This document shows, piece by piece, positions 1 to 64,000 of a DNA stretch of 64,000 nt (its first letter is position 1; each line of letters opens with the position of its first letter). Both the position numbers and the translations under genes were made by a program. A model generated the notes under the pieces. It did not search any database, had not been told where the DNA came from, and worked only from the letters and a program-made list of their open reading frames with translations. The stretch covers positions 2,078,605 through 2,142,604 of the forward strand of contig JAHBTE010000001.1 of assembly GCA_019638675.1 (NCBI GenBank), given 5' to 3'. Source of the DNA: Fimbriimonadaceae bacterium (lineage in GTDB: Bacteria; Armatimonadota; Fimbriimonadia; Fimbriimonadales; Fimbriimonadaceae).

Positions 1-326
1 CTGAGCGCACTCGTGAGGTTGGTTTGAGAAAAGCGGTCGGAGCCAAGCGAACTGGGGTGATGATGCAATTTCTTGTAGAAGCCACCATGCTCAGTGTGAT
101 CGGCGGATTCATCGGGATGGGATTTGCTTGGGTGTTAGGACAAGGAATTACTGCGATTACTGCCGTTACAAATATGCCAAGTAAAGGTGGACTTCAAATG
201 GTGTTTCCAATTCAAGCGGCAATTACTTCAACAGTAATCTCCGCGATTATTGGCGTGATTTTTGGTCTATATCCAGCGGCAAGGGCGAGTAGTCTTAGCC
301 CAATAGAAGCTCTGCGAACAGAATAA
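1..326 (+). CDS. MacB/FtsX-type ABC transporter permease, C-terminal end (5' truncated by window)
   Basis: The reading frame is open from base 3 to the TAA at 324-326, so the gene begins outside the window. The visible 107 residues start with ERTREVGLRKAVGA, the hallmark loop of the FtsX/MacB permease domain that lies just before the last membrane segments. Two hydrophobic segments follow and the protein ends in ARASSLSPIEALRTE, the usual C-terminal signature of MacB-type permeases that act in export of lipoproteins, macrolides or peptides with a separate or fused ATPase. A strong hairpin terminator follows directly. The substrate cannot be inferred from this fragment. The family assignment is firm. 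Confidence 0.9.
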   Translation, partial: ERTREVGLRKAVGAKRTGVMMQFLVEATMLSVIGGFIGMGFAWVLGQGITAITAVTNMPSKGGLQMVFPIQAAITSTVISAIIGVIFGLYPAARASSLSPIEALRTE

Positions 327-337
327 TTTGAGGCACA

Positions 338-374
338 AAAATCCCCCAGTTCAAAACTGGGGGATTTTATTTTT
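338..374. terminator. Bidirectional rho-independent terminator
   Basis: A perfect 14-bp stem (338-351 with 355-368) with a 3-base loop is flanked by A-rich and T-rich tracts, so it can stop transcription from the permease gene on the plus strand and from the BI-1 gene on the minus strand. The stop codon of the BI-1 gene lies at its edge. Confidence 0.9.
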
Positions 375-1125
375 ACCGAGATCGAGCGATCTTGCTGATC
401 AGCCGGAGCATTTCAAAGTAGAGCCAGGCAATCGTAGTGAGCAGAGCGAATCCTGCGTACCATTCCATGTACTTTGGCAATCTGTTTTGAACACCGCGTT
501 CAATGAGGTCAAAGTCGAGTGCAAAGTTCATCGCGGCGAGAATCACCATGAGAACGCTGAATCCAATTCCGATCGGGCCAGCCGTGTAAACAGGCAGTTG
601 CCAAACGCCCGGCCAAGCAAGACCGATGAGCATTGATCCCATGTAAAACACAACGACGGCAAGGGTAGCTCCAATGACTACAGTCCTGAAAGTCTCGGTG
701 ACCTTGATAATCCGAGTCGCGTAAAGAGCAAGCATGGTGCCAAATACCACCATAGTTGCAGCCATTGCCATCGGCACGATTCCTTTGTATTGAGTATCTG
801 CATACTGAATTGCATACCAGTAAGATATTCCACCTAGGAACACACCTTCAATCGGAGCATAAATCAGGCTGACAGGCATGGCGATTTCTTTCTTAAACAC
901 CACGACAAAGCTTAAGATCAGTGCTACAAAAAACGCGCCGAGTGTAATAGGCAATGATCCAAGCTTGTAGCCAACTCCACCGCCTACCAGCATGAGGACG
1001 AAAAGTAATGCAGATTTCCCGATTGCTCCTTCCATTGTCATGGAAGTGCCATCAGTAACTCCCGCAGATTGAGTGAAGTATTCTTCCTTCATCGTTGGGT
1101 TACTTGATCTAAACCAATTGCTCAT
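373..1125 (-). CDS. Bax inhibitor-1/YccA family membrane protein
   Basis: This 250-residue protein has a short polar N-terminus with a SNPTM motif followed by about seven hydrophobic segments and a basic C-terminus, which is the layout of the bacterial Bax1-I (BI-1/YccA-like) family. The NPTM start and the middle YAPIEGVFLGG stretch fit the subgroup common in Actinobacteria, Bacteroidetes and Armatimonadota. Members sit in the cytoplasmic membrane; some are calcium leak channels, but the role in bacteria is not settled. It is transcribed alone on the minus strand and ends at the shared terminator. Family is well supported; function is open. Confidence 0.85.
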   Translation of the reverse strand: MSNWFRSSNPTMKEEYFTQSAGVTDGTSMTMEGAIGKSALLFVLMLVGGGVGYKLGSLPITLGAFFVALILSFVVVFKKEIAMPVSLIYAPIEGVFLGGISYWYAIQYADTQYKGIVPMAMAATMVVFGTMLALYATRIIKVTETFRTVVIGATLAVVVFYMGSMLIGLAWPGVWQLPVYTAGPIGIGFSVLMVILAAMNFALDFDLIERGVQNRLPKYMEWYAGFALLTTIAWLYFEMLRLISKIARSR

Positions 1126-1191
1126 GTTTTCCTTTGTTTAATTTTACTGCTTATTGCCCACGTTAGGTGCAACTACAACAAGTGTTGTGAT

Positions 1192-2088
1192 TTACGACGG
1201 AATTTGCTGCATGATTGCATCGAATTTCTTGCGTTGCTCATCGTTGAATCCAACGAGGGGCAGGCGCACGGATTCGCAATCAAAGCCTTTTTTGCTCAAC
1301 GCGTATTTGATCGGAACAGGGCTAGGATAGCTAAAAATCGCTTGAACGAATGAAGTAATACCATGCGCGGTTGTAGTTGCTTTGGCTGGATTCGTGGGGA
1401 AGTTCGCGATCATAGATTTCAAGTGGGTTCCTACGACGTGCGCGGCTACGCTGACGAGGCCATGTCCGCCGACGCTCAGAATTGGTAACAACAAGGCATC
1501 GTCACCGCTATAAATGCGGAATCCCTTGGGAGCCAATCGGCAAACATCATTGATTTGAGCGATGTTTCCGCTGGCTTCTTTTACGGCCACTATGTTTGGA
1601 ATTTCAGCAAGCCGGAGCAGGGTTTCGGTTTCCAAGTTGATTGCACTCCGGGGTTGGATGTTGTAGAGCATCACGGGCAGGTTAGTTTCCTTGGCAATAG
1701 TGCTGAAGTGAGCGTACAGTCCTTCTTGACCCGGGCGGCTGTAATAGGGGTTGACAAGCATGATCCCATGTGCTCCAGCCCTTTCGGCGGCTTTTGTCAT
1801 CTCGATTGATTCTGCCGTGTCGTACGTGCCCGTACCCATCACAACTGCGGCACGGTCTCCGACTTCTTCCAGAGTTGCATCCAGCAAAGCCAGCTTTTCA
1901 TCGTGTTTGAGCGTTGGAGATTCACCTGTGGTACCAGCAACGACGATTCCATCGTTTTTCTGCACATCAACTAAATATGCGGCGATGCGTTTAGCTTCGG
2001 CGATATTAACTTCGTTAGAACTCGTAAACGGCGTCAGCATTGCCGTGAGGAGTTGACCCCAATCGCGTGAAGCAGTGAATGCACCCAT
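1192..2088 (-). CDS. dapA: 4-hydroxy-tetrahydrodipicolinate synthase
   Basis: The 298-residue product condenses pyruvate with aspartate semialdehyde, the first committed step to lysine and meso-diaminopimelate for peptidoglycan. It is a TIM-barrel of the DapA/NanA family: GTTGESPT lies at residues 52-59, the catalytic Tyr at 142 in LYN, and the Schiff-base Lys at 170 in VAVKEASG. The length is normal. It is monocistronic between the BI-1 gene and the divergent cyclophilin gene. Nearby genes do not form a lysine operon, so regulation cannot be read from context. Confidence in DapA rather than another lyase of the family is high because of the Tyr/Arg placement. Confidence 0.93.
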   Translation of the reverse strand: MGAFTASRDWGQLLTAMLTPFTSSNEVNIAEAKRIAAYLVDVQKNDGIVVAGTTGESPTLKHDEKLALLDATLEEVGDRAAVVMGTGTYDTAESIEMTKAAERAGAHGIMLVNPYYSRPGQEGLYAHFSTIAKETNLPVMLYNIQPRSAINLETETLLRLAEIPNIVAVKEASGNIAQINDVCRLAPKGFRIYSGDDALLLPILSVGGHGLVSVAAHVVGTHLKSMIANFPTNPAKATTTAHGITSFVQAIFSYPSPVPIKYALSKKGFDCESVRLPLVGFNDEQRKKFDAIMQQIPS

Positions 2089-2206
2089 ACAATGCAGAAT
2101 ACCGATTGCAGGGTTTTGGTTTACGAATATGCCCTAGACCTATGAAAATCCCGAATTCTGATTCGATTTATTTCTGCTAGTCGTCAATTGATTAGCGGGG
2201 TACAAC

Positions 2207-2767
2207 ATGACTGTGCGAAACAAATGGATGATAACAATACTGGCAGGTGCCATGGCTTTTCCAGCCCTGGTATCGGCGGTAGTGCCAACGTTTGCACTTC
2301 CTACGCTCACTATGAACGTGGCGGGGAAAGGGGAAATCGTTATCGAGATGTATAACGATAAAGCTCCTAAAACGGTCGACCACATTATGGGGTTGGCGAA
2401 AAACGGGTTCTACGATGGGCAAAAGATTTTCCGGGTGATGAAAGATCCTCGACCATTCTTGGTGCTGTTTGGAGATCCTAATACTAAAACTAAGCCGATT
2501 ACAGATTCTTCTATAGGGCAGGGTGGCAGTGGAAAGCGCATTGCACGCGAAGAAACGGGCAAATCGCACGTTAAAGGCGCGGTTGGCCTTGCAACCCGGC
2601 AAGGTGACCCAGATTCGGGCGACAGCCAGTTCTATATCATGCTGGATAAGAAGCCATTTTTGGATGGCAGCTACACAGTTTTTGGTTCAGTAACCAAAGG
2701 CATGGATATTGTGGAGAAATTAGAAGTCGGCGATCAGGTAACTTCCGTCACTGTAAAAGGTGACTGA
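2207..2767 (+). CDS. Exported cyclophilin-type peptidylprolyl isomerase
   Basis: The protein has 186 residues: a signal peptide over about residues 1-30 and then a compact cyclophilin domain with IFRVM near residue 74, GLATRQGDPDSGDSQFYIM and YTVFGSVTKGMDIVEKL near the end. It should speed proline cis-trans isomerisation of proteins in the periplasm. The active-site region reads IFRVMKDPRPFLVLFGDP, shorter and more divergent than the usual FHRVIPGFMIQGGDP, so activity may be weak. Its TGA overlaps the GTG start of the following permease gene by 8 bases, so the two are probably co-translated. The start is the ATG after a weakly purine-rich leader. Confidence 0.88.
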   Translation: MTVRNKWMITILAGAMAFPALVSAVVPTFALPTLTMNVAGKGEIVIEMYNDKAPKTVDHIMGLAKNGFYDGQKIFRVMKDPRPFLVLFGDPNTKTKPITDSSIGQGGSGKRIAREETGKSHVKGAVGLATRQGDPDSGDSQFYIMLDKKPFLDGSYTVFGSVTKGMDIVEKLEVGDQVTSVTVKGD

Positions 2768-3767
2768 GAGCGCGAAGACAAATTCTCAAATATCAGCAGG
2801 CGGACGGTTCTTTAGATTCGTTCGCCCGCTTGTTTTGCGCCTGCTCTACGGCTTAGTTAGTTTAATCTTTATTTCTTTCATCACTTTTGTAGCGGATGAA
2901 GTTGCTCCCGGTGATGCGGCAACAGTTCGAGCCGGCGAGAAGGCTACAGTTGCCCAGATTGAACTCATGCGCCATGAAATGGGATTGGATCGCCCTTGGC
3001 CCATCCGGTACGTAGAGTTTTTGGGGAATGCGGCTAAGTTCGATTTTGGGAATTCGGTTGTCGGTACTCAGCAACCAGTAAACAAACAGCTTGGTCAGGC
3101 ACTGCCGATTACAATGAAGATCGCACTCCTTGCGATTCTGCTCGCTGCGATTGTTGGAATATTTTTAGGAACAGTTTCTGCGGTTTACGAAAACAAGCTT
3201 GCCGATCGGGGGATACTTAGCCTCAGTACGCTTGGCGTAACGATCCCGAACTATGTTCTTCTGCCGATCCTTGTTTACATATTTGCGCTCCAACTCAATC
3301 AACTACCTACAAGTTGGGCTCCCGATGGTCAGCGGATTGCACCCGACATTTACTACTTGCTGATTCCTGTCGTTGTACTAGCGCTTCGCCCGATGGCAAC
3401 CCTCACCCGATTGATGCGGGCGAGTATGGTTGATACGCTCAAACAGGAATTTGTCCGGCTTTCAGTTGCGAAGGGTGTTCCGCGCTGGAGGCTTTACTCC
3501 GTGCATTGCTTCCGTAATGCGATTATTCCAGTACTCACCGCAATAGGGACATCATTCGGTTACTTACTGACTGGCTCATTCGTTGTTGAATCCGCATATC
3601 TCATTCCGGGTATCGGAAAAGTTGCAATTGAAGCGATCACCCAGCGTGATACACCCATGATTTTGGCGAGCACTCTGGTCACGGGTGCGCTGTTCGTAAT
3701 CGTCAACTTGCTAGTTGACTTGGTTCTGCCACTCATTGATCCTCGGATTAGGGAGAGTCAGGTTTGA
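2760..3767 (+). CDS. DppB/OppB-type ABC transporter permease
   Basis: This 335-residue membrane protein matches the first permease of peptide/nickel-type ABC importers: an N-terminal membrane segment, the periplasmic DRPWPIRYVEFL region, and four or five further segments with the EAA-type loop around residues 220-245 (FVRLSVAKGVPRWRLYSVH). It starts with GTG inside the end of the cyclophilin gene and its TGA overlaps the TTG of the next permease. No substrate-binding protein or ATPase is in the operon, so partners must be encoded elsewhere. The substrate may be peptides but this is not shown by the sequence. Confidence 0.9.
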   Translation: MTESAKTNSQISAGGRFFRFVRPLVLRLLYGLVSLIFISFITFVADEVAPGDAATVRAGEKATVAQIELMRHEMGLDRPWPIRYVEFLGNAAKFDFGNSVVGTQQPVNKQLGQALPITMKIALLAILLAAIVGIFLGTVSAVYENKLADRGILSLSTLGVTIPNYVLLPILVYIFALQLNQLPTSWAPDGQRIAPDIYYLLIPVVVLALRPMATLTRLMRASMVDTLKQEFVRLSVAKGVPRWRLYSVHCFRNAIIPVLTAIGTSFGYLLTGSFVVESAYLIPGIGKVAIEAITQRDTPMILASTLVTGALFVIVNLLVDLVLPLIDPRIRESQV

Positions 3768-4585
3768 AAAAGCTCAAAGGCGTTAGTCCGCTGTTTTGGT
3801 TTGGCGCGGGCTACCTGGTGCTTCTTGTTGTATTTGCGATATTTGGGCCGACCATGCGGCACCCTTTTGATGAGCAAGTAAGCAAGCCATTTTTAACACC
3901 AAGTTCTGAGTTTTGGTTAGGCACAGATGAAATTGGTCGTGACATATTCGCACGGCTGGCTTACGGTGCAAGAATTTCACTTGTGATCGGAATTGTTGTG
4001 CAGATGATCGCCGTCACCATAGGCATTATCGTTGGGATCACCAGCGTTTATGCGAATAAGTGGATCAGCATTCCGGTTCAGCGGTTTACCGATGGAATGT
4101 TCGCGTTTCCTGACCTGTTGCTGGCAATCATGATTGTTGGCGTGTTTCAAATGGGAGTCGGCCCAGTTGTGATCGGGTTATCGGTGACTGCGTGGCCCGC
4201 GATTGCGCGTCTAGTTAAGAACCAAGTGGCGACGCTTAAAGATCGGGAGTTCGTTGTTGCCGCAAAGGCAATGGGAGCGAATACGCCATATTTGGTGGTC
4301 AAACACATTCTGCCTCACCTCTGGGGAGTTCTTCTCGCGGTGATGATGGTAGACGTTGCGGCGACTATCCTTGCGGAGAGTACGCTCAGCTTCCTTGGAA
4401 TAGGGGTTCAGCCGCCCGAACCTAGTTGGGGTCAGATGATTCAGGTCGGGAACCTCAATAAGAATTCTTATCCGCTCTTGCTTTTGTGGCCTTGTTTGAT
4501 GCTTTCACTCACGATTTTCGCCCTCAACTTTGTGGGTGATGGGCTGAGGGCGATAGTTGATCCGAAGAAGAATCAGGCGATCTAA
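3764..4585 (+). CDS. DppC/OppC-type ABC transporter permease
   Basis: The 273-residue partner permease begins with TTG overlapping the stop of the preceding gene by 4 bases. It shows the DppC signature: a first membrane segment, then FWLGTDEIGRDIFARLAYGAR, five more segments and the EAA loop around LKDREFVVAAKAMGAN. The C-terminal motif SFLGIGVQPPEPSWGQM is typical. It is slightly shorter than the usual 290-310 residues because the cytoplasmic N-terminus is short. Together with the upstream gene it forms the membrane channel of a peptide-type importer. The gene ends convergently with the hydrolase, sharing 4 bases. Confidence 0.9.
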   Translation: MKKLKGVSPLFWFGAGYLVLLVVFAIFGPTMRHPFDEQVSKPFLTPSSEFWLGTDEIGRDIFARLAYGARISLVIGIVVQMIAVTIGIIVGITSVYANKWISIPVQRFTDGMFAFPDLLLAIMIVGVFQMGVGPVVIGLSVTAWPAIARLVKNQVATLKDREFVVAAKAMGANTPYLVVKHILPHLWGVLLAVMMVDVAATILAESTLSFLGIGVQPPEPSWGQMIQVGNLNKNSYPLLLLWPCLMLSLTIFALNFVGDGLRAIVDPKKNQAI

Positions 4586-5565
4586 TTCCGCACGTTTGAC
4601 TTGAGGAACTCTTTTAGACCGTCAAGCAATGCTGGTTGGGGTGGGCCAGTGACACCCGCATCAGTAGCTTTACCGACGACTTTGAAGTTGTGGCTTGTAT
4701 TAGGAATCAGCAGTAGCTTTGCGTTTTTCTTCTCGCGCGACATCGCCGCTTCGTACAATGGTTTCGCATCTCGTTCGGCATTGATTTGCACATCTGATTC
4801 GCCGTTGGCAATAAACACAGCCCCCTTATACGCTTTTAGGGCGGGAATTGGGTCGAAGTTGAAGTACCCGTTCAAGATATGCCCGTTAGAAGGAGAGAAA
4901 AGAGGGGCAAGTCCAGGGTGGAGGCCGGTTGCGGGAGTTGTACTGGCCTTGCTAGTTGTAATTGCGCGATCCAGGTCGTTAATCAGTTGAGTTTTGACAT
5001 CTGAATCTGGAAGCGGGTTGATTTGCGCCATAAGTTGCTCGCGCAGAATCACATCCATTCCTCGACCAGGTGCGGCGAGTAAACAAATTGCCTTCGGGTT
5101 CAATTTTGCCGCCAGAGCAACGGTGAACAGACCGCCTTCACTGTGTCCGGCTAAGACCATACGGGACGTATCTACATTTGGCTGAGTCTTGAGGAAATTG
5201 TAAGCGGCCTCAACATCAGCAAGATGGTTTTCTAAACTGAAAAACGGGCTGATTTCTGCAATGGTTTTTGGCCAAAGTTCGCGGTAGCGTGCAACAGGTC
5301 GCTTATCGAACCGCATCACTACAAAACCAGCTTCAGAAAGTGTGTTGCCAATTTCCTTCAGCAAATCAGTTTTGTAAGTCGGCAGTTGGTTTCCGTCACG
5401 GTCAGTTGGGCCAGAGCCAGGCATAATGAGGAAAGCGGGATGCTTTTTACCGTCTTCTGGCGGGGAAGTAATCACGCCAGCAAGCTCTAGCCCAGTTCCT
5501 TGGAACTTAACTTCGGTGCTCTTAACATCTAAGAAAATCAATGAGGCGGCAAGTAATTCGATCAT
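4582..5565 (-). CDS. Secreted or membrane-anchored alpha/beta hydrolase
   Basis: This 327-residue protein has a hydrophobic N-terminus that could act as a signal peptide, then an alpha/beta hydrolase core. The nucleophile elbow is GHSEGG at about residues 141-146, the acid is probably in NGESDVQ and the histidine in NTSHNF near the C-terminus; the oxyanion region is MPGSGPTDRDGN. This pattern fits serine hydrolases of the dienelactone hydrolase or prolyl oligopeptidase-like group that cut small esters or peptides. The natural substrate is unknown. It is a single gene facing the permeases. Confidence 0.8.
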   Translation of the reverse strand: MIELLAASLIFLDVKSTEVKFQGTGLELAGVITSPPEDGKKHPAFLIMPGSGPTDRDGNQLPTYKTDLLKEIGNTLSEAGFVVMRFDKRPVARYRELWPKTIAEISPFFSLENHLADVEAAYNFLKTQPNVDTSRMVLAGHSEGGLFTVALAAKLNPKAICLLAAPGRGMDVILREQLMAQINPLPDSDVKTQLINDLDRAITTSKASTTPATGLHPGLAPLFSPSNGHILNGYFNFDPIPALKAYKGAVFIANGESDVQINAERDAKPLYEAAMSREKKNAKLLLIPNTSHNFKVVGKATDAGVTGPPQPALLDGLKEFLKSNVRN

Positions 5566-5618
5566 TGTCTAATTATACGACTAATAAGCGATTTAGGATT
5601 CAAATCCCGCCCGTAATC

Positions 5619-5646
5619 TTGACAGGATTTTCTGATCAGGTATAAT
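5619..5646 (+). promoter_or_regulatory. Consensus sigma-70 promoter
   Basis: A perfect -35 (TTGACA, 5619-5624) and perfect -10 (TATAAT, 5641-5646) are separated by 16 bases. Transcription would start near 5653, exactly at the 5' edge of the riboswitch aptamer. Confidence 0.85.
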
Positions 5647-5650
5647 TGGG

Positions 5651-5775
5651 TTACGTCGAATCTGGATTTACATCTGGAACGGGGGAACCACCTGAATAGG
5701 GGGTGAAGTGCATAAGGACTTGCACAGGTTTATTCTTGAACCTAACCCGGCAGCTAACCTCGTAGGCGAAATCAA
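5651..5775 (+). ncRNA. c-di-AMP riboswitch (ydaO/yuaA class)
   Basis: The leader carries the conserved blocks of the ydaO aptamer in order: GTCGAATCTGG at 5655-5665, GGGGGAACC at 5681-5689, GGGGGTGAA at 5699-5707, a variable hairpin closed by GTGCA and TGCAC (5708-5712 with 5721-5725), AACCCGGCAGCTAACCTCG at about 5744-5762 and GGCG at 5765-5768, which pairs with CGTC at 5654-5657 to form P1. This class binds cyclic di-AMP and usually switches the downstream gene off when ligand is present. No intrinsic terminator follows the aptamer, so control is probably at the ribosome binding site, which is G-rich (5817-5826). Assignment is from memory of the consensus; a covariance search would settle it. 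Confidence 0.9.
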
Positions 5776-5830
5776 GAATCATGAATGTAAAACTGAATCC
5801 CATATCATCAGTCGTAACGGGGGTGACCCT

Positions 5831-6115
5831 ATGTCGTTCGTAAGCCAAATAATGCGCAAAGCGAGCATCGTAGAGAGATCCGAAGTTGAGCCTGCTGAGA
5901 AAGTAGATAAGTTCGAAGAACTTGTAGACGAAGCTGGGGTGATTCGAGATCGAATGGAAGCATCTTTTGCGAGATTGTCGCCATCTGAAGTTGAATCACT
6001 TGGCCCGGGGCGAAGAAAGGAAATTGCACAGTTGACAGAAACGATTATGAAGTTGAAGTCAAAACGGCGAGAATTCCTTGGCTCTCGGCCTTCCGGTGAA
6101 ATCACGATTCACTAA
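5831..6115 (+). CDS. Small coiled-coil protein under the c-di-AMP riboswitch
   Basis: I do not recognise this 94-residue protein. The ATG at 5831 is chosen because a GGGGGTGA ribosome binding site lies 5-8 bases upstream; an upstream in-frame start at 5708 lies inside the riboswitch aptamer and is unlikely. The sequence is hydrophilic and charged, with heptad-like helices over residues 18-45 and 58-82 (for example VDKFEELVDEAGVIRDRM) and no signal peptide or membrane segment, so it should be cytoplasmic and helical. It is followed after 38 bases by the sponge-like gene, with which it should share the riboswitch transcript. Confidence 0.75.
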   Translation: MSFVSQIMRKASIVERSEVEPAEKVDKFEELVDEAGVIRDRMEASFARLSPSEVESLGPGRRKEIAQLTETIMKLKSKRREFLGSRPSGEITIH

Positions 6116-6140
6116 CAAAAATCGGATCCACTCAATCCGT

Positions 6141-6146
6141 AGGAGG
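6141..6146 (+). promoter_or_regulatory. Strong ribosome binding site deciding the start at 6154
   Basis: AGGAGG sits 7 bases before the ATG at 6154 but only 1 base before another in-frame ATG at 6148, so the second ATG is the likely start. Confidence 0.8.
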
Positions 6147-6153
6147 GATGATC

Positions 6154-6480
6154 ATGAGTGAAAATATGGAGAAATTCCGACATCTGGACGGCAGCGGCGC
6201 CGTAATAGACCAGGAATTTATCAAGGTCACGTTCCAACACGGAGGCACACCAGAAAATATCGGAGCCAACGGATGTCGGATTGAAGACGTGATCGAAGTC
6301 TTGCAGCAAAAGTTGCTCGATTTCCAAGGTCGGGAACTTGAATGCAAGGAAAATGCCACCGCGCTATACCATTTAGATTTAGCAAGGGAAGCATTATTGA
6401 TACGCCGGAGACGGAGAGAACAACAGGGAGTGATTGGGTCAAGGGCGACCCACGAATCCGCTGACCTTGTTGCCAAATAA
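6154..6480 (+). CDS. Acb2/Tad1 hairpin-domain-like small protein
   Basis: The 108-residue product contains, from residue 23 to 97, the series IKVTFQ, IGANGCRIEDVIEVLQQKLLDFQ split as a beta strand and helix, C64-K-E-N-A, and a final RRRRREQQGVIG. In my recollection this order (FQ, G-x-NG, EDV, FQ, C-x-ENA, R-x-x-x-GVxG) is the signature of the Acb2/Tad1 hairpin family, small phage proteins that sequester cyclic nucleotide signals of CBASS and Thoeris defence. No phage genes are nearby. The gene lies downstream of a c-di-AMP riboswitch and ends before a clear terminator, so it may bind a cyclic nucleotide for housekeeping. Family membership is probable, ligand unknown. The start is set by the AGGAGG at 6141-6146. 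Confidence 0.6.
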   Translation: MSENMEKFRHLDGSGAVIDQEFIKVTFQHGGTPENIGANGCRIEDVIEVLQQKLLDFQGRELECKENATALYHLDLAREALLIRRRRREQQGVIGSRATHESADLVAK

Positions 6481-6501
6481 AATCTCCAGTGGCATCAATG
6501 C

Positions 6502-6534
6502 GCGGCGATCCTTCGGGGTCGCCGCAATTATTTT
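6502..6534 (+). terminator. Rho-independent terminator after the riboswitch operon
   Basis: A 10-bp G+C-rich stem (6502-6511 with 6516-6525) closed by a TTCG tetraloop is followed by AATTATTTT. It ends the riboswitch operon; leuB converges from the other side. Confidence 0.85.
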
Positions 6535-6546
6535 AAGCCTTGCGAA

Positions 6547-7614
6547 TTACAGTTCGCGAACGATGGCATCGCCCATTTCGCTGGTGTTGACGATTTGGCA
6601 ACCGTTCTCAAACACATCCGAGGTTCGTGTGCCGTTGGCCAATGCTTTTTCGACTGCGCTGTCAATTCGGTCGGCGGTTGCGTCATCTTTGAATGAATAC
6701 CGAACCAGCATAGATGCGCTGAGAATCGCCGCTATCGGGTTTGCTTTGCCTTGTCCGGCAATATCTGGTGCCGAGCCGTGTACCGGCTCGTACAGGCCAA
6801 AAACGATATCGCCTTTGGGGTCGCTTACCGAAGCAGATGGTAGAAGGCCAAGCGAACCGGTGATCATGGATGCCTCATCGCTCAAGATATCACCGAACAT
6901 ATTTTCGGTGAGAATGACGTCGAATTGACCAGGATCGCGGATAAGTTGCATCGCGCAGTTATCTACAAGCATGAAGCTAGTTGAAACTTGCGGATACTGA
7001 GATGAAATTTCGGTAACGATTTCTCGCCAAAGCCGACTGGTTTCCAAAACGTTGCTTTTATCAACCGCGACCAAATTCTTGCGTCGTTGCATCGCGATTT
7101 CGTATGCGCGGTGAGTGATCCGTTCGATTTCTGCCCGAGTGTAAAGGCAAGTGTCGAAGGCAGTGTTGCCGTCGTCGCGTCGGCCGCGTGGTTCGCCAAA
7201 GTAGATTCCTCCGGTGAGCTCTCGCACCACCATTAGATCCATCATGCTCCGGCCTTCTTTAAGTGGGGAGGCGTGAATTAGAGGTGTGAGCGTTTTTGCA
7301 GGTCGCAAGTTAGCATACAGGTTGAGTTCGCTCCGGATTGCAAGCAAACCGCCGATTTCCGGGCGCTTTGTCAAAGGTTGAAGGCTGTCCCATTTGGGGC
7401 CGCCAACCGCGCCGAGTAGTACTGCATCTGATGCTTGGCATAGGGCAAGAGTAGCGGCAGGAAGTGGTTCGCCGCAATCATCGTAGCCAGCACCACCGAA
7501 CGGGGCACTTTCGAATTCAATATCAAGTCCGGTGGCTTTAAGAACCTTGACGGCTTCGTCTGTTACTTCTGGGCCAATCCCATCGCCGGGCAACACTGCA
7601 ACCTTGAAAGGCAT
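6547..7614 (-). CDS. leuB: 3-isopropylmalate dehydrogenase
   Basis: The enzyme oxidises and decarboxylates 3-isopropylmalate with NAD in leucine synthesis. From the ATG at 7614 it has 355 residues, the usual size, and opens with [14 protein letters not shown]; an in-frame start 57 bases upstream would add an unlikely tail. Other family marks are the substrate-binding [24 protein letters not shown] with the catalytic Lys, the metal-binding Asp residues in [11 protein letters not shown], and [15 protein letters not shown]. It is the last gene of a long minus-strand run, 22 bases after a small membrane protein. No leuA/C/D is close by, so the leucine pathway is split. Confidence 0.95.
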
Positions 7615-7636
7615 GGGGTTGATTATGGCACTAGGT

Positions 7637-8065
7637 TTACTTGCGTTTGGTACCGAAAAGACAGATGGCACCGACCAAACTGAGGCCAGTAATGCTCATT
7701 GGCGCAAGTAGGGGCCGTTCGCCAAACGCACCGCCTAGCTCGCCCTGGGATCGCAAGACTCGTTCTTCGCGCGTATTTGAAGTGAGCATTGCTTGTAAAC
7801 GGTTTACATCGCCTTCCGTATGGTAGTAAACACCGAGGAAACCAACGACTGAGCAGAGAAGCAGAAGCGATGCTACAACGGTTGCTCCCTTTTTGCTGAC
7901 CGCCATGCCGATCAAACAGAGCAGAGCACCTAAGCCAGTAGCCACAACCGGAATATATGCAGTCGGATGAGTTGCCCAAACGCTCGCGTGGTTGTAACGA
8001 GTTTCGACCACAAGAAACAAGAATCCGGTAGCCACAAAAAAGAGGATCAATTTGTCGTTTTTCAT
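7637..8065 (-). CDS. Small integral membrane protein, unknown
   Basis: I do not recognise this 142-residue protein. It has four hydrophobic segments at about residues 6-21, 37-57, 61-81 and 121-137, with a polar extramembrane stretch (residues 82-118) between the third and fourth that contains several Arg and Glu residues. The C-terminus is basic (GTKRK), suggesting it faces the cytoplasm. It lies 5 bases downstream of the J-like protein gene and 22 bases upstream of leuB in the same run, so it is likely co-transcribed with the TM-anchored coiled-coil gene further upstream. Confidence 0.75.
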
Positions 8066-8070
8066 TGGGA

Positions 8071-8490
8071 TTACTCGATTTCTAAGCTTCTGAATCTACG
8101 TTCTGCGGGCGAAATGTCTTTAGTCAGGAATTGGTACGCCCAAGTTGCTTTGCGGAGCAATTCCCCCGCTTGCTGGGCTTCCGGTGTGCCTTCAGTGAAC
8201 TGTTCCGGCTGAACGCGGCGGCTAATCCGCTCGTACGCTTTCCGGATTTCGTCAAAGGTTGCTTTTGCTGTTACATTGAGGATGGTTCGAGCAGTGGCTT
8301 CGAGTTCGTTAGCGGTTGCTTCGGCGTTTACTGGTGCCGAATCAGTCGATTTAACTGAAGTATCACTCGATTGCCCGGGCGTTTCGTCAAGTTCTCGCCA
8401 AGCTTCCATTACGTCCACACTCTTTATGCGGTCGAATTCCTGGTTCACAAATGCCCGGAGGACGTTGTAGGCGCGTTTGGCTTCTCTCAT
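8071..8490 (-). CDS. Degenerate J-domain-like protein lacking HPD
   Basis: The 139-residue protein carries, around residues 66-121, a sequence laid out like a DnaJ domain: ILNVTAKATFDEIRKAYERI, then a turn and ELLRKATWAYQFL. The essential His-Pro-Asp turn that activates DnaK is replaced by Gln-Pro-Glu, so it should not stimulate Hsp70. The first 30 residues (AKRAYNVLRAFVNQEFDRI) look like a second, shorter remnant of the same fold. It overlaps the coiled-coil gene upstream by 4 bases (ATGA), so the two are probably translationally coupled and may act together. Function is unknown. Confidence 0.65.
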   Translation of the reverse strand: MREAKRAYNVLRAFVNQEFDRIKSVDVMEAWRELDETPGQSSDTSVKSTDSAPVNAEATANELEATARTILNVTAKATFDEIRKAYERISRRVQPEQFTEGTPEAQQAGELLRKATWAYQFLTKDISPAERRFRSLEIE

Positions 8491-9047
8491 TGCGATTGTT
8501 CAATAGTGGCAGATTGGTGAACTTCATCGAACGACTGGCTAATATTTTCAAGTCTTCGGACGAGTTCGGGGAGATCAGAATCAGTTTCGATAGTTGGAAT
8601 CGTTGGTTCCTGGCTATGGATGTTTTGCGCGATGCGTAAACTGAGAGCATCAATAGATGCAGTAGCCGCGGCAATCTGTTGATCTAGCTTATTCAATTGC
8701 TCTTGCGCGGCGGATGAGTCGGTACCTTGCATTTGGGCGCGACGGATGATTTCCGTGAGTTGGTCACGGGTTGCCGCGAGTTTAGAAGCTTCGGCAACAG
8801 TTCGTTGCACGGATTCTCTAGCCTGGGTGCCGATGATTTTGGTAGCTTCCGCGTCAGGATTTGCTTTGAGAATTGCCTCAAATGATTCCGCTGCTTGACG
8901 GAGAGGGCGTAAGGTTGCTCGGCTTGTGGAGGTTAGCTCGGAAGGATGAGGGATTCCAGATTTTGATTTTGCAGCAAGCGTGACGAGAACTGCGCCCAGA
9001 GCTACAACCACGACTAACGCGACTAAAATCAGCGAAACTCCCATCAT
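8487..9047 (-). CDS. Membrane-anchored coiled-coil protein, unknown
   Basis: A single N-terminal membrane segment (about residues 4-26) is followed by a 160-residue hydrophilic, Ala/Gln/Glu-rich region predicted by eye to be mostly long helices (for example RDQLTEIIRRAQMQG and AAQEQLNKLDQQIAAATAS). No enzyme motif is visible. It starts 12 bases after the stop of the porin-like gene and overlaps the J-like gene by 4 bases. The arrangement suggests a small envelope-associated complex, but I cannot name it. Confidence 0.7.
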   Translation of the reverse strand: MMGVSLILVALVVVVALGAVLVTLAAKSKSGIPHPSELTSTSRATLRPLRQAAESFEAILKANPDAEATKIIGTQARESVQRTVAEASKLAATRDQLTEIIRRAQMQGTDSSAAQEQLNKLDQQIAAATASIDALSLRIAQNIHSQEPTIPTIETDSDLPELVRRLENISQSFDEVHQSATIEQSQ

Positions 9048-9059
9048 TTGATTCTTATC

Positions 9060-9938
9060 CTACAATCTAAACCGGATTGTGGTTCCGATTTGCCCAAGAC
9101 CAGAACTGCCAAATCGAATATGAGGCATGAGAACAACTTGATTGATCAGAGTCCATTCTCCTTCAATACGGAAGGAATCACGTTGGTCCCGCCACTGGTG
9201 CGCCCAGCTAATGCCAATTCGGTTTTGACCGCCGGGAAACTGATACCAGCACCGAATATCAGAGATTTCGTTATCGGTATCAAGGGAGGTGTGGCCCTGG
9301 CGGAGGGCAATGAATTCGCCTTCAAAAGTGAAAGGGTAAGCGAAGTGAACCGTATCTGCGCCATAAACCGCCCGGTAGCCGCGATTTACCCCGACGTTGG
9401 TGATGTCATCGCGAAGAACCGAAAATGTTGAATCTTGAATCGCAAAGTGATCGCCTAATGCGAAGCTGACTCCCGTGGTTCGGCCAATTCTGCCGACCAC
9501 TCCTTTATTCCGGCCTTTACCTGCATCCACGACTGCGAGTTCGATAGGGGAATCTTCAAAAACAAGATTCGTGCGGGCTTTTAGCGCAAATGCTGTCTCT
9601 CGGAACAAGGTTTTTTGACCAAAGGGAAGTATTTGCTTGCCAATTCGCCATTCTCCGGGGGCTTCCAAATAGTATTCGTCAAGAAGGTCTGGGTCGCCCG
9701 TGCCAGGATAGCGGGCAATGCGTTGAGTCACAGCGATTCTGTTGCCCTCTGGTAGCAAAACTTTGAACCCAACTGTACTCGGCTTGCCGTTAATATCGAA
9801 CCACCGTAGTTCGGCATTTTTAGATTCGCCGCCGAGCAAGGTTGGTCGGGCGTCCACCGCGATCACAACATCGGGTGATTGGGCGAATAAGAGTGATGAA
9901 GCACAAATGAGCAGAGAAGCAGAAAACCCCCGGATCAT
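9060..9938 (-). CDS. Putative outer-membrane beta-barrel (porin-like) protein
   Basis: The start at 9938 forms an ATGA overlap with the hisS stop and gives a 292-residue protein with a clean signal peptide (residues 1-20, ending in LLFAQ). The mature part alternates polar and hydrophobic residues, has many short strands, and includes GEWRIGKQILPFGQKT, which resembles the strand-turn segments of phosphate-selective or OprO/P-like porins. It ends in TTIRFRL, an aromatic-rich beta-strand end as expected for BAM substrates. I infer an outer-membrane barrel or porin-like protein, but no specific family is certain. An in-frame start 42 bases upstream inside hisS is less likely. Confidence 0.5.
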   Translation of the reverse strand: MIRGFSASLLICASSLLFAQSPDVVIAVDARPTLLGGESKNAELRWFDINGKPSTVGFKVLLPEGNRIAVTQRIARYPGTGDPDLLDEYYLEAPGEWRIGKQILPFGQKTLFRETAFALKARTNLVFEDSPIELAVVDAGKGRNKGVVGRIGRTTGVSFALGDHFAIQDSTFSVLRDDITNVGVNRGYRAVYGADTVHFAYPFTFEGEFIALRQGHTSLDTDNEISDIRCWYQFPGGQNRIGISWAHQWRDQRDSFRIEGEWTLINQVVLMPHIRFGSSGLGQIGTTIRFRL

Positions 9939-11245
9939 TCTTCCGCCATCGTAATTTCGAGAAGTGTATTTTCTAACCATTCCGCTAATTCGCTCTGAGG
10001 TAGTGACGTTTGTTCGCTACTTGCGAGATTCTTAATAGTCACTTTGTTCTGCTTCATTTCATCGTCGCCTATGATTATTGCGAATCTTGCTCCTACTCGG
10101 TCTGCGGCCTTGAATTGTTGTTTGATGTTTCGAGAATCAATATCAAGTTGAACCGTGAACATCTCGTTTCTCAGTTCACGGGCGAGTTGTTGAACATGGT
10201 TGCGAGCATTTTCTGTTGCGGAGACCAAGTAAACATCTGGCTGGTTGCGAGGGATTTCGATACCCTTTTCTTCTAACGTTAGTAATAGTCGTTCAAGCCC
10301 GATTCCAACGCCGACGCTAGGGGTTGGTTTGCCGCCGAGTTGTTCAATCAGCCCATCGTAGCGACCACCACCGCACAGCGATAAGCCATCACCAAGTTCG
10401 CTGTCTACAAATTCGAAAACCGTGTCGGTGTAGTAATCCAGCCCGCGCACGATTCCTGCATCATGAACAAAGGGGATTTCGTTTTCAGTGAGTATTTGGC
10501 AGACTTGCTCGAAATGAGTGCGACTTTCATCGCTCAGAAAATCAGTAATTTGCGGAAGCCCTTGGAGCGCGGCCTTTAGCTTTTCGTCTTTGGTGTCCAG
10601 CATCCGAACGGGGTTTTTACTGAGTTTTTCACGTAGTTCTTCTGTTTGTTCGGCTAGAAATCCCTGAACATGATTGAGGATCACTTCAGCATATTTTGTG
10701 CGAGTGTCAACACGACCAATGCAGTTCACCAAAACCTTAGGCGATTCAATCCCTATGGCATTCATGAAGTGATAAGTCGCGATAATGATTTCAGCATCCG
10801 CTTGTGGACTGGATGATCCGATGAGTTCCATTCCCAACTGGTGCAACTGCCGATAACGCCCTTTTCCTGGTCGCCCATATCGAAAACTGTGGTTGATGTA
10901 GCAAAGCCGTGTAGGAGAGCCGATGTTGCCGATACCATGTTCAAGGTAAGCGCGCATGGCGGGAGCGGTGCCTTCTGGCTTGAGAGCCACATGGCGGTCA
11001 CCCTTGTCCATGAAGTCGTACATCTCCTTACTGACGATGTCGCTTGCTTCACCACTCGAACGGATGAAAAGGTCAATATCTTCGAACATTGGAGTCCGAA
11101 TTTCTTCGTATCCGTATTGCCAGGCAACGCTCAAGAATTCACTCTCGACAAACTGCCAGCGGTGAGTTTCAAAAATCTGGTCAGCTTGGCGTGGGCCAGG
11201 AATGATGTCGTTTGTTCCGCGTGGGGCTTGGTACTTGCTTTTCAA
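9935..11245 (-). CDS. hisS: Histidyl-tRNA synthetase
   Basis: This 436-residue class II synthetase charges tRNA-His. It starts with APRGTNDIIPGPRQ, has motif 2 around FRYGRPGKGRYRQLHQLG, the His-specific GLDYYTDTVFEF near residue 265 and motif 3 SVGVGIGLERLLL near residue 315, and ends with the anticodon-binding domain (about residues 335-430). Length is normal. It overlaps the aldolase gene upstream and the porin-like gene downstream by 4 bases each, placing an essential translation gene in a mixed operon. Confidence 0.95.
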   Translation of the reverse strand: MKSKYQAPRGTNDIIPGPRQADQIFETHRWQFVESEFLSVAWQYGYEEIRTPMFEDIDLFIRSSGEASDIVSKEMYDFMDKGDRHVALKPEGTAPAMRAYLEHGIGNIGSPTRLCYINHSFRYGRPGKGRYRQLHQLGMELIGSSSPQADAEIIIATYHFMNAIGIESPKVLVNCIGRVDTRTKYAEVILNHVQGFLAEQTEELREKLSKNPVRMLDTKDEKLKAALQGLPQITDFLSDESRTHFEQVCQILTENEIPFVHDAGIVRGLDYYTDTVFEFVDSELGDGLSLCGGGRYDGLIEQLGGKPTPSVGVGIGLERLLLTLEEKGIEIPRNQPDVYLVSATENARNHVQQLARELRNEMFTVQLDIDSRNIKQQFKAADRVGARFAIIIGDDEMKQNKVTIKNLASSEQTSLPQSELAEWLENTLLEITMAEE

Positions 11246-11883
11246 TTGAGGCTCCCGTTCAGGGCGTTTTCGAGTAAAAAGTCGAATGCTTTTTCAGGCA
11301 AAGGTTTGGCTCCACCCAAGGTTTTTGCGTGAAGAATGACGGTTGCGACCCGTTCAAGTGTTTCCATGCGGTAGCAGGCATCGTACAGGTCTTTGCCCAT
11401 TACGGCGGCTCCGTGGCTGGCAAGTAGAAACGTCTTGTAGCCTTCTAGCAATGGTTCGATACGATCAGGTACTTCCTGTGTGCCGGGCATTGAAAAAGGA
11501 ACCGTTGCTACGCTGCCAAGAACGTAGGCACTTTCAGGTAGCAAGTTGTCGGGGATTTCTTCGCCGGCAAGAGCGAATCCAGTAGCTACGGGAGGATGGG
11601 CATGCACAACCGCTTGGCAATCGGAGCGGTTGGCGTAGATCACTGTGTGGAGTTTAACTTCACTACTCACTTTGCCCTCTCCTTTAACCAGCTGTCCTTT
11701 GAGGTCAATAATGAGAATATCGTTTGGTTTTAGATGTCCCTTGCTCACGCCGCTGGGCGTGATGAGTAGTTGTCGAGGGCTCAAACGACAGGAAATGTTG
11801 CCTTCGGCTCCGCCGACCAATCCGCATTGCCACAAGCGGCGACCTACTTCGCAAATCGCGCCCCGGAGCTGTAGTTCGGACAT
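11242..11883 (-). CDS. Class II aldolase/adducin family protein
   Basis: From the ATG at 11883 the product has 213 residues. It shows the zinc-dependent class II sugar-phosphate aldolase pattern: GGAEGNISCR near residue 26, the metal ligands in VHAHPP near residue 95 and a third His in LLASHGAAVMG near residue 157. Relatives are L-fuculose-phosphate aldolase, L-ribulose-phosphate 4-epimerase and methylthioribulose-phosphate dehydratase; the short length favours the aldolase group but substrate cannot be decided. A TTG five codons upstream (11898) is an alternative start. It overlaps hisS by 4 bases. Confidence 0.85.
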   Translation of the reverse strand: MSELQLRGAICEVGRRLWQCGLVGGAEGNISCRLSPRQLLITPSGVSKGHLKPNDILIIDLKGQLVKGEGKVSSEVKLHTVIYANRSDCQAVVHAHPPVATGFALAGEEIPDNLLPESAYVLGSVATVPFSMPGTQEVPDRIEPLLEGYKTFLLASHGAAVMGKDLYDACYRMETLERVATVILHAKTLGGAKPLPEKAFDFLLENALNGSLN

Positions 11884-11923
11884 TTCCACTAGGTTCAATT
11901 ATGCCTGAGCGCACTGCCTGGCC

Positions 11924-12757
11924 CTACGCGAACGATTGCCGTAATCGGTGGATTTCAACGATGGTTGTGAGGAGTTGGCCCGCATCTGATAAAGCGATTT
12001 GGGTTGCCGCATCGCTGAGCGCGTTTGCCGGGTCAGGATGAACTTCCAGGAACAAGGCGTCGATGCCTACTGCCGCGGCCGCGCGAGCCATGGCTGGGAT
12101 GGAATCGCGATTTCCCCCAGTGGCGGTTCCGGCTCCACCTGGTCGTTGTGCAGAATGAGTCGCATCGAAGCAAACAGGATGCCCGAAGCTTCGCATGATT
12201 TCTAACCCAGGCATATCAACTACCAAAGTGTTGTAGCCAAAGCTGGTTCCACGATCGGTAAGCATAGCACCTTGTGCCCCGAAAGCGGATAGCTTGTCGA
12301 CAATGTTCTTTGTATCCCACGGAGCAAGAAACTGGCCCTTTTTGACATTGACTGGTTTCCCGGTTACTGCGCAGGCTTCTAGCAGGTCAGTTTGACGGCA
12401 GAGGAAAGCAGGAACTTGCAAAAGATCAACGACATTTGCGACTGTGCCGACTTGATGTGCATCGTGGACATCGGTGGTTGTGGGTAGATCAAATGTTTGA
12501 CCGATGTTTTGAATGATCTTGAGCCCTTCATCCATGCCAAAACCGCGTGTGCCTTTCAGTGAAGTGCGGTTTGCTTTATCGAAACTCGCCTTGAAGATAT
12601 ATGGAATTCCTAAGGTAAGGCAGAGTTCTTTCATCGTGCCCGCAACTTCCTCACAAAGAGCTTGACTCTCTGCCAAGCATGGCCCTGCGATCAGAACTAG
12701 GTTTCCAGTTCCGAATTCAATATCGCGGATTGAGAAGGGGTGATCGACGGGCTTCAT
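11924..12757 (-). CDS. kdsA: 3-deoxy-8-phosphooctulonate (KDO-8-P) synthase
   Basis: The enzyme joins phosphoenolpyruvate and arabinose 5-phosphate to give KDO-8-phosphate for the LPS inner core. The 277 residues show IAGPCLAES near residue 24, FKASFDKANRTS near 55, the TTTDVHD region, VNVKKGQFLAPWD and the DATHSAQRPGG motif, all typical of KdsA rather than DAHP synthase. Its presence implies a diderm envelope with LPS. The start overlaps the dsbD stop by 4 bases (ATGA) and the gene is followed after about 40 bases by the aldolase gene. Confidence 0.94.
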   Translation of the reverse strand: MKPVDHPFSIRDIEFGTGNLVLIAGPCLAESQALCEEVAGTMKELCLTLGIPYIFKASFDKANRTSLKGTRGFGMDEGLKIIQNIGQTFDLPTTTDVHDAHQVGTVANVVDLLQVPAFLCRQTDLLEACAVTGKPVNVKKGQFLAPWDTKNIVDKLSAFGAQGAMLTDRGTSFGYNTLVVDMPGLEIMRSFGHPVCFDATHSAQRPGGAGTATGGNRDSIPAMARAAAAVGIDALFLEVHPDPANALSDAATQIALSDAGQLLTTIVEIHRLRQSFA

Positions 12758-14763
12758 TGAGAAGCCATATTGTAGCCGTCTTTGAGGAACTTGATGAACT
12801 CTTCGTCCGATGCGGCCAAGCCTTGGTAGACCCGCACAACGGTTCCATCTGGCTTGACGATAGCGTAAGCAGGGTTCGTTGCCGACTTGGTCATCTCTGT
12901 TCTGAGTTTGTCGTTCGCGTCATCTTCTGGAGTTTCGCGGTCGGTAAAAAGCTCAACCAACACAAACTTTTCAAGTTCAACTTTATAGTTGGGTTGAGGG
13001 AATTTTTGGTATTCCATCACTCGGCAGTTACCGCAAGTTTTTCCGGTGAAGTTGATAAACACAGGTCTGTTTTCTGCTTGGGCGATTTTAAGACCTTCTT
13101 CATATGTTTCGATCCACTTGAAGCCACCGGCTTCGGCACTTTGCCCGGGCGGATAGAACGCTAAGCTAGTCCCAAGAATCGCGGGCTTGCCAATACCGGC
13201 AAGAATCCACAAAGCAATGAGAATGTTCGCACCAGCGAAAATCTTGCGACCAAGTCCAATCTTGGCTCCATCATCGTGAGGCATTTTTACGATGCCAAAC
13301 AGGTAAAGAGACGCAACCGTGAAGATGGCGAACCATACTGCGGCAAATCCGGCGAATGGTAGCCAAAGCGGATCGTTGACGATGACGTCAATGTTAGAGA
13401 TGAACTTGAGGGCAGCCGCAAGTTCCAAGAATCCCATGTACGCCTTAACAGCGTTCAGCCAAGTGCCGGACTTCGGCATCGCCTTGAGCGCACGGGGGAT
13501 CATCGCAAGAACAAAGAAGGGAATCGCAAAGGCAAGGCTAAACGCCACCATTCCGAGGATTGGAAACAGCAGGTCGCCGGTAGTTGCGCTGACGAGAATG
13601 GTTCCGACAAAAGGAACCGTGCACGTAAAGGTTGTCAAGCTGAAAACGAATCCGAGAAGAATCGGTGCAACTAATCCGCCGACTTTGGATTTGTTCTGCA
13701 CTTTGTTGACGAACTTCGTTGGAACTTGGAGTTCAAAAAGCCCGAACAGATTCAGCGCAAGAACAATAAACAGGATGCCGAGAAAAGCGTTTGCAATCGG
13801 GCTAGCGGCAAGTTTTTGAACGCCGGAGGCCCCAAATGCAAGCGTGACTACCAATCCCAATCCGACGAACGTTCCGATGATCCCAAAGCAGTAGGCAAGC
13901 GCGTATTTAAGCGTCGCGGCGGGGCCTTCCTCAGATTTTTTGGTGAAGTAGCTGACCGTGATCGGAATCATTGGCCAAACGCAAGGAGTAGCGAGTGCAA
14001 GGAGCCCAGCCGCAAAACTAAGAAGAAGGAACGGAAGCAATCCGGCATTCTTTGCGTCGGCAATTCGTTTGGTAGTGTCATCAACAGGCGCGGCAGGTTG
14101 TTCATCGCCACCAGTTTCTGAACCACTAGTTGCCGATCCGCCAGCCTTTGCCATGACTTCGGGATTATCACTACTGACGTCATCGGCAGGTGCATGGTAG
14201 CCAGCAGGTTGTTCTGCGGGCGTGAGAACAGGAATGGTGCGGTCATCCCGCGCATCGCCAGCAGGGGGGACGAAATCTACTCCCAGTAGTGCCCGCCGAG
14301 GACGGTCACACGAATTGTCATCGCAGTTTTGGGCGCGTACTTCGACTTGCGCCTGACCTTCGCCCATAACCCCCATCTTCACGCGTACTGGGATCGCAAA
14401 TGAAAACTCGCCTTCGTACCAAACACCTGGCTTTTCAAATCCAGGAACATTTTTCACGTATCCGGCAGGATAGATGGCGTCTCCAGCTGGTTCGATAAAG
14501 TTGCCTTCTTGTTCAAAGTTGAGTTCAATTGAAACCCATTCTCCAGTGAGCTGTGGCCCAAAAGCGTGCCATCCATCTTCAAGCTTGCCCGTGACAATAA
14601 GCTGAGTTGTTTCACCGGGACGGGTATCTGGATTAGCAAGGGTTGCTGTCCAGGTTGTGTAACCGCTTTCAACGGTAGACGGAGCCTTTTCTGCTTGACC
14701 GAATGAAAAAGCAGCGGTCAGCACAAATAAGCTGACCAGGAAGAATTGGAGAATTCGAATCAT
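12754..14763 (-). CDS. dsbD: Thiol:disulfide interchange protein DsbD
   Basis: The 669-residue protein moves electrons from cytoplasmic thioredoxin to the periplasm. Domains in order: signal peptide (1-22); DsbD-alpha domain (about 30-170) with two Cys in NCDDNSC; a linker; eight membrane segments (about 245-545) with the conserved TPCVWPMIP and TFTCTVPF cysteines; and a C-terminal thioredoxin domain with TCGNC near residue 585. All three redox pairs are present. A separate alpha-like protein is encoded just upstream (14770-15294), and kdsA overlaps downstream. It likely feeds reducing power to cytochrome c maturation or disulfide isomerases. Confidence 0.92.
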   Translation of the reverse strand: MIRILQFFLVSLFVLTAAFSFGQAEKAPSTVESGYTTWTATLANPDTRPGETTQLIVTGKLEDGWHAFGPQLTGEWVSIELNFEQEGNFIEPAGDAIYPAGYVKNVPGFEKPGVWYEGEFSFAIPVRVKMGVMGEGQAQVEVRAQNCDDNSCDRPRRALLGVDFVPPAGDARDDRTIPVLTPAEQPAGYHAPADDVSSDNPEVMAKAGGSATSGSETGGDEQPAAPVDDTTKRIADAKNAGLLPFLLLSFAAGLLALATPCVWPMIPITVSYFTKKSEEGPAATLKYALAYCFGIIGTFVGLGLVVTLAFGASGVQKLAASPIANAFLGILFIVLALNLFGLFELQVPTKFVNKVQNKSKVGGLVAPILLGFVFSLTTFTCTVPFVGTILVSATTGDLLFPILGMVAFSLAFAIPFFVLAMIPRALKAMPKSGTWLNAVKAYMGFLELAAALKFISNIDVIVNDPLWLPFAGFAAVWFAIFTVASLYLFGIVKMPHDDGAKIGLGRKIFAGANILIALWILAGIGKPAILGTSLAFYPPGQSAEAGGFKWIETYEEGLKIAQAENRPVFINFTGKTCGNCRVMEYQKFPQPNYKVELEKFVLVELFTDRETPEDDANDKLRTEMTKSATNPAYAIVKPDGTVVRVYQGLAASDEEFIKFLKDGYNMASQ

Positions 14764-14769
14764 ATTGGT

Positions 14770-15294
14770 TTAGTTTTGTCCCGCCTGAGCTTTGGCCCAA
14801 AATGCGGCTCTGGCGACAGTGTTCCAACCCTTGGGAGATGGTTTGAGCTTAAACTTTGCGTTAGCCGAAATGCTGGTTGGGGCAAAACACATCGTGTTTG
14901 TGCACTGCTGGTAGCGAACTTTTACGCTGAGGTTATTTTCGCCGGCCTTACCTAAAACCTTGAGTAGAACGGGAATTTCAACGACTCCTGAGTAGGTAAA
15001 CGATTCTTCGGTTTCTCCACCTACCTTGTGTGCTTCTCCTGCTGGATACTTCACTTGCACGACTTGAACGTTTGTGCTTCCACTCGAAACGGATACAGGT
15101 ATCTGATAATCCTGACTCGGAGGATTTTGGTACCCGTGCAGGCCGTCGGCAAAGGTTAGAGTGATCACTCCCGCTACCGGGCCGCCCGAAACGCCTTGGT
15201 CACTTTTCAATTTCAGTGAGACAGTAGGCGGATCATTTTGCTGCATGACATGAGAGTTCATGGCGAGCGCGGTGGCAACGATAAGTGATGTCAT
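14770..15294 (-). CDS. Free-standing DsbD-alpha (N-terminal) domain protein
   Basis: This 174-residue exported protein has a weak signal peptide (residues 1-18) and one immunoglobulin-like DsbD-alpha domain with the redox pair QQCTNTMC near residue 132 and the GLHGYQNPP region near residue 52. It matches the first domain of the downstream DsbD, whose gene begins 6 bases after this stop. It probably serves as an extra periplasmic electron carrier from DsbD or a dedicated acceptor. The paralogy with the DsbD first domain suggests a duplication. It is the first gene of the long minus-strand run. Confidence 0.82.
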   Translation of the reverse strand: MTSLIVATALAMNSHVMQQNDPPTVSLKLKSDQGVSGGPVAGVITLTFADGLHGYQNPPSQDYQIPVSVSSGSTNVQVVQVKYPAGEAHKVGGETEESFTYSGVVEIPVLLKVLGKAGENNLSVKVRYQQCTNTMCFAPTSISANAKFKLKPSPKGWNTVARAAFWAKAQAGQN

Positions 15295-15384
15295 TTCAAT
15301 CTCCGTGAATTATTCTACTGAAGTAGACGAATGAAACTCGCCCGATTGTGGTTCCCCGAAAGGGGATTAGGTCGCAATTCGTTG

Positions 15385-16170
15385 TTAGTTAGTCAAACCC
15401 AAGAAGCTCTTAATTTTGTAAACCGTGGTTTGCCGGTTCATTTCGGCAATTGCCAAGGTAAGTGGAACTTCGTTAGGGCACACTTTGACGCAGTTTTGAG
15501 CATTACCGCAGTTGGTGATGCCCTCTTCAGAAGTAAGGAATTCCAAACGCTCGTTGGCAAATGTTTTTCCAACCATGTGTAAGTTGAAAAGAAGTGCTTG
15601 TCCGATTGCGGCTGGGCCAACGAATTCAGTGCGTTCGTTGACTTGTGGGCAAGCTTCCACACAGCAACCGCAAGTCATACAGCGACTGAGGTCGTAGCGG
15701 AGTTTGCGGACATGATCGTCTTGTGGCTGAGCCATTCCTAAGTCGTAGGAGCCGTCAATTGGAACCCATGCTTTGACTTTGATCAAGTTGTCGAACATTT
15801 TTGATCGGTCAACAATAAGATCGCGGATGAGCGGGAATTTGCTCATTGGCTCAAGCTTGACGACGATTTTGTCGCCTTCAACAATGCCGACTTCATCAAT
15901 CAGGGCGGTGCAAGCTTGGCGAATATGTCCGTTCACGTACATCGTGCAGGTTCCACAGACTTCTTCAAGGCATGCGGCTTCCCATGCAACTGGTTCAACA
16001 AGCTTTCCGTCAATCGTTACCGGATTCTTGCGAATCTCCATGAGGGTTGAAATGACGTTGGCATCTTCCCGATAAGGGATTTCGAATACGTGCCAGAAAG
16101 GCTTGGAATCCTTACTGGTTTGCCTTTTCACTTCAAATCGAATTGTTTTCGCCGCAACCGCTGTGGACAT
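15385..16170 (-). CDS. sdhB: Succinate dehydrogenase/fumarate reductase iron-sulfur subunit
   Basis: The 261-residue protein carries a plant-type [2Fe-2S] site (CLEEVCGTCTMYVNG, with a further Cys in RQAC) and the two clusters of the C-terminal ferredoxin domain (CMTCGCCVEACPQ and CGNAQNCVKVCPNEVP). It is the electron-transfer subunit that links the flavoprotein to quinone in complex II. No sdhA or sdhC lies next to it; both neighbours are unrelated, so the complex is encoded in separate places or the partners are elsewhere. The gene faces away from the glycosyltransferase gene with only 34 bases between them. Confidence 0.92.
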   Translation of the reverse strand: MSTAVAAKTIRFEVKRQTSKDSKPFWHVFEIPYREDANVISTLMEIRKNPVTIDGKLVEPVAWEAACLEEVCGTCTMYVNGHIRQACTALIDEVGIVEGDKIVVKLEPMSKFPLIRDLIVDRSKMFDNLIKVKAWVPIDGSYDLGMAQPQDDHVRKLRYDLSRCMTCGCCVEACPQVNERTEFVGPAAIGQALLFNLHMVGKTFANERLEFLTSEEGITNCGNAQNCVKVCPNEVPLTLAIAEMNRQTTVYKIKSFLGLTN

Positions 16171-16204
16171 AACGCTCCTCTATTCTACGCAATAGACGAG
16201 AACT

Positions 16205-16999
16205 TTGGCATCATTGCCGCTGATAGACCGTCTAGAATTCAAGAAAGTGAGCGCATTGGGGCAAGAACTGGGCACTCAGGATTCCAGAACTGCGATTCTC
16301 GGGGTTCCTGTGAACGCATCTACGATGGACGAAACCATTGATGGATTTGAAAAGCTTATCTTGACCGGCGAGCCTCATATTGTCGTAACGGCTGACGCTT
16401 CAGGAATTGTAATTGCTCAAGAAGACCCTGAGCTATTGGCTATTTACCGATCTGCAAGCTGGGTCACGGCTGATAGTAACGGTGTTGTTTGGGCTTTGCG
16501 ACGAAAAGGAATCGAAACCGAGCGGGTGAGTGGAGTTGATGTTGCCGACCGCTTATTCGCCCTGAGTGCTCAAAAAGGCTATCGAGTTTTTCTGCTTGGT
16601 TCTTCGCCAGGGGTTGCGGAAGAAGCGGCGGAGAGAATCCGGCTTAAGCACCCTGGTTGCAACATAGTTGGTACACGTCATGGCTTTTTCCCAGCGGATG
16701 ACGACAAGTTAGTTGCTGAAGAAGTAGCTCCTTTTGAACCAGATATTTTATTAGTTGCGATGGGCATTCCTCGGCAGGAAAAGTTTATTGCCGCGACTCA
16801 AGAAATCATTAAAGCAAAAGTCGCAATTGGAGTAGGAGGCACACTGGATGTGATGAGCGGTCGCGTGAAACGGGCTCCTGCGATTATTCAAAAAATGAAG
16901 CTGGAATGGCTTTGGCGCACCTTACTCAACCCGAAAAAGTTTTCAAAAGCTAAGACCTTGCCGAAGTTCGCAAGTCTGGTTTTACGTAACAAGGAATGA
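16205..16999 (+). CDS. WecG/TagA/CpsF family glycosyltransferase
   Basis: The 264-residue protein belongs to the GT26 family that adds N-acetylmannosamine or its uronic acid to lipid-linked sugars for wall or surface polysaccharides. Visible marks are ILGVPVNASTMDETID near residue 29, VTADSNGVVWALRRKG, the VFLLGSSPGVAEEAA glycine-rich loop, and the C-terminal PRQEKFI and GVGGTLDVMSGRVKRAP segments. The TTG at 16205 is the best available start; no ATG precedes the conserved region, so the N-terminus is uncertain. The stop overlaps the ATG of the cobalamin adenosyltransferase gene. Confidence 0.88.
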   Translation: MASLPLIDRLEFKKVSALGQELGTQDSRTAILGVPVNASTMDETIDGFEKLILTGEPHIVVTADASGIVIAQEDPELLAIYRSASWVTADSNGVVWALRRKGIETERVSGVDVADRLFALSAQKGYRVFLLGSSPGVAEEAAERIRLKHPGCNIVGTRHGFFPADDDKLVAEEVAPFEPDILLVAMGIPRQEKFIAATQEIIKAKVAIGVGGTLDVMSGRVKRAPAIIQKMKLEWLWRTLLNPKKFSKAKTLPKFASLVLRNKE

Positions 17000-17535
17000 A
17001 AATTTACACAAAGACTGGCGACGATGGTACATCGGGCAATTTGCTTGGCGAGCGGCGCAAGAAGGATGATCTACTATTCGCAGTTCTAGGAGACTTTGAC
17101 GAGCTCAATGCCTGCCTTGGATTAGTAGCTGGGGCGCAGGATTTGGATGCGCGAACCTTAGAAATTCAATCTTATATTTTTGATCTCGGTGCTGAAGTCG
17201 CTTCACTTTCTCGCGATGTCCGCTTTGTCGCGAACGATATTGAGGGCGAAATCGCTCAATTAGAACAGGATATCGACGACATGGTGGCGCAGCTTCCAGA
17301 GTTAACGAATTTCATTCTTCCGGGCGGAAGCATGGCTTCGCAATACGCTCATTTAGCTCGTGCGGTTTGCCGCCGGCTAGAGCGATCCATGGTTGCACTG
17401 CAAAACGACGAATCCAACTCGCTCAGACCAGAAGTAGTACAATGGGTTAACCGATTTTCGGACTGGCTGTTTACTCTGGCGCGGTTTGAAAACTACTCCC
17501 GGGGCATTGAAGACCCAATTTGGACGAAAAAATGA
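16996..17535 (+). CDS. PduO-type ATP:cob(I)alamin adenosyltransferase
   Basis: The 179-residue product transfers the adenosyl group of ATP to cob(I)alamin to form coenzyme B12. It has the N-terminal ATP motif TKTGDDGTSG, the GDFDELNACLG region and, near residue 120-135, ARAVCRRLERSM, which match the PduO/MMAB fold. Length is typical of the single-domain form. It overlaps the glycosyltransferase and the next gene by 4 bases on each side. No B12-dependent enzyme is in the window. Confidence 0.92.
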   Translation: MKIYTKTGDDGTSGNLLGERRKKDDLLFAVLGDFDELNACLGLVAGAQDLDARTLEIQSYIFDLGAEVASLSRDVRFVANDIEGEIAQLEQDIDDMVAQLPELTNFILPGGSMASQYAHLARAVCRRLERSMVALQNDESNSLRPEVVQWVNRFSDWLFTLARFENYSRGIEDPIWTKK

Positions 17536-18284
17536 TTACCTCACTCATCGCTTCTGTTCTCATCAACTCAAGTCCGTCAATGACTCCTGCCCAGCAAAGC
17601 GGAGCACAGATTGTTTCTAATTGTCTGGCCCGATATTATGGCCGAGCGAACTTAGGGGGAGTTATTCAGTCGAAATTTGAGGTCGGAAACAAAAAAGTGA
17701 CAGTGGCGACGAAAATTCAAGTTTCCAATCCCAACTTAATTTTCTTAGAACAAAAAACAAGTGAGTCGCCGCAAGCGTTTCGGTTAGTTTCTGATGGAGA
17801 GCAGTTTGCATACCCAATGGAAACAAGTTGGGGCGATAAAAAGGAATATCGACCAGTTCAAGAGCCGATTGAACAGCGCGACGGAACATATTTGACTGTG
17901 GAAGCACTGTACGGCGTAGTCGCTGACCGTTTACCAGATCGCTCAATTCCTCTAGATATAGTTATGAACCGGGAGCGAGATTTGGTTGCCATTCAAGGAT
18001 TCCTTAAGGATTTCAAATACTATGGCGAAGCTGAGTTGAACGGCGAAAAGGTTGATATTGTTACCTGCAAGGTCAGAAGAACTCCAACAACTGATTACAC
18101 ATTGGAAGGTGCCTTTTACATCAGCAAAAAAGGAGACTTGCGAAAGTTTGATACCGCCGAGAAAACTATCCAAAACAATAAAGAAATTGTTTTCCGAATG
18201 AGTTGGGATGTAAACGTGTGGGTCAACGAAAAGGAACGTCTCGATAAGGGTCTGTTTAACCTCCAGCGCATGATGGATAAGTGA
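17532..18284 (+). CDS. Exported LolA-like/DUF2092-type protein
   Basis: The ATG at 17532 overlaps the adenosyltransferase stop (ATGA) and gives about 250 residues with an N-terminal hydrophobic stretch (ITSLIASVLINSS) that looks like a short signal peptide. The rest is beta-rich, with VATKIQVSNPNLIFLEQK and YYGEAELNGEKVDIVTCKV, similar in layout to DUF2092 and LolA-like periplasmic proteins that carry lipids or lipoproteins. I assign this from layout rather than strict motifs, so the family is tentative. It stands last in the three-gene set with the glycosyltransferase. Confidence 0.6.
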   Translation: MITSLIASVLINSSPSMTPAQQSGAQIVSNCLARYYGRANLGGVIQSKFEVGNKKVTVATKIQVSNPNLIFLEQKTSESPQAFRLVSDGEQFAYPMETSWGDKKEYRPVQEPIEQRDGTYLTVEALYGVVADRLPDRSIPLDIVMNRERDLVAIQGFLKDFKYYGEAELNGEKVDIVTCKVRRTPTTDYTLEGAFYISKKGDLRKFDTAEKTIQNNKEIVFRMSWDVNVWVNEKERLDKGLFNLQRMMDK

Positions 18285-18344
18285 GCATCATTTGAGACTA
18301 CTGGGCAATCTTTACTTTTAGTGTAAGATTGAGTTGTGGTCGAA

Positions 18345-18587
18345 ATGACTGAGAAAATCCTCAAGGCGAAAGATCTTAAACGCGGCATGAAGGCTCGCGT
18401 AGTGAGCATAAACGAAGAGGAGGATGTTTGTCCCCGGTTGCTAGAACTTGGTCTATTTCCTGGTACAGAATTTCAAGTCGTTAAAATTGCCCCATTGGGT
18501 GACCCAATAGAAATTAATCTTCACGGCTATAAGCTGTGCATTCGAAGAAGCGAAGCAGGGTGTCTGCGACTTGTTGAACTCGATTGA
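18345..18587 (+). CDS. feoA: FeoA family ferrous iron transport protein
   Basis: This small SH3-like protein (80 residues from the ATG at 18345; a GTG at 18336 would add three) shows the FeoA pattern: a hydrophobic start, CPRLLELGLFPGTEFQVV in the middle and PIEINLHGYKLCIRRSEA near the end. It is thought to bind FeoB and support Fe(II) uptake. Its stop lies 17 bases inside the start of feoB, so the two are translationally coupled. Confidence 0.9.
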   Translation: MTEKILKAKDLKRGMKARVVSINEEEDVCPRLLELGLFPGTEFQVVKIAPLGDPIEINLHGYKLCIRRSEAGCLRLVELD

Positions 18588-20733
18588 CCTTCCAAAGTCT
18601 GCAAGAGCTTTGCCGCAAATTGCCTTAGTAGGTAATCCTAATGCAGGCAAAACTAGCCTTTTCAATGCGCTCACTGGTTCGCGCCAAAAAATCGGGAATT
18701 ATCCTGGTGTAACTGTAGAGAAGATTGTTGGATCGCTCGAACTGGACGGTGTTCAGCACGAACTCTTAGATGTTCCAGGGCTATATTCACTGACTGCTAT
18801 TTCCACTGATGAAGAGGTTGCTATTGATGCTTTATTAGAATCTGGTCAAGCTCCTGACTTAGTGATTTATGTTTTGGATGCCTCTAATCTTGAGCGCAAC
18901 CTTTTTCTGTTTTCACAACTCGCTGAAACTGACCTTAATGTCATCGTTGCTTTAACCCTGACCGATGTGGTGAAGCGAGAACAGGGCGAGATTGACCTTG
19001 CCGCTCTATCCAGCCACTTAGGCTGTGAAGTGATTCCTGTAGTTGCATACAAAGAAACAGGGATAGCTCAGCTCAAGGATGCAATGGTGAGGGCCTTAGC
19101 AGACCCTCGGGAGTTGGAACTCGACGTAGGATTCCCACAGATCGTATTAGAGTCTGCCGACCGCGTGGTTGACCAGATGAACCGCTGGGGAGTTGACCTC
19201 AAGCGCAAAGATGCTCGTTGTGTTTTGCTTGACGAGCACTGCACCACTGGCGATCGTTTTCGAGAAATTCCCGAGCTTTGGAACGTTGTTGAAGAAGAAC
19301 GCGCCAAGATTTTTGGACACACTGTTCAAGCGAAAACAGTGGACGCTCAGTCGCGCTATGCATGGGCTTCAAAAGTAAAACGGGATTCCTACATTGGGCC
19401 GACTGTACCGAGGAAATTTACAAAATCTGATCGGATAGATGCGGTTTTGACGCATCGGTTTTTTGGATTAGTTTTCTTTTTGCTTTTGATGTACGGGGTG
19501 TTTCAATCCATATACACGCTTGCGGCTCCATTTATGGACATCATTGATGGCGGCAAGACTGCATTTGCAGATTTCGTGTCGCCCATGCTTTCCGGAGCAC
19601 CAGCAGTGCAAAGCTTGGTCGTAGATGGGATTATTGAGGGAATTGGAAGTGTGATTATCTTCTTGCCTCAAATCATGATTCTGTTTTTGTTTATCGCGAT
19701 TTTGGAAGGTACCGGATATCTAGCGAGAGCCGCTTTTCTAATGGATCGTCTGCTTGGGTGGTGCGGGTTGAACGGGCGCGCATTTATTCCCCTGTTGAGT
19801 AGCTTTGCTTGCGCGATTCCTGGGGTTATGGCAGCCCGCGTAATGCCCGATCAGCGAAGCCGCTTGATGACAGTGCTTGTGGCACCGCTGATGAGTTGTT
19901 CAGCGCGGTTGCCCGTCTATATGCTTCTCATTGGAGCAGTAATTGAACCTCGCTATGGCCCGATTTGGGCTGGATTCTCGCTATTCCTGATGCACTTCAT
20001 CGGGCTTGCGGTTGCTATTCCTGTGGTTCTGGTTCTGAATAAGGGAATCTTTAAAGGAAAGCGGTTGCCTTTTATGATGGAGCTTCCTAAGTATCAGTGG
20101 CCCCGCTGGAAAGATGTATTGCTCACCGTTGTGTCCCGCGCTAAAGTGTTCTTGGTCACTGCGGGGACGATCATTTTTGCGATGACAGTTATTATTTGGG
20201 CTTTGCTTTACTTCCCGCGCGGCGATGAAAAGGCTTATAGTGCCGAGTGGGTTGCCCAAGGCAAGGTTACTCAAGGGGCTGAGTTTGAGCATTACTTAGA
20301 AATGCGCCAACGCGAAGATTCAATTCTTGGTCGCTTTGGACGGACAATTGAACCTGTATTCAAGCCCGCTGGTTTCGACTGGAGGTTAACAACGGCTATC
20401 TTGGCGGCCTTTCCGGCAAGAGAAGTTGTCGTCCCAGCCATGGGAATCCTTTTCGGCAGTGGTAGCGATATTGAAGGTGAAGAACAAGAAGCTTCGCTAA
20501 TGAACTCAATTAATTCAGCGAAGTGGCCCGATGGTCGGCCGCTGATGACTCCATGGACGGCGGCGAGCCTCATGGTGTTCTTTGCTTTGTGTTGCCAGTG
20601 TATGGCCACCCTCGCGGCAATCAAGCGCGAAACAAATAGTTGGAAATGGGCCGCATTTGCCTTTGGTTACATGACGGCTTTGGCGTATGTATTAAGTATT
20701 GCTGTGTATCAAATCGGGAGCCGGTTCGGATGA
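18571..20733 (+). CDS. feoB: Ferrous iron transporter FeoB
   Basis: FeoB imports Fe(II) across the cytoplasmic membrane. The 720-residue protein has an N-terminal G domain with GNPNAGKTSLFN (residues 17-28), the switch GNYPGVTVEK and G3 DVPGLYSL, a helical domain, then about ten membrane segments with the Gate motifs (for example SSFACAIPGVMAAR and SCSARLPVYML). TTG codons at 18571 and 18574 are the only starts that keep the G domain, and they overlap feoA. The downstream Cys-rich protein overlaps by 4 bases. Iron regulation (Fur box) was not apparent upstream. Confidence 0.95.
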   Translation: MLNSIDLPKSARALPQIALVGNPNAGKTSLFNALTGSRQKIGNYPGVTVEKIVGSLELDGVQHELLDVPGLYSLTAISTDEEVAIDALLESGQAPDLVIYVLDASNLERNLFLFSQLAETDLNVIVALTLTDVVKREQGEIDLAALSSHLGCEVIPVVAYKETGIAQLKDAMVRALADPRELELDVGFPQIVLESADRVVDQMNRWGVDLKRKDARCVLLDEHCTTGDRFREIPELWNVVEEERAKIFGHTVQAKTVDAQSRYAWASKVKRDSYIGPTVPRKFTKSDRIDAVLTHRFFGLVFFLLLMYGVFQSIYTLAAPFMDIIDGGKTAFADFVSPMLSGAPAVQSLVVDGIIEGIGSVIIFLPQIMILFLFIAILEGTGYLARAAFLMDRLLGWCGLNGRAFIPLLSSFACAIPGVMAARVMPDQRSRLMTVLVAPLMSCSARLPVYMLLIGAVIEPRYGPIWAGFSLFLMHFIGLAVAIPVVLVLNKGIFKGKRLPFMMELPKYQWPRWKDVLLTVVSRAKVFLVTAGTIIFAMTVIIWALLYFPRGDEKAYSAEWVAQGKVTQGAEFEHYLEMRQREDSILGRFGRTIEPVFKPAGFDWRLTTAILAAFPAREVVVPAMGILFGSGSDIEGEEQEASLMNSINSAKWPDGRPLMTPWTAASLMVFFALCCQCMATLAAIKRETNSWKWAAFAFGYMTALAYVLSIAVYQIGSRFG

Positions 20734-20894
20734 GCCTGCCAGAAATTTTTACAATAGCAATCGTAGTTGGTGTCGCGGTACTGTTCGTTGTACGGCGGGC
20801 ACTGGCTTCTGTAAAGGGTGAAAAGGGAAGTTGTAAGTCCTGCGGGGATACTTGTGGATGCGAGATCAAGAATCAACTGAACTCCCGGAAATAA
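20730..20894 (+). CDS. FeoB-associated Cys-rich membrane protein
   Basis: A 54-residue protein starting at the ATG that overlaps the feoB stop (ATGA). It has one membrane segment (about residues 7-25) and a short tail with CKSCGDTCGC, which is the pattern of the small FeoB-associated Cys-rich proteins. These are thought to help FeoB, perhaps as metal-binding partners. The last 37 bases overlap the start of the next gene in another frame. Confidence 0.82.
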   Translation: MSLPEIFTIAIVVGVAVLFVVRRALASVKGEKGSCKSCGDTCGCEIKNQLNSRK

Positions 20895-21865
20895 ATACTC
20901 TTGTTCGCCAAAGAATTAAATTTGACTTCGGCTGGCAAAAGCGCTTTTTGTTGATTTACTTTTTAGTGATCACAGTTATTTTTATTTATAGCCCGGAAGA
21001 ATTTGCGGCGATTACAGTTTTTCCTTCGTGGGCGTGGTGCCTGCTTGGTTTCACATTTTTGGTGAGAATTCCTCTGAAGAAATGGCTGAGCAACCTGAAG
21101 TTTGCATTGATAGCTGTTATCCCAGTTCTCATGCTTACCTCTGAAGAAGTTTACGCACCCTTACGTGGAGTTCTTCATTCTACTGATACTGCTGAGCCGT
21201 GGATCACATCCTTGAACTGCGCTGGCGGCATGATTGAGGCCGCGGAAGAAGCTGTAGCCACTGGCTCTCCAATTATCTTATTGCAAGAATCGCCTTCCCG
21301 CAAGGATCTACTGATTCTTGCTGAGAAAGAGGGCTATAGAGTTGATTGGGGCATAGACGCATCGGTTCTTACTAAGTTTGAGGATCAGCAAAAGTCTGCT
21401 AAACCGATAGTTATCAAGGAGCAAAACTTCACTTTGGTCGCCATTGACAACGACCTTGTCATTGTCTCTCTTCGCCTACAGCCGCCAATTTTTAGGCTTG
21501 ATCTTTGGAATCCTGAGTGCTGGACATCTCAAACTCAGAACCTGCGATCACGGAAGGATGAACTACGCGAGGTAGTTAAGGTGGTAAGGTCTACAACGAG
21601 CAAGATGGGCTCAATTGACTTCGATCCACTCATTATCGTCGGAGGGGACTTTAATGCAATTCCTTCTCAACTTCGAGTTGAGCCTTATCAATTAATGGAC
21701 TACGGGGACTCAATGGGAGTTGGGTGGATTGGGACAGCGGTGAATGACTTTCCGCTAGCTCGGATTGATCGAGTGTGGTCAAATGGAATGGATACTGATG
21801 TCTCTATGTTACTTGTCAAAAAAACCATGAATTCAGACCACCGGATGGTTGTGGTCTACAGATAA
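20858..21865 (+). CDS. Membrane-anchored endonuclease/exonuclease/phosphatase family protein
   Basis: The protein has about 335 residues. Residues 25-95 contain two or three hydrophobic segments (YFLVITVIFIYS, TVFPSWAWCLLGFTFLV and FALIAVIPVLMLTS). The C-terminal half is an EEP fold: GGDFNAIPSQL near residue 262, RIDRVWSN, and SDHRMVVV at the end, which supply catalytic Asp, Asn and His. It begins 37 bases before the end of the Cys-rich gene, so it is part of the feo transcript, though a role in iron handling is not evident. It could be a phosphodiesterase or nuclease at the cell surface. Confidence 0.75.
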   Translation: MRDQESTELPEINTLVRQRIKFDFGWQKRFLLIYFLVITVIFIYSPEEFAAITVFPSWAWCLLGFTFLVRIPLKKWLSNLKFALIAVIPVLMLTSEEVYAPLRGVLHSTDTAEPWITSLNCAGGMIEAAEEAVATGSPIILLQESPSRKDLLILAEKEGYRVDWGIDASVLTKFEDQQKSAKPIVIKEQNFTLVAIDNDLVIVSLRLQPPIFRLDLWNPECWTSQTQNLRSRKDELREVVKVVRSTTSKMGSIDFDPLIIVGGDFNAIPSQLRVEPYQLMDYGDSMGVGWIGTAVNDFPLARIDRVWSNGMDTDVSMLLVKKTMNSDHRMVVVYR

Positions 21866-21908
21866 GAATCCCCAGCTAGCGCAAACCAGCCAGGGATTGA
21901 ATTGAGAA

Positions 21909-22436
21909 CTATTCTTTTTCGACTTGGGTGAAGTCGAGTTCGACCGGAGTATCGCGACCGAAGATTGAGATCATAACCTTGATCTTTTCGCGGTCGGCGT
22001 TGACTTCTTCAATACGTCCAGCGTAATCCAAGAACGGGCCATCGATAATTCGAACCATGTCTGCCTTGTTGAACGCAACCTTGGGAGCTTCCAGGCTTTG
22101 TTCAAGGTTGTTCATGATGCGCTTGACCTCGTAATCTTCGAGCGGAACAGGTTTGTTTCCGCTGCTCACGAAGCCAGTGACACCACTCGTGCCTTTCACG
22201 AGCTTGAAGGTTTCTTCGCTGAGGTTCATTTGAACCAGGATGTAACCAGGGAAGACTTTACGATCAACTTCAACTCGTTTGCCATTACGGGTGGTCAGTT
22301 CTTTTTCAGTTGGAATCAAGATTTCGTAGATATCTAAACCCCAAGCCCCTTCAAGTTCTGCTCGTCGGGTGAGGAGTTCTTTTACTTTCTTTTCGTGTCC
22401 AGAAATGGTATGGACGGCGTACCAGGCTCGTGCCAT
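21909..22436 (-). CDS. nusG: Transcription termination/antitermination factor NusG
   Basis: The 175-residue protein has an N-terminal NGN domain (ARAWYAVHTISGHEKKVKELL, then KVFPGYILVQM) and a C-terminal KOW motif (VRIIDGPFLDYAGRIEEVN). It binds RNA polymerase and couples transcription to translation or Rho. The gene overlaps secE at the TAATG junction, the usual secE-nusG order. The ribosomal protein genes that often follow are not present on this side, so the cluster is cut after nusG. Confidence 0.96.
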   Translation of the reverse strand: MARAWYAVHTISGHEKKVKELLTRRAELEGAWGLDIYEILIPTEKELTTRNGKRVEVDRKVFPGYILVQMNLSEETFKLVKGTSGVTGFVSSGNKPVPLEDYEVKRIMNNLEQSLEAPKVAFNKADMVRIIDGPFLDYAGRIEEVNADREKIKVMISIFGRDTPVELDFTQVEKE

Positions 22437-22702
22437 TAGTGAACCCTCAACATCCTAAAGATTTGGTCAATTCCGATGGAAAGAATATACAGAATGCCGG
22501 TAACGAGCACGCAGACACCTAAAACTGTTCCCGTCAGACGGGTGGTTTCTTGCGGTGTTGGCCAAGTGACTTGGCGGCTTTCGCGCTGAACATCCTTTAA
22601 AAATGTCCTCGGCCCCCGGCGGGAAGTCGGGGATGGCATTTTTGCCGATGCTTTCGGCTTCGTGCTCTTTACTTCGTCAGTATCCTTTGTCATGATTTCC
22701 AA
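22436..22702 (-). CDS. secE: Preprotein translocase subunit SecE
   Basis: The 88-residue protein has a basic, Pro- and Ser-rich N-terminus and one C-terminal membrane segment (about residues 57-80) preceded by FLKDVQRESRQVTWPTPQET, the amphipathic helix conserved in SecE. It is the small essential subunit of SecYEG. The ATG at 22693 is an alternative start three codons in. No tRNA-Trp or rpmG is found upstream; instead a hairpin and greA precede it. Confidence 0.93.
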   Translation of the reverse strand: MEIMTKDTDEVKSTKPKASAKMPSPTSRRGPRTFLKDVQRESRQVTWPTPQETTRLTGTVLGVCVLVTGILYILSIGIDQIFRMLRVH

Positions 22703-22737
22703 TGCGGCCGCGAGGCCTAAAAGAGGGGATAAAACGA

Positions 22738-22769
22738 ATATACCACTGCGCTAGAACGCAGTGGTATAT
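22738..22769 (-). terminator. Terminator downstream of greA
   Basis: A perfect 13-bp stem (22738-22750 with 22757-22769) with a 6-base loop lies between greA and secE; on the minus strand it is followed by TTCGTTTTAT. It separates the greA transcript from secE-nusG. Confidence 0.75.
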
Positions 22770-22799
22770 GTGGTAGGTCGGAATCTGCGAAATTACAAA

Positions 22800-23297
22800 T
22801 TAGGCAGAGATCTTTTTGATCTTGTATTTCAGGATGCCAACTGGCGCCTCGAATTCAGCCGTTTCACCCGATTTTAAGCCAAGAAGAGCTTCACCCATCG
22901 GTGATTCTTCGCTAATCAGGTCTTCATCGGCGTTTGCTTCGATGCTGGCAACAATCCGAATGTCAAAGCTGAAATCTCGCTCTACGTCTTCAACCGTTAC
23001 TTTGGAGCCAAGTCCAACATAATCTGTTGGGATTCGATCAGCTTCTAAGATTTCCGCACCAGAAAGAATGGTTTTCAGTTCGGTAATGCGGCTTTCCACC
23101 ATCGCTTGTTCGATCTTGATTTCATCCAGTTCGTTGTTGTCTTCACTGAATTCGCCGTGATCTTTGCTCTCGCGGATGCGGGCAGCGATTTCCGCTCGCT
23201 TAGTTACAGTTAATTGCTGCAACTCAGCTTTGAGCCTTGCGTGTCCGGCGGCCGTGAGTAGGACCGGGGCACTCTGTTCTAATTCTAACTCTTCCAT
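22800..23297 (-). CDS. greA: Transcription elongation factor GreA
   Basis: GreA rescues backtracked RNA polymerase by stimulating transcript cleavage. The 165-residue protein has the N-terminal coiled coil with the acidic tip (ESKDHGEFSEDNNELDEIK) and the C-terminal FKBP-like domain (SEESPMGEALLGLKSGETAEFE). Length is typical. It is monocistronic with a TATAAT -10 match at 23331-23336 upstream but no clear -35. Confidence 0.95.
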   Translation of the reverse strand: MEELELEQSAPVLLTAAGHARLKAELQQLTVTKRAEIAARIRESKDHGEFSEDNNELDEIKIEQAMVESRITELKTILSGAEILEADRIPTDYVGLGSKVTVEDVERDFSFDIRIVASIEANADEDLISEESPMGEALLGLKSGETAEFEAPVGILKYKIKKISA

Positions 23298-23480
23298 AGA
23301 TTTCGCTTTCCGCTTCTCAGGGAGACGCGTATTATATCGGCTCCGTTTGCTCCTTTACGTAGATTTGTTGTTTTTGTTCCACATAGTAGGCCTGCCGAGC
23401 TAAAAATTCTCTAAGCCTTTGTGGGGATTTCATCCAAAGACGGTAAGGGAACAAGATTCGGTTCAGGTCATACTTGCAAC

Positions 23481-24203
23481 GTGCGATTCGGCATTTTGAT
23501 CTTTTTGGTGGGAGTCTTCACCACGGGTTGGGCGCAGGATGGAAATTCTCAGCAGGGTGAAGCAGAAATTCCGTTCAGTATGCCGCCCCAGGTTTTCGTG
23601 ACCGTCGTCAAGCCACAAATCGGATCAGACTTAGTTACGGTCACGGCGAGGGAGGAGGACTACAATCCAGCGCTACTCAAGTTTCAGTGCCAGCAAGTGG
23701 GGAAATTTGCCGGATCAGAAAGCCGTGGCATAGAAATCAAAGGGGCTAATATCGGTAGCCAAGGCGCGTCAGGCTTGGTTCGCGCTACTTTTGCGTGCGA
23801 TGGTTTAATTAATCGCGAAAATAAATCTTTGAACATCGATGCGATTGTGAAAGCATTTTTGGGAAGCCCAAAGCCGATGATCTCAAGTTTCCTCATTCAG
23901 TTTGAAGGCGAGGAAGCTGGGCCGCAAACAATTCGGCGGATAGTGAATCAACAGTACATGCTTGAGGGTAAAAACTTAACGAACCCGACGGGGTTAGAGT
24001 ACCGAGTAGAAGTGCTGACGCAGGATACTCGGGCTTTCACGATCCCTGGTTCACTTTCTGAAGTTCCAAAAGTAAAAGAAACACAGCCAACGAACAAACT
24101 TCATCCACTTGTGATTCCGTCGCTTGTTGTGGGGTTAATTGCGGCGAGTGCTTTGGTATACTTCGCGGTGCTTCGTCCAAGGCCCAAGCCCCGGGGCAAA
24201 TGA
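23481..24203 (+). CDS. Secreted, C-terminally anchored protein ahead of pilT genes, unknown
   Basis: From the GTG at 23481 the protein has about 240 residues: a signal peptide (RFGILIFLVGVFTTGWAQ), a mature region with several Cys residues and beta-strand patterns (KFQCQQVGKFAG and LVRATFACDGL), and one C-terminal membrane segment (residues about 211-228) with a basic tail RPRPKPRGK. A longer frame starting at 23421 would add 20 polar residues in front of the signal peptide and is less likely. It precedes the three pilT genes by 12 bases, so it may take part in pilus or surface motility, but no family is recognised. Confidence 0.6.
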   Translation: MRFGILIFLVGVFTTGWAQDGNSQQGEAEIPFSMPPQVFVTVVKPQIGSDLVTVTAREEDYNPALLKFQCQQVGKFAGSESRGIEIKGANIGSQGASGLVRATFACDGLINRENKSLNIDAIVKAFLGSPKPMISSFLIQFEGEEAGPQTIRRIVNQQYMLEGKNLTNPTGLEYRVEVLTQDTRAFTIPGSLSEVPKVKETQPTNKLHPLVIPSLVVGLIAASALVYFAVLRPRPKPRGK

Positions 24204-24215
24204 GAGATTCTTGAA

Positions 24216-25295
24216 ATGCGTGACGTAAATTCAGTAACACTTCGCGAGCTAGTTGAAATTGCCTACAACGAAACCGCTTCTGACATTTTCATTAAAGTGA
24301 ACAGCCGCCCTCGAATGAAGCAGCACAGCTTCGTTCGTGATATTCCAGGCGAATGGCCAGTCTTGGGGGATGAAGATGTCACCCGCATTATCCGCGAGGT
24401 TATGACTGAGCGCCAGTACAACCAGTTTCTCGATAAAAACGAAATGGACTTAGCGTTCGTTCTCGAAGGGAAGTGCCGGGTGCGAACCAACGTTTACAGC
24501 CAACGAGGATCTATGGCTGCGGTTTGCCGGGTCGTTCCAAGCCGAATCCGAACTTTGGAAGAACTTGGTCTTCCTCCATCACTTTCAGAAGTAACTAAAA
24601 ACCGACAAGGATTGGTACTCGTGACTGGTCCAACGGGTTCCGGTAAGACGACGACTCTTGCGGCTCTGATTGACATCATTAACGAGCAACGCCGAGCGCA
24701 CATCGTTACCATCGAAGACCCGCTCGAAGTTGAGCACCAAGATAAGAACTGCTACGTCAGCCAACGCGAAATCGGTATCGACACGGAAGACTTTTATCCG
24801 GCAATGCGCGCAGTCGTTCGGGAAGCTCCTGACGTCATCCTCGTTGGTGAAATGCGGGATACCACCACAATGAACGTTGCACTTCAAGCTGGTGAAACCG
24901 GTCACTTGGTTTTCTCTACTGTTCACACTGCTTCGGCTTACGAAACTCTCGACCGAATTATCAACATGTTCCCGCCGCATGAAAAGATTCACCTTTGTCA
25001 GCGGCTTTCCAACTCATTGCAGGCAGTTATTGCGCAGAAGTTGGTTCCACGGGCGGATGGCAACGGACGGGTTGTTGCCGCAGAAATCTTGATTTGTACG
25101 CCAACCGTTAGTAAAGCAATTGAAGACGGACACTTTGGAGACATTTACCACCACATGAACGAAGGCGGATTCTGGGGAATGCAGACCATGAACCAATCGC
25201 TCGCTCGTTACGTTAAGGCGGGAATCGTTACGGAGGACGTTGCTTACAACTACGCAGGAATCCTCTCTGAATTGAAACAAATGCTTCGTCGCTAG
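24216..25295 (+). CDS. PilT-family type IV pilus retraction ATPase, divergent copy
   Basis: The 359-residue ATPase powers pilus retraction. It shows ASDIFIKVNSRPRMK at the N-terminus, Walker A GPTGSGKTTT near residue 133, the Asp box, Walker B DVILVGEMRD near residue 207 and the His box TGHLVFSTVHT. The conserved PilT motif AIRNLIRE is absent here (TVSKAIED), so this copy differs from the two that follow and may be a PilU-like accessory enzyme. It is 12 bases after the secreted protein gene and 13 bases before the next pilT. Confidence 0.9.
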   Translation: MRDVNSVTLRELVEIAYNETASDIFIKVNSRPRMKQHSFVRDIPGEWPVLGDEDVTRIIREVMTERQYNQFLDKNEMDLAFVLEGKCRVRTNVYSQRGSMAAVCRVVPSRIRTLEELGLPPSLSEVTKNRQGLVLVTGPTGSGKTTTLAALIDIINEQRRAHIVTIEDPLEVEHQDKNCYVSQREIGIDTEDFYPAMRAVVREAPDVILVGEMRDTTTMNVALQAGETGHLVFSTVHTASAYETLDRIINMFPPHEKIHLCQRLSNSLQAVIAQKLVPRADGNGRVVAAEILICTPTVSKAIEDGHFGDIYHHMNEGGFWGMQTMNQSLARYVKAGIVTEDVAYNYAGILSELKQMLRR

Positions 25296-25308
25296 GATCA
25301 AACGGGCG

Positions 25309-26403
25309 ATGCATCCTACTTTAGAGGCTCTACTACGCAAAGTTATGGAGGTCGACGCAAGTGACCTCCATATCAAAGCGGATAATCCGCCATTGATGCG
25401 AGTGCGGGGTGACCTGCATAGAACAGACCTGCCGGTTCTCACGGAGGGCCAAGTTGAAGAAATCTTTAACTCAATTCTCACGCAAGATCGGAAAGAGAGA
25501 TTACATAGCTTCAAGGAGTGCGATCTTTCGGTCGCCGTGCCTGGATTAGCTCGCTTTCGCGTGAATTTATTTTGGCAACGTCATAAGATGGGCGGCGTTT
25601 TTCGACTAATCCCATTCACTATCCGCACAATTGATGAGCTTCGCTTGCCCAAGGTCTGCAAGACTCTTAGTCTTCTGCCTCGAGGATTGATTCTTGTTAC
25701 CGGCCCAACGGGAAGCGGAAAGTCAACCTCGCTCGCCGCGATGATTGACCACATTAATACCAGCGTGCGAAGGCATATTCTGACTGTCGAAGACCCAATT
25801 GAATATGTTCATCCCGATAAGATGAGCATTATCAACCAACGCGAGTTGGGGACAGATACACACAGTTTTGCCGATGCTCTTCGCCACGTGATGCGCCAGA
25901 ATCCCGACGTGATTCTGGTTGGTGAAATGCGCGATTTGGAGACGATCCAGCTTGCAATCACTGCGGCGGAAACTGGTCACTTGGTGTTTTCAACCTTGCA
26001 CACGGTAGATGCGGCCCAAACAATTGACCGGATTGTGGACGTATTTGATAGTGAGCAACAAGCCCAGATCAGAACGCAGTTGAGCGTTACGCTTCAAGCG
26101 GTTGTTTCGCAAACTCTGTTGCCGCGGATTGATGAAGCGGGTCGGGTTGCAGCTCACGAAGTTATGGTTTGCACCCCAGCAATTCGAACCCTGATCCGGG
26201 ATGGCAAAACTCACCAAATCATGCCGCACATTCAAACAGGCAACGATTTTGGAATGCAGACACTGGATGGTTGTTTGCTCCAACTCTTGCGGGAACAAAA
26301 GGTAGATTACGAGCACGCACTATCTAAAAGCTCGAACACAGCGGAATTCCACCGTCGAGCAGAAAAAGAAGGTTTAGCGGAGGCAACAGCCCTTGCGCAT
26401 TGA
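25309..26403 (+). CDS. pilT: PilT-family twitching motility ATPase, second copy
   Basis: This 364-residue retraction ATPase has ASDLHIKADNPPLMRVRG at the start, Walker A GPTGSGKSTS near residue 133, Walker B DVILVGEMRD, His box TGHLVFSTLHT and a PilT-type AIRTLIRD motif. It is closest in layout to canonical PilT. Its end overlaps the start of the third copy by 11 bases, so the products are made from one message and may form mixed hexamers. Confidence 0.92.
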   Translation: MHPTLEALLRKVMEVDASDLHIKADNPPLMRVRGDLHRTDLPVLTEGQVEEIFNSILTQDRKERLHSFKECDLSVAVPGLARFRVNLFWQRHKMGGVFRLIPFTIRTIDELRLPKVCKTLSLLPRGLILVTGPTGSGKSTSLAAMIDHINTSVRRHILTVEDPIEYVHPDKMSIINQRELGTDTHSFADALRHVMRQNPDVILVGEMRDLETIQLAITAAETGHLVFSTLHTVDAAQTIDRIVDVFDSEQQAQIRTQLSVTLQAVVSQTLLPRIDEAGRVAAHEVMVCTPAIRTLIRDGKTHQIMPHIQTGNDFGMQTLDGCLLQLLREQKVDYEHALSKSSNTAEFHRRAEKEGLAEATALAH

Positions 26404-27580
26404 GGAATTACTCCGCCGATGCGTAAGCATGAACGGCTCAGACTTGCACATCAAAACAGATACTGGAACTGTGTATGTTCGGGTGTACGGTGAGCTTTAT
26501 CCGTTAGAGGATGTGCCTCACTTCACCGATCAAGATTTTCGAGAGGCGGTTAGTGATTTGCTTCGTCCAGATCAGGTTGCCCGATTTGATAAGGATTTAG
26601 AACTTGACTTTGCGCTGGAGATTGCCGGAGTTTCTCGGTTCCGAGGCAACTTGTTCCAGCAACGCGAGCATGCACAGGCGGTATTCCGCGTGATTCCGTT
26701 TGAAATCGCTTCGATGGAGGATTTGAATCTTCCTCAGGCTTGCTATGATTTCATTGAGCGACCACGCGGATTGGTTCTCGTAACTGGCCCAGCGGGGAGT
26801 GGAAAATCCACAACTCTCGCGGCCATGATCGACCGGATCAACCGGAACGAAGACCTGCACATTGTAACGGTTGAAGACCCGATCGAATTCGTTCATGACG
26901 ACCATGTTGCACTCATCAACCAACGTGAGTTAGACGTTGATACTTTGAGTTTTGCCAACGCACTCAAGTACGTGCTTCGGCAAGACCCGGACGTCATCCT
27001 CGTCGGAGAAATGCGCGATCTGGAGACGATCCACCTTGCAATTACTGCCGCGGAGACAGGCCACCTCGTTTTTGCCACATTACATACAGTAGATGCACTT
27101 CAAACTGTGGATCGAATTGTCGACGTGTTCCCTCAGCATCAGCAGCAACAGATTCGTATGCAGCTTTCAGTCAACCTGCTAGGGGTTGTCAGTCAAAGTC
27201 TTGTCAAACGCAAAGATGGTCGGGGGCGCGTTGCCGCATTCGAAATTCTTAACGCGACAAGCGCGGTACGTAACCTGATCCGTGAAAACAAGAGCTACCA
27301 AATCGGTTCAATTATTCAAACTGGGGCAAAGCAAAAAATGCAAACCTTGGATCAGTCGCTCGCCCGCCTAGTTGAAGCTGGTTTGGTAGATATGGAAGAG
27401 GCAAAGTCTAAAGCAAAAGACCGCGCTGAGTTTCTCCGTATTGTTGATGTCGGCACAGGTAAGGCGTTCAAAAATAACGCTGTTTCACACGTAAATACGC
27501 CTCCCCCAACTGATCCAACAACTTCCCAGCCTGGGCCAGTGCGAGGGCAACCTAATCGTCCAAAAGTAGGCGGTGACTAA
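26393..27580 (+). CDS. pilT: PilT-family ATPase, third copy with C-terminal extension
   Basis: The 395-residue ATPase starts with TTG (26393) inside the end of the second copy. It has GSDLHIKTDTGTVYVRV, Walker A GPAGSGKSTT near residue 132, Walker B DVILVGEMRD, and a perfect AVRNLIRE motif. A Pro/Thr/Gly-rich tail of about 30 residues (TPPPTDPTTSQPGPVRG) is extra compared with the other copies. A bidirectional terminator follows. It completes a three-gene set with the divergent copy first. Confidence 0.92.
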   Translation: MRIEELLRRCVSMNGSDLHIKTDTGTVYVRVYGELYPLEDVPHFTDQDFREAVSDLLRPDQVARFDKDLELDFALEIAGVSRFRGNLFQQREHAQAVFRVIPFEIASMEDLNLPQACYDFIERPRGLVLVTGPAGSGKSTTLAAMIDRINRNEDLHIVTVEDPIEFVHDDHVALINQRELDVDTLSFANALKYVLRQDPDVILVGEMRDLETIHLAITAAETGHLVFATLHTVDALQTVDRIVDVFPQHQQQQIRMQLSVNLLGVVSQSLVKRKDGRGRVAAFEILNATSAVRNLIRENKSYQIGSIIQTGAKQKMQTLDQSLARLVEAGLVDMEEAKSKAKDRAEFLRIVDVGTGKAFKNNAVSHVNTPPPTDPTTSQPGPVRGQPNRPKVGGD

Positions 27581-27608
27581 AAAATGGCTTCCTTTTGGAA
27601 GCCATTTT
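27581..27608. terminator. Bidirectional terminator between pilT and a PEP-CTERM gene
   Basis: A 12-bp perfect stem (27581-27592 with 27597-27608) with a TTTT loop has A-rich and T-rich flanks. It ends both the pilT operon and the convergent minus-strand gene. Confidence 0.9.
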
Positions 27609-27613
27609 CAGTT

Positions 27614-28798
27614 TTAGCTCTTCTTTTTCCGCTTTATGAGCGCGGCTAAGCCAAGGCCAAGGGCTACCATCGTGGCAGGTTCAGGAACGCTTTGCAGGCG
27701 GTAAACACTTCCGCCAAAACTCGTAAGAAGAATTTCACCATTTGCATCCGGTTCAATACCGGTGTAGCTGATGGAAGCTCCCAGACCAGCCGTATACTCT
27801 TCAAGGCTCAGAGCCACGTTTGCAGCGTTAGGATCGATTGAAAAGAGCTTTCTCGTTACGAAGTCAGCGAAGAAATAGCGACCAACATAGTGGCTGCCTA
27901 ATGCAGAACCGCGATAAACGAATCCGCCCGTGATACTCTCGCCAACAGAGTGGCTGTATTCGTAAATCGGTGGAACTGCGTTCGCGGCGGGAGGAGCGAC
28001 TGCAAACGGGTTCGTATGGGTTCCTTCCAACGCTTGCCACCCATAGTTCACTCCGCCGACATTGCCTGCCATCCGGTTGACTTCTTCCCACGCATCTTGT
28101 CCAACATCGCCAATGTAGAGGTCACCGTTCGTATCAAACGAAAACTTGAATGGATTTCGTAATCCATAAGCCCAAATTTCGTCTAATCCGGGTGCGTTGA
28201 CGAACGGGTTGTCGGTTGGAACTGAATAGCCAGTACCGTTACCGCTGACGTCAATCCGCATGATTTTGCCAAGCATGTTATTGATGTTCTGAGCATCGTT
28301 TTCCGGATCATTGCTTCCGCCCCCATCTCCCATTGCGATATAAAACATTCCGTCTCCGCCAAATTTAATATTTCCGCCGTAGTGATTGCTTGCGTTAGTT
28401 GGGTGGGGAACACTGATGATGTGTTGAGCGGTCGCAAGGTTAAAGTTAGTGGTGCGAATTACATCAAGTGCTTTGGTTTGGTTGTTCACATAGCTTAAAT
28501 AGACTCGACCGTTAGCCGCGTAGTTGGGGTCAAAAGCCAATCCGAGTAGACCTCTTTCACCGGCTGTGTCTATGCCAGTAACCGTCGCTACAGGGGCTCC
28601 CACAACACCGTTAGTTACGGGAACGATCTGCCCGGTTTTTTGGAGAGCATAGTACCGATTTGGATTGAGGGGATCACCGTAGGCACCGGTAAGCTGGCTC
28701 ATTCCCGTTCCATATTGAACAGCGGTGAGTTGGGCAAATGCGCCAGTTGCCAGAATTGCGGCGGTTAATGCAGTAGTTGTTCGCAGGCTTAACTTCAT
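27614..28798 (-). CDS. Secreted PQQ-type sugar dehydrogenase-like beta-propeller with PEP-CTERM tail
   Basis: The 394-residue protein has a signal peptide (1-22), a six-bladed beta-propeller of the glucose/sorbosone dehydrogenase type (marks: GERGLLGLAFDPNY, YIAMGDGGGSNDPENDAQN, IWAYGLRNPFKFSFD, GDVGQDAWEEVNRM and GGFVYRGSALG) and a C-terminal sorting tail: SVPEPATM, a hydrophobic segment and KRKKKS. Such propellers oxidise sugars with PQQ or act as non-catalytic relatives. The PEP-CTERM tail implies processing by an exosortase, not encoded here. It is monocistronic and divergent from metX. Confidence 0.85.
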   Translation of the reverse strand: MKLSLRTTTALTAAILATGAFAQLTAVQYGTGMSQLTGAYGDPLNPNRYYALQKTGQIVPVTNGVVGAPVATVTGIDTAGERGLLGLAFDPNYAANGRVYLSYVNNQTKALDVIRTTNFNLATAQHIISVPHPTNASNHYGGNIKFGGDGMFYIAMGDGGGSNDPENDAQNINNMLGKIMRIDVSGNGTGYSVPTDNPFVNAPGLDEIWAYGLRNPFKFSFDTNGDLYIGDVGQDAWEEVNRMAGNVGGVNYGWQALEGTHTNPFAVAPPAANAVPPIYEYSHSVGESITGGFVYRGSALGSHYVGRYFFADFVTRKLFSIDPNAANVALSLEEYTAGLGASISYTGIEPDANGEILLTSFGGSVYRLQSVPEPATMVALGLGLAALIKRKKKS

Positions 28799-28866
28799 AA
28801 TTCTCCTCTCATCACCAAAGCGATATTTCCTTTATACAGGGTTATCCTGTTAATTTTCCTGAGTTT

Positions 28867-30021
28867 ATGAAAACTTTACGTCTGGGCTGGGGAAAGCGGC
28901 AAGGTAGATTTGAATTCATGCCGAACTTGCCGGAGGATTCAATAGACAGTGCCTTGTTCCAAGAGAACGAACGCACGTCGTCAGTTGGTCAGCCGAAGCA
29001 AATAGTTTCTGTGGGCGAACTCCATTTGAGAGCGGGAGGTTACTTGCCCCACGTAAACGTAGCTTATGAGACTTGGGGCACTCTGAATTCAAATGCTTCC
29101 AACGCTATTCTTATCTGCCATGCGCTCAGTGGAGATTCCCACGCGATAGGTTGGTGGGATCGCATAGTTGGGCCAGGAAAAGCAATCGATACAGATCGAT
29201 ACTTTGTTGTGTGTAGCAATGCGTTAGGCGGTTGCCAAGGCACGACCGGGCCAGCAAGCGTTGCGGAAGACGACCGACCTTACGGAAGCAGATTCCCGGT
29301 CGTTCGAGTCGAGGATATGGTTGAAGTCCAGGCTCGTCTTGCCGACCATCTTGGAATCAGCCGGTGGCATTGTGTCGCAGGTGGAAGTATGGGCGGAATG
29401 CAAGCACTCTGCTGGGCGGTGCAGTATCCAGATCGCGTTGCTGGCGTGTGGGCTACTGCATCCTGCGCGGCCCACAGCGCAATGCAGATAGGATTTAACG
29501 AAGTAGGCAGGCAAGCCATTCAACGTGATCCTGAATGGAGGGGCGGCGACTACTATGATCGCTCGGGGCCTGTTAATGGGTTATCGGTAGCCCGTATGGC
29601 GGGGCATATTAGCTATCTATCCGATCAAAGCTTTACCATGAAGTTTGGGCGAAGGCTTCAAGATGGAGACGAGTTCCGATTCGATAACGGAATCGAGTTT
29701 GCGGTCGAGAGCTACTTAAACTATCAAGGCGATAAATTCACAAATCGCTTTGACGCCAATTCGTACTTGGTTTTAACACGGGCTATCGATTATTTTTCGC
29801 TAGAAAATATCGAGATGGCCAAATGCAAATTTCTTTTCACTAGCTTTGATTCTGACTGGATTTACCCATCCCATCAGAGCGAGCAACTCCACGCCATGGC
29901 AGAGAAAGCAGGGAAGCAGTCAGAGTGGCACGAGATTGCTTCTCCGATGGGGCATGACTCGTTTTTATTGGATGATCAGCGGCAGGCAGAGATTGTGAAA
30001 GACTGGTTATTGCGGTTTTAA
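28867..30021 (+). CDS. metX: Homoserine O-acetyltransferase
   Basis: MetX acetylates homoserine in methionine synthesis. The 384-residue alpha/beta hydrolase-fold protein has LPHVNVAYETWGTLN, the catalytic Ser in GGSMGGM near residue 175, Asp in SDWIYP near 328, and His in GHDSFLLD near the C-terminus. Some relatives with this fold use succinyl-CoA, so the acyl donor is inferred. The chosen ATG gives the usual size; a second ATG 17 codons in is an alternative. No SAM riboswitch is seen in the 68-base upstream gap. Confidence 0.9.
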   Translation: MKTLRLGWGKRQGRFEFMPNLPEDSIDSALFQENERTSSVGQPKQIVSVGELHLRAGGYLPHVNVAYETWGTLNSNASNAILICHALSGDSHAIGWWDRIVGPGKAIDTDRYFVVCSNALGGCQGTTGPASVAEDDRPYGSRFPVVRVEDMVEVQARLADHLGISRWHCVAGGSMGGMQALCWAVQYPDRVAGVWATASCAAHSAMQIGFNEVGRQAIQRDPEWRGGDYYDRSGPVNGLSVARMAGHISYLSDQSFTMKFGRRLQDGDEFRFDNGIEFAVESYLNYQGDKFTNRFDANSYLVLTRAIDYFSLENIEMAKCKFLFTSFDSDWIYPSHQSEQLHAMAEKAGKQSEWHEIASPMGHDSFLLDDQRQAEIVKDWLLRF

Positions 30022-30107
30022 GTTGCTTGGGCTGATAAATCCACCTCATATACATCATAATAATTTCAGCTTTTGTTGGCTGGTTAAATTCAAATATCGG
30101 GGAGACT

Positions 30108-30536
30108 TTGGAAAAATACGCTGTGCTCATGATCGGCGGCGAGGATGCTCGTCGTGGCTTTTTGAAACGTGCGATGGAGCGTACTCGCATTGTGCACGAG
30201 GAGGTTTATTTTGTCTATCCGGCTGATTTTGTAGAGCAGTGCGTAGAGCTATTCTCCGAGGGCAGACACGTCAAATTTATTCTTCTGTGTTCCGATTTAG
30301 TTGAGGAAGAAGCCGTGCAGATTACAAAAACGTTACGAGGGTGTGAGGTGCTGCACTCATCCAAAATCGTTGTAGAGAGAGCGAAGCATTCTGATTTATT
30401 ACCAATCATCGGGGCAGGGGCAACGAGCATCATTGATGCACCCGAAACTCAGGCGGAGGCGGACGAGATTTATCTGCAGACCGCTTGTTATTGGATTCTC
30501 GCTGACCGACAGCCTCAGTTGAATCTAAAGAGTTAA
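30108..30536 (+). CDS. Small cytoplasmic protein with possible receiver-like fold, unknown
   Basis: I do not recognise this 142-residue protein. It starts with TTG, chosen because GGGGAGA lies just upstream. The alternation of hydrophobic strands (YAVLMIGG, VKFILLCSD, KIVVERA, ATSIIDAP) with helices looks like a Rossmann or receiver-like fold, with an acidic residue after the third strand (LLCSDLVEEE) but no clear phosphoacceptor signature. It stands between metX and the tRNA genes. No operon partner is seen. Confidence 0.55.
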   Translation: MEKYAVLMIGGEDARRGFLKRAMERTRIVHEEVYFVYPADFVEQCVELFSEGRHVKFILLCSDLVEEEAVQITKTLRGCEVLHSSKIVVERAKHSDLLPIIGAGATSIIDAPETQAEADEIYLQTACYWILADRQPQLNLKS

Positions 30537-30568
30537 GGCCTAATTCCTTGGGACAAGTGGCCCGTTCG

Positions 30569-30598
30569 TTGCTAACTCACCCTGGGTTATGACATACT
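30569..30598 (+). promoter_or_regulatory. Possible promoter for the tRNA pair
   Basis: TTGCTA (30569-30574) and CATACT (30593-30598) are separated by 18 bases and lie 14 bases before the tRNA-Asp 5' end. The match is partial. Confidence 0.35.
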
Positions 30599-30611
30599 CC
30601 TAATCCTCTGC

Positions 30612-30687
<76 letters not shown>

Positions 30688-30700
30688 TAGAACCCAGAGT

Positions 30701-30776
30701 GCCGCGGTAGCTCAGTTGGTAGAGCAAAGCACTGAAAATGCTTGGGTCGCCGGTTCGAGTCCGGCTTGCGGCACCA
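30701..30776 (+). tRNA. tRNA-Phe (anticodon GAA)
   Basis: The cloverleaf starts GCCGCGG, has D arm GCTCAGTTGGTAGAGC, anticodon GAA in ACTGAAAAT, T loop TTCGAGT and an encoded CCA end. It lies 13 bases after tRNA-Asp and is followed by a T-run, so the two tRNAs form one transcript. Confidence 0.97.
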
Positions 30777-30786
30777 CTTTTTTAAT

Positions 30787-31290
30787 TTATTCCTCGGTAT
30801 GAAGGAGAACTTCTAACAAGCAGACGTCTCGCCATTGGCTGTCTAACTGGCCATGCTTTTCATGGATTCCTACGTCGCGGTAGCCAGTGCTTCTAAATAA
30901 TTCTAAGCTGGATTCGTTTTCGGGAAAGATTTTGGCAATCAGTTTCCAAAAACCTTGTTCACCTGCGGTTGTATGGCAATGGTTGATTAACTGCTTACCA
31001 ATTCCTTGCCCACGGTGGTTAGGGTCAACGTAGACAGAGATTTCACCGACTCCCGCATAAACTCGGCGACTGCTCGTTGGGGAGACTCTGACGAAGCCAG
31101 TGACGAAGTCTACGTCGTTATAGCTAACAAGAAATATAGGGTCGGATTCAACGAGTAGCTGAATGTCGTCCCAGCCGCGGAGCTTGGTTTCAAAAGTTGC
31201 AATCCGCTCAGCAATTCCATCCGAATAGATTTCTGCGACTCGCTTGTAGTCCGCCATGGAAATCGGTCGAATTGCTATCGAACTTGGCAT
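30787..31290 (-). CDS. GNAT family N-acetyltransferase (phosphinothricin acetyltransferase-like)
   Basis: The 167-residue protein fits the PAT subgroup of GNAT enzymes: IRPISMADYKRVAEIYSDGIAERIATFET at the start (a stretch read in parts), the GEISVYVDPNHRGQGIGKQL acetyl-CoA loop near residues 93-112, and LELFRSTGYRDVGIHEKHGQLDSQWRD near the end. Family members acetylate phosphinothricin, methionine sulfone or related amino acids. The natural substrate here is unknown. It is a single gene on the minus strand, opposite to the rpmB promoter region. Confidence 0.87.
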   Translation of the reverse strand: MPSSIAIRPISMADYKRVAEIYSDGIAERIATFETKLRGWDDIQLLVESDPIFLVSYNDVDFVTGFVRVSPTSSRRVYAGVGEISVYVDPNHRGQGIGKQLINHCHTTAGEQGFWKLIAKIFPENESSLELFRSTGYRDVGIHEKHGQLDSQWRDVCLLEVLLHTEE

Positions 31291-31357
31291 TGAGAGTATT
31301 CTGGCACTCAGCGTAGTGCTGTTTTTGGTTCAAACTGCCCAAAATTGCCTTACACAG

Positions 31358-31387
31358 TTGAGGGAGCGACCAATGATTCAGTATAGT
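31358..31387 (+). promoter_or_regulatory. Promoter for rpmB
   Basis: TTGAGG (31358-31363) and TATAGT (31382-31387) are 18 bases apart. The transcript would start near 31394, leaving a 30-base leader with a good CAGGAGA ribosome binding site before the ATG. Confidence 0.55.
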
Positions 31388-31424
31388 AGGAGGTCGCGGC
31401 TACGCCGTATTCAGGAGATTTAAG

Positions 31425-31691
31425 ATGGCAAGGGTATGTCAGGTAAGCGGAAAGAAGGCAAATAAGGCGAAGCACGTGCGGCACCGCCACTCGGCTTGGA
31501 AGTTCCGTGCACCCCACAAGAACCGATGGCAACACGCCAACCTTCAAACTGTGACCATCAACACTCCTAACGGAAAAGTGCGAATGACAGTTGCCGCTTC
31601 GGTAATGAAGACCGAAGAATTCGCAATGGTTGTTTGCGGATTGAAGCCAATTCCAAAAGCTTGGCTGACCAAACCAGACTACAACGTTTGA
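31425..31691 (+). CDS. rpmB: Ribosomal protein bL28
   Basis: The 88-residue basic protein begins MARVCQVSGKKANKAKHVRHRHSAWKF (in parts), the signature of bL28 in the large ribosomal subunit. It has a single Cys in the position of the first zinc ligand, so the zinc-binding form is not conserved. It is monocistronic, with its own promoter and terminator. Confidence 0.94.
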   Translation: MARVCQVSGKKANKAKHVRHRHSAWKFRAPHKNRWQHANLQTVTINTPNGKVRMTVAASVMKTEEFAMVVCGLKPIPKAWLTKPDYNV

Positions 31692-31705
31692 TCAAGATTT
31701 AGATA

Positions 31706-31739
31706 AAAAAGCCGCTTGGTGAAAACCAAGCGGCTTTTT
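31706..31739. terminator. Terminator after rpmB
   Basis: A 15-bp perfect stem (31706-31720 with 31725-31739) capped by a GAAA tetraloop ends in a T-run on the plus strand and an A-run on the left, so it may also serve the convergent aminotransferase. Confidence 0.93.
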
Positions 31740-31752
31740 CTGTTTAACTCAG

Positions 31753-32979
31753 TTAGTTTCCAGCCGCGACTGGAGAATTCAAAGTTCGACCGGGATAGGT
31801 TTGCAATGCGATTTCCAAGCAGTCCATTGCTTTGCCTAAGTCCTCCAAGTTGAGCACGTAAGCAATCCGCACTTCATCTAATCCGCATCCCTTTGTTGAA
31901 TAGAATCCCGTGCCGGGGGCCATCATTACGGTCGAATTGTTGTGTCGGAACTCTTCAAGCATCCATTGGCAGAAGCGGTCGCTGTCGTCGATAGGGAGCC
32001 GCACCGTTGCGTAGAACGCACCGTGAATATCAGGGCAGGTAACGCCTGGCATCGCGCGGAGGCGAGAAACAAGCAGATCGCGGCGACGGGTGTATTCCAA
32101 TCGCAGATCATCAAAATAGCTTTGCGGCGTGTCTAACGCGCCAATAACACCAATCATCTCAAGGGTTGGTGAAGATAGCCGTGCCTGAGCAAAGCGTACG
32201 GCGGCATCCATGATCTCTTTGTTCTTGGTAACAAAGAATCCGATCCTCGCACCGCAAAGGCTGTAACGCTTGCTGACCGAATCCACCATGATTGCGTTTT
32301 GTTCAGTACCGGCGAGTTGCAAAACGCTGACCGGGCGAACTCCATCGTAAGCAAACTCCCGATAAACTTCGTCAGCGATGACATAGAGATTGTGCTCGTT
32401 TGCAATTGAAATGAGTTCTTCGAGTTGTTGTTTGCTGTAAATGGTTCCAGTTGGGTTGCCTGGGTTACAGATGATGATTGCTTTGGTGCGATCTGTCACG
32501 CGCTTCGCAAATTCTGAACTTGGCGGTAGCGCGAAGTTGTCTTCGATTTTCGTAGGGATAGGAACAACATTGATCCCAGTGCCAGCGGCAAATCCGATGT
32601 AGTTGGCGTATAGCGGTTCCGGCACGATAACTTCGTCGCCTTCGTTGCAGATCACATTGAGGGCGATGTTCAGTGACTCTGATCCAGCGGTTGTGATGAT
32701 GACTTCATCAGTGGAAACATCTATTCTGTTTTTGCGGTAATCGGCGGCGACTTTCTCCCGAAGCTCGGCAATACCAGCGGAGTTGGAATACTCTAAAACC
32801 TGCAAATTAGAGCTCTTCACGGCATCCCAAAACTGCGCCGGACTCGGGACATCAGGTTGACCAATATTGAGGTGGTACACCTTGACTCCTAACTTTTTAG
32901 CGGCATCGGCATAGGGTGCAAGTTTGCGGATCGGCGAGGCCGGCATTGCTTTGGCGCGTCGTGAAAGAGGGAGAGCCAT
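31753..32979 (-). CDS. Class I pyridoxal-phosphate aminotransferase (aspartate aminotransferase-like)
   Basis: The start at 32979 gives 408 residues opening with ALPLSRRAKAMPASPIRKL, typical of AspC-like enzymes of the AATase I-gamma group. The upstream in-frame extension of 58 residues overlaps the divergent gene and has no conserved features, so it is not used. Marks are HLNIGQPDVPSP, ICNPGNPTGTIYS, the PLP Lys in MVDSVSKRYSLCGARIGF near residue 236, and the conserved Arg in EVRIAYVLN. It transfers amino groups between amino acids and 2-oxo acids; the exact substrate is unclear, aspartate being the likely one. Confidence 0.9.
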   Translation of the reverse strand: MALPLSRRAKAMPASPIRKLAPYADAAKKLGVKVYHLNIGQPDVPSPAQFWDAVKSSNLQVLEYSNSAGIAELREKVAADYRKNRIDVSTDEVIITTAGSESLNIALNVICNEGDEVIVPEPLYANYIGFAAGTGINVVPIPTKIEDNFALPPSSEFAKRVTDRTKAIIICNPGNPTGTIYSKQQLEELISIANEHNLYVIADEVYREFAYDGVRPVSVLQLAGTEQNAIMVDSVSKRYSLCGARIGFFVTKNKEIMDAAVRFAQARLSSPTLEMIGVIGALDTPQSYFDDLRLEYTRRRDLLVSRLRAMPGVTCPDIHGAFYATVRLPIDDSDRFCQWMLEEFRHNNSTVMMAPGTGFYSTKGCGLDEVRIAYVLNLEDLGKAMDCLEIALQTYPGRTLNSPVAAGN

Positions 32980-33059
32980 CTGTAACTGGAATATTACTGT
33001 AGATTCCAAATAGTTAGGCCCGACCATCGGTTTTGGCGTTATTCGATTGGGAATACTGA

Positions 33060-34019
33060 GTGCAGATGGTTGATTTTTCTGATGTTCAGCGAGCTGCTTC
33101 GGTTTTGGATGGAGTGGCGCACAAAACACCCGTTTTGACATCGAAAACTGCAAATGAAAAGTTTGGGGCTCAACTGTATTTTAAATGTGAGAATTTTCAG
33201 AGAGCGGGAGCTTTTAAGTTCAGAGGGGCGTACTTTGCACTTAGTCAACTGAGTGAAGATCAGCGCACTAGAGGTGTTCTGACATACTCGTCGGGAAATC
33301 ACGCTCAAGCTCTGGCTCTGGCGGGAAAGTTGTTTGGCGTCCAAATTGTTGTGATCATGCCGAGCGACGCGCCTGCGCTCAAGGTGGCGGCAACCAAAGG
33401 GTACGGAGCGGAAGTAATTCTGTACGACCGAGACGAAACAAGCCGCGAAGCTCTGGGTTCTCAGATTTCCGCGGAGCGCGGGTTGACGGTGATTCCGCCA
33501 TACGACCACGTCGACATTGTTGCTGGGCAGGGAACAGTTGCCAAGGAGCTAATTGAGAAAGTGGGTGAGTTGGATTATTTGATGGTCTGCGCGGGTGGAG
33601 GCGGATTGCTGAGCGGATCGTCACTTTCTGCCAAAAAAGTTTCACCAAATTGCAAAGTGATTGGAGTTGAACCAGAAGCCGGCGACGATATCTGCCGGTC
33701 ATTTCGCTCTGGCCAACTAGAAACTTGCCACAACCCAGAAACTATCGCTGATGGGGCAAGAACTCCTTCGGCAAGCGAACTAACTTTTTCGATCATTAAA
33801 CAAAACGTATTTGACATGCTGAGCGTGACGGACTCTACTCTGATCGCATGCACCAAATTCTACGCCGAACGAATGAAGATCATTGTCGAGCCCACTGGTT
33901 GCCTTTCTCTCGCTGCTTTATGGGAGAACCAGCTGGATGTCGCGGGCAAAAAGGTGGGGGTCATCATCAGCGGTGGCAATGTGGATTTAGCGACTCTGGC
34001 TGAATTTTGGAATTCATAA
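33060..34019 (+). CDS. PLP-dependent threonine/serine dehydratase
   Basis: The 319-residue fold-type II enzyme has the PLP Lys in FQRAGAFKFRGAYFA near residue 48, SSGNHAQALALA near 75, the phosphate-binding CAGGGGLLSG near 177 and a conserved SGGNVDL near the end. It lacks the C-terminal ACT domain of biosynthetic IlvA, so it is a catabolic-type threonine dehydratase or a serine racemase. GTG (33060) or ATG (33066) can start it. It is divergent from the aminotransferase and close to the selenoprotein-like gene downstream. Confidence 0.88.
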   Translation: MQMVDFSDVQRAASVLDGVAHKTPVLTSKTANEKFGAQLYFKCENFQRAGAFKFRGAYFALSQLSEDQRTRGVLTYSSGNHAQALALAGKLFGVQIVVIMPSDAPALKVAATKGYGAEVILYDRDETSREALGSQISAERGLTVIPPYDHVDIVAGQGTVAKELIEKVGELDYLMVCAGGGGLLSGSSLSAKKVSPNCKVIGVEPEAGDDICRSFRSGQLETCHNPETIADGARTPSASELTFSIIKQNVFDMLSVTDSTLIACTKFYAERMKIIVEPTGCLSLAALWENQLDVAGKKVGVIISGGNVDLATLAEFWNS

Positions 34020-34058
34020 TAGCTCAGACGGGAGTAGTTTGTTGCACAATAGTAGACG

Positions 34059-35258
34059 ATGATTCCGTTCGCGCTTGGTTTGATGATGACTCAGCCTTTT
34101 GTAGCTCCAACCGTTGAAGATAGTTGGGTGACCGAAAGTATTGAATCCATTTGGCCAAGTGCTGAAGAAGAAAAATGGCTCCAAGTTGGTTGGCGATTGG
34201 ATTTATTCGCCGCGCGGGCTGAGGCCCAAGAAAAAGGCAAACCTATTTTCATGTGGATGATGAACGGACATCCCACAGGTTGTACGTGAAACAATGGTCA
34301 AGCGGACAAGCGTGACTTGTTCATGAAAGATGATGTGATTGCCCGGCTGAAAGATGAGTTCATACCTTTTGCCGGAAACACCAATGAACTGCAAGTGAGC
34401 AAATGGGAATCTCCTGAGCGCACCTGGTTCATGGAAACGATTAAGAATATTCATCCAGGTGCGTCCAAAGGAGTGACGGCGCAAGGATTCTATGTAGTGG
34501 CGCCGGATGGCCAGGGATACGTGTTTTCTATGCACGGTCGCCAGTGTGATGAATTCATGAAGTTGCTTGATACGGGCCTCGCGATGTACAAGCAATCCCC
34601 TCCGAAGCGCGTTGAGATTGTGACAAGTCCAACCAAGCAATGGACTCGTCCCAAGCCGGAAGGAACCCTTGTGGTTCGCTCAATTTCTCGGATTGATCCG
34701 ATGCCGCTTGATGCTTCTGATAAGAACAAAAGCATAGGACGAGATCACTTTTGGGTATTCCCAGAAGATGCAAAGGAAATATTGAATCAAGTTGGTCGTG
34801 AATTCGCGATGCCAGCAAAACTTGCACGGCGTCTAGCTCGATTCCACTTGCTGGATAACGTTCGGGGTGAACCCACTCGCTGGCGATACGACAATATTCA
34901 ATTGCTTGATATCAAGATGGTTCGAATGTCAGAAGGCAAATTTAGCTTTTCTGGACAGTTCAAGATGTCGAATATGGAAGGGTCTGGCGCAACTGCTAAG
35001 GGAACCGAAGGGATTATTTCCGGATCCATTTCTGTAGACAGCAAGTACGGAGTTGCCACTGATTTCACTGCGTTTGTCGATGCAAAAGCCTGGGGCGATC
35101 ACGACAACACAAGTGGCGCGCCAAAAGGGCAGTATCCGCTCAAAATTGCGTTCCGAGCCATTGATGATGAGATTGCCCGATCAGTCCCCCCACAGCAAAG
35201 CTATTTCTGGGGCGAATACCTGGATCCCACTAGCTCAATTCGAGTGCCGTGGCCGTAG
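34059..35258 (+). CDS. Putative selenoprotein: thioredoxin-like protein with Cys-Thr-Sec motif (in-frame TGA at 34287)
   Basis: Both parts are in one frame (34059 and 34317 differ by a multiple of three), with a single TGA at 34287-34289; translated through, the product has 399 residues with Sec at 77. Before it lie a signal-like start (residues 1-16), the thioredoxin-like entry AEAQEKGKPIFMWMMNGHPTGCT, and after it NNGQADKRDL. Cys75-Thr-Sec77 sits where a redox pair is expected. A hairpin starts right after the UGA. A large second region (about residues 165-399) has no known match. Standard gene calling would split this gene. The need for SelA, SelB, SelC and SelD elsewhere is unverified. 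Confidence 0.72.
34287..34321 (+). promoter_or_regulatory. Candidate bacterial SECIS element
   Basis: After the UGA at 34287-34289, AACAA (34290-34294) pairs with TTGTT (34317-34321), and GTCA (34297-34300) with TGAC (34313-34316), leaving a 2-base bulge and a 12-base G-rich apical loop (34301-34312). This is the position and shape expected for SelB-directed Sec insertion in bacteria. Confidence 0.6.
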
Positions 35259-36096
35259 ATAACCTTGATTTGACGCCGTTTACCAAGTCATCCAATGCCG
35301 CAGGGTTTTGCCTGAAGAAAAGGGAAGGTTCGATAAGCTCCATTTCGGAGAGGAGTAGCTCGCCACTGTCTTCGATCAGGTCAACCCTGGCATAGAGAGG
35401 TTTTTCAGGAAGCGTGTTGATGACTAGATTGCCTATTTGCGCTTCGTGAAGTTCTACTGGTAAAGCATCTGAAACAGATTCCTCTTGACCAATGAACCTT
35501 GGTTGTTTGATGATCTTGTGAGTGAAGTTGCCATCAATGTAAATGAGCGAACGCTCGCCGCCATTAGAGACGGATTCCATAAATGGCTGGCAAATCGGAT
35601 CGTTTTCAGCTTGGATTTCAGCAAAGAACCTCTCTGCACGCTCAATTTCTCCGATATTGAAGAAATCAGTCATCCAACTTCCGGCTCCGATAGCAGGCTT
35701 GAGGACGAAGCGGGTGTATCTGTTTTCAAGGAGCCAAGCTTGGGCTTCGCTAAAGCTTTTAGGCATCAAGGTTGGAACAATGGGAACCCCAGTATCGCTG
35801 AGACTAAGCAAATACGATTTATGGATATTAGGAGCGATTAAAACCGCAGAGTTGAAAAGCCTTGTCGATTCACTTACTTGCACAACCCAGTGAGAATACT
35901 GCTCTGGAAATTCTGGGTAGTTCCATGTCGAGCGAATGAGCGCAGCGTCGTAATTTGACCAATTAATAGAAATGTCATCCCATGCTACCAACGAGACTTC
36001 GAACCCCGCTTCTGCGAATCGCTGAAGAGTGATGGTTTCGTCTACATCGATTTCCGGAATGTTCTGGCAGGTCACAATCGCAAGCCGGGAATTCAT
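35230..36096 (-). CDS. ATP-grasp protein (cycloserine ligase DcsG-like or related)
   Basis: The 288-residue product (start ATG at 36096; a TTG two codons upstream is possible) has the features of ATP-grasp carbon-nitrogen ligases: the N-terminal LAIVTCQNIPEIDVDE, LIRSTWNYPEFPEQY, FVLKPAIGAGS for nucleotide binding, and GGERSLIYIDGNFTHKIIKQP with the metal site ELIEPSLFF at the end. Many single-gene relatives in soil bacteria are of unknown substrate; DcsG is only one. It converges with the selenoprotein-like gene and shares its last 29 bases. Confidence 0.78.
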   Translation of the reverse strand: MNSRLAIVTCQNIPEIDVDETITLQRFAEAGFEVSLVAWDDISINWSNYDAALIRSTWNYPEFPEQYSHWVVQVSESTRLFNSAVLIAPNIHKSYLLSLSDTGVPIVPTLMPKSFSEAQAWLLENRYTRFVLKPAIGAGSWMTDFFNIGEIERAERFFAEIQAENDPICQPFMESVSNGGERSLIYIDGNFTHKIIKQPRFIGQEESVSDALPVELHEAQIGNLVINTLPEKPLYARVDLIEDSGELLLSEMELIEPSLFFRQNPAALDDLVNGVKSRLSTATALELS

Positions 36097-36102
36097 ACCC
36101 AA

Positions 36103-36280
36103 TCAAGTTACTCTAAGGGGTTTGAGAATTGCGGTTATTTGTGCCAATTGGGCTAGAGATTTCAAATCCCAGTATCCCCACTAGGCTCTGTTTTTGCCGG
36201 GAATGGAAAGCCTGAAAAGGAGGCTGCTGACAATGATTCCTGGTCATTGTTGGGTTGGGCAGCTCTCTGGTTGAAGGTGA
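36103..36280 (+). promoter_or_regulatory. Possibly structured leader of the DUF1800/DUF1501 operon
   Basis: This 178-base interval has several inverted repeats: AGCCT with AGGCT, CAATGA with TCATTG (around 36232-36250) and GCTGC with GCAGC enclosing the latter. The pattern suggests an RNA structure ahead of the first gene, but I cannot match it to a known riboswitch. Confidence 0.3.
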
Positions 36281-37936
36281 ATGCAAATGTTATCGCGGTT
36301 AGTTGAAGATGTCCTGAATCCCTCAGATTTAGATGGCCCAGAGAATAGTCAGGATCAATCAAATTCACGCAAGATTAGCCGTCGTGGTGCACTAGCTGGC
36401 GGTCTGGTTGCGGCAATGTCGGCCGTAGCAGGTGCAGCTAATGCTCAGAGCCGAATGACCCCGCAACGAGCACCAGGATCTCGACCTCCGAATAATAACG
36501 GGTTTGGAGGCGGTGTGTCCGGTGGCGGGGTTTCAAGTGGAAGTGCAGTTTATTCAGGCGGTTTGGTCTCAGGTGGTAGTGGGAATAATCCAGCTGTCAA
36601 TACTCAACGAACTTGGCAAGACGCTGATTTAAAGCTATTACGAAGAATAAATTACGGGCCAACACCAGCAGATGTTGCGGAATTAAAGGCTATTGGATAT
36701 ACCGCTTATCTAGAAAAGCAGATGAACCCTGCTTCAATTGAGGATACTGCTTGCGAAGCTCGTGTTCAGCAGTTCTCGCCATACCTCTACGACACATTTG
36801 TGACCTTGAACCAACAGCCTTGGTGGTCTATAACAGGTAACTGGAATGATGCAGTAATCGTACGCTCTATCTATTCAAAGCGGCAACTGCAGCAGCGCAT
36901 GTTAGAATTCTGGATGGATCACTTTTACGTGGATAGCGTGAAGGTTCCGGGGCCAGTAATTCTGGATTACTACCGGTCTATTTCGCAGGAGTGCTTTGGT
37001 ACTTTTCGTGAACTCTTAAAAAGGTCAGCTAACCACGGTGCGATGATGATCTATCTGGATAATTTATTCAGCACTGCTACGCTCATTAACGTTAATTACG
37101 CACGTGAAATACTTGAACTTCATACAGTTGGTGTCAATGGTGGCTATACCGAGGCAGACATCTATCAAGTTGCTGACGCATTTACTGGCTGGAGTGTTGT
37201 AGAGGACGGGAATCCTAACGAGAACGAATTTGTATTTAAGCCAAGTTTACATATGCCCGGGACACGCACAATCATGCAGAAGTCGTTTCCGCAAAGCGGA
37301 AAAGCTCAGGGCGATGCCGTTCTTGATTGGTTAGCTACTCATCCTTCAACTATTAAGTACATAGGCAACAAGCTAACGAGGTTCTTTCTGGGTAAGGATG
37401 CTTCTCCAGCTTTAATGTCCAAGATTCAAAGTGCTTGGGGAGCCAATGGTGATATTAAAGCAGTTCTACGGGAGATTTTGTCTCGAACCGAGATTATCAA
37501 TTCCGTACCAAAGTTCAAGCGCCCCAATCACCTTGTATATGGCTCAATACGCCAGCTGGGTCTGAACCTAACATACATTTCGGGAATTTATTCGGGGCAT
37601 CTTGTAAAGATGAATATGGCTCCATTTAAATGGTTTCAGCCAGATGGTTACCCAGATGCGTTTGAGTATTGGGCCGGTGGCATGGTTCGGCGTATCCGGT
37701 TCGTTCAAGAAATCAATTCCAATTCTGGTCTGATTCAGTTAATGGATGTGAGTGCGATGTTAAGCATGGATGATGCAGCCCGGGTAACTGAAATCAACTC
37801 AAGGCTTTTCCTAGGAGAATTACCAGTAACGGATCAAGTCTGGATTCGCCGATATTTAAAGGGAAAGTCAGGCCATGAAGCGATGAGGTCTGCCATATCA
37901 CTTGCAATGGCGGGATCAAGTTATCAGTGGTATTAG
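36281..37936 (+). CDS. DUF1800 family exported protein
   Basis: The 551-residue protein has a twin-arginine-type signal (SRRGALAGGLVAAMSAVAGAANA at about residues 32-55), a Gly/Ser-rich linker, then the DUF1800 domain from about residue 115: LRRINYGPTPADVAEL, RQLQQRMLEFWMDHFYVD, NYAREILELHTVGVNGGYTE, AFTGWSV and a final region ending in SSYQWY. The family is common in planctomycetes and armatimonads and nearly always stands next to a DUF1501 gene, as here. Its activity is not known. An ATG at 36287 is an equally good start because the ribosome site AAGG suits it better. Confidence 0.88.
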   Translation: MQMLSRLVEDVLNPSDLDGPENSQDQSNSRKISRRGALAGGLVAAMSAVAGAANAQSRMTPQRAPGSRPPNNNGFGGGVSGGGVSSGSAVYSGGLVSGGSGNNPAVNTQRTWQDADLKLLRRINYGPTPADVAELKAIGYTAYLEKQMNPASIEDTACEARVQQFSPYLYDTFVTLNQQPWWSITGNWNDAVIVRSIYSKRQLQQRMLEFWMDHFYVDSVKVPGPVILDYYRSISQECFGTFRELLKRSANHGAMMIYLDNLFSTATLINVNYAREILELHTVGVNGGYTEADIYQVADAFTGWSVVEDGNPNENEFVFKPSLHMPGTRTIMQKSFPQSGKAQGDAVLDWLATHPSTIKYIGNKLTRFFLGKDASPALMSKIQSAWGANGDIKAVLREILSRTEIINSVPKFKRPNHLVYGSIRQLGLNLTYISGIYSGHLVKMNMAPFKWFQPDGYPDAFEYWAGGMVRRIRFVQEINSNSGLIQLMDVSAMLSMDDAARVTEINSRLFLGELPVTDQVWIRRYLKGKSGHEAMRSAISLAMAGSSYQWY

Positions 37937-37947
37937 GTCAAAGGAAA

Positions 37948-39225
37948 ATGAGAAGAAACGAGAATAATGCTTGCCAGGAATATCAAAATTTGAGTCGTCG
38001 TCAGTTTTTGACTGGCGCATCAACACTGGCTGCAGGCCTCGTTTTACCAACTTGGGTTCCTAGTGTAGCTTTTGCAAGCTCAGGCTCAATAAGAGATGCC
38101 TTGATTGTGATTTACCTGCGAGGCGGGGCAGATGGTTTAACTTTCTGTGTTCCTCATGGTGATGCTAATTACTATTCGTTACGACCGACTATTTCAGTCC
38201 CCCAGCCTGGTAGCGGGCTACCATCGGCAGCGATTGACCTAAATGGCTTCTATGGGTTACCTCCAGCATTCCAAGCTTTAAAAGAAGTATATGATAATGG
38301 TCATTTTGGATTGATTCAGGCAGTAGGGCGACCAAACTGGACGCGATCACATTTTGAAGCCCAAAAAATCATGGATGTCGAAACTGATGAGGTTTCTCAA
38401 GGTGGTTGGTTAGCAAGACACCTTGCTACAACGCAACCTTTGAATGCTGAGGGGAGTATCCGCGCGATCGCATATGCAGATGCTGTACCTAGAGCACTTT
38501 CTCGAGCCCAGCAAATAGTTGTAACCCGCAATCCAGAAGATTATCGATTTAACAATATATTTAGTAATCAGGAGGAGTTGAATCAGGCTGTAGGGCGCAT
38601 GTATGCACTTGTAGCTGATGACACAAGACCGTATGTGCGGGATGCTCAACGTGCTGCAATAGCATTTGCGAATATTAATTTCGGTGGCTATATTCCAAGC
38701 GGAGGAGCATTTTATGGAGAATCTCAAATTGGTAACTCTCTAAAATATAGCGCAGCCCTTCTCAAATCAAGTGTCGGCGTAGAGTTGATCCATATGGATG
38801 CTTATGGTTGGGATACGCATGTCGAACAGGGAAGCACGGATGGGGAACTCCACCAAAATATGCTTGACTTGGGCTCAAACTTGGCAGCCTTTTACAAAGA
38901 TATGGCTGGTTCAAATGTTAACTATACAGTTATTGTAATGAGTGAATTTGGCAGGCAAGTAAAGGAGAATGGCGGTAAAGGTACTGATCATGGAACAGCT
39001 GGTTGCATGCTGATGATGGGTCCAGGAGTTAATGGTGGGCAAATCCACGGTACTTGGCCAGGACTTCAGCAAGCAAACCTTTTTGAAGGCGTTGATTTGA
39101 AGCCTACAACAGATTATCGCCTTGTTTTGCGAGAGCTACTCACGAAACGATTGCAGAACCCTAACGTTCAGGCCGTCATTCCCAATGCACCGACAGGAAA
39201 TACCAACTTCTTTAAGGCAGCCTAA
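37948..39225 (+). CDS. DUF1501 family exported protein
   Basis: From the ATG at 37948, with AAAGGA just upstream, the protein has 425 residues. It opens with a Tat signal (LSRRQFLTGASTLAAGLV) and continues with the DUF1501 marks DALIVIYLRGGADGLTFCVP, NWTRSHFEAQKIMD, DAYGWDTHVEQG, VIVMSEFGRQVKENGGKGTDHGTA (read in parts) and GIHGTWPGL-like residues. It resembles an alkaline-phosphatase-like fold, with candidate metal-binding Asp and His residues. It overlaps the DUF1800 frame at its beginning only outside the chosen start and is co-transcribed with it. Confidence 0.9.
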   Translation: MRRNENNACQEYQNLSRRQFLTGASTLAAGLVLPTWVPSVAFASSGSIRDALIVIYLRGGADGLTFCVPHGDANYYSLRPTISVPQPGSGLPSAAIDLNGFYGLPPAFQALKEVYDNGHFGLIQAVGRPNWTRSHFEAQKIMDVETDEVSQGGWLARHLATTQPLNAEGSIRAIAYADAVPRALSRAQQIVVTRNPEDYRFNNIFSNQEELNQAVGRMYALVADDTRPYVRDAQRAAIAFANINFGGYIPSGGAFYGESQIGNSLKYSAALLKSSVGVELIHMDAYGWDTHVEQGSTDGELHQNMLDLGSNLAAFYKDMAGSNVNYTVIVMSEFGRQVKENGGKGTDHGTAGCMLMMGPGVNGGQIHGTWPGLQQANLFEGVDLKPTTDYRLVLRELLTKRLQNPNVQAVIPNAPTGNTNFFKAA

Positions 39226-39284
39226 GTTCAATCAAACGTCCCAATTCCCAGGCTGAATGAAACCAAATCATGTATTCTAGCGTT

Positions 39285-39315
39285 ACTTGAGTGTATAGGA
39301 CTCAAGTGGTCTAAT
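39285..39315 (+). promoter_or_regulatory. dnaK promoter overlapped by an 8-bp inverted repeat
   Basis: TTGAGT (39287-39292) and TCTAAT (39310-39315) are separated by 17 bases. The -35 lies in the left arm of an inverted repeat ACTTGAGT-N7-ACTCAAGT (39285-39292 with 39300-39307). This is a good operator position, but the sequence is not the CIRCE element. Confidence 0.6.
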
Positions 39316-39352
39316 GCTTATATAGTTAAGCGGGCCGCGAGCTAGAAATAAA

Positions 39353-41251
39353 ATGGGACGAACAGTAGGAATTGACCTCGGGACAACCAACTCGGTTGTT
39401 GCAATTATGGAAGGTGGCGAGGCTAAGGTTATCGCTACCGCTGAAGGTAGCCGTACTCTGCCGAGTGTGGTGGCATTCAAGGCAAATGGGGAACGGCTTG
39501 TTGGCGTAACCGCTAAGCGTCAGGCGGTAACTAACCCTGGAAATACAGTCGCTAGTATCAAGCGATTCATGGGTCACAAGTTTGATGAAGTAGCTGAAGA
39601 AGCAAAACGTGTTTCCTATAAGGTTATTAAGGATAAGCGAGGAAACGCTTCAGTTCATATTCCGGCCGTAGATAAGGAATTCACTCCGGAAGAAATCAGT
39701 GCGGTCATTCTGCAAAAACTAAAGGCAGACGCGGAAGCTTATTTAGGTGAAACGGTTACTGATGCGGTTATCACGGTTCCTGCTTACTTTAATGACAGTC
39801 AACGCACGGCAACCAAAAACGCAGGTGAGATCGCTGGACTGAACGTATCCCGGATCATCAACGAGCCGACCGCGGCAAGCCTTGCTTACGGTTTGGACAA
39901 GAAATCAAACGAAACGATCCTAGTATTCGACTTAGGTGGTGGTACGTTCGACGTTTCCATCCTTGATGTTGGTGAAGGCGTTATTGAAGTTAAATCCACC
40001 GCTGGAGATAGCCACCTGGGTGGTGATGACTTCGACCAAAAGATTGTCGACTGGCTTGCAAACGAGTTCATGGCTGAAAATGCGATTGACCTCCGTAAGG
40101 ATTCAAAAGCTCTTCAACGTTTGAAGGAGGCGGCGGAAAAAGCAAAGGTCGAACTCAGTAGTGCGGTGAATACGGATATTAGTCTTCCGTTTATCACTGC
40201 GGTTGATAATGAGCCGATTCACCTTGAAAAGTCTCTGAGCCGAAGTAAGTTCGAAGATTTGTGCGCTGATTTGCTGAAACGGATTCAGGGGCCAGTTGAT
40301 CGGGCCTTGAACGACGCTAAGCTCAAATGGGCTGATGTGAATGAAGTTGTTTTGGTGGGTGGTTCATCGCGAATGCCAATGGTTCAAGATCTCGTCAAAA
40401 AGACAACTGGCAAAGAACCAAATAAAACCGTAAACCCTGATGAAGTCGTTGCTATTGGCGCGGCAATCCAGGCTGGCGTATTGAGCGGCGAAAAGACTGA
40501 CATTCTTTTGTTGGACGTGACCCCACTTAGCCTTGGGGTTGAAACCCAGGGTGGAATCACTGACGTTCTGATCGAGCGCAATACTACGATTCCAACCAAG
40601 AAGAGCCGGGTTTATACGACGGCTGCTGATAACCAAACAGAAGTCACGATTCACATTCTTCAAGGCGAACGCAGTCTGGCCAAAGATAATAAGTCGCTTG
40701 GTCAGTTCAATCTCAGCGGTATCCCACCTGCGCCAGCTCGTGTACCGCAAGTTGAAGTTACTTTCGACATTGATGCTAACGGCATCTTAAACGTCACGGC
40801 TACTGATAAGGCAACCGGAAGTCAACAAAAGATCACGGTTTCTGGTTCAGGCAACCTGGCTAAAGATGAAATCGAAGGCATGGTTAAGGATGCTGAAGCT
40901 AACGCAGAAATTGACCGAAAAGCTCGGGAATCGGCTGAACTCAAGAATGATTGTGAACGCCTAGTGAGTTCTACGCAAAAGATGCTCAAGGATCTCGGCG
41001 ATAAGGTTAGTGAAAGCGACCGAGCGCGGATCGAAGAAAAGATTAGCGAGTTGAACCAAGCGATTGAGCGTCAGGATCAAGATGCTATGAGCTCCGCTAA
41101 AGCTTCTTTGGAAGAAGAAAGTCACAAGCTGGCTGAGTCTCTTTACGCGGATTCAGGTACCGAAGCACAACCAGAAGAAGCTGGTGTTGGTGCAGCCGCA
41201 GGCGGATCACAGGAAGATGTGATCGATGCGGATTTCAAAGAAGATAAGTAA
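39353..41251 (+). CDS. dnaK: Chaperone protein DnaK
   Basis: The 632-residue Hsp70 has the start [40 protein letters not shown] near residue 138, the [11 protein letters not shown] and [10 protein letters not shown] motifs, [12 protein letters not shown], a substrate-binding domain with [11 protein letters not shown], and an acidic C-terminal tail ending in [11 protein letters not shown]. It is monocistronic, without the usual grpE or dnaJ neighbours. A hairpin after the stop may be its terminator. The promoter at 39285 is overlapped by an inverted repeat. Confidence 0.96.
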
Positions 41252-41266
41252 ATCTGTGAAAGCTCA

Positions 41267-41303
41267 ACAAAGCCCTATATTCGAACTGAATACGGGGCTT
41301 TGT
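41267..41303 (+). terminator. Hairpin downstream of dnaK
   Basis: ACAAAGCCC (41267-41275) pairs with GGGCTTTGT (41295-41303), with a second inner stem TATTC/GAATA. No T-run follows, so termination may be weak. Confidence 0.55.
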
Positions 41304-41448
41304 GACGAATCCTTAACCGCAAGTCGTTCACTAGTCCAAAAAATGTAGGGCTATTTCTTAATAACTAGTAATTATACGGGGAACTATTGTGGCTGAGTCT
41401 GTTAACCTATTTACATTCTCGGTCCGGTTTGGACGGGGAGAGGATTCA

Positions 41449-42111
41449 ATGAAAAAAGTTCTTTTGATTTCAGTCGCTGCAATGGCGGCAACTTCAGCTT
41501 TCGCTAACATATACGGCCCGGGGGCCGGATTCGCAGTACCTGACAATGACGTAGTTATTGGTGGCTCGTCATCAATTTTTGTAGGAACCGGAATCGCGTC
41601 CGTGCAAAGCGTCAGCGTTACAGTGAAAGGTAACCAAGCTAATACTAGCGATCCAACTGGCACCAAAATGACTTGGATGGGTGACTGGACTTTCTCTATC
41701 GTTAACCCAGACAACGTAGAAGTGTTCTTGTTCTCCCGAGTTGGCGCAACCAGTGCAACTTCCTTTGGTGACAGCTCTGATATGGCTGGGCTCTACACGT
41801 TCGTTGCAGATGGATCTGGTTTAGACCTATGGGCTGCTGCTGCTGCTGCACTCTCGGCAGATATCGTTGCACCTGGCACGTACAACGCAGGTGGATTCAA
41901 CGGCACTAACGCTCAGACCGTGTCGAGCTATGCTGGTCTAGCTACGGCTAACTCCGGAAACTGGACTCTTCGAGCCTTTGACCGAGCTAGCGGTGATTTT
42001 GGTGACGTAGAAAGCTGGTCACTAAACGCTACCCCAGTACCTGAACCAGCAACTATGGTAGTTCTTGGCGCTGCTGCTCTCGCGGCTGCTGCTCGAAAGC
42101 GACGCAAGTAA
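41449..42111 (+). CDS. P-domain-like exported protein with PEP-CTERM tail
   Basis: The ATG at 41449 follows GGGGAGAGG and gives 220 residues. After a signal peptide (KKVLLISVAAMAATSAFA) comes a beta-sandwich like the proprotein convertase P domain (VQSVSVTVKGNQ, GDWTFSIVNPDNVEVFLFSR, SGNWTLRAFDRASGDFGDVESWSL), then the sorting tail PVPEPATM, a hydrophobic run and RKRRK. It is likely displayed or processed at the envelope by an exosortase system. A frame opening 60 bases upstream is rejected since it would bury the signal peptide. The P-domain call is by pattern. Confidence 0.8.
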   Translation: MKKVLLISVAAMAATSAFANIYGPGAGFAVPDNDVVIGGSSSIFVGTGIASVQSVSVTVKGNQANTSDPTGTKMTWMGDWTFSIVNPDNVEVFLFSRVGATSATSFGDSSDMAGLYTFVADGSGLDLWAAAAAALSADIVAPGTYNAGGFNGTNAQTVSSYAGLATANSGNWTLRAFDRASGDFGDVESWSLNATPVPEPATMVVLGAAALAAAARKRRK

Positions 42112-42134
42112 TAGCTTAATTACAAACCAAACCG

Positions 42135-42170
42135 AGTTAAGAGCCGATCATTTGATCGGCTCTTAACTTT
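42135..42170. terminator. Strong bidirectional terminator
   Basis: A perfect 16-bp stem (42135-42150 with 42153-42168) is followed by a run of T on the plus strand. The stop codon of the convergent zinc-ribbon gene lies within it. Confidence 0.93.
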
Positions 42171-43236
42171 TTTGCATGAAGTAAATAATTGTTCCGATGA
42201 CCAGGAGCCCGAGAATTACAGCAATGGCTACCTTCCACGGGCTGACGGGGGCTTCGCCTCGGACTTCACCTGTTTGTCCGTTGACAAGATATGCCCAGCT
42301 TTTGCCGCCATATCGGTAAGCACCGCTCCAAATCGGCAGAAGAATATGTTTAAACGTGAGTCGGTCGTACTGCACGGAGTAACTCGAAATCATCTGCTCA
42401 TCGCCTCCAATATCGCGGCGGATTGCATTCTGGATCGTCGGATCCATGATGCGTTTAGCATCTTCAAATCCTGCTTCAAGACCCTTGTCATAGCGCATGG
42501 CTACAAACCCGCTGAGATACTTGCTGTCGTAAGGTGCAAGGTTGGATAGCTGCCAAGAGTTCATTGCTTGCGCATATCGCGGCGGAAGATGTTCCGAAGC
42601 AACAACTAGAACATCATCAAACTCAACAAAAACTACTCCAGAAACTGGGTACCAGTTAGTTCTGCGTACTTGACGGGTTTGTGTATTGCCGTTGGAGTCA
42701 GTGTAGGTTTCGTTGACATAGTAGTGGATTCCACGCTGGCCGGTGTATGCAGTAGTTGTAAACGAGTCGTATGTCCAGTAGGGGATATAGCAACCGCGCA
42801 GGCCATTTTCTACCAAAGCGAGTGCTTTTAGGTTGTTTGGTGCCCAAAAACGGCTTCCGATCCAATCCTTAAACTTCTGCCGCGCTCCCTTTAAGTCAAC
42901 TGCGAAGGGGAGAACGGACTTGGGCTCAATGCGGCTTTGTGGGTCGGTCGGTACAACGACATTGCTCCCGCAGAACGGGCAGGAGCCAGATTCTTTGTTT
43001 TCCGGCCATGTAAATTCAGCTCCACACTGGTTGCAGTGAAGCACACGATCTGGTTCGAGCGAAGCGGGAGGTAGATGCTGACTAACGTAAAGGTGGAAAT
43101 CTAGCTCTTCAATCTGAGATTCTGAAACCGGGACATCTTCTTCAAAACCGCAATACGGGCACTTCATGTGTGGAGTGCCCGGTGCGTACTCTAACTGAGC
43201 GCCACATTGGGCGCACGGATACCTTTGCTCTGCCAT
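42163..43236 (-). CDS. Double zinc-ribbon membrane protein, partner of the SPFH protein
   Basis: The 357-residue protein begins with two zinc ribbons: CAQCGAQLEY...CPYCGFEE (residues 8-33) and CNQCGAEFTW...CPFCGSN (about 68-92). A long beta-rich region follows (GCYIPYWTYDSFTTTAYTGQRG near 165) and one membrane segment sits near the C-terminus (about residues 334-352). The domain layout recalls proteins paired with YdjI-type SPFH proteins, such as YdjG of Bacillus. The SPFH gene is 14 bases upstream in the same transcript. A role in membrane stress is inferred only from that comparison. Confidence 0.72.
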   Translation of the reverse strand: MAEQRYPCAQCGAQLEYAPGTPHMKCPYCGFEEDVPVSESQIEELDFHLYVSQHLPPASLEPDRVLHCNQCGAEFTWPENKESGSCPFCGSNVVVPTDPQSRIEPKSVLPFAVDLKGARQKFKDWIGSRFWAPNNLKALALVENGLRGCYIPYWTYDSFTTTAYTGQRGIHYYVNETYTDSNGNTQTRQVRRTNWYPVSGVVFVEFDDVLVVASEHLPPRYAQAMNSWQLSNLAPYDSKYLSGFVAMRYDKGLEAGFEDAKRIMDPTIQNAIRRDIGGDEQMISSYSVQYDRLTFKHILLPIWSGAYRYGGKSWAYLVNGQTGEVRGEAPVSPWKVAIAVILGLLVIGTIIYFMQKS

Positions 43237-43250
43237 ATCCGGTTACTGAT

Positions 43251-44396
43251 TTATTGAAGAGGTGGTGCAGGTGGTGGTGCGGTTGAATCACCAAAAAGTT
43301 GCTTTACGCCTTCTGTGGCAGATGCGGGCATCCAACTGGCCATTCCTTCCATCCAGACCATGGTATCAGCCTGAACTCGACCTTCCTTAACATATTGTGA
43401 AAGTTGATCCATCGTATACGGCCCGTACTGCTGACCGTTAACGGCGATATGAACTTGAGGGCCTGTGGGAACTGGCGGTGGTGGGGTTCCACCCATAGGA
43501 GGCGGTGCGCCTCCCGCTGACGGTGCTGACTGCTGGGGTTGCTGGTTCATCATATTGCCCATTTGTTGACCCATCATCATTCCGGCCGCCATTTGTGCGC
43601 CTACTCCACCAACTCCACCTGGGTTTTCTGCGCCTTTTACCATTGCATCGGCGGCTTGGTACTTCATGTAGTTATCCAAGTTGCCGACCGCACCCATTTT
43701 GCTACGAGTATCGATTGCCTGCTCGACTTCGGGTGGAACTGAAACGTTCTCAATCATCAGGTCAATAAGCTCAAGGCCGAGAGCCTCGATCTTGGGCGAC
43801 ATCAGGGTAGTGAGCGATTTGCCCATGTCGTCGTACTTGCTGTACAGATCGAGAACCGGCATTTGCGTTTCGGCGATTGCTTCGGCAAAACCGCTGACGA
43901 TGTAGTTGCGGATTTGAGTGGTGATTTCCTCGGTTGTGTACTGCCAGTTGGTGCCGACAACTTCCTGGAGGAACAGCTTGGCATCCTTAACCCGCAATGA
44001 AAATGAACCGAACGCTCGAACGCGCACCATACCGAAATCTGCGTCGCGCATCATGATTGGGTTCATCGTGCCCCATTTCTGATCGTTAAATCGTTTTGTG
44101 TTGACAAAGTAGATTTCGCTTTTGAATGGAGAATTAAATCCGTGCTTCCAGCCTTTGAGAGTGCTGAGAATTGGCATATTCGATGTTTCCAGCGTGTACA
44201 TGCCGGGAACAAATACGTCAGCGAACTGACCTTCATCTACGAAAACGGCGACTTGGCTTTCGCGAACTGTGAGCTTGGCCCCGTACTTGATTTCGTTGCC
44301 GTGCCGTTCAAACCGATACACCATTGTGTCGGTTGATGAATCAGTCCATTCGATAATGTCAACAAATTCGCCTTTCAGCTTGTCCCAAATTCCCAT
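43251..44396 (-). CDS. SPFH-domain protein with C-terminal GYF_2 domain (YdjI-like)
   Basis: The start at 44396 (ATG, MGIWDKLKGEFVDIIEW) is preferred to a TTG five codons upstream. The 381-residue protein has the SPFH region (DTMVYRFERHGNEIKYGAKLTVRESQVAVF), an Ala-rich helix with QAIDTRSKMGAV, a Gly/Met/Pro-rich linker and, at the end, a GYF_2 domain (VNGQQYGPYTMDQLSQYVKEGRVQAD in parts, TMVWMEGMASWMP). SPFH proteins of this group bind membranes, and the GYF_2 domain suggests protein-protein contacts. It is the first gene of a two-gene operon with the zinc-ribbon protein. Confidence 0.83.
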   Translation of the reverse strand: MGIWDKLKGEFVDIIEWTDSSTDTMVYRFERHGNEIKYGAKLTVRESQVAVFVDEGQFADVFVPGMYTLETSNMPILSTLKGWKHGFNSPFKSEIYFVNTKRFNDQKWGTMNPIMMRDADFGMVRVRAFGSFSLRVKDAKLFLQEVVGTNWQYTTEEITTQIRNYIVSGFAEAIAETQMPVLDLYSKYDDMGKSLTTLMSPKIEALGLELIDLMIENVSVPPEVEQAIDTRSKMGAVGNLDNYMKYQAADAMVKGAENPGGVGGVGAQMAAGMMMGQQMGNMMNQQPQQSAPSAGGAPPPMGGTPPPPVPTGPQVHIAVNGQQYGPYTMDQLSQYVKEGRVQADTMVWMEGMASWMPASATEGVKQLFGDSTAPPPAPPLQ

Positions 44397-44516
44397 TTCT
44401 ATTTCTCGCAACCGTAGTTGCTAACCAGTATACGTTAGCAAGTTGCTGGGGGATTCGGTTGCTAGGATACGTTAGACCCTTTTTAATCTGCACTTTCGCG
44501 GATAGAATCAAATGAG

Positions 44517-45119
44517 ATGAGCAAAGCGAGTTCCAGTGTCCGGCACGCAGAGGTTGAGCGTAATACCAAAGAAACGAAGGTTTACGTGAATCTTGGCTTT
44601 GATGCTGGCACTAAGCAAGATATCAGCACCGGCCTCGGGTTTTTCGACCACATGCTTCATCAGTTCGGCTTTCATGGTCAACTTAACTTAGGTGTGAATT
44701 GTGAAGGCGATACTCACGTTGATGACCATCACACGGTCGAAGACGTTGGCATTACTCTAGGAATTGCGATTCGACAAGCGCTTGAGGGAGCTTCAATCAA
44801 GCGGTACGCGAGTATTCATGTGCCCATGGATGACGCTCTGGTTTTGGTAGCCCTGGATATCAGCGGACGTGGTTATCTCGGCTGGAATATTGAGTTCACC
44901 AGGGAGAAGATTGGCGATTTAAGTACAGAGTGCATCAGCGAGTTCTTTAAGTCGCTTGCGCATCATGCGGGGATCACACTACACATCCACAAAATTGCGG
45001 GAGAAAACAATCACCACATTTGCGAAGCCGCCTTTAAGGGACTTGGCATCGCACTCAATATGGCGGCTTCTCCTAGTGATCGAAAAGGGCCAACGAGCAC
45101 AAAAGGCGTAGTCGAATAA
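44517..45119 (+). CDS. hisB: Imidazoleglycerol-phosphate dehydratase
   Basis: The 200-residue enzyme dehydrates imidazoleglycerol phosphate in histidine synthesis. It is the monofunctional type, with metal-binding repeats GFFDHMLHQFGFHG, DDHHTVEDVGI near residue 70, SLAHHAGITLHI and NNHHICEAAFKGLG near residue 170. No other his genes are nearby. The next stretch has an AT-rich inverted repeat. Confidence 0.95.
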   Translation: MSKASSSVRHAEVERNTKETKVYVNLGFDAGTKQDISTGLGFFDHMLHQFGFHGQLNLGVNCEGDTHVDDHHTVEDVGITLGIAIRQALEGASIKRYASIHVPMDDALVLVALDISGRGYLGWNIEFTREKIGDLSTECISEFFKSLAHHAGITLHIHKIAGENNHHICEAAFKGLGIALNMAASPSDRKGPTSTKGVVE

Positions 45120-45132
45120 TTTTGACATTGAT

Positions 45133-45166
45133 TTAAGATATTCAATTTTAGAATTGAATATCTTAA
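45133..45166. repeat. 15-bp AT-rich perfect inverted repeat downstream of hisB
   Basis: TTAAGATATTCAATT (45133-45147) pairs fully with 45152-45166 around a 4-base loop. It could slow or end hisB transcription, although no T-run follows. Confidence 0.6.
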
Positions 45167-45255
45167 GGAATATTTAGTCCTATTGTTGAGAATCTGTACC
45201 TATTTCAATTTCTTGCGAATATTTTTTAATATATATTACGTCTAGGAAGTTCAAA

Positions 45256-45334
45256 GGCGACCTCGGTCAGGAAACCACAGGGACCGCAAGCTCTAAAACT
45301 TAAATCCTGACCAGCTGGGATCGCAGGGGTCGCC
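45256..45334 (+). ncRNA. Unidentified structured RNA element ahead of two small genes
   Basis: Two perfect 7-bp helices are nested: GGCGACC (45256-45262) with GGTCGCC (45328-45334), and GGTCAGG (45265-45271) with CCTGACC (45306-45312). The 34-base inner loop and the 15-base junction (45313-45327) are rich in unpaired purines. It lies 38 bases before the ATG of the 45372 gene. There is a faint order similarity to c-di-GMP-I riboswitches (AAACC, GGGAC, GCAAG), but their P1b hairpin is missing, so I leave it unnamed. Confidence 0.45.
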
Positions 45335-45371
45335 GAATTTCCCAAAAATTGGGGCATACTGAGGATAGCAA

Positions 45372-45650
45372 ATGGGTGAACTAATTCCAATCGTGGCAAT
45401 AATGATGGTTTTTGGAATTCCGATCGCGGCTATCCTAACTACTCATCAGAGAAAAATGGCTGAGTTGATTCACGGAAAGCAAGCGGAAGCTCAGCAGATA
45501 AATCCTGCAGTTATGCACGAACTGCAAACTCTTCGTGGAGAAGTATCAAGACTTCGCGATCAAGTAAATTCCCAAACTCTGGCACTGGAAGATCTGAGAA
45601 CGCCTTCAACTGGGTCGTCAAGTGTGGGCGCTGGTTCCGGAGAGGAATAA
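45372..45650 (+). CDS. Small membrane protein with coiled-coil tail (paralog 1)
   Basis: The 92-residue protein has one N-terminal membrane segment (about 5-23), a short basic junction (HQRKMAELIHGKQ) and a coiled coil (LQTLRGEVSRLRDQVNSQTLALEDL). The layout resembles PspB, but the sequence does not clearly match. A GAGGA ribosome site lies 7 bases before the ATG. It is the first gene after the structured element at 45256. The next gene is a paralog. Confidence 0.7.
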   Translation: MGELIPIVAIMMVFGIPIAAILTTHQRKMAELIHGKQAEAQQINPAVMHELQTLRGEVSRLRDQVNSQTLALEDLRTPSTGSSSVGAGSGEE

Positions 45651-45929
45651 ATGGCAGGCGACCCAGCAGAAATCTTAGGTGTAATCTTTGGTGGACTTAC
45701 CGTTATCACCTGGATTTCATTGCATTACGGGCGAAATATAGCGGAAATTACCGCGAAGAAAAACGAAGCGGCAAACCCGCAAGAAATTCAAGCACTCCGC
45801 CAAGAAGTCGCAGGTCTCCGCCAAGCAGTCGGCGATTTGATGTGGCAAATGGAAAGCCAAAAGGGAACCCAAGGCATTGAGCCTCAGGTTCAAGAACGGT
45901 TAACTCCGCCCGAATTTAACAAGCATTAA
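45651..45929 (+). CDS. Small membrane protein with coiled-coil tail (paralog 2)
   Basis: The 92-residue protein starts immediately after the stop of paralog 1 and repeats its plan: a membrane segment (LGVIFGGLTVITWISLHYG), then RNIAEITAKKNEAAN, and a coiled coil (IQALRQEVAGLRQAVGDLMWQM). The two probably form mixed bundles in the membrane. Function is unknown. Its last four bases converge with phenylalanine hydroxylase. Confidence 0.7.
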   Translation: MAGDPAEILGVIFGGLTVITWISLHYGRNIAEITAKKNEAANPQEIQALRQEVAGLRQAVGDLMWQMESQKGTQGIEPQVQERLTPPEFNKH

Positions 45930-46864
45930 CCGAGCTCTGCATCTAGGAAGCTTCGCAGGTCAGCATCATTGACCTCCGGCTCGCCTGGTGAGACATTGTC
46001 CAATTTGCCTTCTTTCATCCACAGTTCGAGTTCATCTACCAACGAGAACAAATGATCGAACGAGTCCACTACAAACAGCAGTGGTTGGTAATGGTCAATT
46101 TCGAAATATTGGTTGATGATCCATTCGAGTTGAACAGGATAGCGCTGAACATCTGGTGACTTGATGCTGTATTCCAGTTCTCCATAGCTGCTCAATAACC
46201 CGCTTCCATAGGCTTTGATTGAACCACTGGCCCGGTCGCGCATGAGGCCGAATTCAATGGTGAACCAGAAAAACCGCGCCATTGCTTTGATTATGCTGGC
46301 GACCTTGCGTGTTTGTTCATCCTTGTCCTTAATCTCCTGAGCGAGAATAGCGGCAGTGTGGGCACATTCGCCAAACCGAACTAAGGTATCGGCAAAATAC
46401 TTGTCTGTGTGCATTGGCACATGGCCAGCGATATCGTGGAAGATATCTGGCTCGGGCAGGTAGTCCAGCTTATCCAGCATCCGAACCGTGATAGTTGTTG
46501 GGAAGTCGCGGTTGCGGAGACAGTCGAAAAACTGGAATGCTGGCACGTAGCCGCTGACCGGTTTAGCTTTGAACCCCGTGAGAGGGCTGAGGAACTTGTT
46601 GACGTCCTCGAGCAAAGGAACCTTTTCTGGGTTTAAGCAGAGGTTGGCGATTCCGGCAAGGAAATGTTCATTGGCGTACTTTTCCCACTGGGGAAGCATG
46701 CGGGCGTAGAGCCTGCGCCAGGCTTCGTGGTTTTCATCGGAATAAAGGGAGTACGGTTGGGCGATGTAGATTTGGCCCTCGGCCTGAGCTTGTTCAATAA
46801 ACGGTGCCTGGGTGGTGGTCATTCCAATCCCAGCTGGGAAATCAGCCTCCGCAAGTGTGGACAT
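45926..46864 (-). CDS. phhA: Phenylalanine-4-hydroxylase
   Basis: The 312-residue enzyme uses tetrahydropterin and iron to make tyrosine from phenylalanine. The iron ligands are visible: His and His in HDIAGHVPMHTDKYFAD near residue 142 and Glu in ARFFWFTIEFGLM near residue 195. Family marks HEAWRRLYARMLPQW and the GLLSSYGELEYS segment support the call, although it could hydroxylate tryptophan. It stands alone on the minus strand between two unrelated groups. Confidence 0.9.
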   Translation of the reverse strand: MSTLAEADFPAGIGMTTTQAPFIEQAQAEGQIYIAQPYSLYSDENHEAWRRLYARMLPQWEKYANEHFLAGIANLCLNPEKVPLLEDVNKFLSPLTGFKAKPVSGYVPAFQFFDCLRNRDFPTTITVRMLDKLDYLPEPDIFHDIAGHVPMHTDKYFADTLVRFGECAHTAAILAQEIKDKDEQTRKVASIIKAMARFFWFTIEFGLMRDRASGSIKAYGSGLLSSYGELEYSIKSPDVQRYPVQLEWIINQYFEIDHYQPLLFVVDSFDHLFSLVDELELWMKEGKLDNVSPGEPEVNDADLRSFLDAELG

Positions 46865-46939
46865 ACTTTCAGTTTACGCGATTTAGGCTCCCTTGTAGTT
46901 GGAACACAAGGGAGTGTTGGTGAATGCCCTGTAGCTAAA

Positions 46940-47467
46940 TTATTTTTTTAGCAGATTTTGAAGTGAGTTTAAACTTGTATAACTGTACGGATTAAAGACA
47001 TTAACATCATATCTGAATCCAAAGGAGTCAGTCGTTCCTCCATTTGGGCCGCCTCCAACTGGGCCATATGTATACGTAGTGCAGAGGAACGAGACTTCGT
47101 GATATCCGACACTATAGTAGCCAAGATCAATTGCCCAAGCTACTGTAATCCAAGGGGCGTTTTCTTGTCCCACGGGTAAATCCCATAGTTGATGGGTCAA
47201 GGGGTTAGTTGCGTCAGGATATGGCTCACCGTCTACAAGAACGGTAAATTTGATAGTATTAGGAGTCCAAGGCAGTCCTCTTAAGGTAATCCAAGCTTGA
47301 CCGTGCCAGGTAGCGTCCACAATTGCAGGCGTGTTTCTGGTGTTGGTAGTCCGAGGCGTTAAGGCACCTATTCCTTCTGCTGAGACGATGGGCCAAGTGT
47401 TTTGCGCCGATGCAAATGCGATAGTTAGAACGGCGAATAGTGTTGTAAAAAGGGTTCGTACTTTCAC
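46940..47467 (-). CDS. Secreted protein of unknown function
   Basis: From the GTG at 47467 the product has 175 residues with a clear signal peptide (VRTLFTTLFAVLTIAFASAQ, in part). A frame extending to 47749 gives a Lys/Pro-rich tail before the signal and overlaps the next gene, so it is rejected. The mature part is beta-rich with Trp-rich segments (TWHGQAWITLRGLPWTPN, APWITVAWAIDLGYYSVGYHE) and looks like a secreted domain. No family is recognised. It is the last gene of the amylase-prepilin run. Confidence 0.55.
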   Translation of the reverse strand: MKVRTLFTTLFAVLTIAFASAQNTWPIVSAEGIGALTPRTTNTRNTPAIVDATWHGQAWITLRGLPWTPNTIKFTVLVDGEPYPDATNPLTHQLWDLPVGQENAPWITVAWAIDLGYYSVGYHEVSFLCTTYTYGPVGGGPNGGTTDSFGFRYDVNVFNPYSYTSLNSLQNLLKK

Positions 47468-47558
47468 GTAAATGACGACTTGAAAAGATGTACTTCTGTT
47501 ACAAGGGATAATACAGCCCTGCAATTGTGTTGAAGGGCTGTACAAGCTAACTGTGGAG

Positions 47559-47840
47559 CTATTCGCCTGAACCAGATTGACTCTGGTTAGGATTTTGCTG
47601 TCGGTAGGCTTCGCGGGCTGCCGCTTCGCCTGTTTGCCCTTGCTGTTGTGGGGGACTAGTTGAGCTTGGAACCGATTGATATCGTGATGCCGTTGCTTCG
47701 GCTTGCTTCTTTTGCAACTCATCACTCGGCTCGTTGTTCCCAGCAGCACCGTTTAAGAAATTCATGCCAATTGCAATCGCACCAAGTGCTACAACGGCGA
47801 GGATTCCCCATATTGCGCCTTGCGGAATTTCTTTTTTCAT
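47559..47840 (-). CDS. Small single-span membrane protein, unknown
   Basis: The 93-residue protein has one membrane segment (about residues 9-29) at its N-terminus and a low-complexity Gln/Ser/Pro tail. It begins 15 bases after the prepilin stop, in the same transcript, which suggests a link to pilus or secretion. No family is recognised. Confidence 0.6.
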   Translation of the reverse strand: MKKEIPQGAIWGILAVVALGAIAIGMNFLNGAAGNNEPSDELQKKQAEATASRYQSVPSSTSPPQQQGQTGEAAAREAYRQQNPNQSQSGSGE

Positions 47841-47855
47841 TTCATTACCTGTAAG

Positions 47856-48728
47856 TTATTCACCAGGAAGAGTACAGGGGTGGTTGGTATCACGTTCATC
47901 CCATGGCCAGTCTACGCAAGATATTCCTTTGTCCCAATATGGATCATTGAGGTATCCAAATGCGCCTTCTTTATATCCAGGTAGTAAAGTTCCGTGAAGC
48001 ATTCCATCACTGGCGCGTCCGTTAACTTTAAACCACTTAGCTGAGCTATCAGACATGACAAAAACTGATCCTTCACTGTAAGGAGCTGCAATCTCGCCCC
48101 AAACTGCACGAGGATCATTGGCGGGCATGTTGTCTCTACGTGTATGGTGAGCCGCAACATCCCAGAACCATGAATCATGTGCACGCCAGTTGGTAGCCGT
48201 CACGCCATTCGTACCGATAATGTTTGGTTGTCGTCTTTCTAAAAACATAACCGAACTACTTACTTCCGGTACGGAAGTTGAGGAATTGCTAGGCCAGCCC
48301 GTGTAATTCCAACCCATTGCCGGACTGATTTGCACACCGCGGAAGAGGTTTCCAGCTGGTCCGAAACTGCGTCGGTATGCACCAACTTTTGGCACGTTGG
48401 CTTTCTGCCTAGTATCAGAACTTGACATCAAAATTTGCCAGTTCTTAGCGTATGGTTGGATGAAATCGTCCCAAGTCATGGCGATGTAAGGATCTCCGCC
48501 GCCTTGAGCAGGACCATATCCGTAACGTACCTTTGGAGGGTACATATCATCATAGTCGCTTAAGTAAATGTGGACTGAGGTTCCGACTTGCTTCATTTGA
48601 GCGAGTGCTTGAGTTTTCTTAGCCGCGACTTTAGCTTGTGCGAAGACAGGGAAGAGGATAGCGGCCAAGATTGCGATAATCGCGATCACGACCAGCAGTT
48701 CGATTAGAGTGAATGCTTTTCGCTTCAT
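47856..48728 (-). CDS. Prepilin-like protein with type II/IV N-methylation signal (DUF1559-like)
   Basis: The 290-residue protein starts with the processed helix RKAFTLIELLVVIAIIAIL and FPVFAQAKVAAKK, the very common armatimonad pseudopilin start. The C-terminal part has VMSDSSAKWFKVN and disulfide-capable Cys residues; the layout fits the DUF1559-type H-X9-DG pseudopilins. It should be cut by a prepilin peptidase at the FTLIEL boundary. Its start overlaps the amylase stop (TAATG), tying secretion to the amylase operon. Confidence 0.88.
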   Translation of the reverse strand: MKRKAFTLIELLVVIAIIAILAAILFPVFAQAKVAAKKTQALAQMKQVGTSVHIYLSDYDDMYPPKVRYGYGPAQGGGDPYIAMTWDDFIQPYAKNWQILMSSSDTRQKANVPKVGAYRRSFGPAGNLFRGVQISPAMGWNYTGWPSNSSTSVPEVSSSVMFLERRQPNIIGTNGVTATNWRAHDSWFWDVAAHHTRRDNMPANDPRAVWGEIAAPYSEGSVFVMSDSSAKWFKVNGRASDGMLHGTLLPGYKEGAFGYLNDPYWDKGISCVDWPWDERDTNHPCTLPGE

Positions 48729-50833
48729 TATTGAATCACCAATGTGGATTGATTGCGTTGAACCAAAGCTGGTTCAAAACACGCCTGCGGGACTACCAAA
48801 GCGGCAGATTTAGCAGGCAGTCGGAGCCGGAGGCGTGTGTCTCCAGAAAAGCTCAGGGCCTTTCCGGAAACGACATCCACCAGCGGAGTGGAAGTAGGCG
48901 CCTTTAACTGTTTCAAGTCTAATTCAACTTCTTGAATATCATCTGAACGGTTAAAGGCGGCAATAGCAAAATCCTTTTGCCCGGTGCGGGCAAATACGGA
49001 AACTTGAATACGATTTTCGGCGAGTAGGGGTAGAGGATCGCCAGATTGAAGGGCTTGGCAATTTTTGCGAACTGAGATCAGTTTTTGATAAAGAGATTTG
49101 AATTCATTTTTTTCAGTGTTGAGATCCCAGCGCATTCCACGGCGGTTGTCGGGGTCGATTCCCCCGGTCATGCCTAGCTCGTCGCCGTAGTAAACGCACG
49201 GCACTCCAGGCCAAGCAAAGAGTGCCACTGCGCCCATCCTAGCGAGCGCAGTGTCTTCTCTGCACTGGTTCAAAAACCGGGGAGTATCGTGGGTGCCGAG
49301 TGAATTCAACATATTGCGGCTGACTTGCGGGCCATACAACAGGTAAGCGTCCATCAACTGGTCAAGAAACTCTTGCGCGTTGCTTTTTCCGTAAGCGATG
49401 TGCTCCAACACAGCCCCCCTGAATGGGTAGTTCATGGCTGAATCCCATTGGTCGCCTTGTAGCCACTGTGAGCTATCCGACCAGTTTTCGCCCAGAATCC
49501 AGGTATCAGGATTTTGTGACTTGATGTGAGTTCTGAATTTTCGCCAGAAATCCATCGGTACTTCGTTGGCTACATCTAGCCGCCAGCCGGCGATTCCCAC
49601 CTTGTTGACCCAGTAGTCAGATGTCTTTAGGATAAACGAAGTCGTTTCGGGATTCAAAATATTGAGCTTCGGCATGCTCTCGTAACCCGCCCAAGCTTCA
49701 TAAGGTGGGTTAGGTTGCCGAACCACTGGGAACGACTTTATGAAGAACCAATCGAGGAACTTGGAGTTCTTGCCGTTCCTCCGGATATCGGCGAATTGTT
49801 GGAAATCGATGCTGGTGTGATTGAAAACACCATCTAGTACGGTTCGAATTCCGGCCTTTTTGAGATCGCTGGTTAGTTGCATGAATTCAGCGTTTGTGCC
49901 AAGTCGTGGTTCAATTGTGAGGTAATCAGTGGTTTCGTAGCCGTGATTGCTTGGGCTGGTGAAAACTGGATTGAAATAGATTCCGGTGATTCCTAACCGT
50001 TTGAGGTAGCTAATATTTTTGGAAACTCCGGCAAGATCGCCGCCCGTGAAGTTGGAGTAGGTTGGATTTGAATCCCAGGGCGTTACGTCGGCTGGATCGT
50101 TGGATTTATTGCCGTTGGCAAACCGATCGGGGAATATTTGGTAGAAAACTGATTTTTCCGCCCACCCTGGCAATTGGAACTCTTGATATGTCGCCGGGCT
50201 TAGCTTTTTGCCCGCAAGCGGGGAATACGTGTGAGTTGCTTGACCGTCCTTGAGCTTGAATTCGTAGTTAAACGCCTGTTTTGGATCGATTGCAAATTGT
50301 GCAAGATAGGTATCAGTAATCTGATTTCCTGCAACGCGGGTCATGGGAACAGATTTGCCGGAATCAAGCACTACTGAAACTGATTGAACGTCGTTTGGTC
50401 TCACTCGCAGGAGCAATCGAGCGATGTTTCCATCGATTACTAAATCTGGAGACTGTAGCCGGTGGAGAAGTGTTGACTTGGCAATGATCCCGTCGCCAAT
50501 CTTCGCAGGATTCTTGTAGTCTTCGGGTACGACTCTTAGGATTGAATTCGTATGGCCGTTTCCGTCATCAAGGCTTTCTTTGGCTTGAGGATCGATGAAC
50601 CAAGATTCGCTATTGACAACGAACTTGTACTGATATGTTCCGATCCCCAGATTCTTTGTGAGACGCCAGGTTTTGCGATCTGCGTCAACGATCATTGGGT
50701 CGGCATCTTTGTTCCAGTTATTGAATGTTCCTGCTACTGATACACTCTTTGCGCCTTCGTATGTGAATACGAATTCATGCATCGCGAAATTTTTTTCGAT
50801 TAGAACCGTGGTCAATAGCAGAGATGAAATCAT
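48728..50833 (-). CDS. GH13 alpha-amylase family enzyme with N-terminal carbohydrate-binding modules
   Basis: The 701-residue protein has a short hydrophobic start, an AMPK/CBM48-type module (about 18-100, SVSVAGTFNNWNKDADP), a second beta module (about 120-225), and the GH13 barrel with FYQIFPDRFANG. Catalytic marks: DGVFNHT, GWRLDVANE (nucleophile Asp), ILGENWS (acid Glu) and GTHDTPR (Asp). The build resembles neopullulanase or cyclomaltodextrinase-like enzymes. It is 1 base from the LacI gene stop, so the regulator is its likely controller. Confidence 0.88.
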   Translation of the reverse strand: MISSLLLTTVLIEKNFAMHEFVFTYEGAKSVSVAGTFNNWNKDADPMIVDADRKTWRLTKNLGIGTYQYKFVVNSESWFIDPQAKESLDDGNGHTNSILRVVPEDYKNPAKIGDGIIAKSTLLHRLQSPDLVIDGNIARLLLRVRPNDVQSVSVVLDSGKSVPMTRVAGNQITDTYLAQFAIDPKQAFNYEFKLKDGQATHTYSPLAGKKLSPATYQEFQLPGWAEKSVFYQIFPDRFANGNKSNDPADVTPWDSNPTYSNFTGGDLAGVSKNISYLKRLGITGIYFNPVFTSPSNHGYETTDYLTIEPRLGTNAEFMQLTSDLKKAGIRTVLDGVFNHTSIDFQQFADIRRNGKNSKFLDWFFIKSFPVVRQPNPPYEAWAGYESMPKLNILNPETTSFILKTSDYWVNKVGIAGWRLDVANEVPMDFWRKFRTHIKSQNPDTWILGENWSDSSQWLQGDQWDSAMNYPFRGAVLEHIAYGKSNAQEFLDQLMDAYLLYGPQVSRNMLNSLGTHDTPRFLNQCREDTALARMGAVALFAWPGVPCVYYGDELGMTGGIDPDNRRGMRWDLNTEKNEFKSLYQKLISVRKNCQALQSGDPLPLLAENRIQVSVFARTGQKDFAIAAFNRSDDIQEVELDLKQLKAPTSTPLVDVVSGKALSFSGDTRLRLRLPAKSAALVVPQACFEPALVQRNQSTLVIQ

Positions 50834-51850
50834 TTAGATATTTCTCCTACGCCGCGAAGAGCCTCGAATCACGAGTTCGCACGGCACCACATAACGGCTT
50901 GGTTCGACCCGCTCGCCGTTTTCAATGAGTTGAATCAACTTTTCGATGCCACGTTGGACGAGGCCAGCGAGATTCATGTTCACCGAGGTCAGGCCATTTG
51001 GGATCAGCCCACACAATGTTGAATTGTTGAAGCTGGCCAAGGCCATTTGATCAGGAATCGAAACTCCCACGTTGCCGGCAGCTTTAATCACCCCAGTTGC
51101 CATAAAATCATCCATTACCAGGAGAGCAGATGGAATTTGTCCAGATTCAAATTGGTCAGTGGCCAGGCAAAAAGCAGCATCATGGCCAAAATCGCAATGA
51201 AGCACGGCTGGCTTAAGTCCTCGCTCATGCATCGCCATTTGGTAGCCAGTCACCCGGTCGTCGCTGACGGCAACTCCTTTTGGGCCGCAGAGGAACGCAA
51301 TTGTTGGGTGACCCTCTTCTATGAGGTGCAGAGTTGCCATGCGAGATGCCATGACGTTGTCGTTATCTACACTGTGCCATGCTGCTACTTTGGGGTTTCC
51401 GATAACCACAAATGGAAAGTCGTCTTTTTGTAGCCTTGTAAGTCGCGGGTCATCTTTTTCTGGTTCGACCAGAAGCAGGCCGTCTATCCGGCGGGTTCGG
51501 AGAAGCTCATCATATACTCGGCTTTGATGCTCAGCGGAATTTGCAATATCAATACACAGGTGGTACTTTGTTGAACTCAGAGCGTGGGTGATTTCTGTAA
51601 TCAGTGCCGCGATAAATGGGTCGTCGGTTGCATCAGTCGGGCTGCGCTGAAGGACGATTCCGATGAGGTTGGTTCGCTTCGTGCGGAGTGATTGCGCACG
51701 CACATCAGGCTGATAATTAGATTCTTCAATAACCGCGAGCACTCGGTCACGGGTTTCTGGTTCAACACGGCTATCGCCAGCCAGAACACGAGAAACGGTT
51801 GCTTGGCTGACTGCTGATATCCGTGCAATATCTTGTTGAGTGACCCTCAT
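50834..51850 (-). CDS. LacI family transcriptional regulator
   Basis: The 338-residue regulator has the LacI helix-turn-helix at residues 4-25 (QQDIARISAVSQATVSRVLAG), the hinge TKRTNLIGIVL and a periplasmic-binding-like sensor domain with GLLLVEPEKDD and PSALLVMDDFMATG. It most likely controls the adjacent amylase and itself; the effector is probably a maltooligosaccharide. A near-perfect palindrome 27 bases upstream of the start is a good operator. Confidence 0.93.
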   Translation of the reverse strand: MRVTQQDIARISAVSQATVSRVLAGDSRVEPETRDRVLAVIEESNYQPDVRAQSLRTKRTNLIGIVLQRSPTDATDDPFIAALITEITHALSSTKYHLCIDIANSAEHQSRVYDELLRTRRIDGLLLVEPEKDDPRLTRLQKDDFPFVVIGNPKVAAWHSVDNDNVMASRMATLHLIEEGHPTIAFLCGPKGVAVSDDRVTGYQMAMHERGLKPAVLHCDFGHDAAFCLATDQFESGQIPSALLVMDDFMATGVIKAAGNVGVSIPDQMALASFNNSTLCGLIPNGLTSVNMNLAGLVQRGIEKLIQLIENGERVEPSRYVVPCELVIRGSSRRRRNI

Positions 51851-51876
51851 TGGCCTAGTATGATCTCCAGAGATCG

Positions 51877-51896
51877 TTGTGATTACGTATTCACAA
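51877..51896. promoter_or_regulatory. Candidate LacI-family operator
   Basis: The 20-base sequence TTGTGATTACGTATTCACAA is a palindrome with one mismatched pair and a central CG, the shape of LacI-family operators. It lies upstream of the LacI gene. Confidence 0.65.
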
Positions 51897-51943
51897 CTTA
51901 AACGATAGTAACACAGAATATGCCAATTAGTGCAAGAATTATT

Positions 51944-51972
51944 CTGGGAATATGAAAAAACTTTATTCCCAG
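51944..51972 (-). terminator. Hairpin downstream of the small membrane protein gene
   Basis: CTGGGAATA (51944-51952) pairs with TATTCCCAG (51964-51972) around an 11-base loop. On the minus strand it follows the 51980 gene and could end its transcript before the LacI operator. Confidence 0.6.
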
Positions 51973-51979
51973 GTTCAAA

Positions 51980-52342
51980 TCAGAGATCGGAATCGATTGA
52001 TCGGTTTGATAATCTATCTGAAAAGAACAATGCGACTGAAGCAAGGACAGGGACGATAATCACGCCCCAAAATAGCATTTCGGATTTACTGCCGAGGTCA
52101 TTAAACTGCATATACATAGGTTCGTTATTAAATTGGATTTGCGCAGCGATACCAACTAAAAGGCCGAGTAACAATGGGAGATAAGCAAACTTCCTCATTT
52201 GTGGATTTCGGGTTTTTTTGGCTATTACGGTAATTACGTAAGCAAGAATTAATGGAATGGCAATGAATGCTAATGGTGTAAATCGCCCGAACATGACGAA
52301 AAAAGCTAGTGGGGACGATGTTGCTATCGTGATGAGATTCAT
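51980..52342 (-). CDS. Small integral membrane protein, unknown
   Basis: From the ATG at 52342, which has GGCAGG upstream, the protein has 120 residues with three or four hydrophobic segments (near 6-20, 24-42, 51-69 and 85-106) and a charged end. No family is recognised. It is single-gene, between the LacI region and the receiver genes. Confidence 0.6.
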   Translation of the reverse strand: MNLITIATSSPLAFFVMFGRFTPLAFIAIPLILAYVITVIAKKTRNPQMRKFAYLPLLLGLLVGIAAQIQFNNEPMYMQFNDLGSKSEMLFWGVIIVPVLASVALFFSDRLSNRSIDSDL

Positions 52343-52419
52343 TGATTGACCTGCCACTGGCTATTGTGGCAGATAGGAGATTTGCAATGGTCGTGCCAAG
52401 ACTTTCGTTTAGGCACGAA

Positions 52420-52452
52420 AAAACCCCGGAAGTCAGATTCTTCCGGGGTTTT
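52420..52452 (-). terminator. Terminator downstream of the receiver gene
   Basis: AAAACCCCGGAA (52420-52431) pairs with TTCCGGGGTTTT (52441-52452) with a 9-base loop, ending in T on the minus strand. A second hairpin CGTGCC/GGCACG lies just left of it. Confidence 0.85.
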
Positions 52453-52462
52453 GGCTGAATTC

Positions 52463-52870
52463 TTACAGGTCGTAGCGAGTTGGGCCGCTGTCGCCGCTTC
52501 CGCCTTGAGCGATTCGCTTTACAAAGCTGATCAGTTCCATAGGGTTGAACGGCTTGGTGAGATACATATCTGCACCGTAGTGATAACCTTCAAAAACGTC
52601 TTTATCTTGTGCCTTAGCGGTCAACATGATAACGGGAAGGTTTTCAGTTGCTTGGTCTTTGCGTAGAGCCTTGAGGACTTCAAATCCATCCATGTAAGGC
52701 ATCATTACGTCCAAAACCATCATGTCAGGCTTTTCGGCTTTGACCTTTTCAAGGCCCTCTTTACCGTCGTAAGCCGTTACAACCGTGTAACCTTGTCGTT
52801 CCAGGTTCACCTGAATAAGGCGGACAATGTGTCGTTCGTCGTCGCAGACCAGAATTTTCAGCGGAGGCAT
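52463..52870 (-). CDS. Single-domain response regulator receiver (CheY-like)
   Basis: The 135-residue protein has a complete receiver: DDE acidic pocket (residues 10-12), phosphoacceptor Asp in MMVLDVMMPYMDG near residue 54, Thr in MLTAK near 83 and Lys in LTKPFNP near 105. The C-terminal 15 residues are Gly/Ser/Asp-rich and no output domain follows, so it should act by protein-protein contacts, perhaps in motility since pilT genes are on this replicon. A paralog lies 118 bases upstream on the same strand. Confidence 0.92.
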   Translation of the reverse strand: MPPLKILVCDDERHIVRLIQVNLERQGYTVVTAYDGKEGLEKVKAEKPDMMVLDVMMPYMDGFEVLKALRKDQATENLPVIMLTAKAQDKDVFEGYHYGADMYLTKPFNPMELISFVKRIAQGGSGDSGPTRYDL

Positions 52871-52988
52871 AGAGTTGTCACCACACTCAATGTTGAGATG
52901 CAGGATGAATCCTACCCCAACATTTACTATGTTGGCTGTCCACGGTCAAATGTTTTGACTTTTGGGGCTTGAGACCAAAAAAAGTCGG

Positions 52989-53378
52989 TCAAAGTCGTGC
53001 GATTAACTCAGCGGGATTGAAAGGCTTCGTCAAGACCAAGTGAGCTCCGGCTTCATAAAGGGCAGGAATATCACATTCATTGAACTTTGAAATCAAGAGA
53101 ATGATTTTGGGAGCATTGTGCGCAGTCGCATTCAGAACTAATTTTAATAAAGAGACTGCACCTTCTGGATGTAGCGTTTCTCCTAAGATCACTAAATCAA
53201 ATTCTTGAGCAGTGTGCAAAGAGATTGCTTCGTCAATTGCAAACGCACAGGTCAGGTTATGTCCCTGCCGCTGAAGATTAACCTGAATCAATCTGACAAT
53301 GTGACGTTCGCCGTCCGCCACCAAAATATTAAGCGGCCCCTGCGGAGGAACCTTTCCACCAGCAGAGGCCGCAATCAT
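52989..53378 (-). CDS. Degenerate receiver domain lacking the phosphoacceptor Asp
   Basis: The 129-residue paralog shares ERHIVRLIQVNLQRQG with the complete receiver, but the acidic pair is DG instead of DD and the phosphoacceptor position reads VILGETLHPEG with Gly for Asp. The Lys in LTKPFNP is kept. It should be unable to be phosphorylated in the usual way. It may compete with or modulate the partner. It is between the complete receiver and yajQ. Confidence 0.88.
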   Translation of the reverse strand: MIAASAGGKVPPQGPLNILVADGERHIVRLIQVNLQRQGHNLTCAFAIDEAISLHTAQEFDLVILGETLHPEGAVSLLKLVLNATAHNAPKIILLISKFNECDIPALYEAGAHLVLTKPFNPAELIARL

Positions 53379-53396
53379 TTGATTATTGTAAGTGAA

Positions 53397-53891
53397 CTAT
53401 CGGTAGTTTGTGAAATTCGTCGCGTACGGAAGATCCAACCCTTTTACAAACGCCATTACTTTTTGAAGGTCGTCTTTGCTTTTTGAACTCACACGAACCG
53501 CGTCGCCTTGCACTTGGGTGTTGACTTTAAACTTCGCTTCCTTAATCTGCTTGTTCAGGGCCTTTGCTTCATCTTGCACAAGACCTTGTTTGAAGGAAAC
53601 AGTTTGCTTTACTGTCACGCCTTTAGCTGGTTCGACATTGCCGTAAGTGATCATTTTTGCCGAAACTTCTCGTTTCACTAACTTACTGAACAAGATGTCG
53701 CGTACCTGGCTAAGTCGGAAATCATCTTCCGCCGTAATGAGAATGTCATCGCCAGATTCTTCGATCGCGGCGGCTGATCCTTTGAAGTCATAGCGGTTGG
53801 CGAGTTCTTTAACCGCCTGATTGAAGGCGTTCTTGACTTCCATCTTGTCAACTTCGCTAACGATATCGAATGAAAATTCACCTGATGCCAT
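53397..53891 (-). CDS. yajQ: YajQ family nucleotide-binding protein
   Basis: The 164-residue protein begins SGEFSFDIVSEVDKMEVKNAF and has NRYDFKGSAA near residue 35, the usual signature of YajQ. In Xanthomonas a relative binds cyclic di-GMP and acts on transcription; others bind ATP or GTP. It is transcribed close to the receiver pair, and yajQ is followed by the aminopeptidase upstream. Ligand here is unknown. Confidence 0.93.
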   Translation of the reverse strand: MASGEFSFDIVSEVDKMEVKNAFNQAVKELANRYDFKGSAAAIEESGDDILITAEDDFRLSQVRDILFSKLVKREVSAKMITYGNVEPAKGVTVKQTVSFKQGLVQDEAKALNKQIKEAKFKVNTQVQGDAVRVSSKSKDDLQKVMAFVKGLDLPYATNFTNYR

Positions 53892-53906
53892 ATTTGTTCT
53901 CCTGTT

Positions 53907-55355
53907 TTACTGACCTCGGCCCATTATGAATTGGGTAAAGAGTCGAACGCCCCAGCCGCTTGGGCCAGAAACACTGACTTCATCGCTTGGCGCGTGCGAC
54001 ATTCCCGCCATGTCTATGTGCGCGTAGGGAACTTCTGGTTTACAGAAGCAACTGAGGAACGCGGCACCTTGACAAGGATGAGCTTTGCCACCCACAACGC
54101 TATTCACGAGGTCAGCAGGGCCGCCACGCATCATATCGCGGTATCCATCATTCACGGGCATATGCCAAACTTCCTCGCCGCTGGTTTTTCCTGCTAATTG
54201 GACTTCATTCATCAGCGCAGAGTCTTCGCAGAACAACCCGCCAAATTCGCTTCCCAATGCCGTGACTATGCCTCCGGTAAGAGTTGCGATGTCTAGGATG
54301 CAAGCAGGGTTCTCCACGTCGCACGCCCAGCAAAGACCGTCGGCAAGTACGAGACGGCCTTCTGCGTCTGTGTTGGTGACTTCTACGGTCACGCCATTTC
54401 GATAAGTAATGATGTCGTCTGGTCGGTACGCAACCGCATCAATGCAGTTTTCTGCCGCGACGAGTAATCCAACGACCGGAAACTGAGGCTGCACGACAGA
54501 TGCAACCGCCATCATCGCTCCAAGAACCGCGCACCCGCCGGATTTATCGTATTTCATTCCTGGCATTCCGGTTTTGCCCTTGATGCTGAGGCCGCCAGTA
54601 TCGTAGGTCACTGTTTTGCCAAGAAGTACGACTGGTTTTTTGTCCGACTTTGTTGGGTTCCAGGCTAGGCGGATCATGCAAGGCGGATTGCTACTGGCTT
54701 TGCCTACATTGATATGACCAATCAAGTTTTCTTTCTCAAGTTCATCGCCTTGGATGACTCGCACCTCTAAGCCTGGAAATTGCTTGGCAAGGTTTTTAGC
54801 TTGTTCTGCCATCCAGAGAGGGGTCGCGATATTTGGCGGAGTGTTGACGAGTGATTTGGTGAAATTCACACAGGAGCCCAGTCCAATTCCGTGTTTCAGC
54901 CCCTTGTCGAATGACTCACTCAACCCAACAACGGCCAGAGTAATTGAAGATTGATCTTCGGTTCTTGCACCAGGGAACTGGCGAACATTGAATGTTGAGC
55001 CTTGGAGAGCGACGCCCATAGCGCTACCAAATTCAAATGAATCCGCATGAGAATCGACAGCAATATGAACTGATTCGATTGAGCAGTTGCTGAGGTGTTG
55101 GGCCAGTTTCACGCCCGCTTTCCGTACGGATTCACTGGATGCTGTTTTAGCGTCTCCTAATCCAAGAAGAATAACCCGTGGGCCTGAGCTTGGAAATGCT
55201 TCGACCACTTGCCCCCGCTTTGCTTGGAATTCTGGTCGCTTAGCGGCGTCAGACGCTTCTACTGGAAGGCTGAGAGGGAGTTCTTGGTCACTCCAAACAC
55301 AAAAAACAATGGCTTGCGGGTTAGGCTCGGTACGATGCTCAACTTCTCGGATCAT
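53907..55355 (-). CDS. pepA: Leucyl aminopeptidase
   Basis: The 482-residue M17 peptidase has the signature [15 protein letters not shown] and the metal-binding [14 protein letters not shown], with the N-terminal macro-like domain in the first 160 residues. It releases N-terminal amino acids in the cytoplasm using two metal ions. Length is typical. It lies 15 bases after yajQ on its 3' side in the same direction, so they could be co-transcribed. Confidence 0.95.
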
Positions 55356-55392
55356 ACGGTTCTTTTACCCAAGAACTCGCTACAATCAGTTT

Positions 55393-55803
55393 ATGAAGGC
55401 CCATACCGAATACCTGTGGTTTGAAACAGATAGAGCAGAAGAGTTTGTGAGAATCACCGACGAAGTCGCGGATATGGTCAAGCGATCCGGAATTCAAGAT
55501 GGGTTTGTATTAGTTTCCGCTATGCATATCACTGCGGCAGTTTATGTGAACGATTGGGAAGGTGGCCTAATGGAAGACATTCACGAGTGGTTAGATGGGC
55601 TAGCTCCAAAAGCGAATTATCGGCACCATCGAACTGGCGAAGACAACGGTGAGGCGCATTTAAAGAACCTCATCATGCATCACCAAGTCACCGTTCCGAT
55701 TACTGATGGTCGCCTTGATCTTGGGCCGTGGCAACAGATTTTCTACGCTGAATTCGATGGTCAGCGTAGAAAACGAGTGATTCTCAAAGCTCTTGGAATC
55801 TAG
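55393..55803 (+). CDS. YjbQ family (UPF0047) protein
   Basis: From the ATG at 55393 the product has 136 residues: [33 protein letters not shown], and [27 protein letters not shown] (in parts). This matches YjbQ, proposed to have thiamine-phosphate synthase-like activity. It is divergent from pepA and converges with the PDZ-hydrolase, sharing 4 bases. Confidence 0.92.
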
Positions 55804-57152
55804 TCGCCTGACTTTAACCACGTGAGGCAAGCATCGCTTACCGCGTCGCTTTGTTCAAACGGAGTTCCATTGAATTTTGCAACTGCGTCGGCCATAGAGG
55901 TGGTTTTTCTGAAGAGGTGGTCTGTTCCTTGGAGCAACTTGAAGGTGGCTCGCCCAGGGGTGAGACGATTGATCGCCTCGGCTACTAATTCTTGATCTTC
56001 GCGTAATGCAATAAAATCGTCAACTCCAAAAATGCTCAACACTTTTGCATCGCCCGTCTTGGCCCAGTATTCGCAGTAATTGAAGTCATTAGCTTGTCGC
56101 ATGTATTCGATACTGCGGGTCATGTTGACTCCATCTGCGCTTTGGGTGCGCGCATATTCGGCAAGATCAGGAACGTTTTGAACAATCCAATCGAATGACT
56201 TCCGTTCAGTGTAGAGGTAGGAATAGAACCGAGCTGCATTGATCGCATCTTGGCGGACTTCGCTTGGCGATTGCCCTGATAGTGGTCCTTGAATCCGAGG
56301 TGCTTTGATTTGCCATTCCAACCACGATTCGGTTACCGTGCCATAGCTGATAATGTTCTTTACTGGGATTTCAGAGCAAATGATCGGGGCAATACATCCG
56401 CCCATACTGTGACCAAAAACTGTTATGTTCTTCGTATCAACAAATTTGAGTGTTTTTAGTTTGATCAATCCTTGGCGAAATACATCGACTTCATCAATCA
56501 GGTTAACGAGCATTGGGTTTGGGCCTTCGCTATCGCCAACTCCGATCTTCTCGACCCGCATCGTTGCATAGCCCGCATCCGAGAACTTCTTGAGAACTTT
56601 TGTGATGTAATGATTTGCAACTAGCGGTTGGTCTACTGAACCTGTGCTAATGCCTTGAATCCAATACAAAGTAGGAAATGGGCCGTTGCCCTTTGGTTTG
56701 GTAAAAATGGTACGAACTCGATTTCCTTTGGTCGTTACTGAACTGAGGATAACATCCACATCATCGTACTTTTCATCGGTTCTGGCTAGAACTTTGACCT
56801 TTATGTCCTTTTCCCCTGACTTCGTTTTGATCGTCATTGGTATCCAAAGATCAGCAAGAAAGGGGCGGACAAGATTATTGAATTCTGGTACAGAGTTGAA
56901 TCGTTTACCATCTATTTTGAGAATGATGTCGCCAGCCACAATCCCTCCAACATCACCGCGAGTAGGATTTTGCGTTACCAAGATTCCGGCCCCATCTTTT
57001 ATTCCGGCATCGGAGAGTTGTTGCTCATTCATCATTTGCAATGGCAAACCGACAGTTCCGCGGCGAGGAAGTTCACTGGCAAGCAAGTTCGCGGAAGCAA
57101 CCAACATCAGTGCGGCTAGCATCGCGGGTTTCACATAACGATTTAATTGCAT
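55800..57152 (-). CDS. Exported PDZ-alpha/beta hydrolase fusion
   Basis: The 450-residue protein has a signal peptide (1-27), a PDZ domain (about 40-125, [29 protein letters not shown] in parts) and an alpha/beta hydrolase (about 140-450) with GHSMGG near residue 248, an acid probably in GVDDFIAL, and His in GTDHLF near the end. It is a rare combination of a peptide-binding domain with a serine hydrolase, perhaps a surface esterase or peptidase of the peptidoglycan or protein-quality kind. Function is inferred only. Confidence 0.8.
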
Positions 57153-57225
57153 TACACAAAAATACGTGACTGTGAATCAGTATTGTTCCCGGGTGGCAGA
57201 TTATGTTGGTATAGACTCCAGTTCT

Positions 57226-57678
57226 ATGTTTACCGCCGGACAACCATTCCCGAAATTTGAATTGCCTGACCAGAGCAGCGAGATCCGAACGTCTGATGAA
57301 TTTGCGGGGAAACCTTATATTGTTTACTTTTATCCGAAAGACGATACGAGCGGGTGCACTCTTGAATCGTGTGAATTCTCAGAGCGGATCCCCGACTTTG
57401 GAGATATCGCAGTCATCGGCGTTAGCCCAGATAGTGTGAAATCACACGCGAAATTCGCCAAAAAGCATGATCTCAAGATAACCTTACTTGCTGATACTGA
57501 ACGCACGCTCATTGAACCTAATGGCTTGTGGATCGAAAAGATGCTGTACGGCAAAAAGTATATGGGTGTAGACCGCACCACGGTGCTTGTTGGAGCAGAT
57601 GGCATGATTAAGCAAGTTTGGAACAAAGTCAAACCCGAGGGCCACGCGGCTGAAGTTCTTGCTGCAGCAAAATCTTAA
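57226..57678 (+). CDS. bcp: Thioredoxin-dependent peroxiredoxin (Bcp/PrxQ type)
   Basis: The ATG at 57226 gives the usual 150 residues; a GTG 20 codons upstream would add an odd tail. The peroxidatic Cys is in DDTSGCTLESCEF, with the resolving Cys five residues on, the PrxQ arrangement, and the Arg of the active site near DRTTVLV. It reduces hydroperoxides with thioredoxin. It converges with the VOC gene by 4 bases. Confidence 0.93.
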   Translation: MFTAGQPFPKFELPDQSSEIRTSDEFAGKPYIVYFYPKDDTSGCTLESCEFSERIPDFGDIAVIGVSPDSVKSHAKFAKKHDLKITLLADTERTLIEPNGLWIEKMLYGKKYMGVDRTTVLVGADGMIKQVWNKVKPEGHAAEVLAAAKS

Positions 57679-58016
57679 GCGTGTAAATAAACGACCACGC
57701 CGTCGGGATCTTTGGTGTAGCAAAAACTCACGCCAGGATGGGGGTTTTCAATTTCCCCGAAGTTGCATCCCCGCGTGTTGCACTCGTTGCGCGCTGATTG
57801 TAGATCATTAACGACGAGAGAAATAGCGGGCGCAAGCGCGGCAACTGGCTGACCATCGCTATGAAGCGCGATGATCGAATTAGCAGTGTGAAATTCGTTC
57901 CAATAAGGGTTCACCTCATTAGATCGAGGCGTTAGTCTGAGCTTATCTTTGTAAAACTCGAAGCTCCGATTCATGTCCGAAGCGTAAACGATCACCATCA
58001 GCTTTGAAATGTCCAT
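57675..58016 (-). CDS. VOC (glyoxalase/bleomycin resistance) family protein
   Basis: The 113-residue protein has two beta-alpha-beta-beta-beta halves of the VOC fold: VIVYASDMNRSFEFYKDKLRL and VSFCYTKDPDGVVVYLH. Metal-binding His and Glu are not evident in the usual places, so a binding rather than catalytic role is possible. It shares 4 bases with bcp and is divergent from the amidase. Confidence 0.85.
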   Translation of the reverse strand: MDISKLMVIVYASDMNRSFEFYKDKLRLTPRSNEVNPYWNEFHTANSIIALHSDGQPVAALAPAISLVVNDLQSARNECNTRGCNFGEIENPHPGVSFCYTKDPDGVVVYLHA

Positions 58017-58036
58017 ATTGCCTGGTTAATGATACA

Positions 58037-58654
58037 ATGCGCGTTGAGATGGTGGTTCCTTTTCTTGCAATTACCTTGGCGACAATGATGGATTTAGATG
58101 CCCTTGGACAAGATTTTCAATTTACAGACCCTGGCCCAAACAAAGTAGTGTGGGTTGATTCACCGCACTTTAATGCGCGTCCAGAGGGAGTCAAAATTGA
58201 CACCATCGTATTGCACCACACAGCGGGAAGCACACTTGCTGGAACTGTGAAGTGGTTTACGATGCCGGAATCGCAAGTCAGCGCTCACTTCACGATTGGC
58301 AAAGATGGAAGCATCGTGCAGATGGTGAGTAATTACAATCGGGCGTGGCATGCTGGGGTCAGCAAAGACAGCAAAGAACGGGACAACGTCAACAATTTCA
58401 GCATCGGAATCGAGATTGTCAATAAAGGTGATGGCTCGGAGCCGTATCCACCCGCGCAAGTCAAGGCAGTTGAACTGCTTTGCCGAGTTCTGATTGACTG
58501 GTTTCCAATCCGCCAAATCACCAGTCACGAGTACATTGCCGAACCACAAGGTCGTAAGAATGACCCGATCAACTACCCGTGGGAGTCTTTGGAGCACGTT
58601 GGCGTCCCGCTCATCTATGGTCGAAAGCCAGCTAAGCCAGCCAGCGAAGGGTAA
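58037..58654 (+). CDS. Exported N-acetylmuramoyl-L-alanine amidase (amidase_2 family)
   Basis: The ATG at 58037 (205 residues) is preferred over earlier frames since it opens a signal peptide (MVVPFLAITLATMM). The mature region has IDTIVLHHTAGST with the zinc His residues, SAHFTIGKDGSIVQMV, RAWHAGVSK and NNFSIGIEIVNKGDG, the amidase_2 pattern. It cuts the amide bond between muramic acid and the peptide stem, for peptidoglycan recycling or remodelling. It is followed by aroA after 12 bases. Confidence 0.88.
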   Translation: MRVEMVVPFLAITLATMMDLDALGQDFQFTDPGPNKVVWVDSPHFNARPEGVKIDTIVLHHTAGSTLAGTVKWFTMPESQVSAHFTIGKDGSIVQMVSNYNRAWHAGVSKDSKERDNVNNFSIGIEIVNKGDGSEPYPPAQVKAVELLCRVLIDWFPIRQITSHEYIAEPQGRKNDPINYPWESLEHVGVPLIYGRKPAKPASEG

Positions 58655-58666
58655 AACCTGAGCACG

Positions 58667-59974
58667 ATGGGGCAGAAGCTGATTTTCACTCGAAGCGGTG
58701 CCTTTCGGGCCGAAATCCGACCGCCTTCGGACAAATCACTGACTCATCGGGCGTACATGTTTGCCGCTATTGCGAGGAATGGAACTTCGGTTATTCTCGA
58801 CCCTCTCAAGGGTGAAGACTGCGAATCAACATTGAATTGCTTAGAGAAGCTTGGGGCAAAGATCGAACGCGTCTCGGATCATGAAACACGCGTTTCGGCA
58901 ATTCAAAACTGGAATACGAATCCGGTAACTCTTGACTGTGGGAACAGTGGAACGACGATGCGTTTACTTTGCGGAATCCTTGCCGGGCAGGTTGGGGTAA
59001 CTGCCACTTTGGGGGGAGACGAGAGCCTTTCAAAGAGGCCGATGGGGCGTATTTCGGCTCCACTTTCGCTCATGGGGGCACGAATAACTGGCGCAACTCC
59101 ACCGGTTACCATTCAAGGACAGAAACTCAAGAGTATTAGTTACGAATCACCAGTGGCAAGCGCACAGGTAAAGAGTGCAGTTCTTTTAGCTGGCTTAAAA
59201 GCAGAAGGTACGACTACGGTAACAGAGCCAGCCTTGAGCCGAGATCATACGGAACGGATGTTTATAGCACTTGGCGTAGATTTGGAACAGAAGGGCAATT
59301 CCGTATCGGTGGACGGAGGTCAAAGTTGGGAATCGTTTACATTCCGAGTTCCGGGAGACATATCTAGCGCGGCATTTTTTGCGGCCGCCGCCGCTTTGCA
59401 TCCAGGTTCCCAGGTGACATTCAAGCATCTGGGATTGAACCCTTCCCGCACTGGAATCCTAGACGTTTTAGAGCGAATTGGAATTCGGTGCGACATAGAA
59501 GATTTGGACGATGAGCTGGGTGAGCCGGTTGGAAACGTGACAATAAAGTCAACTGAGCGATTGAATCCATTTGTGATAGAAGGCGACTTAGTACCGCGCC
59601 TGATCGACGAGATTCCTGTACTTGCCGTCCTCGCAACTCAATGCGACGGAGAGACAATTATCCGAGACGCTAGAGAGTTACGCGTTAAAGAAACCGACCG
59701 GATTGCCGTGGTTTCAGATGGTTTGAAGAAAATGGGTGCGAATGTGACGCCAACTGAAGACGGCATGATAATCAATGGGCCAACCCCGCTGTATGGGGCG
59801 ACGATTGATTCAGCGGGCGACCACAGAATTGGAATGAGCTTTGCAATCGCCGCAAGCATTGCTGAAGGAGAAACAAACATCCTGAATGCTGATGCAATCC
59901 ATTCCAGTTACCCCGAATTTGCAGAGCATTTCGCTCAGTTAACTGGGCAAACTCCACAGGTGGTGAATGCATGA
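58667..59974 (+). CDS. aroA: 3-phosphoshikimate 1-carboxyvinyltransferase
   Basis: The 435-residue EPSP synthase has the start motif PPSDKSLTHRAYMFAAIA, LDCGNSGTTMRLLCG near residue 85, RDHTERMF, and IRDARELRVKETDRIAV near residue 325. It joins shikimate-3-phosphate with phosphoenolpyruvate. The Gly in LDCGNSGTT suggests a class that is glyphosate-sensitive but this is only a sequence impression. The cmk start overlaps by 4 bases. Confidence 0.95.
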   Translation: MGQKLIFTRSGAFRAEIRPPSDKSLTHRAYMFAAIARNGTSVILDPLKGEDCESTLNCLEKLGAKIERVSDHETRVSAIQNWNTNPVTLDCGNSGTTMRLLCGILAGQVGVTATLGGDESLSKRPMGRISAPLSLMGARITGATPPVTIQGQKLKSISYESPVASAQVKSAVLLAGLKAEGTTTVTEPALSRDHTERMFIALGVDLEQKGNSVSVDGGQSWESFTFRVPGDISSAAFFAAAAALHPGSQVTFKHLGLNPSRTGILDVLERIGIRCDIEDLDDELGEPVGNVTIKSTERLNPFVIEGDLVPRLIDEIPVLAVLATQCDGETIIRDARELRVKETDRIAVVSDGLKKMGANVTPTEDGMIINGPTPLYGATIDSAGDHRIGMSFAIAASIAEGETNILNADAIHSSYPEFAEHFAQLTGQTPQVVNA

Positions 59975-60621
59975 TCATCGCCATTGATGGGCCGGCGGGT
60001 GCAGGGAAATCGACCGTCGCCAAACTAGTTGGTTCTGAGCTTGGTTTGGATTTGCTCGACACCGGAGCAATGTATAGAGTTTTTGCTTTAGCCGCCTCAC
60101 GAGCCGGAATTAGCGAAGATGATCGAAGCAGGATCAATTCGTTGCTTGAAGAAACAAGCATTGGATTTACAGAATCACAACCCCGTCGGGCGACTTTGAA
60201 CGGGACAGACGTTGCGGACGAGATCAGGTCGTTAGAAATTTCTCAACTCGCAAGTCAACTCAGTGCAATCTCAGCGGTACGCCGAGCGATGGTAAAGGCT
60301 CAACAACAGATCATTGCGACAGGGGACTGGGTTTTGGAAGGCCGAGATGTGACAACCGTGGTTGCACCCAACGCTGATCTGAAGATATTTTTGACGGCCA
60401 GTATTGAAGAACGCGCTCGCCGTCGTTGGGTGGAGATGATTGACCGGGGCGAATCGGTTCGGCTTCAGACAGTCGTCAAGGAAGTTGTCGAGCGTGATCA
60501 CCGCGACTACACTCGCGACGACAGTCCGCTTATGCTTGCAGAAGATGCCGTGATTATCGAAACATTTGATATCTCTCCCGCCCAGGTAGCCGCTAAGATT
60601 GTTGCTCTTGCGAAACAATAG
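59971..60621 (+). CDS. cmk: Cytidylate kinase
   Basis: The 216-residue kinase phosphorylates CMP and dCMP. It has the P-loop AIDGPAGAGKSTVAKLV at the start, LLDTGAMYRVFAL, GDWVLEGRDVTTVV and the lid RDDSPLMLAEDAV. The start overlaps the aroA stop (ATGA); the aroA-cmk pairing is common. Confidence 0.95.
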   Translation: MIIAIDGPAGAGKSTVAKLVGSELGLDLLDTGAMYRVFALAASRAGISEDDRSRINSLLEETSIGFTESQPRRATLNGTDVADEIRSLEISQLASQLSAISAVRRAMVKAQQQIIATGDWVLEGRDVTTVVAPNADLKIFLTASIEERARRRWVEMIDRGESVRLQTVVKEVVERDHRDYTRDDSPLMLAEDAVIIETFDISPAQVAAKIVALAKQ

Positions 60622-60735
60622 ACCAGCAAATGTACCAGGATAGAACAACCTGGGGGAAAGCAAGTAATTATTCAAAAATCGCATCCTGCTTGCGCCTCGT
60701 CATTACCATTTACCCCGGTAGGATATTCCTAGTTA

Positions 60736-62157
60736 ATGGCAGGAAAAAGTCGATTTAGTCAGATGGATGAATTCGTTCCACCTCAGTCTACTGAGGCGGA
60801 AATGTCCGTGCTTGGCGCGATGCTCCTCTCCGAACGAGCGGCGATGGAATGCGTCGAAATTCTGATTGAGGATGACTTCTATGTTCCTGCTCATCGAGAA
60901 ATCTTCAAAGCCGCTCATCAGCTTCTTTTGAATTCAAAAGCCATTGACTTGGTCACGCTCAGAGACGAACTAACTGTCAGGAACAAACTAGAGGAAGTTG
61001 GGGGCATCGAATACCTTGTTCAGATTGCTGAAACGGTTCCGAGTGCCTCAAATGCCGCTTATTACGCGGGAATTGTTCAAGACAAAGCTACTCTGCGCAG
61101 ACTAGAGCAAGCGGGTCACGACATCATTAAGAATGTCCGCGGGTCCGAAGAATCCGCCGATGAAAAGGTGGATATGGCTGAGGCTTCGATTTTTGAAGTC
61201 GGTCGCAAACGGCTAGGCAAATACTTTATGCCAGTAAGGTCTCTGGCGAAAGACTTTTTTGTTGATGTAGATAGTTTGATGGAGGGTGGAGAACCCGCTC
61301 TCGGAACCCTTAGCGGCTACACTGACCTTGATAATGTCACGACAGGTTTTTATGGCGGCGATCTGATCATTGTTGCCGCTCGCCCAGCTATGGGTAAGAC
61401 CTCATTGGTCATGAACTTTGCGATGAACGTCGCGCGAGCCGAGGAAGGGGCAGTTGCCGTGTTTAACTTAGAAATGAGCGGCAAGCAACTTATCCGTAGG
61501 ATGATCGCTACTCTTGCCCAGGTTCCGATGGGGGCGCTTAAGAAGTCAAACCTCCATGCAAACGATTATCAAAAACTGGCGGATGCCTGCGATGATATGT
61601 ACAATCTGCCAATTTTCATAGACGACTCTTCTGAGCTTTCATCTTTGGAAATGAGAGGGAAGTGTCGGCGGCTCAAGGCAGAACATGGCCTGAGCTTGGT
61701 GATTGTTGACTACCTGCAATTGATGCGCGGTTCTAAGCGCACAGAAAACCGAACCCAGGAAATTTCGGATATTGCTCGGAGCTTGAAGGTTCTCGCTAAG
61801 GAACTAGATGTCCCGGTAATTGCTCTTAGTCAGTTGAATCGTGGAGTGGAAGCACGTGACAACAAACGCCCGATGCTCAGCGATATCCGAGAATCTGGTT
61901 CGATTGAAGCCGACGCTGATATGGTGATGTTTATTTATCGGAATGAATACTATCAACGTAAAGAGGCAGGAAAAGAACAAGAGTTCAATCCGCACGGGGC
62001 AGAAGTCGCGGAGCTAATTATTGGCAAGCACCGGAACGGCCCAACCGGAACCGTATTGCTTGGTTTCCAACCCGCCTACACTCGGTTTACATTACTTGAT
62101 GACATGAGTAAGGATGAATACCACCGTTCGCTCAAGAATAATCATCAGGATGAGTAG
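60736..62157 (+). CDS. dnaB: Replicative DNA helicase DnaB
   Basis: The 473-residue helicase has the N-terminal DnaB domain (about 12-115), a linker and the C-terminal RecA-like ATPase with ARPAMGKTSLVMNFAMN, EMSGKQLIRRM, IVDYLQLMRG, and SQLNRGVEARDNKRPMLSDIRES (in parts). No intein is present. It drives strand separation at the fork. Its stop abuts the stop of holA directly. Confidence 0.95.
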   Translation: MAGKSRFSQMDEFVPPQSTEAEMSVLGAMLLSERAAMECVEILIEDDFYVPAHREIFKAAHQLLLNSKAIDLVTLRDELTVRNKLEEVGGIEYLVQIAETVPSASNAAYYAGIVQDKATLRRLEQAGHDIIKNVRGSEESADEKVDMAEASIFEVGRKRLGKYFMPVRSLAKDFFVDVDSLMEGGEPALGTLSGYTDLDNVTTGFYGGDLIIVAARPAMGKTSLVMNFAMNVARAEEGAVAVFNLEMSGKQLIRRMIATLAQVPMGALKKSNLHANDYQKLADACDDMYNLPIFIDDSSELSSLEMRGKCRRLKAEHGLSLVIVDYLQLMRGSKRTENRTQEISDIARSLKVLAKELDVPVIALSQLNRGVEARDNKRPMLSDIRESGSIEADADMVMFIYRNEYYQRKEAGKEQEFNPHGAEVAELIIGKHRNGPTGTVLLGFQPAYTRFTLLDDMSKDEYHRSLKNNHQDE

Positions 62158-63231
62158 TTAAACGGCAACAGTTTTCTTGCCGCAGATTTCACAGATTCGT
62201 AGAATCAATTGTTCTATCGTTTCTTCCGGGGTAAACGCTGGCAGTTGACCGTTGACTCTTTCGTTGGCGAGTTGCAATTCTTGAAGGCAATTAAGAAGTT
62301 GCTTGTAATCAAGCCGTCTTGCAATTCGCGTGTTGCGCTCCTGTTGCCAATCTGGCCCTTTAGAAAATCCTTTCTCCGATGGCTCCCAGTCTCGAGGATG
62401 AGGACCAGGATTCCGTTCCAGGTGGCCCAATGCTTGCCAAACAGTACGCAGGTAGCCGATCATGACAGGCATGATGCGCTGGGCTTCACCTCGGAAGTCT
62501 CTAGTCTGTGACTTGATAATCAGGAATTGCTGGAGCGCGCGCCGTTGGTCACCGTTCATCATCGCGTCGAGCATGTGCCAAATGTTGTACTCGGGTTCTG
62601 GAGTAACGCAGTTACGCAGGTCATCTTCGTTGATTTCCGGTGCATCGCCAACGTAGATCGCTAACTTTTGAAGTTCTTCTTCCGCGCGATCTGATTTTCC
62701 CGCCACCATTTCCAATAGCAACGTTGCGGCTCGGGGAGAAATCTTTTTGCCGTAGCTTTGGGTGAGTTCACGAATAGCAGGAACCGATTTTTCCTTAGCC
62801 GCTTCAAAGGTGAGAACCACTCCACCGTTATCCTTCACAACTTTTCGCCAAGCAGTTGCTGATGAACCTCGGTTTGAGCGTTCGTCTTTCACTGGTTCGT
62901 CGTCAACGATCAGGATGAGTAGAGCCGATTCGGGCAAAGTTTTAAGATTTGTCAGAGCAAGGCTTTCTGCGGCTGTTTCTGTATCAACCCGAGCAAGGTT
63001 TCGGATGATGACGCATCGCCGATCACCAAAAAATGGAATCGTGGAAGCAGAAGCAACCCATTCGGCAAACGGTTTTTCGTGGGCGACGATGGTTTCTTTG
63101 TCCATCGCGTCGTTGCCGTCAAGATCAACTTCTTGTAGCAACGAAATCATCGCACGTCGCCGCTCTGCCGCATGACTTCCATCAATGAGAATCAAGCGGT
63201 TTTGAGCGATCTTTGCGAAATCAGTTGCCAT
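62158..63231 (-). CDS. holA: DNA polymerase III subunit delta
   Basis: The 357-residue clamp-loader subunit has a Rossmann start (NRLILIDGSHAAERR), the region SALLILIVDDEPV, then the helical C-terminal collar. The family is divergent, but ERNTRIARRLDYKQLLNCLQELQLANERVNGQ (in parts) is typical. It loads the sliding clamp. It converges with dnaB, so two replication genes lie tail to tail. Confidence 0.9.
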   Translation of the reverse strand: MATDFAKIAQNRLILIDGSHAAERRRAMISLLQEVDLDGNDAMDKETIVAHEKPFAEWVASASTIPFFGDRRCVIIRNLARVDTETAAESLALTNLKTLPESALLILIVDDEPVKDERSNRGSSATAWRKVVKDNGGVVLTFEAAKEKSVPAIRELTQSYGKKISPRAATLLLEMVAGKSDRAEEELQKLAIYVGDAPEINEDDLRNCVTPEPEYNIWHMLDAMMNGDQRRALQQFLIIKSQTRDFRGEAQRIMPVMIGYLRTVWQALGHLERNPGPHPRDWEPSEKGFSKGPDWQQERNTRIARRLDYKQLLNCLQELQLANERVNGQLPAFTPEETIEQLILRICEICGKKTVAV

Positions 63232-63243
63232 AACCTGATTTCA

Positions 63244-64000
63244 TTATGCTTTGCGTTTGTGTTCCTTAGCGAGACGTTTGCTCAGTTCTTCGAACTTACT
63301 GACTTGTTCCCTAAGAGATTTAAATTCTTCTTGCTCAAGGTCATTCTTTCCGAACAAGGAACGCTCAATGGTGCTCAGTATAGGCAAGGCGGTGGCATAG
63401 GCTTCCCCGAGCCGTTCCTGATGGAAATCCGCGAATTCCCGGTGCGTTTGGCTGAAACGTTTGGGATGCCCAGCGAGAAGCTCAAGGCTCTTCTGAAACT
63501 TATTTGCATTCAAAACTGCCGCCCTGCGCGTGTTCAATTTCTCTTCGGTTGTTGGACGCCGTTGCCAAAGCAGGAAGACACCAACCAGAGCCGCAATTCC
63601 AATTGCCGCAAAGATAGTGCTGAAGTTGTCAGTAAAGAACTTTCTTATGAGTGCAGCAAAGTTATTGGATTCACCTTCTTTTGGAGTGATATCTTCAGCT
63701 CCTTCTGTTGCATCAAAGGGAACCCAGCCATAGTTTTCAATATATACTTCGCTCCAAGCGTGGCTCTGATTTTCTCGAACTAAGTAGTCGCCATTAGTAC
63801 CAACTCTTTGTGGGTCAATAAGGTAGCCGGTTACGTATCTAGCGTCCAAACCAATCCCTCTAGCCATGGCCGTAAAGGTCGTTGCAAAGTGATCGCAATA
63901 ACCTTCTTTTGAATCGAAATAAAAGTGATCCGCAACCGATTGGTTTGATGGAGTTGGCCCAGTTTTTAGATTGTATTTACATCGGCGCGCAATTGCTCTT
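63244..64000 (-). CDS. Transglutaminase-like membrane protein, C-terminal part (5' end outside window)
   Basis: The frame stays open to the window edge. The visible part has the transglutaminase triad: Cys in SKEGYCDHFATTFTAMARG, His in NQSHAWSEVY, and Asp in WVPFDATEG, then a membrane segment (LIRKFFTDN and FAAIGIAALVGVFLLW) and a charged coiled-coil tail ending in HKRKA. This is the TgpA/DUF3488-type layout, found as membrane-bound proteins of unclear substrate. The stop lies 12 bases before the holA start. Confidence 0.88.
   Translation of the reverse strand, partial: RAIARRCKYNLKTGPTPSNQSVADHFYFDSKEGYCDHFATTFTAMARGIGLDARYVTGYLIDPQRVGTNGDYLVRENQSHAWSEVYIENYGWVPFDATEGAEDITPKEGESNNFAALIRKFFTDNFSTIFAAIGIAALVGVFLLWQRRPTTEEKLNTRRAAVLNANKFQKSLELLAGHPKRFSQTHREFADFHQERLGEAYATALPILSTIERSLFGKNDLEQEEFKSLREQVSKFEELSKRLAKEHKRKA

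Follow-up and report, generated by a model that had tools for sequence, protein, structure and literature searches.

Organization of the locus

The window, by which we mean the whole stretch of 64,000 nucleotides analysed from a Fimbriimonadaceae bacterium, contains at 5619-6534 a compact transcription unit that opens with a promoter and a c-di-AMP riboswitch, continues with two small genes and closes with an intrinsic terminator (Table 1). The first-pass annotation, made by a model from the letters of the sequence, had described a consensus promoter, a ydaO-class aptamer and two small reading frames in an area without phage genes, and had proposed an Rfam check of the aptamer. All of this is borne out. 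The promoter agrees with the consensus in every base, the RF00379 covariance match spans the whole model (1-134) and scores 78.3 bits compared to a gathering score of 38, and both reading frames are present. The flanking genes that were tested are cellular or housekeeping genes (ABC transporter permeases, an alpha/beta hydrolase, leuB, hisS and a DAHP-synthetase-family gene), and the gene order around the unit is kept within the genus in G003, G005, G006 and G007.

A promoter scan of 5560-6600 gave no match besides the one at 5619-5646, and thus no second promoter between ORF1 and ORF2. We infer that transcription starts near 5653, at the base directly preceding P1. A TATAAT-like box is found at the corresponding place in most leaders of the genus.

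Table 1. Features of the transcription unit, with positions in the window
Feature	Position	Strand	Basis
Sigma-70-type promoter, TTGACA-16-TATAAT	5619..5646	+	12/12 consensus bases
c-di-AMP riboswitch aptamer, ydaO/yuaA class, RF00379	5644..5783	+	cmscan 78.3 bits, E 1.7e-16
Putative expression platform with Shine-Dalgarno-like GGGGGTGA at 5819-5826 serving ORF1	5784..5830	+	sequence
ORF1, 94 aa, from a divergent family of small three-helix proteins	5831..6115	+	translation, AF2
Shine-Dalgarno AGGAGGG of the Tad1-like gene	6141..6147	+	6 nt before ATG 6154
ORF2, Tad1-like, 108 aa, putative cyclic-nucleotide binder	6154..6480	+	sequence, profile, fold
Intrinsic terminator-like hairpin, then AATTATTTTA	6502..6525	+	10 pairs, 8 G-C, T-rich tail

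Riboswitch and sign of control

The aptamer is the sole RF00379 match in the 2.85-Mb genome. As the terminator scan revealed no intrinsic terminator in 5784-5830, control is perhaps translational. In that case the riboswitch may act mainly on ORF1 and may have little effect on tad1, which lies 38 nt beyond with a Shine-Dalgarno sequence of its own. We compared fold models of the bound and the free state, with the aptamer enforced or not, for 11 leaders, and the accessibility of the Shine-Dalgarno sequence shifted both ways. An alternative pairing between the 5' strand of P1 and the segment before the Shine-Dalgarno sequence was noticed by eye in some leaders; it is absent from the closest relative and was rejected.

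Among ydaO-class riboswitches, the characterised ones are regarded as OFF switches, acting on transcription in B. subtilis and probably on translation in the case of C. glutamicum nlpC (PMC9960051). Placed before a c-di-AMP sponge, such a switch would reinforce a low c-di-AMP level, so that buffering is not the default reading. The simple feedback buffer for c-di-AMP which had been suggested for this locus is weak for this reason, as the known ydaO-type behaviour would lead to positive feedback on the low-c-di-AMP state.

Riboswitches of this class were also observed ahead of hisB (imidazoleglycerol-phosphate dehydratase) in five genera, with L035:1833-2489 and L160:636-1238 assigned by Pfam (IGPD) and L036, L038 and L052 by eye. 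Asparagine synthase, MFS transporters and a PPIase gene with a MazG gene behind it are further targets.

ORF2 as a homologue of Tad1

Tad1 (Thoeris anti-defence 1) and Acb2 (anti-CBASS 2) had both been named as relatives of the ORF2 product, on account of a residue pattern recognized by eye. The pattern is present in the protein, with the blocks FQHGG, GANG, EDV, FQ, CKENA and REQQGVIG. The family link stands for Tad1, where sequence, profile and fold agree, and falls for Acb2, for which no sequence match was obtained. A phmmer search of the PDB with ORF2 leads to Tad1 chains at E 2.5e-5, and a profile built from 36 of its relatives reaches Tad1 chains at E 1.5e-14; Acb2 chains do not occur among the PDB matches of either search. 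ORF2 is 44% identical (tblastn) to the founding Tad1 of phage SBSphiJ7, with homology spanning about 75 residues. With hhalign the probability is 98%, and ORF2 falls into PHROG 2428 (E 4e-14), a family that also contains the SBSphiJ7 protein.

The AlphaFold model of ORF2 has a mean pLDDT of 76, with about 90 in the helices, and possesses fewer N-terminal strands than the Tad1 fold. With this model Foldseek returned Tad1 on all ranks from 1 to 20, with prob 1.00 for 16 Tad1 chains (ranks 1-16). The eight best VIA-align entries are likewise Tad1, with Z-scores of 7.6-8.8 over 84-92 residues compared to at most 6.1 for unrelated proteins. A Pfam HMM search and a structure search had both been proposed for this protein; the latter thus placed Tad1 on top, while for PF24729 (Acb2_Tad1_hairpin) ORF2 remains below the threshold, which SBSphiJ7 Tad1 itself clears narrowly. 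Pfam, NCBIfam and PADLOC offered no useful family for ORF2; in PADLOC there were three matches to Cas10_Id at E 2e-4.

When four members of the ORF2 family are aligned with two phage Tad1-type proteins of full length and with fragments of CbTad1 and CmTad1, 12 columns show no variation (F27, Q28, G31, G40, D45, L54, Q58, E66, N67, A70, R84 and R88). Three of these, N67, R84 and R88, align with positions of CbTad1 which we presume to be ligand contacts. The nearest named relative of ORF2, with 99% identity, belongs to the Fimbriimonadaceae MAG ACE_ARM8 (Armatimonadota). Judged by sequence, profile and predicted fold, ORF2 is a true homologue of Tad1 and not of Acb2.

PHROG 2428, 23843 and 22140 are labelled as of unknown function, yet hold Tad1 or Tad1-type domains. 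We further report that chain gp184 (230 aa) of PDB entry 8y6v, a virion protein of a jumbo phage, matches the Tad1 profile, which points to a Tad1-type domain within a solved structure.

Distribution and recurrence of the riboswitch link

Tad1-like homologues were found in 68 out of 113 genomes of the order, with 79 genes altogether, and nowhere else among the 291 genomes of the phylum that were searched. One of the searches gave 30 of these 68 genomes, at 48-100% identity. Purifying selection is strong on tad1 and on ORF1, with dN/dS values of 0.016 and 0.034, respectively, in comparison with the closest species (G003). In seven of the genus's eight genomes there is another Tad1-like copy, without riboswitch; the riboswitch-free paralogue at G000:C1:448621-448926 (L084) sits behind a family-38 alpha-mannosidase gene, an arrangement present in ten genomes. 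In the tree the chromosomal family lies deeply apart from the two phage proteins included, and pattern scans of viral contigs with exact peptide words of this clade found no relative of ORF2. The tad1 gene is a vertically maintained, ordinary cellular gene and not phage cargo. The term "domesticated", which the first-pass annotation had considered, can be kept in so far as the gene is chromosomally fixed and under purifying selection in the cell, whichever way it may have passed between phages and bacteria.

An RF00379 riboswitch is located upstream of tad1, on the same strand and 47-806 nt away, in 16 genomes from 8 genera (G000-G007, G014, G017, G018, G024, G031, G067, G091 and G098), where about 0.02 such neighbourhoods would be expected by chance over all 79 genes. 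The riboswitch is absent from the other 63 out of 79 Tad1-like genes of the order, so that control by c-di-AMP is no inherent property of this family. The link between riboswitch and gene that had been proposed as a check in related genomes recurs, but the riboswitch does not accompany tad1 in general. Mapping the label "linked" on the tree requires five changes, of which no fewer than three are forced, and this indicates repeated gain or loss of the link. In 14 out of 16 linked copies a small ORF lies between the riboswitch and tad1, and the linked pairs of the 8 genera carry different small ORFs. In G018 and G098, which belong to one genus, tad1 follows directly after the aptamer (47-48 nt).

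ORF1 and the small three-helix proteins

Close homologues of ORF1 are confined to the genus. Many c-di-AMP riboswitches of the order have small, basic, helical ORFs within about 60 nt downstream, often alone. With HMMs derived from such riboswitch-adjacent ORFs, ORF1 of the window obtains E 0.014 among 5,993 ORFs, and the ORF1 proteins of the genus range from E 0.006 to 0.08, just below the HMM members. In an alignment ORF1 shares the columns F3, E23 and K24 with the riboswitch-adjacent proteins. Its AF2 model (pLDDT 88.8) consists of three helices, H3-16, H21-47 and H51-84, for which a fold search retrieved generic helical bundles only, with no PDB match at E 0.001 or better. Small three-helix proteins occur with a C-terminal tail (L155, L180, L181, L182, L185, L212-L214) and without it (L043, L047, L050, L156, L178 and others). 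A small-protein family seemingly dedicated to c-di-AMP riboswitches in the phylum is thereby brought to light.

A hint towards a connection with Tad1 arises from G085 (L198:1832-2551), where a frame of 239 aa joins a small riboswitch-type protein to a Tad1-like domain. It contains the motif IAFDTAPNYLGTP, and the C-terminal motif F-x-[YT]-x-P-x-Y of the small proteins is found at the junction; the HMM score is weak and is reached by 3 out of 1,000 shuffles. This frame appears to be a fusion of such a small protein with a Tad1-like one, and no riboswitch was found upstream of it.

One subfamily of the small proteins ends in FM[ED][FY]SS. Scanning the 113 genomes for the corresponding DNA pattern we obtained nine matches compared to none in the control. 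Seven of them are right after a c-di-AMP riboswitch, one (L210) is a family member for which no riboswitch was detected, and one is without a stop codon. Similar to this tail are the C-termini FPKFSS, FPTFSS or EFSATGA of the Tad1-like proteins L100, L188-L190, L074 and L201-L206. Based on their sequences, a common partner or tag for the tails of both protein families is possible.

Proposed ligand and circuit

A diadenylate cyclase (DAC) domain is present in the window genome and in 88 out of 88 good genomes, and c-di-AMP is therefore presumably made. SMODS CD-NTases (14 genomes) and ThsB-TIR proteins (20 genomes) are patchy in comparison, and the window genome has no match to either when searched with one family model each at the thresholds applied. 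In view of the universal presence of DAC and the patchiness of the other two, we favor a ligand from among the cyclic nucleotides that the cell itself makes. Binding of CDNs, CTNs and gcADPR has been published for Tad1 proteins, and c-di-AMP (cAA) was bound weakly by the one that was tested (PMC12043709). Two of four tested Tad1 alleles trigger Panoptes, probably via binding of 2',3'-c-di-AMP (PMC12657218).

We propose, giving the idea an even chance, that a c-di-AMP riboswitch here heads a chromosomal operon for two proteins working together, ORF1 and a Tad1-family binder of a cyclic nucleotide made by the cell. Tad1 is a hexamer; the Tad1-like protein would form an oligomer of this type, and the oligomer would bind c-di-AMP, a related cyclic di- or trinucleotide, or a gcADPR-like molecule. 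ORF1 might act together with it as partner or adaptor; the small ORF lying between riboswitch and tad1 in most linked copies and the G085 fusion both suggest such a functional pairing. High c-di-AMP would most likely lower expression through the riboswitch, as in the characterised cases, and the binder would be made when c-di-AMP is low. Were c-di-AMP itself the ligand, the low-c-di-AMP state would be sharpened and not buffered. The weak binding of cAA by the published Tad1 counts against the proposal, as does the lack of part of the phage Tad1 N-terminal strands in ORF2 (108 vs 142 aa).

The narrower version, in which c-di-AMP or a derivative is bound by a Tad1-type protein whose amount c-di-AMP itself governs via the riboswitch, with a member of the three-helix family as partner, is tentative, and we would rather not count on it. 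If true, it would mean that the anti-immune sponge fold of phages has a housekeeping branch in c-di-AMP signalling.

An unlikely alternative is that the Tad1-like protein is a sponge for immune signals, providing self-protection or a threshold, while c-di-AMP merely reports the state of the cell and thereby sets the level of the protein. The signals in question would be CBASS cyclic oligonucleotides, gcADPR or type III CRISPR cOA, from the cell or its neighbours. Every known function of Tad1 is of that kind (PMC12043709), and within the same two families the Tad1-like gene occurs in 14 out of 14 genomes with a SMODS CD-NTase compared to 54 out of 79 others (Fisher p 0.018, relatedness ignored). 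On the other hand, 44 of the 68 genomes bearing a Tad1-like gene, the window genome included, are without SMODS and ThsB-TIR matches, an association with ThsB-TIR is absent (p 0.77), and vertical conservation under strong purifying selection is unlike arms-race evolution.

The invariance of the polar residues N67, R84 and R88 across phage Tad1 and the chromosomal family would be unexpected for a scaffold alone. We therefore doubt that the fold has been reused for a structural or adaptor partner of ORF1, with nucleotide binding lost or incidental, even if the pairing and possible fusion with small helical proteins, the [FY]S[SA]-type C-terminal tails common to both families in some genomes and the Tad1-type domain of gp184 in the jumbo-phage virion (8y6v) agree with such a role.

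If the riboswitch controlled ORF1 alone, the Tad1-like gene would be a passive downstream passenger. This would fit the small helical ORFs standing alone after many c-di-AMP riboswitches, the majority of Tad1-like genes without riboswitch and the strong Shine-Dalgarno sequence of ORF2. It is nevertheless rather improbable, since the pairing is repeated in 8 genera with different small ORFs, tad1 comes straight after the aptamer in G018 and G098, and the promoter scan detected no second promoter between the two genes. A recent prophage remnant or phage cargo caught by chance behind the riboswitch, to which the phage nature of the Tad1 family and the matches to phage Acb2/Tad1 hairpin proteins in a viral structure library could point, is extremely improbable and was rejected in view of the conserved housekeeping neighbours and synteny, the order-wide distribution, the two old paralogues in the genus, the deep split from phage Tad1 in the tree, the purifying selection and the pattern scans of viral contigs, which with exact clade peptide words gave no relative.

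Comparison with known systems

The literature presents proteins of the Tad1 family as weapons with which phages counter the nucleotide signalling of bacteria, and signal-trapping proteins may serve the physiology of the bacterium itself, too. A vertically inherited and strongly constrained bacterial Tad1 branch that is repeatedly linked to a c-di-AMP riboswitch makes a normal role of sponges in second-messenger signalling testable, and likewise whether phage Tad1 descended from cellular binders or gave rise to them.

ORF2 has the same strand-plus-hairpin fold and the same 12 invariant residues as Tad1 (SBSphiJ7 Tad1, CbTad1, CmTad1; PHROG 2428). Unlike phage Tad1, the chromosomal family is vertically inherited, has a shorter N-terminus and an RRRRRE-rich second helix, is frequently accompanied by a putative partner ORF, is found behind a riboswitch that would control it in 8 genera and stays below the PF24729 threshold. 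Tad1 is typically encoded by phages or prophages, whereas ORF2 has housekeeping neighbours, conserved synteny and an order-wide distribution. With Acb2 the helical hairpin is common (7uq2, VIA-align Z 5.7), but the best structural matches of ORF2 are Tad1, the beta part included.

The aptamer belongs to the same class as those of the c-di-AMP riboswitch regulons (ydaO/kimA, kdp, rpfA, nlpC), in which cell-wall genes and genes for K+/osmolyte transport have been characterised as targets (PMC9960051). A Tad1-family gene behind a c-di-AMP riboswitch is without precedent in the literature searched, subscription papers aside. Cellular receptors of c-di-AMP include the PII-like DarA and the CBS-domain protein CbpB/DarB, with folds unrelated to Tad1, and we know of no riboswitch-controlled expression for receptors of these types. 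If its ligand is c-di-AMP, ORF2 would be one more small receptor or buffer protein beside DarA and CbpB/DarB. The anatomy of the unit and the link to Tad1 are solid, and we regard ORF2 as a cellular variant of Tad1 with probably unusual regulation.
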